A DNA stretch of 24,503 nucleotides from Candidatus Cloacimonadota bacterium (lineage in GTDB: Bacteria > Cloacimonadota > Cloacimonadia > Cloacimonadales > TCS61). The translations under genes and the position numbers were made by a program. The notes beneath the pieces were generated by a model. That model was given only the letters and a program-made list of their open reading frames with translations. It searched no databases and was not told where the DNA came from. The number at the start of each line of letters is the position of its first letter. Position 1 is the first letter of the stretch. The stretch lies in the NCBI GenBank assembly GCA_030445745.1, contig JASUTE010000024.1:1-24503 (forward strand). Reading direction: 5' to 3'. Below are positions 1-24,503 of the stretch, in pieces.

Positions 1-90
<90 letters not shown>

Positions 91-146
91 AAACCCTCTA
101 GATGTTTATTACAACTAAAAATTACAAATAAGTTTTGAGGATTTTT

Positions 147-2207
147 ATGCCAATACGAAAAGTAAGAAATATTGGAATAAGTGCACATATAGATTCTGGA
201 AAAACCACCCTAACAGAAAGAATCTTGTACTATTGCAATAAAATTTATAAAATAGGTGAAGTAAAAGGCAAAGATGGAGTAGGTGCCACCATGGATTCTA
301 TGGAATTAGAAAAAGAGCGTGGGATTACGATATCTTCTGCAGCTACCAATGTACAGTGGAAAGATCACCGTATGAATATTATAGATACTCCAGGTCATGT
401 AGATTTCACAGTTGAAGTTGAAAATGCTTTGAGAGTTTTAGATGGAGCGATATTAGTGCTCTGTGCGGTAGGCGGAGTACAATCGCAATCTATTACTGTA
501 GATCGCCAGCTGAAACGTTATGAAGTTCCCCACTTGGCTTTTATTAATAAAATGGATAGAGTGGGAGCTGATCCTTATAAGGTCAGAGAGCAGTTGGGAA
601 AAAAATTAGGACACAATGCGGTGCTGATGCAAATTCCAATAGGAACTGGCGATAGCTTTGAAGGAATAATCGATCTGGTTACCATGAAAGCACGTTATTT
701 TGAAAGGCCGAATGGAGAGGTAGTAGTCGAAAAGTCGATCCCTGATTCCTACAAAGAAAAGGCCGAGGAAAGTAGAGAGAAGCTATTAGATGCTGCCTCG
801 ATGTTTTCAGATAACTTAGCTGAAGCCTTTTTGGAAGGTCGTGAAACTGCAGAAATGATCTACCGCGCAGTTAGACATGGCGCTATCAAGAGAAAAATGA
901 CTCCGGTTTTTTTAGGATCAGCCTTTAAAAATAAAGGGGTGCAATTACTCCTAGATGCGATTATAAAATATTTGCCAAGTCCTAATGAACGCCAAAATAA
1001 AGCGATGGATTTGGAGAATGATGAGGAAGTTTTTTTGTATCCCGATAGAGATTTACCTGCCGTAGGTTTTGTCTTTAAATTGGAAAATCAGAAATATGGG
1101 CAGCTAAGCTATGTACGGATTTACCAGGGAACTATTCGCAAAGGAGATGTACTTGTAAATAGTAGAACTGGTAATAAAATAAAAGTAGGACGTTTAGCAA
1201 AGATGCATGCTAAAGATATGGAAGAGGTTGAAGTTGCTTATGGTGGCACTATTGTAGCCATATTTGGAGTAGATTGTGCTTTAGGCGATACTTTTACCGA
1301 TCCAGATGTACATTATTCTCTACGTGAACCTCATGTGCCAGATCCTATTATATCGTTGGCGATAAAAACTACCGATAACCAAAGCCAAGAAGCTGTAAGC
1401 AAAGCTTTAGCACGTTTTATGAAAGAAGATCCCACTTTTAAAAGTTATGTGGACGAAGAAACAGGTGATACAATTATCTCGGGTATGGGAGAACTACATC
1501 TGAATATTTATGTGGAAAGAATGGCACGTGAATATGGTGCCAAGATTAAAGTAAGTAATCCTAAAGTTTCCTATCGTGAAACTATCACCAAGGCAGTACA
1601 ATTTGACTACACTCATAAAAAGCAAACAGGTGGTAGGGGACAATATGCTAGAGTAGCAGGAATACTAACTCATTCTGGAGAAGATGAAAATATTTTTGAC
1701 GAAGAGATCAGGGGTGGAGTAATACCAAACCAATACATACCTGGTTGTGAAAAAGGTTTCCAAGCAAGTTTGGATAAAGGTGAATATATGAAATTTCCGG
1801 TAGTAGGAGTTAAGATGATCATTGATGATGGGAATTTTCACCCAGTAGATTCTTCCCAAATGGCATTTGAAACAGCTACCAGAATGGCTTTCAGAAAAGC
1901 TTATGTAAAAGCATCTCCAAAAATCTTGGAACCAATTATGAAAGTAGTTATCGAGACACCTTCGGAATTCCGTGGGAATGTGATGGCTATTATAAATCAG
2001 CGCCGGGGAATGGTTATTGATACATTGGTAGATGATCATTTTACCAGAGTGGAAGCAGAGGTGCCATTAAAAGAGACTTTTGGTTTTGCTACCAATCTAC
2101 GCTCAGCTACTCAGGGAAAAGCCGAATTTACCATGGAATTCTTACAATATAAACCTCTTCCCAAAAGTTTAGAAGAAGATCTTATCAAAGAATTGAAGAC
2201 TGAATAA
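147..2207 (+). CDS. fusA: Elongation factor G, spdEFG1 / mitochondrial EF-G1-like type
   Basis: This is a translational GTPase that drives tRNA-mRNA translocation on the ribosome. It has 686 residues, normal for EF-G. The G-domain motifs are complete: AHIDSGKTT (13-21), GITI (59-62), DTPGH (80-84) and NKMD (134-137). The P-loop has Ser where canonical bacterial EF-G has Ala (AHIDAGKTT). Segments such as [30 protein letters not shown] and the C-terminal [11 protein letters not shown] follow the mitochondrial EF-G1/spdEFG1 pattern. The ATG at 147 is chosen because GAGG (137-140) sits 6 bases upstream; an in-frame TTG at 135 overlaps that site. It lies directly behind 5S rRNA, and its stop codon abuts the convergent flavodoxin gene with no gap. 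In related groups spdEFG1 performs translocation while a second paralogue (spdEFG2) acts in ribosome recycling; no paralogue is visible here. Confidence 0.96.
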
Positions 2208-2684
2208 CTATTTATTGTAACCCAGATCAGATTTAATAACTTCAGCTAAATCTCGTATCCTTTCAGTTTTAATATCACTATAAGTTTTAGCTTTTATAGC
2301 TCGCATTATTAGGCGTTCAATAAGAGATAGATTCTTGAATTCTAATTTGCTGCCAACAAATATTTTAGCACGGGCATGTTCAATAATTTTCTGAGGGTAA
2401 GCTTCAAAATATTCGCTAGTTTCTTCTTTGCTACTCAAAAATAGATATATCTTTTTGGATAGCAGAAGTTTTTGCTTCTTTTCTAAAAAATTCCTGACCT
2501 CTTTAGCAGGCTTACCATAATAGACTGGTGCGCCTACAACTAAGGCATCGTACTGTTTTATTTGGAATTCAGATACATTGCTAAGCGGAACCAAGTCAGC
2601 TTCACCGTCTAATTCTCTTTGCAATATCAGGCTACATTCCTGGGTTGTCTGGTGTTTGGAAGCATAAATTATTATTATCTTCAT
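2208..2684 (-). CDS. Flavodoxin-domain protein (HemG-like flavodoxin_5 family)
   Basis: This 158-residue protein has a flavodoxin-like fold. It starts with a beta strand and a phosphate-binding-type loop (MKIIIIYASKHQTTQE), and has a central ALVVGAPVYYGKPAKEVRNF segment. That segment resembles the FMN-binding region of flavodoxin_5 proteins, including menaquinone-dependent protoporphyrinogen oxidase HemG. The substrate cannot be named from sequence, and no haem genes are nearby. It is probably a cytoplasmic FMN redox protein, since no signal peptide is seen. The start is supported by an AGGAT-type ribosome site just upstream on the - strand. It is convergent with fusA, with stop codons back to back and no room for a terminator between them, and divergent from hutI. 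Confidence 0.75.
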   Translation of the reverse strand: MKIIIIYASKHQTTQECSLILQRELDGEADLVPLSNVSEFQIKQYDALVVGAPVYYGKPAKEVRNFLEKKQKLLLSKKIYLFLSSKEETSEYFEAYPQKIIEHARAKIFVGSKLEFKNLSLIERLIMRAIKAKTYSDIKTERIRDLAEVIKSDLGYNK

Positions 2685-2760
2685 ACCTATCCTTTCTCTT
2701 ATTCTGAATAAAAAACTTTCTCTATTCTTTTATACAAAAAGATAATTTTGCGATAGTGAA

Positions 2761-2806
2761 AGCAAGTGATTTCCTAAAAAAACAAAAAATGCAGGAAAAA
2801 CTTGCT
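2761..2806 (+). promoter_or_regulatory. Imperfect dyad upstream of hutI
   Basis: AGCAAGT (2761-2767) is the exact reverse complement of ACTTGCT (2800-2806). Inside it, TTCCT (2771-2775) pairs with AGGAA (2793-2797), leaving a loop of about 17 bases. It ends 43 bases before the hutI start codon, so it could be an operator or a leader hairpin. It is not followed by a U tract, so it is not an intrinsic terminator. Function is unknown. Confidence 0.3.
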
Positions 2807-2849
2807 GAAATATGGGAAAATATAGAATTGCAACAGTGAAGGAGGATTT

Positions 2850-4094
2850 ATGGAGAAAGTGGAATTAATAATAAAAAACGCCAAAGAACTTTTAACTTTA
2901 GCAGGTCCCAAAAGAGCTCGCAAAGGCAAAGAAATGAATAAGTTGGCTATTATAAAAAATGGAGCGATTGCCATACAAGACCAGATTATTGTAGCTGTGG
3001 GAGAAACAGATGATATTGAAAAAAAATATGAAGCTGAAAAAATTGTAGACGCTACAGGTAAAGTGGTAATGCCCGGTTTTGTTGATCCACATACACATCC
3101 AGTGTTTTATTCTACCCGTGAAAATGAATTTGAAATGAGATTACTTGGTAAAAGCTATGTAGAGATATCGCAAAGTGGAGGCGGCATTCGCAGTAGCATA
3201 AATGGAGTACGCAAGAGCAGTGAAGAAGAACTATTAAAGTTAGCTAAACATAGAGTGGGAAAGATGTTAGAAAATGGCACAACTACTCTGGAAGCTAAGA
3301 GTGGCTATGGACTTTCCACAGCGAGCGAAATAAAGATGCTACGCGTTATAAAAAGGTTAAATGATGAGTTACCACTCGATATTGTTCCAACATTTATGGG
3401 TGCACATGAATTTCCTATAGAATATAAAAACAATCGAGAAGAGTACATAAGAATTTTAAAAGAAGAGATGCTGCCTGCTGTAGCCGAAAGTGGTTTGGCG
3501 AAATATTGTGATATATTTACAGAGGAGCATGTTTACAATATTTCTGAATCGCGTGAAATATTGAATCGAGCGAAAGAGCTGGGATTTGCTCTGCGTATGC
3601 ATGCTGATGAGATTAAACCTATTGGTGGAGCAGAATTAGCTGCCGAAGTAGGGGCAGTTTCTGCCGATCATCTGGGTGCTGCTTCTGATGCAGGCATTAG
3701 AGCTATGGCAGCTGCTGGTGTGATAGCTACTTTACTTCCAGGAACTATTTTTAGTTTGGGTATGAATTCTTATGCCAGAGCTCGTGATATGATAGCAGCT
3801 AATTTACCGATTGCCCTGGCTACCGATTATAATCCTGGGAGCTGCAATTGCGATAGTATGCAGTTTATTATCACGCTGGCGTGTTTGCAGATGAAAATGT
3901 TGCCAGCAGAAGCTATTTGTGCTGCCACTATAAATGCTGCTTATGCACTGCAGTGCGGCGACAAAATTGGCAGTATAGAAAAAAATAAACAAGCCGATAT
4001 TTTGGTGATGGATATGCCCAGCTACCGGTTTTTACCATATCACTTTGGTTCCAACGACGTGGGAATGATAATAAAAAATGGAAGGATTTTGTAA
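2850..4094 (+). CDS. hutI: Imidazolonepropionase (histidine degradation)
   Basis: This metal-dependent amidohydrolase opens 4-imidazolone-5-propanoate to N-formimino-L-glutamate, the third step of histidine breakdown. It has 414 residues, the usual length. Visible active-site features are the metal-binding HxH in DPHTHP (H81, H83), SGYG (around Y153), HADE (251-254), a further His in SADHLG (H274) and the catalytic/metal Asp in ATDYNPG (D326). The NCDSMQFIITLAC segment is typical of HutI. The start has a strong AGGAGG site 6-7 bases upstream. No other hut genes (hutH, hutU, formiminotransferase) are in the window, so it is a lone pathway gene here. It is divergent from the flavodoxin gene across 165 bases. 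The terminator just after it has its U tract on the other strand. Confidence 0.96.
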   Translation: MEKVELIIKNAKELLTLAGPKRARKGKEMNKLAIIKNGAIAIQDQIIVAVGETDDIEKKYEAEKIVDATGKVVMPGFVDPHTHPVFYSTRENEFEMRLLGKSYVEISQSGGGIRSSINGVRKSSEEELLKLAKHRVGKMLENGTTTLEAKSGYGLSTASEIKMLRVIKRLNDELPLDIVPTFMGAHEFPIEYKNNREEYIRILKEEMLPAVAESGLAKYCDIFTEEHVYNISESREILNRAKELGFALRMHADEIKPIGGAELAAEVGAVSADHLGAASDAGIRAMAAAGVIATLLPGTIFSLGMNSYARARDMIAANLPIALATDYNPGSCNCDSMQFIITLACLQMKMLPAEAICAATINAAYALQCGDKIGSIEKNKQADILVMDMPSYRFLPYHFGSNDVGMIIKNGRIL

Positions 4095-4095
4095 C

Positions 4096-4117
4096 AAAAA
4101 ACCCCGCCGAAGCGGGG
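4096..4117 (-). terminator. Intrinsic terminator of the redox operon
   Basis: Read on the - strand this is a perfect 6-bp GC stem, CCCCGC / GCGGGG, closed by a stable TTCG tetraloop and followed at once by six T. It begins 17 bases after the stop of the double-thioredoxin gene. On the + strand, behind hutI, the hairpin has A residues before it and CTGGTTAA after it, so it would be a poor terminator in that direction. Confidence 0.9.
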
Positions 4118-4134
4118 CTGGTTAATCGAGTCTT

Positions 4135-5028
4135 TTATAAATTGTTCTCAATGATATTTTCGAATTTTGTAGCACTCTGAGGAACAAATCCCTTTTCTTG
4201 ATGGATAATGTTTCCATCTTCATCGATAAAAAAAGTTGTGGGGATGCTGCGGATACCGTATTCACGAGTAACAGCCATATCGGAATCTACCAGCCGGAGA
4301 TAGGTAACTTCTGTACCATTTTCTTTCAACTGTTGGAAAAATTCCTGCTGTTTTTCCACACTTTCTGTGCTTACACCTACCACTATCAAATCCTGCTCTT
4401 TGTATTTCTCATAGATTTCTTGTAAAAGAGGAATTTCTGCTTTGCAAGGATCACACCAGGTAGCCCAAAAATCTAAAACTATGAATTTATCTAATTCACT
4501 CAGAGTAACAGAATTACCATGTAGATCTTTTAAGGTAAAGTCGGCGTGCTGGAACAAATTATAATTACCAGAATGCTTAGCTAAAATATTCTGCAGATGC
4601 TGCACATATTTTTCTGCACCACCTTCCCTGTATCCGGTTTGTTCTATTGCTTCTCCTTCAGCAGTAAGAAGTTGGATAGTAGGGAAACCGCGTATCTGAT
4701 ATTTCTGAGCTAAATTGCGATTATATTTTTTTACCTCTTCCGATTGCTGGGTTTTTTGGGGAAAATCTAATTTTACTAAAACCAAATTATCTCTGGCATA
4801 ATCTTTAAATGCGGGTTTTTCAAAAACCTCTTCATCCAGCTTCCAACACCATTGGCACCAGTCGGAACCAGTGAAATGGATAAAAATTGTTTTGTTTTCA
4901 TTCAGAGCAACTTTTTTTGCTTCTTCCAGGTTTGTGTACCAATTCAACTCTGTATCTGTTTTAGATTGCGCGCAAGCAATTGAAAAAACAATTAACAGAA
5001 GAATAAGAGTTAGATTTACACGTTTCAT
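4135..5028 (-). CDS. Exported protein with two thioredoxin domains (Thioredoxin_7-like + TlpA/ResA-like)
   Basis: This is a 297-residue secreted thiol-disulfide protein. Residues 1-20 form a signal peptide; cleavage could be by signal peptidase I after ACA (20), or C19 could be lipidated, though its lipobox (SIAC) is poor. Domain 1 (about 28-150) carries WCQWC (C58, C61) and a cis-Pro in GFPT (P116), as in Thioredoxin_7/DUF255-like proteins. Domain 2 (about 160-297) is TlpA/ResA/AhpC-TSA type, with WCDPC (C192, C195) and cis-Pro in SIPT (P263). Both active sites look intact, so an electron relay or broad disulfide reductase in the periplasm is likely (inference). The ATG at 5028 overlaps the OsmC stop by one base (TAATG) and has GGAG about 10 bases upstream; an earlier in-frame TTG at 5052 lies inside the OsmC gene and is less likely. 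It is the last gene of the redox operon. Confidence 0.88.
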   Translation of the reverse strand: MKRVNLTLILLLIVFSIACAQSKTDTELNWYTNLEEAKKVALNENKTIFIHFTGSDWCQWCWKLDEEVFEKPAFKDYARDNLVLVKLDFPQKTQQSEEVKKYNRNLAQKYQIRGFPTIQLLTAEGEAIEQTGYREGGAEKYVQHLQNILAKHSGNYNLFQHADFTLKDLHGNSVTLSELDKFIVLDFWATWCDPCKAEIPLLQEIYEKYKEQDLIVVGVSTESVEKQQEFFQQLKENGTEVTYLRLVDSDMAVTREYGIRSIPTTFFIDEDGNIIHQEKGFVPQSATKFENIIENNL

Positions 5029-5456
5029 TATATTTTTTCTCCATTTAACCAAATTTGCACATCGATTTCAGCTGCTTTCCTTAACATATCTGAAACGCCA
5101 CAATATCTTGTTTGAGAAAGTTCTACGGCATGCTTAATTTTTTTCACAGGAAGGTCATTTCCTGCTAAGCGATAATGAACTATTATCTTTTTGTAAGGTT
5201 TAGGAAATTCCTTTTCCTCTTCAGCCTCCACATCAATAATTAGTTTATAGTCTGTAACTTTCATTTTTTTAAGTATGGACACCACATCCATACCCGTGCA
5301 ACCGGCAAGACCACTCAAAAGAAGAGCTTTAGGTCGGGGACCTAAATCGTGGCCCCCTACCTTTTCATCTGCATCTATCACAAAATGATGCCCATTTTGA
5401 GTTACATCGAAAGACATATCTCCTTGCCAGTTGGCAGAGATCTTCGTTTTGCTCAT
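5028..5456 (-). CDS. OsmC/Ohr-family protein
   Basis: This 142-residue protein belongs to the OsmC/Ohr superfamily, thiol-dependent peroxidases that reduce organic hydroperoxides. The two conserved cysteines are present: C53 in GLAGCTGMD on the central helix, and C119 in QTRYCGVSDML. The GHDLGPRPKALLLSGL segment before C53 fits the YhfA-like OsmC subgroup rather than classical Ohr. It is predicted to be cytoplasmic. It overlaps the upstream MarR gene by 4 bases (ATGA) and the downstream thioredoxin gene by 1 base, so the three are translationally coupled. With a glutaredoxin-like protein and a MarR regulator in the same operon, a role in peroxide or reactive-sulfur defence is reasonable, but the substrate is not known. 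Confidence 0.9.
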   Translation of the reverse strand: MSKTKISANWQGDMSFDVTQNGHHFVIDADEKVGGHDLGPRPKALLLSGLAGCTGMDVVSILKKMKVTDYKLIIDVEAEEEKEFPKPYKKIIVHYRLAGNDLPVKKIKHAVELSQTRYCGVSDMLRKAAEIDVQIWLNGEKI

Positions 5457-5914
5457 CGCTTGTTTTCTTCTTTGTATTCGTCCAAAATCTTGTTATACAT
5501 CTTCATGTAGAGCAATAAATTGTCATAGATCTCATCAACCTTACTTTTAGGAAGTTCCTTAATAAGCTGATTTTGGATTTTTCTGAAATCTTCAGTAGTG
5601 TTATCTACCAGTTCTTGGCCTTGTTCAGTAATTTTAGCCAACCAGCTGCGACGATCCTTTTTAGAAGGATAACGTTTTACATATTTTTTGCGAACTAGGG
5701 TGTCGATAATACGAGTAATGCGGCTATGAGATACACCTAAGGCTGCAGAAAGTTCATTCATGCGAATAGGTTCTCCTACGTCGCTGATGTAATGCAAAAG
5801 TTGGCATTCCATTCTTCCTAAATTTAAACATTGCCTTTTAATGAGTTCCTTACGTGAGCAAAGACGATACAATTCTCTACTCAATTCTGAGTACTTGTCG
5901 ATTTTTTTTTCCAT
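5453..5914 (-). CDS. MarR-family transcriptional regulator
   Basis: This 153-residue winged-helix regulator has the MarR layout: an N-terminal dimerisation helix, a helix-turn-helix (about 52-76, with NELSAALGVSHSRITRII), a beta wing with KKDRRS (85-90) and C-terminal dimer helices. Three cysteines (C19, C29, C37) lie in the N-terminal part, the region where OhrR-type MarR proteins carry their redox-sensing Cys. Given its place in an OsmC/glutaredoxin/thioredoxin operon, it is probably a redox-responsive autoregulator (inference). It has a good GAGG-type ribosome site. It sits 18 bases after the glutaredoxin-like gene and overlaps the OsmC gene by 4 bases. Confidence 0.88.
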   Translation of the reverse strand: MEKKIDKYSELSRELYRLCSRKELIKRQCLNLGRMECQLLHYISDVGEPIRMNELSAALGVSHSRITRIIDTLVRKKYVKRYPSKKDRRSWLAKITEQGQELVDNTTEDFRKIQNQLIKELPKSKVDEIYDNLLLYMKMYNKILDEYKEENKR

Positions 5915-5932
5915 GATTCCTCTCCCTTTCTT

Positions 5933-6178
5933 TTAGTTTTTGATCTCGAGTTCACGGTCTATCTTTTGTTTATCGAAGCCAACAATGGGTCGATTATTTA
6001 TCCACATCTGTGGTACCCCTTGCTGACCTGACTTTTTCACCATATCACGAGCTGCTTTACTATCTCGTGACACATCAATATCTTTATAACTAATTTTGTT
6101 TTCTCTGAGATAAGTTTTCAGCTTTCTACACCAAGAGCAGGTTGGTGTGCTGAAAACAATCACTCTTTTACTCGCCAT
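5933..6178 (-). CDS. Glutaredoxin-like thiol-disulfide protein (YruB/NrdH-redoxin type)
   Basis: This small 81-residue thioredoxin-fold protein has the motif TPTCSWC (C14, C17), an IDVSRD strand and a GVPQ cis-Pro loop (P56), ending in VGFDKQK. This matches the YruB/NrdH-redoxin-like group, which often lacks glutathione-binding features. It is cytoplasmic and reduces protein disulfides or feeds partner enzymes; the OsmC-like protein in the same operon is a candidate partner (inference). The ATG at 6178 is chosen because GGAGG lies 5 bases upstream; an in-frame GTG at 6205 has no ribosome site and would cover it. It is the first gene of the redox operon. Confidence 0.87.
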   Translation of the reverse strand: MASKRVIVFSTPTCSWCRKLKTYLRENKISYKDIDVSRDSKAARDMVKKSGQQGVPQMWINNRPIVGFDKQKIDRELEIKN

Positions 6179-6218
6179 GCCAACCTCCACTTTATTTAGA
6201 TTCACGAAATTTTAGGAT

Positions 6219-6247
6219 AATGTAATATTTCTTACTAGAGAAGTCAA
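6219..6247 (-). promoter_or_regulatory. Candidate sigma70-type promoter of the redox operon
   Basis: On the - strand there is TTGACT (6247-6242), a 17-base spacer and TACATT (6224-6219). This is a good -35 and a fair -10 at ideal spacing. It would start transcription near 6212, about 34 bases before the glutaredoxin-like start codon. It lies just past the moxR stop, so the redox operon can be expressed apart from the nine-gene operon upstream. Confidence 0.5.
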
Positions 6248-6255
6248 ATAATTTT

Positions 6256-7242
6256 CTAATTTTTTTTAGACGATAATAGTTCTCTGATAATACCTTTAGC
6301 ATTCAGGCCTTCTGCTTCGGCAGCAAAAGATACTAAGATGCGGTGCTGCAGCGTAATTTCGGCAACTGCTTTTACATCTTCTATAGAGGGTGCATAACGA
6401 TTTTGCAAAGCTGCTCGAGTACGAGCAGCTTTTATTAAAAATTGAGAAGCGCGTGGTCCTGCTCCCCAGTTAACCCATTTTTTTATAAAATCTGGAGATT
6501 CGGCATAGTGGGGTCTGGTAGAACGCACTAATTTAACAGCAAATTCCACCACGTGCTCGCTTACGGGAATATCATCGATCACCTTTTGTAGTTCTACAAT
6601 TTTCTGAGAAGTCATTAATGGTTCAATTTGTTTATAACTAATGTTGGTATCGCTGCGAGTGATTAGTAATTCTTGTTCATAAGTAGGATAATCGATGTTT
6701 ATATAAAACATAAATCTATCCAACTGTGCTTCCGGAAGCGGATATGTTCCCTCTTGCTCAATAGGGTTTTGCGTAGCTAGCACTAAAAAAGGTTCTTGAA
6801 GTTGATAAGTTTTGTTCCCAGCAGTAACCTGGTGTTCTTGCATTGCCTGCAGCAAAGCCGATTGTGTTTTGGGTGGAGTTCTATTTATTTCATCTGCTAA
6901 GATAATATTGGCAAAAATAGGACCTTTAATATATTCAAAATATCTTTTACCATTCTCCTTATTTTCGGCTAAAATATCGGTACCTGTGATATCGGAAGGC
7001 ATAAGGTCGGGCGTGAATTGAATACGGCTGAATTTCATATTCAGAACTTTGGCCATAGTAGAAACTAAAAGAGTTTTAGCAAGACCAGGTACACCTTCCA
7101 ATAAACAATGTCCGCCTGCAAAGAGAGCGATCATGAATTCTTCGATCACCTTATCTTGCCCAATTATAACTTTTGCAACTTCTTTTTTGATCTGTTCACG
7201 AGTTTCTGCAAGTTCTTCCAATAATTCTATTTTTTTACTCAT
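6256..7242 (-). CDS. MoxR-family AAA+ ATPase
   Basis: This 328-residue AAA+ ATPase of the MoxR/RavA group acts as a chaperone-like remodelling factor. Walker A is EGVPGLAKT (49-57), Walker B is LADEINR (115-121), sensor 1 is ATQNP (156-160), and LPEAQLDRF is present as expected for the family. The ATG at 7242 has AGGA just upstream and overlaps the preceding gene's stop by 8 bases; ATGs at 7260 and 7290 lie deeper inside that gene. MoxR genes usually sit beside DUF58 and von Willebrand A-domain genes; none is seen here. Instead it is the last gene of the ether-lipid operon. Its job there is unknown, possibly assembly or maturation of a membrane complex. Confidence 0.92.
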   Translation of the reverse strand: MSKKIELLEELAETREQIKKEVAKVIIGQDKVIEEFMIALFAGGHCLLEGVPGLAKTLLVSTMAKVLNMKFSRIQFTPDLMPSDITGTDILAENKENGKRYFEYIKGPIFANIILADEINRTPPKTQSALLQAMQEHQVTAGNKTYQLQEPFLVLATQNPIEQEGTYPLPEAQLDRFMFYINIDYPTYEQELLITRSDTNISYKQIEPLMTSQKIVELQKVIDDIPVSEHVVEFAVKLVRSTRPHYAESPDFIKKWVNWGAGPRASQFLIKAARTRAALQNRYAPSIEDVKAVAEITLQHRILVSFAAEAEGLNAKGIIRELLSSKKN

Positions 7243-8260
7243 AATTTCCTGTCTTTTCATACTTAATTCTGTTTTTAGCAGCAGGGACAATTTCTTTAAA
7301 TTTTATTTTTAGTGCAAGGAAAGAAATTATTCCTACCAAAAAAATCCAGAAAGCTGTAAGTAGATGTGAAAAAGTTACAGCTGCACTGGTTAGGTTTTCG
7401 TTAATTCCCAATGCGAAGGAGAAGATTAACACCCACATCACCTGGTTAGAACCAATTTGTGCTGGTGGTGTAGGCAGAATATATGTTAGGTTCATTAATG
7501 TGTAGCCAAAAAGAATTTGCCAAAAATCAACTTGTGCACCAAAACTCAGAAAAACCATCCAGATATATAAAGCTTCAGAAATTACGGCACAGATGGTTAG
7601 CAAATAAATAGCGATGTGGGAGAGGGTGCGTCCTTTCATGATAGCCATTCCTTCCACAAAATTTACGAAAAATTCTGCCAGAAGACTGCGATAACGCAAT
7701 GGAATAAGCTTTAGGAAAATATTTAAAAATTTTATAGCTTTGTGTTTGTGGTGAACTGAAAAAATTAGAAAAGCTAAAAACAGGAGAAAAATTATAAACA
7801 AAGCGATAATAATGGTTTTAAGGGTGCCATTCAACTCTACTGTGATAAGTGGAATCAGAAAAATAATAATGATGATAGGGAAAAGATCTGTGATTTTGTC
7901 TATTAGGATAGTAGGCAGGCTTTTGGAGATGTGAATATCGTGATTAATTTTCAAAATCAGTGATTTAGCTATTTCGCCAGCGCGCACTGGGATAAGGTAG
8001 TTAATGAGTAAACCAGACATAAAGATGCCATAGCTTTCACCAAGTTTCATGCGGTAGATTGGATTGAGAATTATTTTCCAACGGAGACTACGAAAAAAGA
8101 ATGCTAATAAATAAAAAATAGAAAATAGCAGGATGGGAACGACATTTACCTGGGTAAAATATGTGAGAAATTCTCGCCAATCTACAATATTGATCCAAAT
8201 GACCAAAAAGACCAAGCCTAATAAAGAAGCAATAAGCCAATTTAACTTATTTTTCTTCAT
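7235..8260 (-). CDS. UPF0104 / LPG-synthase-TM family integral membrane protein
   Basis: This 341-residue protein has about eight hydrophobic membrane segments and the family signatures PVRAGEIAKS (91-100) and PTPPAQIGSNQ (263-273). This is the membrane half of the MprF/AglD/YbhN superfamily. No soluble lysyl-transfer domain is present, so it is not a full lysylphosphatidylglycerol synthase. Members are linked to lipid flipping or to transfer of lipid-linked groups. In an operon that makes ether lipids, a flippase or lipid-modifying role is a reasonable inference. It overlaps the small membrane protein gene upstream by 14 bases and moxR downstream by 8. Confidence 0.85.
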   Translation of the reverse strand: MKKNKLNWLIASLLGLVFLVIWINIVDWREFLTYFTQVNVVPILLFSIFYLLAFFFRSLRWKIILNPIYRMKLGESYGIFMSGLLINYLIPVRAGEIAKSLILKINHDIHISKSLPTILIDKITDLFPIIIIIFLIPLITVELNGTLKTIIIALFIIFLLFLAFLIFSVHHKHKAIKFLNIFLKLIPLRYRSLLAEFFVNFVEGMAIMKGRTLSHIAIYLLTICAVISEALYIWMVFLSFGAQVDFWQILFGYTLMNLTYILPTPPAQIGSNQVMWVLIFSFALGINENLTSAAVTFSHLLTAFWIFLVGIISFLALKIKFKEIVPAAKNRIKYEKTGNYE

Positions 8261-8447
8261 CTTTTCCTTTTTGTAGGTTCACTAAAATGGTTACAATAAT
8301 AGAATATACAATTCCTGCTATCACAGTTTTCAGCAGTATTTTTCCAAATTCCTGTTCATTTCTAAAAAATGGAATAAAATAATTAATAGAAAAAAAGATA
8401 ACTGAGAAAATAAGAAAAGATAGCACTAGATGGATGATATTTTTCAT
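8247..8447 (-). CDS. Small two-helix membrane protein, unknown function
   Basis: This 66-residue protein is not recognised. It has two predicted transmembrane segments (about 5-25 and 38-58) separated by a short loop (FRNEQEFGK), and a charged tail (KGKDEEK). It is judged real because it fits exactly between its neighbours: its start overlaps the methyltransferase stop by 4 bases (ATGA), and its end overlaps the UPF0104 gene by 14. It may be a subunit or stabiliser of the membrane protein encoded next (inference). Confidence 0.7.
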   Translation of the reverse strand: MKNIIHLVLSFLIFSVIFFSINYFIPFFRNEQEFGKILLKTVIAGIVYSIIVTILVNLQKGKDEEK

Positions 8448-9280
8448 ATTTGCCTCTGTGGTACGAAAAGATAAAATTTATGATGTGCCCAAATAGATTT
8501 AAAAAATTTGGGAGCATAATTTTCCAACCAGGAATATTTTAGCATTTTATAAGCAAAGTAGGGATCTTTATCCTGGTAATAACCTAAAATGGAGATCGAT
8601 TCCGATTTGGTTTTCAATATTTTATCCAGCTTCATTTTTTTTAGGAATTCCAGTTTAGGCATACCGATATCGGGCCAGGGAGGGCAATCAATATAATTTG
8701 ATTCGGTTAGTTTCCAGTCTCTTTGTTGAAAAAGTGGCACAAAATTTTGCGGAATGATATTTTTGGGATAAAAATCGGGGATATTTTCCATTTTCGTAGA
8801 ATATTTTTGACTTAGATAGCCTAACCCATACCGATTAGGAACGCAGATAAAGATTACCTTTTTTGTCACACGCGTTAATTCATTAATAAATGGAGCTAAA
8901 TCGGCTACGAACCACAAAGCAGAAAAGTTCCAGCTCATATCAAAATAGTCATCTTCAAAATCCAGAAAGTTATAACTATTCTGCATCCGGAAGGCTACCT
9001 GCTGACCAATTAATTTCCAAATATATTGTACCAGTTTCAAGCGATCTTCATTATGGTCAAGTAAGGTGATATTGCAACCCATTTTAGCCAGGCTTACACT
9101 GTTAATCCCACTAAGACCGGTAAAACCAAATATTGGTGCTTCCAAAACATTGGTAATTTTGTATTCTCTGGCAATTTTGCGTAATTTCCTATTTAAAATC
9201 ACCCGTTCATAAGAAGAGCCCAAGCCTTCATCGGGATTAGAGAAGTACCGCTGCCAATTATTTATAATGGGAATTGCCAT
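8444..9280 (-). CDS. Class I SAM-dependent methyltransferase-like protein
   Basis: This 278-residue protein has a Rossmann-type methyltransferase core. A motif I region (NVLEAPIFGFTGLSGI, about 44-59) is followed by ITLLDHNEDR (71-80), whose Asp is the usual ribose-binding acid, and a motif IV-like segment around FDMSWNFSALWF. The motif I glycine pattern (EAPIFGFTG) departs from the usual E/DxGxGxG, so the SAM site is atypical. The C-terminal half is family-specific and unrecognised. It lies 3 bases after the epimerase gene and overlaps the small membrane protein gene by 4. The substrate is unknown; a lipid, sugar or quinone-like acceptor would fit the operon. Confidence 0.75.
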   Translation of the reverse strand: MAIPIINNWQRYFSNPDEGLGSSYERVILNRKLRKIAREYKITNVLEAPIFGFTGLSGINSVSLAKMGCNITLLDHNEDRLKLVQYIWKLIGQQVAFRMQNSYNFLDFEDDYFDMSWNFSALWFVADLAPFINELTRVTKKVIFICVPNRYGLGYLSQKYSTKMENIPDFYPKNIIPQNFVPLFQQRDWKLTESNYIDCPPWPDIGMPKLEFLKKMKLDKILKTKSESISILGYYQDKDPYFAYKMLKYSWLENYAPKFFKSIWAHHKFYLFVPQRQI

Positions 9281-9283
9281 CCT

Positions 9284-10252
9284 CTACTTTTGCTCCTTAT
9301 ACCAGTTTATTACGCTACGAAACTGCGGGATAGTTTTAAAATGTTCCAAATTTAGATTTTTGTATAGCGGTTCTACATCGTAATACCAGCTACGAGAAAT
9401 AAGCTGAAAACGAGATTGCCACAGTTCATTTTTCAAAAATTTGGATATTTTTTCACCCCAGCGGAAAGGTTTTTCACCTATTATTCTATTTTCTGGGTAG
9501 GATTTACCATGCAATTCCTTGGAAATAAAATCGGTTAATTCCCATAAATTGGTAGGAAGATAATCGGCTGCATTGTATACTATGCCAGAGTTGAAAGATT
9601 TGTTTAAAAGTTGCAAAAAAGTATTTGTTACAAGTTGTACATTGGCAAGATGGATTTTTATCTCTTTATTGGGAAGCACCAGCAATTTTTTATCGATTAG
9701 TTTGGTAAGAGTGTAGGGGAAACCCCGATCACCTTCACCATAGGTAATACTGGGACGAACAATAGCTGCTTGTAACCCTTGCAGAATATATTTATTCAAT
9801 AATTTTTCTGACTGGATTTTAGTATAATGGTAGTAGTTATCATCTTGGAATTTAGTATCAGAAGATGCTGGGCAAGCAGATGGTATAGCGCCGTAAACAC
9901 CTACTGAACTACAAAAGAGGAACTTGGAATTATTTTTTAAAGCATTTAAAATAAGCTGTTCAGTAGCATCTACATTAGCCAGGAAATATTTCTGCTGACT
10001 AAAATTACGTCCACCGCGCAAAGCTCCGATGTGAATTATTGCCTCGAAGCCAGTTTGCTCCAAAAATTTTTGCAAAGTTTTAATATCTGTAAGGTCGATA
10101 TTGATAAATTCAACCTCATTTATGAACTCACGAATGCGTTTCTGATCGGTATTGGGACGGATAATAGCTGTTATATCATGATTTTGACGGATAAGTGCTC
10201 GCGCAATATTTTTTCCTATAAAACCGCTGATTCCAGTTAGTAAAATCTTCAT
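9284..10252 (-). CDS. NAD(P)-dependent epimerase/dehydratase (extended SDR)
   Basis: This 322-residue Rossmann protein has the extended SDR dinucleotide motif GISGFIG (7-13), IDLTD (52-56), the catalytic YxxxK at Y141-K145 and Ser in CSSVGVYG (114-121), followed by VRPSITYGEGD. It resembles nucleotide-sugar epimerases/dehydratases and the hopanoid-associated sugar epimerase-like group, but its substrate cannot be told from sequence. It is cytoplasmic. The start overlaps the PHP gene by 4 bases, and the methyltransferase follows after 3. In this operon it could make or modify a sugar head group or act on an isoprenoid intermediate (inference). Confidence 0.87.
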   Translation of the reverse strand: MKILLTGISGFIGKNIARALIRQNHDITAIIRPNTDQKRIREFINEVEFINIDLTDIKTLQKFLEQTGFEAIIHIGALRGGRNFSQQKYFLANVDATEQLILNALKNNSKFLFCSSVGVYGAIPSACPASSDTKFQDDNYYHYTKIQSEKLLNKYILQGLQAAIVRPSITYGEGDRGFPYTLTKLIDKKLLVLPNKEIKIHLANVQLVTNTFLQLLNKSFNSGIVYNAADYLPTNLWELTDFISKELHGKSYPENRIIGEKPFRWGEKISKFLKNELWQSRFQLISRSWYYDVEPLYKNLNLEHFKTIPQFRSVINWYKEQK

Positions 10253-11043
10253 GATCTAAGTTTGCTAAGTGTTTTTTTGAATCTATTCCAAAAGTTGTTT
10301 TTTCCCAGCTCAATATTTTCCAAATAGAATGCGTCTATGTTTTCGTTATTTATTACCTTTTTCGGGTTTTCTTCAGTAAGTAATTTAGAGGTGTAATTAT
10401 CAAATTTTTTGGTAAGTAAATCGGCTACTTCAGCTAAGAGATATTCACCGGAGCGGCAGTGGCAGTCGGAAGCTATAAAATGGCAATAGCCTAGTTCAAT
10501 TAATTTCCAAGCTGCTTTGGCAGAAACGCGACCATAGTTTCCCAGTAAACTACCGGCATTCACCTGAAGTAGAACATTTCTGTGCATAAATTCTTCAGCT
10601 ATCTCTGGCTTTTTTTTGATATCTGTATACCTTTCTGGATGTGCTAAAATCGGTTTGTAGCCAGAGCGTACTATCTGATAGAGTAACTCCTTTAGATTAA
10701 TAGGAAATCCAGTAAAATCTGTTTCTACCAAAACGTATTTTGTATCAGCAATATTCATCTGTTCCTTTTTAATATCATTCAGAATTTCTGGTTCCAGATA
10801 TACTTCGGCTGCTAGGTGCATTTTAATAGGAATCTGCTGCTTAGCTGCTTCTTGTTGCAGTTGCAAAAATTTCTCTTGGCGAATCTGGAGGGTGTTGTGA
10901 AATTGATTGCGAATATAATGCGAAGTGCAAACCAGTTCTGCTACACCTGCAGTAGCCATTTTTTGCAGGAAAGCCAAAGATGTTTCCATATCTGGGGAGC
11001 CATCATCGATTCCGGGTAGGATGTGAGTATGTATATCTATCAT
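10249..11043 (-). CDS. PHP-domain phosphatase (CpsB/CapC/YwqE type)
   Basis: This 264-residue protein carries the metal-binding set of the PHP-family tyrosine phosphatases: HTHILPGIDDG (H5, H7, D13, D14), TSHY (H42), E80, E107, AHPERY (H135, R138) and SDCHCR (D193, H195). Known relatives dephosphorylate bacterial tyrosine kinases in capsule systems. No BY-kinase or capsule export gene is in the window. It overlaps the ether-lipid synthase gene upstream and the epimerase downstream by 4 bases each. That raises the possibility that its substrate is a prenyl-glycerol phosphate rather than a phosphoprotein; this is inference only. Confidence 0.88.
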   Translation of the reverse strand: MIDIHTHILPGIDDGSPDMETSLAFLQKMATAGVAELVCTSHYIRNQFHNTLQIRQEKFLQLQQEAAKQQIPIKMHLAAEVYLEPEILNDIKKEQMNIADTKYVLVETDFTGFPINLKELLYQIVRSGYKPILAHPERYTDIKKKPEIAEEFMHRNVLLQVNAGSLLGNYGRVSAKAAWKLIELGYCHFIASDCHCRSGEYLLAEVADLLTKKFDNYTSKLLTEENPKKVINNENIDAFYLENIELGKNNFWNRFKKTLSKLRS

Positions 11044-11795
11044 TTTCTTTTAACCGAATGTACAGCCTCAGCAATTTTCTTTATTAAATTTGGATCTGGA
11101 TTTTTTTCTATTACGTTGCCCGTAACAACAAAATCTGCACCTGCTTCGGCCTTAGCTTTAGCTGTAGCAGCATCGCTGATACCACCACCTACAATAAGGG
11201 GAAGTTGAATATTTTCTTTTACTGCCGCTATCATTTCATTGGAGATGGAATAATGGGCGCCACTGCCAGCATCCATATATATAATTTTCATTCCTAAATA
11301 TTGCCCAGCCAGAGCATGAGCTATAGCTATATCACTTTTGTTGCGCGGTAAAGGCAGGCTGTTGCTCATGTAATGAACCGATGTGTGATTCCCAGATTCA
11401 ATAAGCATATAACCAGTAGCGATTGCTTCCATATTGTAGTGTTTTATTAGCGGAGCCGCTCTTACCTGTTCACCAATAAGCATCTGTGGATTTCGACTTG
11501 AAATTACACTAAGTAGCAGCAAAGCATCCGCATAAGGAGAAACAAAATTGAATATTCCAGGGAAAATGAGTACCGGAATATGCACACTTTTTTGTATCGC
11601 TTTCAGGATTTTCTCGAAATTATTATGCAGCATTATGCTACCGCCCACCAAAAGACCATCGGCTCCGTTTTCTTCACAGATTTTGGCCATCTGGCTGGCT
11701 TTACTAGGTTCCAGATTATCTGGATCTAATAGGCAAAAATAGTTGGCTTGTTTAGCAGCCATCTTTTCTAATTTTTCATAAATTTTCATATTCAT
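11040..11795 (-). CDS. Geranylgeranylglyceryl phosphate synthase (group II-like GGGPS/PcrB family)
   Basis: This TIM-barrel prenyltransferase joins a prenyl diphosphate to glycerol-1-phosphate by an ether bond, the first committed step of archaeal-type lipids. It has 251 residues. Motifs are LLDPDN (22-27), DGLLVGGS (46-53), FPGIFNFVSPYADALL (78-93), SSRNPQ (99-104), ATGYMLIESG (126-135), YMDAGSGA (173-180), VGGGIS (202-207) and VTGNVIE (224-230); the last three contain the phosphate-binding loops. The length and the SSRNP segment fit group II enzymes, found in archaea and Bacteroidota, better than the shorter heptaprenyl-specific Bacillus PcrB. The ATG at 11795 is chosen because it gives the same 4-base ATGA overlap seen elsewhere in this operon; ATGs at 11807 and 11789 are possible. 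It is flanked by the enzyme for the next step and by a C20 prenyl synthase. Confidence 0.94.
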   Translation of the reverse strand: MNMKIYEKLEKMAAKQANYFCLLDPDNLEPSKASQMAKICEENGADGLLVGGSIMLHNNFEKILKAIQKSVHIPVLIFPGIFNFVSPYADALLLLSVISSRNPQMLIGEQVRAAPLIKHYNMEAIATGYMLIESGNHTSVHYMSNSLPLPRNKSDIAIAHALAGQYLGMKIIYMDAGSGAHYSISNEMIAAVKENIQLPLIVGGGISDAATAKAKAEAGADFVVTGNVIEKNPDPNLIKKIAEAVHSVKRK

Positions 11796-12613
11796 ATCCC
11801 AAACCATAAAATTATTAAAATTAACACCATGTCAAATTTATTAAACTTAGACATCAAAGCAAAGTTCTTTTTTTCCGGTTTTTTTTGCAAGATTATAAAA
11901 AAGATAATTAGAGGAATGCTAACCAAAATATGTAATAGTGAAAACGTAATTAAACCGAAAAAATTGTTCAAATAGAAAATAAAATGTAAAGCAATGATTA
12001 AAATTATTGGAATTAAGGTAAACCCAGCGGTATTGTTACGTCCCAACTTTATAGCCAGGGTATGGGCTTGGGCTAGTCGGTCCCCTTCAATATCTTCACC
12101 ATCTTTCACCAATTCTCTGAGGAAGGTATAGATGAAAGCGTAGATAGCAATTACAATAGCATTGGAAATGTTTTCAGCGCAAATTCCTCCGTACAAGAAC
12201 GCTGAAGTAGCTGTGTAGGAAACCAGGAGATTACCTACCAATATGGTTTTCTTGAAATTTTTTGCGTAGAAAAACAGAACAAAACTGTTTATAAAGGCAA
12301 GAACTATGCAACCTATTTTCTGGGTAAGTAAGCTGAGAAAAATTCCCAATAAAAAAAGGATAACAGCGTAAAGGTAAGCCACATGAGGTGGCATTTTCCT
12401 AGCAGGAAGAATACGATTGGGTCGGTTAATCATATCTATTTTGATATCAAAAAAATCGTTTATTACATATCCAGCAGCAGCGATAATAGCAGCCGAGAGC
12501 ATAGCGAAAATTACCGGTGATAATTGAGGAGAATTATTTAAAAATGCAGCAAAAGCTACACAAGCAGCTACAAAAAAGCAGTTTAACGGCCTAATTATCT
12601 TGAAAAAAGCCAT
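11792..12613 (-). CDS. UbiA-family prenyltransferase, probable digeranylgeranylglyceryl phosphate synthase
   Basis: This 273-residue polytopic membrane protein of the UbiA superfamily has both Asp-rich motifs: NDFFDIKID (52-60), followed by NRPNRILPA, and RELVKDGEDIEGD (166-178). The NDxxDxxxD plus NRPxR pattern and the KDxEDxxGD motif fit digeranylgeranylglyceryl phosphate synthase, which adds the second C20 chain at sn-2 of GGGP. Its gene lies between GGGPS (4-base overlap) and a GGPP-type synthase (2-base gap), which supports this over menaquinone or haem O prenylation. There are about eight membrane segments. The product would be unsaturated archaetidic acid. Confidence 0.9.
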   Translation of the reverse strand: MAFFKIIRPLNCFFVAACVAFAAFLNNSPQLSPVIFAMLSAAIIAAAGYVINDFFDIKIDMINRPNRILPARKMPPHVAYLYAVILFLLGIFLSLLTQKIGCIVLAFINSFVLFFYAKNFKKTILVGNLLVSYTATSAFLYGGICAENISNAIVIAIYAFIYTFLRELVKDGEDIEGDRLAQAHTLAIKLGRNNTAGFTLIPIILIIALHFIFYLNNFFGLITFSLLHILVSIPLIIFFIILQKKPEKKNFALMSKFNKFDMVLILIILWFGI

Positions 12614-12615
12614 TT

Positions 12616-13503
12616 TTAGGGCAGACGTTCTTTTACCATGTTTACGAATTCAATTAGAATATCATTGTTTTTCATATTTTTTATCAGATTATATGAATCA
12701 CGTAACAGTTTTTCAGCTTTCTTTTTAGATTGTTCCAACCCGATAAGAGCCGGGTAGGTAGCTTTACTATTTTTGGAATCTCCTCCGGGTGCTTTTCCCA
12801 AAACTTCAAAACTGCCTACTTCATCCAAAATATCGTCTACTATCTGATAGGCTAAACCTAAATTGAGAGCATAGTTGCTTAAGGTGATAGTAGTATTTTC
12901 TTCTTCACCGTTCATAAGGCAGGCTAAATCAGTGGCAGCTTGCAGCAAAGCTCCTGTTTTTTTGTAATGAATATAGCGCAAGGTGTTCACATTTATCTTT
13001 TTACGAGTGGAGATAATATCGACTGCCTGACCACCTATCATACCGCGAGTAGAGATAGCTTTGGTGAGTATACGAATGCAACTAATAGCCTGTGAACGAT
13101 TTTTTAATTTTGTTAATACTTCAATCGCTTTGGTGATAAGTGCATCTCCAGCCAAAATTGCAGTAGCTTCATCGAATTTTACATGACAACTGGGTTTACC
13201 GCGACGTTCATCCGAATTATCTACGCTGGGTAAATCATCGTGGATAAGCGAAGCTGTATGAACAAATTCTATAGCAACTGCGATAGGGAGAAGTCTGTTT
13301 AAACGATTTATGTTTTTACGACCTATAAGCATTTCATAGGTGGCAAAAAACAGGATAGGACGCAGTCTTTTTCCATCTGATAAAACTGAATAGCGCATCG
13401 CTTGGTTAATTCTCTCTGGGTATTTATCTTCTGGGTCCAAAAATTTATCTAAAGCTTTTTCCAACAACTTACCACGCGTGCGAAAATATTCTTGTACTAA
13501 CAA
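12616..13503 (-). CDS. Polyprenyl synthetase, probable geranylgeranyl diphosphate synthase
   Basis: This trans-prenyl diphosphate synthase has 295 residues. The first Asp-rich motif is DDLPSVD (89-95), with the two-residue insertion of bacterial type II enzymes, followed by RRGKP. The second is DDILD (223-227). GKRLRP (44-49) and KTGAL are also present. The residue five before the first Asp is A84; E. coli farnesyl diphosphate synthase has Tyr there. A small residue at this position lets the chain extend past C15, so C20 product is favoured. It starts with TTG, supported by GAGG six bases upstream and by the absence of a nearby ATG. It is the first gene of the nine-gene operon and would supply GGPP to the two enzymes encoded next. 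Confidence 0.9.
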   Translation of the reverse strand: MLVQEYFRTRGKLLEKALDKFLDPEDKYPERINQAMRYSVLSDGKRLRPILFFATYEMLIGRKNINRLNRLLPIAVAIEFVHTASLIHDDLPSVDNSDERRGKPSCHVKFDEATAILAGDALITKAIEVLTKLKNRSQAISCIRILTKAISTRGMIGGQAVDIISTRKKINVNTLRYIHYKKTGALLQAATDLACLMNGEEENTTITLSNYALNLGLAYQIVDDILDEVGSFEVLGKAPGGDSKNSKATYPALIGLEQSKKKAEKLLRDSYNLIKNMKNNDILIEFVNMVKERLP

Positions 13504-13508
13504 ATTAA

Positions 13509-13512
13509 CCTC
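13509..13512 (-). promoter_or_regulatory. Ribosome binding site deciding the TTG start of the prenyl synthase
   Basis: GAGG on the - strand, within GTGAGGT, lies six bases upstream of TTG at 13503. No in-frame ATG or GTG lies at a comparable distance, so this site fixes the unusual start of the operon's first gene. Confidence 0.65.
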
Positions 13513-13551
13513 ACTTTATCTTATATTATCAAATCACATTGGAATTCACAC

Positions 13552-13580
13552 CAAATAAAAAAAACTATTTCTAATGTCAA
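13552..13580 (-). promoter_or_regulatory. Candidate promoter of the ether-lipid operon
   Basis: On the - strand a perfect TTGACA (13580-13575) is followed, after a 17-base spacer, by TATTTG (13557-13552), a weak -10. A second AT-rich candidate -10 (GATAATAT) lies nearer the gene, around 13525-13532. The true start is not certain, but the 208-base divergent region between this operon and mrp holds no gene and must carry promoters for both. Confidence 0.35.
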
Positions 13581-13638
13581 TAAATTAATTGGAGTTAAAT
13601 TAGTTTAATTGACAATGAGTTTCAATTTAAAAAAATGG

Positions 13639-13669
13639 TTGCAATCTTGATTTAAGAGTTAGCTATTAT
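13639..13669 (+). promoter_or_regulatory. Candidate promoter of the mrp-like gene
   Basis: TTGCAA (13639-13644) and TATTAT (13664-13669) form a possible -35/-10 pair with a 19-base spacer, longer than ideal. The -10 lies 42 bases before the start codon. This is a weak call. Confidence 0.28.
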
Positions 13670-13711
13670 AAGTTTTAAAGCTTTGCAGAAAAAATAGAAT
13701 ATGGAGGCATA

Positions 13712-14530
13712 ATGAGTAAAGTGCAGGGAAATTCTGAAGAAGAAAGGATGCAGGCCAATTTAGACCGCATTAAACACAAGCTTATCGTTATTAGTGGTAA
13801 AGGCGGGGTTGGGAAGAGCACGGTAGCAGTAAATGTGGCATTGGGATTAGCCCAAAAAGGCAAAAAGGTGGGACTTTTGGATGTAGATATCCACGGCCCT
13901 TCCGTAGCAAAAATGTTGGGAATAGAAAAAAAGACTCTGATGTTAGCCAAAGGCGAACAATATCCGGAACCGGTTAAAGTGACTGCTAATTTGTACGCAC
14001 TTAGCATTGCCACTCTTATGCCCAGTCCCGATGAACCGATAGTGTGGCGGGGCCCACTGAAGATGGGAGCCATAAAGCAGTTCTTGCGAGATATTAATTG
14101 GCCAAGTTTAGATTATTTAATCATCGATTCTCCCCCTGGAACAGGCGATGAGCCAATTAGTATCATTCAATTGCTAAAAAGTGTCGATGGTTCACTGATT
14201 GTATCTACACCGCAAGATGTGGCTTTGCTGGATGCCCGTAAAACAATTAAATTTTCACAGAAAATGAATGTACCTATTATAGGGCTTATAGAAAATATGT
14301 CCACATTTATCTGTCCACATTGCGGTAAGAAAACTGATATTTTCAAGGGCACAGGAGTAAAAAAAGCAGCAGAAGATTTTGGACTTGATATTTTAGGTAG
14401 TGTACCTATCGATGCAGCTATTGTGGAAAGTGGTGACAGCGGAAAATCCTATTTGGAAAAATTCAAAAACAGTCCATCGGCAAAAGAGATAAACAAAATT
14501 ATCGATAGTATAGAAGCTAAAATAAAATAG
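13712..14530 (+). CDS. mrp: Mrp/NBP35-family P-loop ATPase, Fe-S cluster carrier
   Basis: This 272-residue MinD/Mrp-type ATPase binds and transfers iron-sulfur clusters to apoproteins. The deviant Walker A motif GKGGVGKST (29-37) is followed by DVDIHGPS (57-64) and a Walker B-like IIDSPPGTGD (137-146). The family's cluster-binding CPHC is at 201-204. It lacks the N-terminal DUF59/MIP18 domain of longer bacterial Mrp proteins, so it is the compact NBP35/ApbC form. GGAGG precedes the ATG. It is a single-gene unit, divergent from the lipid operon and closed by its own terminator. Confidence 0.93.
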   Translation: MSKVQGNSEEERMQANLDRIKHKLIVISGKGGVGKSTVAVNVALGLAQKGKKVGLLDVDIHGPSVAKMLGIEKKTLMLAKGEQYPEPVKVTANLYALSIATLMPSPDEPIVWRGPLKMGAIKQFLRDINWPSLDYLIIDSPPGTGDEPISIIQLLKSVDGSLIVSTPQDVALLDARKTIKFSQKMNVPIIGLIENMSTFICPHCGKKTDIFKGTGVKKAAEDFGLDILGSVPIDAAIVESGDSGKSYLEKFKNSPSAKEINKIIDSIEAKIK

Positions 14531-14546
14531 GTTATGCTCTAATATT

Positions 14547-14580
14547 AAGGGACGATCTACCAGGTTGTCCCTTTTTTTAT
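14547..14580 (+). terminator. Intrinsic terminator after mrp
   Basis: AAGGGAC (14547-14553) pairs with GTCCCTT (14567-14573). The stem extends inward through G-U, A-U, U-G and C-G pairs to a small loop at ACC, and a run of T follows. It begins 17 bases after the mrp stop codon and separates mrp from the sensor-kinase operon. Confidence 0.88.
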
Positions 14581-14635
14581 TGACTTCCAAACTGCTTTTG
14601 TACATTCTTCCAAAAAATATACTCAGAGGTTTTCT

Positions 14636-17600
14636 ATGATTATTGATTCTCGCTATAAAGTATTAGAAGAATTAGGAAGCGGTATTTGGTCTACCACTTA
14701 CAAAGTGAATGACCTACGAACAGGGAAAGTTTATGCTTTAAAGCTATTTCAAAATATCGAATCGGCCGAGTTGTACGAGAAATTTTCTGCTGAAGATATG
14801 CATCATATTACTAAAATACAACATCCTAACCTACTGCACGTACTCGATTTTGGTAATTTTGGCACTCATATATACTATATAAGCGATTTTTATGAAGGAT
14901 ACTCATTTAGCGATTTTAAAGTACGCTCTTCCAATATGGAGTTGCTGTACGACATAGTAGTGCAAATATGCTATGCTTTAAATGCTTTACATAGCCAGAA
15001 TATCGTGCATAAAGGGCTAAGGCCGTCCAGCGTACTTTACAAAACTTTCAACAATAAAACTGAAGTGAAAGTAGCCGATTTTGGTTTTACCAGAGTGGAT
15101 TTTGCTGTTAGCCAGCAGAATTTAAGTAAAACTCTACCCTATATTGCACCTGAAATTTATATGGGGGAAAAGCCAAAACTACAAAGTGATTTTTATTCTT
15201 TGGGTGTTATTTTGTACAAATTAACCACCGGTAGTTTGCCCTATAGTATCGACCAAATTTCCGATTTTATGGCTGGTAAAGAGATCAACCTATTTCCCAA
15301 ATTCCCGCGTGAATTAAACAAAGCAGTGCCTTTCGGGCTGGAAAGATTGATTTTAAAATTGCTGGAGAGAAATCCAGAAGATCGCTTTACAGATGTAAGT
15401 GGCATTATAGCTTTTATTAACCAGATCCAGCTGAAGAAATATCCCTTCTCGCGCAGGTGGTCGATAGTTCACAATATCGAGTTTAGCGATTATTTGGTGC
15501 GTGAAGATTATTCCCATAGAATTTTAGATTATGTGCCACTGGTAGAAAATGGAAATGGAAAATTAATTTCATTGATAGCCGGAAAAGGATTGGGAAAAAA
15601 CAACGTGCTTACTCTTTTTAAATATCATCTACTAACGGATAAATATTTTATTTTCGATTATGTGTGTAGTCCGAAGCATAAAGATCCATTTTTTGCACTT
15701 ATCAAAGAGTTTTATCATTATGCAGAAAACACCGACCAGTTAAGTTCAGATCTTAGTAATATTTCCGAGAAACTAAAAAAATATCTGTTTGAATCGGAAG
15801 AGGTGGCTACATATATGGAGGAAACAGAGGAAGATCTTTCGCGTGATTTCGAAACTACAGCGAATTTTGTTTTCCATCTATCGCAAGCAAAACCAATTAT
15901 TTTTATAATTAGAAGTGCACAATACTTAGCCCAAGAGGTTATAGAATTTCTCAATTATATTTCGCAAGAACTTTTAAAAAAGCGGATTTTGATAATTTTG
16001 GGTATAGAAGACCCTCGCAAGCTGGAAGGATTAATTCATCCGGTTCAAATCAAAATAGAACCATTGAATTTGGAACAGACGCAAAACTATGTAGAGCGAT
16101 TGGTACATCAGAAAGTGCCGCACGAATTTGTAAAACAACTATGGCAGCGTTGCTATGGGAATCCTTTCTTTATAGAAAAATTTCTAATAGAGTTGACTGA
16201 AAAAAAAGTGATTTGGAACGACAACCACTACAATTTCGAGATTGATTTGGGAGAGTTTGATCTGCCAGAAGAGGTAGTACATTCCATTTACGATCGTATG
16301 AGCCATCTGCAAAAGAAAACCTACCAGGGTTTACAAAAAATGGCAGCTGTATTTACTCCTTTTTCCAAAGAACTATTACGTTACATATTGGATATAACCG
16401 ATAAAGAAGCCTTCTTCCTAATAAACGACGGCTTAAACAACGAGATTATAAAACTTGATGCCGAGTATTATAAATTCACTTTCAAAGAGGCTAAAGAAAG
16501 AATGTGGCTAGAGATTTCTGAAGAGGATAGAAAGCTGGTTAGTAGAAGGGTTTTGAGTTACTTCGATGATAAAACAATCACACGTCTGGATTTTTTAAAG
16601 GGAATAATAAAGCATGCTAATTTTATTCAAGATTTTGTTGCTCTTAGGAAGTATACACTGAAACTTTCCGATTATTATGCAGATAGAAAAGAACATGAAG
16701 CCAGTTTCGAGCAGCTCTGTATAGCTGTAGAAATAGATTTTGCCAAAGAGGGTGAAGTAGCTGCAAAATATATTCATCGTGATCTGCTACAACTTATTCA
16801 AAAATCGGAGTGGACAACTCCCAATCGCATTCCCGAAGAGTTGAAAAATTTCATTGTCCGGATGCCAGATATTGCAGAAAAACATCTACTCATCGGGATT
16901 TTTTATATGGAATTGGAAAAATTTCAACTTGCTGTAAAAAGATTACAAAAGGCATATAAAGTAGCTATTACTGGATTTTTCAAAATTCTATCGTTAATTA
17001 AATTGGCGCGTACATATTATTTTCTTAACAACTATGACAAGATGGATGAATGTTTGCAAGAACTTGAGAAATACACAATTACGCCCAACTTGGAGATACA
17101 GACTGTGGGAGTGCGTGCCTTGTATTTGGGAGCTCAAAATCGACCTGATGATGCTATCAAATTGATAGAAAACTACCTACCCAAAATTCAGGCTCAAAAC
17201 AACGATTATTTCTTCATCAAACTGGGAGAATTACATAATATTTTAGCACTTATGTACCATAAACAGAGAATGCTAAATGAAGCTAATGAGAATTTTCTGA
17301 CTGCTTGCAATATTTGGGAAAACCAGCATTATACCAAAAAATTGGGTACAATTTATAATAATATCGGCGATGTTGCCTTGATGCGCGGAGATACCAAGAC
17401 AGCTTTTAAGTATTTCGACAAAGCTCTGCAGCTGGTTCGGAAGAATAATATTAGATCGGGCATAGTACAAAGTCTTTTGAATCTTGGGGAAGCATACGTG
17501 AAACTGGGGGAATTCCAAAAAGCTGAATCATATCTGTTCCAAGCTTTAGAAGTATGCAAAACATTAGAAAATAAACCTTTTTACGAATCAATAATAAATA

Positions 17601-20074
17601 ACTTGGCTATTGCTAAGAGCCGTATAAAAAATTTGGCATACTACCTAAATTTCATAAAAAAACATGCTCCAGAGGTTGTGAAAGGACGTGTAGAAACTAT
17701 AAATCCGCTGGTAAAAACCTATTTCTACTACCTTATAAATATAGGAAATTATGCTAAATTGGAAAAACTTCTGCAACAGGGCAAACAGGTTATATTAGAT
17801 AAAAAGGAAGATGAGTTCTTTTTCCAAATGAAAGGCTATTTACTTTTGAACAAAGGGGAATATAAAGAAGCATCACAGATTTTAGAGAGAGCTTTTCAAT
17901 ATTCGCAGCGCAACCAGAGTGAATATGCCCAAGTTATAAATTATATCCGCTTACTGGAAAGCTATTTTGGCATGCACAGTACCGAAAATGCTATAGAAAT
18001 TTATCAGAAAGCTGAAAAATTATCTTCCCAAAACAACTTTTACTATTGGCGCAAAGTGCTGCGGTTGCGCAAGGTTAAGATAGATCTGCTGGATCCTGAT
18101 ATTAGCCTGCGTAAACTGGTGCGCGACCTTTTGGATATGCTGAATATAGTAAAAAAACGCGAATTATATTTTCTGGAACTGGATATCTATGAACTGCTGA
18201 TGCAAATTTATGGTAAATTGAATGTGAAGCGTAAAGCACGGTTCTTTTTTAAAAAATATAAAAAGAAAGTGGAAGAAGTAACCGAAGGTCTGCCTCAGCA
18301 TGATAAAGATATGTTTTTCCGAAAAACAAATTACCATTTGCCCACCTATAAAGATTTCCAAACAATAACTATTGCCAATCGCTTTAAAGAGGATTTGGAA
18401 AAATGGCAGGAAGAGATCTACGATGTCTTAAAAATAAAAGAGATTAGCCGTATAAAGTTTTTCATTAATCGTAAGATAAGATCTCTATTTTCACCTTACT
18501 TTTATGCCATTATTCTTAAAGATGAAATTTATCATAAACAGAAACCTTTTATTGCCTATAATGTGAAGCAAGATACACTTTTCCAGGAAAAATTTTATGC
18601 TAACATTATGAGCAGTTTGGAAAAAAACGAAGTGATTTCACGCAAAATTAGCAGATCACATGTGCTATTTGCTCCATTACGCATCAAAACTACTCAGGTG
18701 GGTTGTTTAATTTTGGCCGATCGGGGCGAGCTGGAATTCCAAGAAGATGAAAAGAATATGATAAAAATTTTGCGCTTGCACCTTACTTCTCTGTTGCTGC
18801 GGATAGATGAATTTACCTCTCTGAATCGACGTATGCAGCTTATGAACAAACTTATTGGCATAAATGAAAAATTCTTTTCTATTTTGGATATTTCCAAGTT
18901 AGAACAGGAAATTGTGTTGTTTGCCTTAGATTTTATCGATGCTAACCGGGGATTTTTGATAAAAAAGGATGAATTTGAAAATTACCGTTTCGCTGTAGCT
19001 TTAGATGAGGCTAAAAATATTTTGAATAACTATACTTACATCAGTAAATCACTGGTAAGTGAAGTACAGAAAGAGAAACAGCCTGTGTTTATCCAAAATG
19101 CTAGCCAAGATGAACTCTTTGAAGGATTTTTAGATATTGAAAAAAAGCAATTGTCGGTTTATTGTGCCCCTATTATCGTTGACGGTAATATTTATGGATT
19201 TTTGTATTTAGATAATTACGGCAACCATGAAGAACTTCTAAACATAAATTCAGAATTTATGCGACTTTTATTAATTCAAATTTCAGTAGCAATAAAAAAT
19301 GCCAATCAATATGAAGCACTACGTCGTAAAAATATGGAGATAAACTCTTTGAATAACCTAAAAACCGAATTCATCAACATAGTTTCCCATGAACTAAAAA
19401 CTCCGTTAGTATCACTGTTAGGTTATATAAAACGACTGCAAAAGAACCCTGAAGACCAAGAGCAAGTTATCGATACTATAGAAGAAGATGTAATGCGTCT
19501 GCACGATACTACTCAGAATATTATCGATTACAATAAATATCGTATGACCTCACAGCTCAGATTGACTCCGGTGAATATTAGCGATCTTCTTAGAACAGTG
19601 ATTGATGATTTGAAAGATAAAAGCGCTTACCGCCATATGCGTTACAAATTGGAAGTAGACGAACAGTTGCCCCCGGTTAACTTGAACTGGCAAGCTTTTG
19701 AACTGTTGGTGCGTAACCTGATAGACAATTCAATTCGCTTTACTAACGATTTTGGTACCATCACTGTGGGAGCGCGACGTTCTGCTTTCCAAAAAGAGAA
19801 AGTAAATAACAAAGAATCTCTGGTAGTTTATGTAGAAGACAATGGTATTGGTATTCCTGAAGGTGAATTAAAAAATGTCTTTCAGAAATTCTACGAGCTC
19901 AGCGATATTTATTCCCATAGTTCAGGAAAATATGAATACCGTTCCAGTGGTTTAGGACTGGGGCTTTCCACCTGCGAAATCATTGCCGAGTTGCACCATG
20001 GAAAAATTTGGATAAACAGTAAGGAAGATGAGGGCACAACCGTTTTTGTAGCCGTACCTTTGGAAGAGGATTAA
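14636..20074 (+). CDS. Giant multidomain sensor: Ser/Thr kinase-like, AAA-like, TPR, two GAF-like domains, histidine kinase
   Basis: This 1812-residue protein has no signal peptide or membrane segment. Residues 5-270 have a Ser/Thr-kinase fold with K36 (YALK), DFG (148-150) and APE. The catalytic loop reads HKGLRPSS (125-132) where active kinases have HRDLKPEN, so the catalytic Asp and the metal-binding Asn are gone. Residues about 290-600 resemble an AAA_16/STAND module (GNPFF at 508-512). Its Walker A is AGKGLGKN (315-322), with Asn for Ser/Thr, and its Walker B position reads FIIRSAQ (423-429), without the acids. TPR-like repeats follow (about 740-1120), then two GAF-like domains (about 1260-1390 and 1405-1555). 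The C-terminal histidine kinase looks complete: H1585 in SHELKTP, N1698, D1735 in EDNGIGI and GLGLGLS (1772-1778). The order matches known hybrid Ser/Thr-His kinases of cyanobacteria and other bacteria. AGAGG precedes the ATG. No receiver domain or response regulator gene is present. The TPR gene starts 4 bases after its stop. Confidence 0.93.
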   Translation: MIIDSRYKVLEELGSGIWSTTYKVNDLRTGKVYALKLFQNIESAELYEKFSAEDMHHITKIQHPNLLHVLDFGNFGTHIYYISDFYEGYSFSDFKVRSSNMELLYDIVVQICYALNALHSQNIVHKGLRPSSVLYKTFNNKTEVKVADFGFTRVDFAVSQQNLSKTLPYIAPEIYMGEKPKLQSDFYSLGVILYKLTTGSLPYSIDQISDFMAGKEINLFPKFPRELNKAVPFGLERLILKLLERNPEDRFTDVSGIIAFINQIQLKKYPFSRRWSIVHNIEFSDYLVREDYSHRILDYVPLVENGNGKLISLIAGKGLGKNNVLTLFKYHLLTDKYFIFDYVCSPKHKDPFFALIKEFYHYAENTDQLSSDLSNISEKLKKYLFESEEVATYMEETEEDLSRDFETTANFVFHLSQAKPIIFIIRSAQYLAQEVIEFLNYISQELLKKRILIILGIEDPRKLEGLIHPVQIKIEPLNLEQTQNYVERLVHQKVPHEFVKQLWQRCYGNPFFIEKFLIELTEKKVIWNDNHYNFEIDLGEFDLPEEVVHSIYDRMSHLQKKTYQGLQKMAAVFTPFSKELLRYILDITDKEAFFLINDGLNNEIIKLDAEYYKFTFKEAKERMWLEISEEDRKLVSRRVLSYFDDKTITRLDFLKGIIKHANFIQDFVALRKYTLKLSDYYADRKEHEASFEQLCIAVEIDFAKEGEVAAKYIHRDLLQLIQKSEWTTPNRIPEELKNFIVRMPDIAEKHLLIGIFYMELEKFQLAVKRLQKAYKVAITGFFKILSLIKLARTYYFLNNYDKMDECLQELEKYTITPNLEIQTVGVRALYLGAQNRPDDAIKLIENYLPKIQAQNNDYFFIKLGELHNILALMYHKQRMLNEANENFLTACNIWENQHYTKKLGTIYNNIGDVALMRGDTKTAFKYFDKALQLVRKNNIRSGIVQSLLNLGEAYVKLGEFQKAESYLFQALEVCKTLENKPFYESIINNLAIAKSRIKNLAYYLNFIKKHAPEVVKGRVETINPLVKTYFYYLINIGNYAKLEKLLQQGKQVILDKKEDEFFFQMKGYLLLNKGEYKEASQILERAFQYSQRNQSEYAQVINYIRLLESYFGMHSTENAIEIYQKAEKLSSQNNFYYWRKVLRLRKVKIDLLDPDISLRKLVRDLLDMLNIVKKRELYFLELDIYELLMQIYGKLNVKRKARFFFKKYKKKVEEVTEGLPQHDKDMFFRKTNYHLPTYKDFQTITIANRFKEDLEKWQEEIYDVLKIKEISRIKFFINRKIRSLFSPYFYAIILKDEIYHKQKPFIAYNVKQDTLFQEKFYANIMSSLEKNEVISRKISRSHVLFAPLRIKTTQVGCLILADRGELEFQEDEKNMIKILRLHLTSLLLRIDEFTSLNRRMQLMNKLIGINEKFFSILDISKLEQEIVLFALDFIDANRGFLIKKDEFENYRFAVALDEAKNILNNYTYISKSLVSEVQKEKQPVFIQNASQDELFEGFLDIEKKQLSVYCAPIIVDGNIYGFLYLDNYGNHEELLNINSEFMRLLLIQISVAIKNANQYEALRRKNMEINSLNNLKTEFINIVSHELKTPLVSLLGYIKRLQKNPEDQEQVIDTIEEDVMRLHDTTQNIIDYNKYRMTSQLRLTPVNISDLLRTVIDDLKDKSAYRHMRYKLEVDEQLPPVNLNWQAFELLVRNLIDNSIRFTNDFGTITVGARRSAFQKEKVNNKESLVVYVEDNGIGIPEGELKNVFQKFYELSDIYSHSSGKYEYRSSGLGLGLSTCEIIAELHHGKIWINSKEDEGTTVFVAVPLEED

Positions 20075-20078
20075 GCTT

Positions 20079-22907
20079 ATGAAAAAATTAATGTTATTGG
20101 CAATTTGCTTCTCTTTTATAGCTATTGCTGCTTCAGAAACCGAAGATCTGAAATTCATAATTGGGCTGTATTCCGATAATAATTTGGATATCGCTCAAAC
20201 CGAGATCGTGAAATTCCAGAAAAAATATCCAACCAGTGATTTTGCCAAGGAAGTAGATTATCTACAGGCCTCTATTTTTCTAAAAAAACAAAATTATCAA
20301 CGGGCTTATGAGTTATTTGCAGAGTTAGTTAAAGCAAATACCCAACCAGAGCTTACAGCTAAAATAGTTTTCGGTTTAGCTCAAAGCGAATTTTTTTTGG
20401 GAAAAACAGAGGCAGCAAAAAAAAATTTCGAATTTTACACCAATAATTTTGCCAACTTTTCCAATTTTGCAGAAGCCAACTACTTTTTGGCAAAATTGAA
20501 TGAACAGAAACCAGCAACAGCGCTTAAATATTTGCAAATTGCTTTGAAAAATGAACAAAAAAGTAAATACTACCGTTTGAAAATGAAACTGCATCTAGCG
20601 CTGGCAGAAACTGTTCAAGCTGAACAAACCTTGCAGGAAATTTTACACAACTATGAAGATGAAATTCGTGATTTAGCGCTGGTAGAGTTTTTAGACTACC
20701 AATTGGTTCAGAAAAACTATCTGAAAATTTTGGATTATCAGACTTATAGTTTAGCTACCAAATCGCAATATTATACCGATTTCAACGAAATAACTGGCAT
20801 TGCGCTTTACTATTTGGAAAAGTATTCGCAAGCTGAGCAGTATTTGCAAAAAGCTGCCAGCCCCAAAGCCAGCTACTACTTAGCGTTGTGTTATCTGAAA
20901 ACAGATCAAAAAAGCCAGGCAGAAACGCTTCTGGCCGATTTACGCAATAGTGGCAACGAGGAAATTGCTGCCAATAGTTTTTTCTACTATGCAAACCTAC
21001 AGCCCCTGCAGCAGCAGAGCGAGCTTTGGCAAAAATTCATCCAGCAATACCCAAACCATGATTTTATTGGTGCTGCTATGTATCAGTATGGCTTGGTTTT
21101 ATATAAGTTGGAAGATTACGAGAGCGCTGCTTCCTATTTGCAAAAAGCTTTGGAAATTCAAGAAAATTCAGATATTCGCAGATTGCATAAACAAAATTAT
21201 CGTGAAAAAGCTGAATTTTTACTAGCTGACTGCCGCTTTAACCTGCAAGAATACGAAAAGGCAGCAGCAGCTTGGCAGCAGTTTAGGCAAACATATCCCA
21301 ATTCCCCAATGATGGCCGAAGTTCTGTTTAAACTGGGCAAAATCTATTTTGTGCAAAACCAGATGCAGAAAGCCCAACAACTTTTCCAACTTTTAATAAA
21401 TTATCAATCGGAAAAAGTGGGGCAGGGTTATTATTATTTGGGTGAAATTGCCTATCAGAACCAGAATTACAACTCAGCTAAACAGTATTTTGAACAAGCA
21501 TTGCTGCACGAGGCCGATAAAAATGCGATTTGGTTGCGCATAGCCGCTATTCACTTCCAACAACAAAACTATGCCAAAGCCTTGTATAGCTTGAATAACG
21601 TGGCAGAAAACTCAGATTACGAATTCGATAAACAGATGTTGCGTGGCAGTGTGTATTTTGCACTAAAAAAGTATGAACAAGCGCTATCTGCTTTTGAAGC
21701 GGCACAAGCATCATCAGATTCCCAAAAATTGTATGCTAATCAGAAAATTGCCCAAACATTGTATAGGATGAAGAAATTTGAAGCAGCTGCTGAAATATAT
21801 AGCGAGTTAGCTCAAAACAGTCCAGATTTCCTTTATGAAGCAGCAGTAGCTGCCTTCAGTGCTGAAAACTACAATCAAGCAATTGTGCTCTATCAAGATT
21901 ATTTGCAGAAATTCCCAGAAGCAGAAAAAACCAAAGCCGCAGAATTGGGAATTGCCGACAGCTATTACAATTTAGGCAAGTTTCAAGAAGCTGTTCATAG
22001 TTATAGGAATTTGGTTTCAGCGGATTTACCGGAAGCTATTTTGCAGAATGTATTAGATGGCCTGCAGTGGGCTTGTCAGCAAACCGAAACTTACGATTTT
22101 ACCACGATTTTACAACAGCTTAGCAAGCAGCAACCGCAACTGGAACAGAAACTTTTGCTGCGTAAATTGAATTTTGAGTTTGAAAACCAAGATTGGGCAG
22201 CCGTGGTGCAAACTTCGGAAAAAATGGAAGAACCTAGCTTGGAAGTTTTGTCCAAGAAAGCTGCTAGTTTGGCAAAATTGAATAAAATTGAAGCAGCAGA
22301 GCAAATCTATGAAAACTTAGCACAGGAAAAATCTACACCAGAGGTTTTGCAAAACTGGGCAGAGCTGAAATTGCAGTTAGATCAACCTTCAAAAGCAATT
22401 GAATTATACCGTCGCGCCAGCCTGCATAGCAACGATGTAAGTTTGTGGCTACAGCTTTTGCAGTTGGAAGCGCAGCACGATTCCCAATATTTTTTAAACG
22501 ATTTTGCCAAATTTACCGAATTTGCTGGCGATATAGCTTTGCAAAAGGCCAAGTTGGTACGGGCTAGGTGGGAAATTTTAAATAAAAAAGAGCGGAAAAC
22601 AGATTTAACAAAACTGGCGGAGAGCAAAGATAAACAGGTGCGCGCTGAAGCGCGTTATTTAAAAGGATTGGAGCTTTTCCAACAACAAAAATATCAAGAA
22701 GCAATTCCCGAATTGCTGCGTATTCGCTATCTCTTTCCAAATATAAATCAGGTGCGCGTAGATGCTGAAACTTTGGCTTGCCAGGCTTATTTTAAGTTAG
22801 GAAAGTTGAAAGAAGCGCGGCAGACTTTTGATATGATTAAAGACGATTTGGATGGGCAGACCAGAGAAGAGCTGACCAAAATGCTTAATGAAGGCGGGCA
22901 AGAGTGA
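20079..22907 (+). CDS. Exported TPR-repeat protein (about 940 residues)
   Basis: This 942-residue protein has a signal peptide (MKKLMLLAICFSFIAIAAS, cleavage near 18-19). Most of the rest is tetratricopeptide-like repeats with recurring A/Y-rich pairs such as YYLGEIAYQNQNYNSAKQYF, KALSAF-like and YYNLGKFQEA patterns. Such solenoids bind other proteins; relatives include periplasmic YbgF/BamD-like and gliding- or secretion-related TPR proteins, but no specific function can be given. It is very rich in Gln, Ala and Tyr. Its ribosome site (GAGG) lies in the end of the sensor-kinase gene, 4 bases separate the two, and its stop overlaps the start of the barrel protein gene (TGATG). Periplasmic location is predicted. 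A scaffold linking the barrel protein to other partners is a plausible inference. Confidence 0.85.
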   Translation: MKKLMLLAICFSFIAIAASETEDLKFIIGLYSDNNLDIAQTEIVKFQKKYPTSDFAKEVDYLQASIFLKKQNYQRAYELFAELVKANTQPELTAKIVFGLAQSEFFLGKTEAAKKNFEFYTNNFANFSNFAEANYFLAKLNEQKPATALKYLQIALKNEQKSKYYRLKMKLHLALAETVQAEQTLQEILHNYEDEIRDLALVEFLDYQLVQKNYLKILDYQTYSLATKSQYYTDFNEITGIALYYLEKYSQAEQYLQKAASPKASYYLALCYLKTDQKSQAETLLADLRNSGNEEIAANSFFYYANLQPLQQQSELWQKFIQQYPNHDFIGAAMYQYGLVLYKLEDYESAASYLQKALEIQENSDIRRLHKQNYREKAEFLLADCRFNLQEYEKAAAAWQQFRQTYPNSPMMAEVLFKLGKIYFVQNQMQKAQQLFQLLINYQSEKVGQGYYYLGEIAYQNQNYNSAKQYFEQALLHEADKNAIWLRIAAIHFQQQNYAKALYSLNNVAENSDYEFDKQMLRGSVYFALKKYEQALSAFEAAQASSDSQKLYANQKIAQTLYRMKKFEAAAEIYSELAQNSPDFLYEAAVAAFSAENYNQAIVLYQDYLQKFPEAEKTKAAELGIADSYYNLGKFQEAVHSYRNLVSADLPEAILQNVLDGLQWACQQTETYDFTTILQQLSKQQPQLEQKLLLRKLNFEFENQDWAAVVQTSEKMEEPSLEVLSKKAASLAKLNKIEAAEQIYENLAQEKSTPEVLQNWAELKLQLDQPSKAIELYRRASLHSNDVSLWLQLLQLEAQHDSQYFLNDFAKFTEFAGDIALQKAKLVRARWEILNKKERKTDLTKLAESKDKQVRAEARYLKGLELFQQQKYQEAIPELLRIRYLFPNINQVRVDAETLACQAYFKLGKLKEARQTFDMIKDDLDGQTREELTKMLNEGGQE

Positions 22908-24307
22908 TGAAAAAACTGATCCCGTTGCTGTTTTTATTGGTTTGTGGGAAAATAAGTGCCCAAGAAGAACTTCTGCAATTCCAAGATGTGGTGATAGAAG
23001 GCGAAGGTGCTATGCAAGATAGTTTGCAGCTTTTCAGCAAAATGCAGGCCAGCTCTAAGCCAGATTCTATGAGTTTTTTTAGATTCGAGCCCTATCCCGC
23101 AGCTCAGAAATTTAGCCTACCTGCTTGGGAAATTACAAATGACCGCTTTTATTCTAGCTGGCAAGTTAGCAGCTCTGTTTCGGCGCAAGCAAAAGTGGGC
23201 TGGCAGTTTGCTAAAAACTTTTATACTACTGCCCAAGCTGTTTTACAAGATCTTCCCACTGCTTGGAAAAACGAGCATTTCCAAGCTAGCCTGAACTATA
23301 CAAGAAATACAAATTGGCTCAGTGCAGATTATTCTGGGTTTCATTCCCAAAATAGGCTTTACGATACCGATATTAACAGATTCCAACTTGGCATAAACAA
23401 AAAGTGGCAAAATTTCGAACTTTTCGGGCAGGGTGGCTGGCAGCAGTTGCAGCAAGCTAACTACGATGATAAGCAGTTTCCCCTAAAAGCCAGCGCCCAA
23501 TTCCAGGCAGATAAATTTGATACCAAAATAAACTTCTACCACCTGTTGGGCGAGAGCAATGTAAGCTTTAAATTGCTGCGCCGCCATACCTTGTGGCTAG
23601 ATGAACTGGGTTTGTGGAGCGCTTATGATGGAGATGAATATTATTTTTCTGCAGTTGTGAGTAAAAATTTACAGCTTTCTAGGCAGTGGCAGCTTTTTCT
23701 GCAAAATAACCCGCGATTTATTGAGAAAACCATCTCGCAACTGTGGCAGCAAAATTATTTCTTCGATTTGGATGTACAAATGCCACAGACTAAAATACCG
23801 GTCAACTTAGCTACTGGAGTGCAGCTAAATGCGCAAATTCCCTGGAAAATAGAATACAATTTGCTTAAATACGAGGATAAATTTGTGTTTCGTGAAAATG
23901 GTATTGGCTACTACCAGTTACAGCAAACCAATTTGTGGCAGCAAAAGTTCAAGACCGAGCTTTTTTACCAAATAGATGGTTTAGAGATACTCCCGCAATT
24001 TATTTACAACCAATATTCGCAAGATATGGCCTATTTGCCTAAAGTACAGGCAAAGCTTAAGGTTGCCTACAAACAACCTAGCTGGCAACTGCAGGCCAGG
24101 TTGCAAATAAATCGCGATAGGCAAGATGAAACTGGTGCCGATCTGCCAGATATACATCTGCTGGAAATTAGCGGCAGCTTGCAGCTTTCGCCCAATATTG
24201 CGCTTACCGCCACAGCTAATAACTTGCTGGATGAAGACACCAGCTTTTATTCACTGCTACCACAACAAGAATGCCAAATCTGGCTGGGAGTGCAGATAAC
24301 AGATTAG
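22907..24307 (+). CDS. Predicted outer-membrane beta-barrel protein
   Basis: This 466-residue exported protein starts with the signal peptide MKKLIPLLFLLVCGKISA|Q, followed by FQDVVIEGEG. From about residue 75 on it is built of alternating polar/hydrophobic strands rich in Trp, Gln, Tyr and Phe. The C-terminus (LTATANNLLDEDTSFY and QIWLGVQI) resembles the last strands of TonB-dependent receptors. It is shorter than such receptors and no plug domain is seen, so it is best called a TonB-receptor-like barrel without plug; the family is not recognised. The ATG at 22907 shares one base with the TPR stop (TGATG); a GTG three bases earlier is possible. It is the last gene of the operon, and no clear terminator is seen in the 57 bases after it. 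Confidence 0.75.
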   Translation: MKKLIPLLFLLVCGKISAQEELLQFQDVVIEGEGAMQDSLQLFSKMQASSKPDSMSFFRFEPYPAAQKFSLPAWEITNDRFYSSWQVSSSVSAQAKVGWQFAKNFYTTAQAVLQDLPTAWKNEHFQASLNYTRNTNWLSADYSGFHSQNRLYDTDINRFQLGINKKWQNFELFGQGGWQQLQQANYDDKQFPLKASAQFQADKFDTKINFYHLLGESNVSFKLLRRHTLWLDELGLWSAYDGDEYYFSAVVSKNLQLSRQWQLFLQNNPRFIEKTISQLWQQNYFFDLDVQMPQTKIPVNLATGVQLNAQIPWKIEYNLLKYEDKFVFRENGIGYYQLQQTNLWQQKFKTELFYQIDGLEILPQFIYNQYSQDMAYLPKVQAKLKVAYKQPSWQLQARLQINRDRQDETGADLPDIHLLEISGSLQLSPNIALTATANNLLDEDTSFYSLLPQQECQIWLGVQITD

Positions 24308-24364
24308 GGTGGGGTTGAAAGTAAATTGATTTAGCAGATTTTAATATTAGAAAATAAGTAAATT

Positions 24365-24503
24365 ATGAAAAAACTTATAGTAAGCTATGATGATAGATCT
24401 GTGCAGATATGCGCTGAAAAACGTTTTTTAGGGTTAGGATTTGGAAAAGAATTACCAGATGATCTGGAAGATATTGATTACGATAGACCTAGAGTAGCAT
24501 TCC
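24365..24503 (+). CDS. Start of an unrecognised gene (runs off the window)
   Basis: An ATG at 24365 opens a frame with no stop to the window end (46 codons), beginning MKKLIVSYDDRSVQICAEKR and continuing with an acidic stretch (PDDLEDIDYD). There is no signal peptide. The ribosome site is weak (AATAAG). It is not recognised; it is called a gene because the frame stays open and the codon use looks like that of its neighbours. Confidence 0.5.
   Translation, partial: MKKLIVSYDDRSVQICAEKRFLGLGFGKELPDDLEDIDYDRPRVAF

Follow-up and report, generated by a model that had tools for sequence, protein, structure and literature searches.

A gene pair for geranylgeranylglyceryl phosphate synthase (GGGPS) and digeranylgeranylglyceryl phosphate synthase (DGGGPS) was described and biochemically tested in Ca. 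Cloacimonetes from the Black Sea by Villanueva et al. (2020; PMC7852524). The published work includes assays of the Ca. Cloacimonetes GGGPS homologue, which used glycerol-1-phosphate (G1P) and geranylgeranyl diphosphate (GGPP) enzymatically, and of both enzymes together in E. coli. The diether-core pathway is already published for Cloacimonadota, and the operon analyzed here is a well-supported further member. As described in the main text of that paper, the published system shares with ours the phylum, the location of the pair beside a polyprenyl synthase on the scaffold, the presence of a geranylgeranyl reductase (GGR), and the lack of CarS and a G1P dehydrogenase. To that main text we add the phylum-wide operon, the clean site in genomes without the pair, the decay of the neighboring synthase in those families, a split between GGPPS-like and FPPS-like synthases, and a Glu/Asp variation in GGGPS.

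The archaeal diether pathway (M. jannaschii DGGGPS, 6m31; M. thermautotrophicus GGGPS, 4mm1) has homologous GGGPS, UbiA-family DGGGPS and GGR enzymes in the same logical order. It differs in that the Cloacimonadota GGPPS is predicted to be of the bacterial type II and not the archaeal type I, that EgsA was not found and CarS is absent from this genome, and that PlsY is encoded. The Bacillus PcrB pathway likewise uses a bacterial GGGPS-superfamily enzyme to place a prenyl ether on glycerol phosphate. In Bacillus a single C35 chain is added, and AraM is present. Unlike Bacillus PcrB, the GGGPS reported here fails the PcrB model and passes the GGGPS model. Bacteroidota provide both the closest solved structure (Flavobacterium johnsoniae GGGPS, 4jej) and the closest loci outside Cloacimonadota, with 44–47% identity over most of the protein, but in the Bacteroidota loci fetched GGGPS lies away from homologues of the prenyl synthase and UbiA.

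The operon and its predicted enzymes

The window, that is, the whole stretch of DNA analyzed (24,503 nucleotides), belongs to a 99%-complete Cloacimonadota genome. Positions 11040–13503 of its minus strand carry three tightly coupled genes. The prenyl diphosphate synthase gene (IDS; 12616–13503, 295 aa; PF00348, polyprenyl_synt, 3.4e-58) is separated by 2 nt from a UbiA-superfamily gene for a predicted DGGGP synthase (11792–12613, 273 aa; UbiA family, 6.6e-35; motifs NDFFDIKID and DGEDIEGD). The third gene encodes a group II-like GGGPS (11040–11807, 255 aa; PcrB/GGGPS family, 1.7e-46), whose probable start is the ATG at 11795, in an ATGA overlap with the UbiA stop. The GGGPS stop overlaps by 4 nt the start of a PHP-type phosphatase gene, the first of five further genes through which the operon runs on to position 6256, a continuation absent from the first-pass annotation. 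The contig opens with a 5'-truncated 5S rRNA (1–88) followed by EF-G (135–2207), and the surroundings are bacterial. The first-pass annotation had described three consecutive coupled genes amid bacterial neighbors, with products of the three classes named above. All three reading frames are present on the minus strand, and the product assignments are upheld by family matches, curated models and solved structures.

The IDS is predicted from its sequence to be a type-II GGPP synthase. This type is marked by a two-residue Pro-containing insertion in the first Asp-rich motif and by small residues at positions −4 and −5 (PMC7261888, PMC9385802). The operon IDS (TASLIH-DDLPSVDN) has the DDLPxxD insertion, with Ala at −5 and Ser at −4, in agreement with the C20-type product proposed earlier. 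The first motif, DDLPSVDN, lies at 13216–13239 (sequence and orthologue alignment) and the second, DDILDE, at 12820–12837 (orthologue alignment), both on the minus strand. Among curated models, the FPPS subfamily scored best (297, cut-off 275), while the GGPPS equivalog GGPPSynCrtE was not passed (265, cut-off 460). A second IDS in this genome (contig C33) has Tyr/Phe before the first Asp motif where the operon IDS has small residues, and looks like an FPP synthase.

The GGGPS scored above the curated cut-offs for phosphoglycerol geranylgeranyltransferase (TIGR01769, 207.9 compared to 161.55) and NF003198 (286.6 compared to 247) and below that for the heptaprenyl PcrB model (47.7 bits, cut-off 260); its nearest solved structures are the GGGPS entries 4jej and 4mm1. 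A Tyr/Tyr/Glu triad (Y134/Y178/E180 of MtGGGPS) has been described as strictly conserved in GGGPS, and its catalytic Glu is credited with G1P stereospecificity (reviewed in PMC9385802). In our alignment Y133 and Y177 are kept, whereas the residue aligned with E180 is Asp179 (ORF numbering; minus-strand codon 11271–11273). Asp at this position is common in Cloacimonadota and also occurs in the Bacteroidota GGGPS sequences aligned. We read Asp179 as a variant within the GGGPS family and not as a ground for exclusion. A search of a plasmid collection for GGGPS gave no match.

The UbiA protein appears nearer to DGGGPS than to the UbiA, MenA, CyoE and ChlG classes. Against curated models it scored 184.5 bits with PRK12882 compared to 67.8 with ChlG, 38 with UbiA and 24.7 with haem o synthase, and against solved structures 125.5 bits with MjDGGGPS compared to 30 with chlorophyll synthase. 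A profile of Cloacimonadota UbiA proteins scored archaeal DGGGPS at 173–221 bits, ChlG at 68, E. coli UbiA at 54, CyoE at 44 and MenA at 22–23. The protein falls short of the strict cut-offs set for its best-matching NCBIfam models, 296 in the case of PRK12882/NF009521, a narrow archaeal DGGGPS model. Because its score lies below the NF009521 cut-off, "DGGGPS-like" is the safe name. A first tree with very distant references produced long-branch joins and was discarded; the analysis was redone without those references, with E. coli UbiA, MenA and CyoE sequences taken from annotated database records. The best reduced tree places Cloacimonadota UbiA and archaeal DGGGPS together with a support of 74/88, with long branches, and a grouping with MenA was not rejected (p = 0.069). 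A placement with menaquinone, haem or chlorophyll prenyltransferases, which would have contradicted the original reading, is thus disfavored by the scores, though the tree gives modest support for joining the Cloacimonadota proteins to archaeal DGGGPS.

The UbiA–GGGPS cassette across the phylum

We compared 124 Cloacimonadota genomes. The phylum-wide operon has the order IDS-[UbiA-GGGPS]-PHP-SDR-methyltransferase-flippase-MoxR, in which UbiA-GGGPS forms a two-gene cassette. GGGPS exceeds the cut-off in 66 of the 124 genomes and UbiA is found in those same genomes; the order IDS-UbiA-GGGPS-PHP is kept in most genomes examined and reaches the second order of the class. The operon backbone, all on the minus strand in this window, comprises a PHP-type metallophosphatase of the CpsB/CapC family (10249–11043; PF19567, 8.3e-55; in 117 of the 124 genomes), an SDR-type NAD-dependent epimerase/dehydratase (9284–10252; PF01370, 1.8e-33; synteny), a class I SAM methyltransferase (8444–9280; PF08241; matched in 104 of 124), a flippase-like membrane protein of the LPG_synthase_TM family (7235–8260; PF03706, 1.3e-31, and TIGR00374; matched in 108 of 124) and, as the last conserved gene, a MoxR-type AAA ATPase (6256–7290; PF07726, 2.4e-64; synteny). 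Families without the cassette have a clean IDS-PHP site, and their operon reads IDS-PHP-SDR-MTase-flippase-MoxR.

The state of the IDS follows that of the cassette. Its catalytic motifs are intact in all 65 of 65 genomes with the cassette and degenerate in 43 of 44 without it; the first Asp-rich motif is degenerate in cassette-less relatives and the second in most of them. The degenerate IDS is nevertheless retained under purifying selection. This contrast is good evidence for natural use of the predicted pathway. The earlier argument that tight gene order favors a real pathway over scattered paralogues is strengthened by this co-loss of the cassette with IDS decay. GGR is present in 62 of 67 genomes with the cassette compared to 7 of 57 without. 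The raw co-occurrence counts overstate the association, because only one or two loss events underlie them: two cassette-less families (f2, probably that of Cloacimonas acidaminovorans, and f4) form one clade (100/99), the cassette is present at this site in the outgroup order, and the patterns of absence would reflect one or two losses, not dozens. Two apparent losses are better read as assembly gaps. The G085 assembly lacks an operon IDS, its contig being cut off immediately ahead of PHP, and in G104, a 64%-complete genome, the contig ends about 190 bases past an intact IDS.

Single metagenome-type assemblies can be chimeric, but we can hardly credit chance neighbors, a binning or assembly artefact, or a UbiA protein serving quinone, haem or chlorophyll synthesis, as the gene order recurs in dozens of independent assemblies from several families, which refutes an artefact, the flanking genes are bacterial, and the profile scores disfavor those UbiA classes.

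The proposed pathway and the fate of its product

The observed gene identities, synteny, motif state and co-occurrence lead us to propose that the operon encodes synthesis of an archaeal-type diether core, and we consider this proposal, together with the history of the cassette, probable. The operon IDS would supply C20 geranylgeranyl diphosphate, GGGPS would form the ether bond between it and glycerol phosphate, and the UbiA protein would attach another C20 chain, yielding digeranylgeranylglyceryl phosphate; by analogy, the two ether-bond reactions are those known from a published relative. The chains may be saturated by a GGR encoded elsewhere in the genome (contig C33; TIGR02032, 234 bits, cut-off 158.8). 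CarS (CDP-archaeol synthase, PF01864) is absent from this genome, with one weak match among the 124 genomes; activation of the lipid and attachment of head groups would therefore probably fall to the general phospholipid enzymes of the cell, and PlsY, the bacterial phospholipid entry enzyme, is also encoded. The lipid would presumably reside in the membrane. The cassette, inserted between the IDS and phosphatase genes, would go back to the common ancestor of the two orders compared and have disappeared on one or two occasions; the IDS would then have shed its catalytic residues while the protein itself was retained.

A lipid-kinase-like gene adjoining GGR (positions 7763–8374 of L096), matched by no Pfam or NCBIfam model, was considered as the missing CarS and rejected, as it is present in most cassette-less genomes searched. 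Before the phylum search it had seemed missing beside GGR in some cassette-less genomes.

It is possible, though we would not expect it, that the same enzymes act on glycerol-3-phosphate (G3P), which would yield a lipid with tails and ether linkages of the archaeal kind and a backbone of bacterial handedness. No G1P dehydrogenase (EgsA/AraM) was found in this genome, where PF13685 matches nothing but two alcohol dehydrogenases and one AroB-like protein, and no known one was found in the phylum. There, the two top PF13685 matches checked, full-length proteins in G060 and G038, are GldA-like (461 and 453 bits, compared to 95 and 92 with the G1P dehydrogenase model). The Glu-to-Asp change at the position to which G1P stereospecificity is ascribed points the same way, as does the acceptance of G3P by the published Cloacimonetes GGGPS. 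On the other hand, Bacteroidota GGGPS sequences have Asp as well, GGGPS of other organisms strongly prefers G1P, and E. coli forms G1P by a route as yet unknown (PMC7852524). A bolder reading, which we think less likely than not, is that Cloacimonadota naturally produce archaeal-type diether lipids without a known G1P dehydrogenase, with a G3P backbone or an unknown G1P route and a GGGPS whose stereochemistry-determining Glu has changed to Asp, and that after cassette loss the GGPP synthase was repurposed as a conserved, non-catalytic protein with another function.

The heptaprenylglyceryl phosphate of Bacillus undergoes phosphate removal. Here, too, the product might not be bulk phospholipid but a minor ether lipid that is neutral or modified, dephosphorylated by the PHP phosphatase and acted on by the SDR, methyltransferase and flippase; the PHP gene comes after GGGPS in almost every genome with the cassette, and its product has the metal-binding residues by sequence reading. 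We regard this as unlikely, because the PHP, methyltransferase and flippase genes occur equally and in unchanged order in cassette-less genomes, and were rejected as specific ether-lipid partners; the PHP (CpsB/CapC) family is, moreover, known for capsule phosphotyrosine phosphatases. Coleman et al. (2019; PMC6431249) raised the possibility that GGGPS and DGGGPS run in reverse, which would allow archaeal lipids to be broken down for energy. The missing G1P dehydrogenase is compatible with this idea, but the operon begins with a GGPP synthase of its own that decays where the cassette is lost, and a reductase co-occurs with the cassette; both fit synthesis, and breakdown is very improbable.

With diether-core synthesis as the preferred reading, the Asp/Glu position in GGGPS offers a single-residue handle on backbone chirality, and the cassette-bearing and cassette-less families of one phylum provide a clean contrast for lipid analysis. 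Neither the occurrence of the genes nor their expression in E. coli had settled natural use, for which the state of the IDS active site adds evidence from natural selection. The difference in membrane lipids that separates bacteria from archaea is among the central puzzles of early evolution; among bacteria, Cloacimonadota are the foremost candidates for mixed membranes in nature.

The predicted ether-lipid operon of the window

The three open reading frames of the archaeal-type ether-lipid operon proposed by the first-pass annotation match its coordinates exactly, all on the minus strand: a prenyl diphosphate synthase (IDS, 12616-13503), a UbiA-superfamily protein (11792-12613) and GGGP synthase (GGGPS, 11040-11807; probable start 11795). 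IDS and UbiA are spaced by 2 nt, the probable GGGPS start gives an ATGA overlap, and GGGPS overlaps the next gene by 4 nt. Five further operon genes follow, for a CpsB/CapC-type PHP phosphatase, an SDR epimerase, a methyltransferase, a flippase-like protein and a MoxR ATPase. The genome is 2.04 Mb (completeness 99.3%), and its closest named relatives by GGGPS (70-72% identity) are Candidatus Cloacimonadota. Judged from its sequence, a separate 1812-aa protein (14636-20074) seems to have a Ser/Thr-kinase-like domain at its N terminus, TPR-like repeats, and a region resembling histidine kinases at its C terminus.

The GGGPS scores above the cut-off of the curated phosphoglycerol geranylgeranyltransferase model and is distant from PcrB; its best solved structural relatives are the GGGPS of Flavobacterium and Methanothermobacter. 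In the alignment, the catalytic-Glu position is Asp in the window, in families f1, f5 and f13 of the phylum and in the aligned Bacteroidota proteins, and Glu in f3, f6, f7, f10, f11 and f12. This Glu is thought to set the stereochemistry of glycerol-1-phosphate (G1P) and to polarise the acceptor hydroxyl (PMC9385802). The lipid from this pathway may have a backbone of either chirality, built on G1P or on glycerol-3-phosphate (G3P).

In agreement with the DGGGPS-like function first proposed for it, the UbiA protein is nearest to DGGGPS among curated models and solved structures (125.5 bits vs 30 for chlorophyll synthase). A profile of Cloacimonadota UbiA proteins likewise scored public reference sequences of archaeal DGGGPS at 173-221 bits, compared with 68 for ChlG, 54-59 for UbiA, 27-44 for CyoE and 22-23 for MenA. 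The tree is consistent with an archaeal DGGGPS grouping at modest support (74/88), limited by long branches. The protein scores under the strict archaeal DGGGPS equivalog cut-off, so it is a putative DGGGPS named by similarity, with the published activity of a relative behind the name.

Villanueva et al. (2020) reported the GGGPS/DGGGPS pair from four Cloacimonetes MAGs of the Black Sea and resequenced one scaffold that carries both genes together with a polyprenyl synthase. The GGGPS was active with G1P and G3P, unsaturated PG-archaeol formed in E. coli, and the authors recorded GGR (geranylgeranyl reductase) as present and CarS and G1P dehydrogenase (G1PDH) as absent (PMC7852524). The pathway claim for the phylum is therefore already known; the operon here is a further real and well-supported archaeal-type ether-lipid gene set.

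Prenyl synthases and other pathway components

PF00348 proteins occur in all phylum genomes of good completeness, and most have two. The operon IDS motif, TASLIH-DDLPSVDN, has Ala at -5, Ser at -4 and a Pro-containing insertion of two residues; small residues at -5/-4 and such an insertion mark type-II GGPPS (PMC7261888, PMC9385802). The second IDS, encoded elsewhere in the genome, reads HTYTLIH-DDLPEIDN. The -5 residue is Tyr or Phe in the second copies examined, this one included, which is typical of bacterial FPP synthases. One housekeeping FPPS and one dedicated GGPPS thus seem to be encoded in the genome, a division based on the motif rule because curated models do not separate the copies (FPPS subfamily is the best match for each).

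No G1PDH was found in this genome, where the candidates are two alcohol dehydrogenases and one AroB-like protein. This agrees with Villanueva et al. (PMC7852524) and disagrees with Coleman et al. (2019), who listed a G1PDH orthologue for Cloacimonetes (PMC6431249). The two strongest candidates examined in the phylum are GldA-like. The genome has no CarS. PlsY is present in it and in nearly all other genomes compared, so an ester-lipid route coexists. This genome, many relatives and most of the phylum have at least two PlsY-family proteins, one a strong match and one weaker.

On another contig of the genome (locus L096, 6559-9327), GGR stands ahead of a small membrane protein and a family-2 glycosyltransferase, a trio that recurs in the phylum; the small protein reads as polyprenol/diacylglycerol-kinase-like and matches no Pfam or NCBIfam model.

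Cassette distribution and decay of the operon synthase

Among 124 genomes of the phylum, 66 have GGGPS over the cut-off (67 with one split gene included), and UbiA is present in the same genomes. GGR accompanies GGGPS in 62 of 67 genomes, vs 7 of the 57 without it. Neither GGGPS nor UbiA was found in f2 (49 genomes), f4 or f9, where the operon runs IDS-PHP-SDR-methyltransferase-flippase-MoxR; UbiA-GGGPS is therefore a cassette placed exactly between IDS and PHP. In f13 (L055, L056, L064, L066), IDS-UbiA-GGGPS-PHP is kept together and the downstream genes are rearranged, with SDR, flippase or MoxR inverted or located elsewhere in several genomes.

We compared the operon IDS of 65 genomes with the cassette and 44 lacking it. 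All 65 copies of the first group keep both Asp-rich motifs intact; in 43 of the 44 copies of the second, one or both motifs have degenerated. These counts are not independent events, with one or two losses behind them, and Fisher p-values computed from them should not be taken as if they were. Degenerate forms include DDLPSVMN with IEDIEAD in f2, DDLPSLNN (second motif intact) or IHSSLPNLND in f4, and HEDLPDIS in f9 (loci L080, L081, L083-L087, L089-L092, L098 and L178-L209, except L189). The exception, G104 (L189), is probably an assembly gap. In the operon backbone tree, f2 and f4 form one cassette-less clade (100/99), f9 lies apart, uncertainly, and the other order (f13) is all cassette-bearing. 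The simplest history is therefore a cassette already present in the ancestor of both orders compared, followed by one or two losses.

Pseudogene status can be rejected for the degenerate copies, which are under purifying selection: their reading frames are whole and their dN/dS is low (0.04-0.10 for pairs with estimable dS), resembling active copies and the PHP gene. Relaxed selection once the cassette was lost is consistent with the graded decay of f4 and f2 and with the different pattern of f9. On the simplest reading, catalysis by the operon IDS would feed GGGPS and DGGGPS, and the protein would also have a second, non-catalytic role; the degenerate form is possibly a non-catalytic partner of the second synthase.

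Neither the cassette-less operon nor the IDS decay turned up in the open-access literature (subscription papers, preprints and supplements lay outside the search), and we provisionally regard both as new. They provide new comparative evidence that the ether-lipid pathway is under selection in nature.
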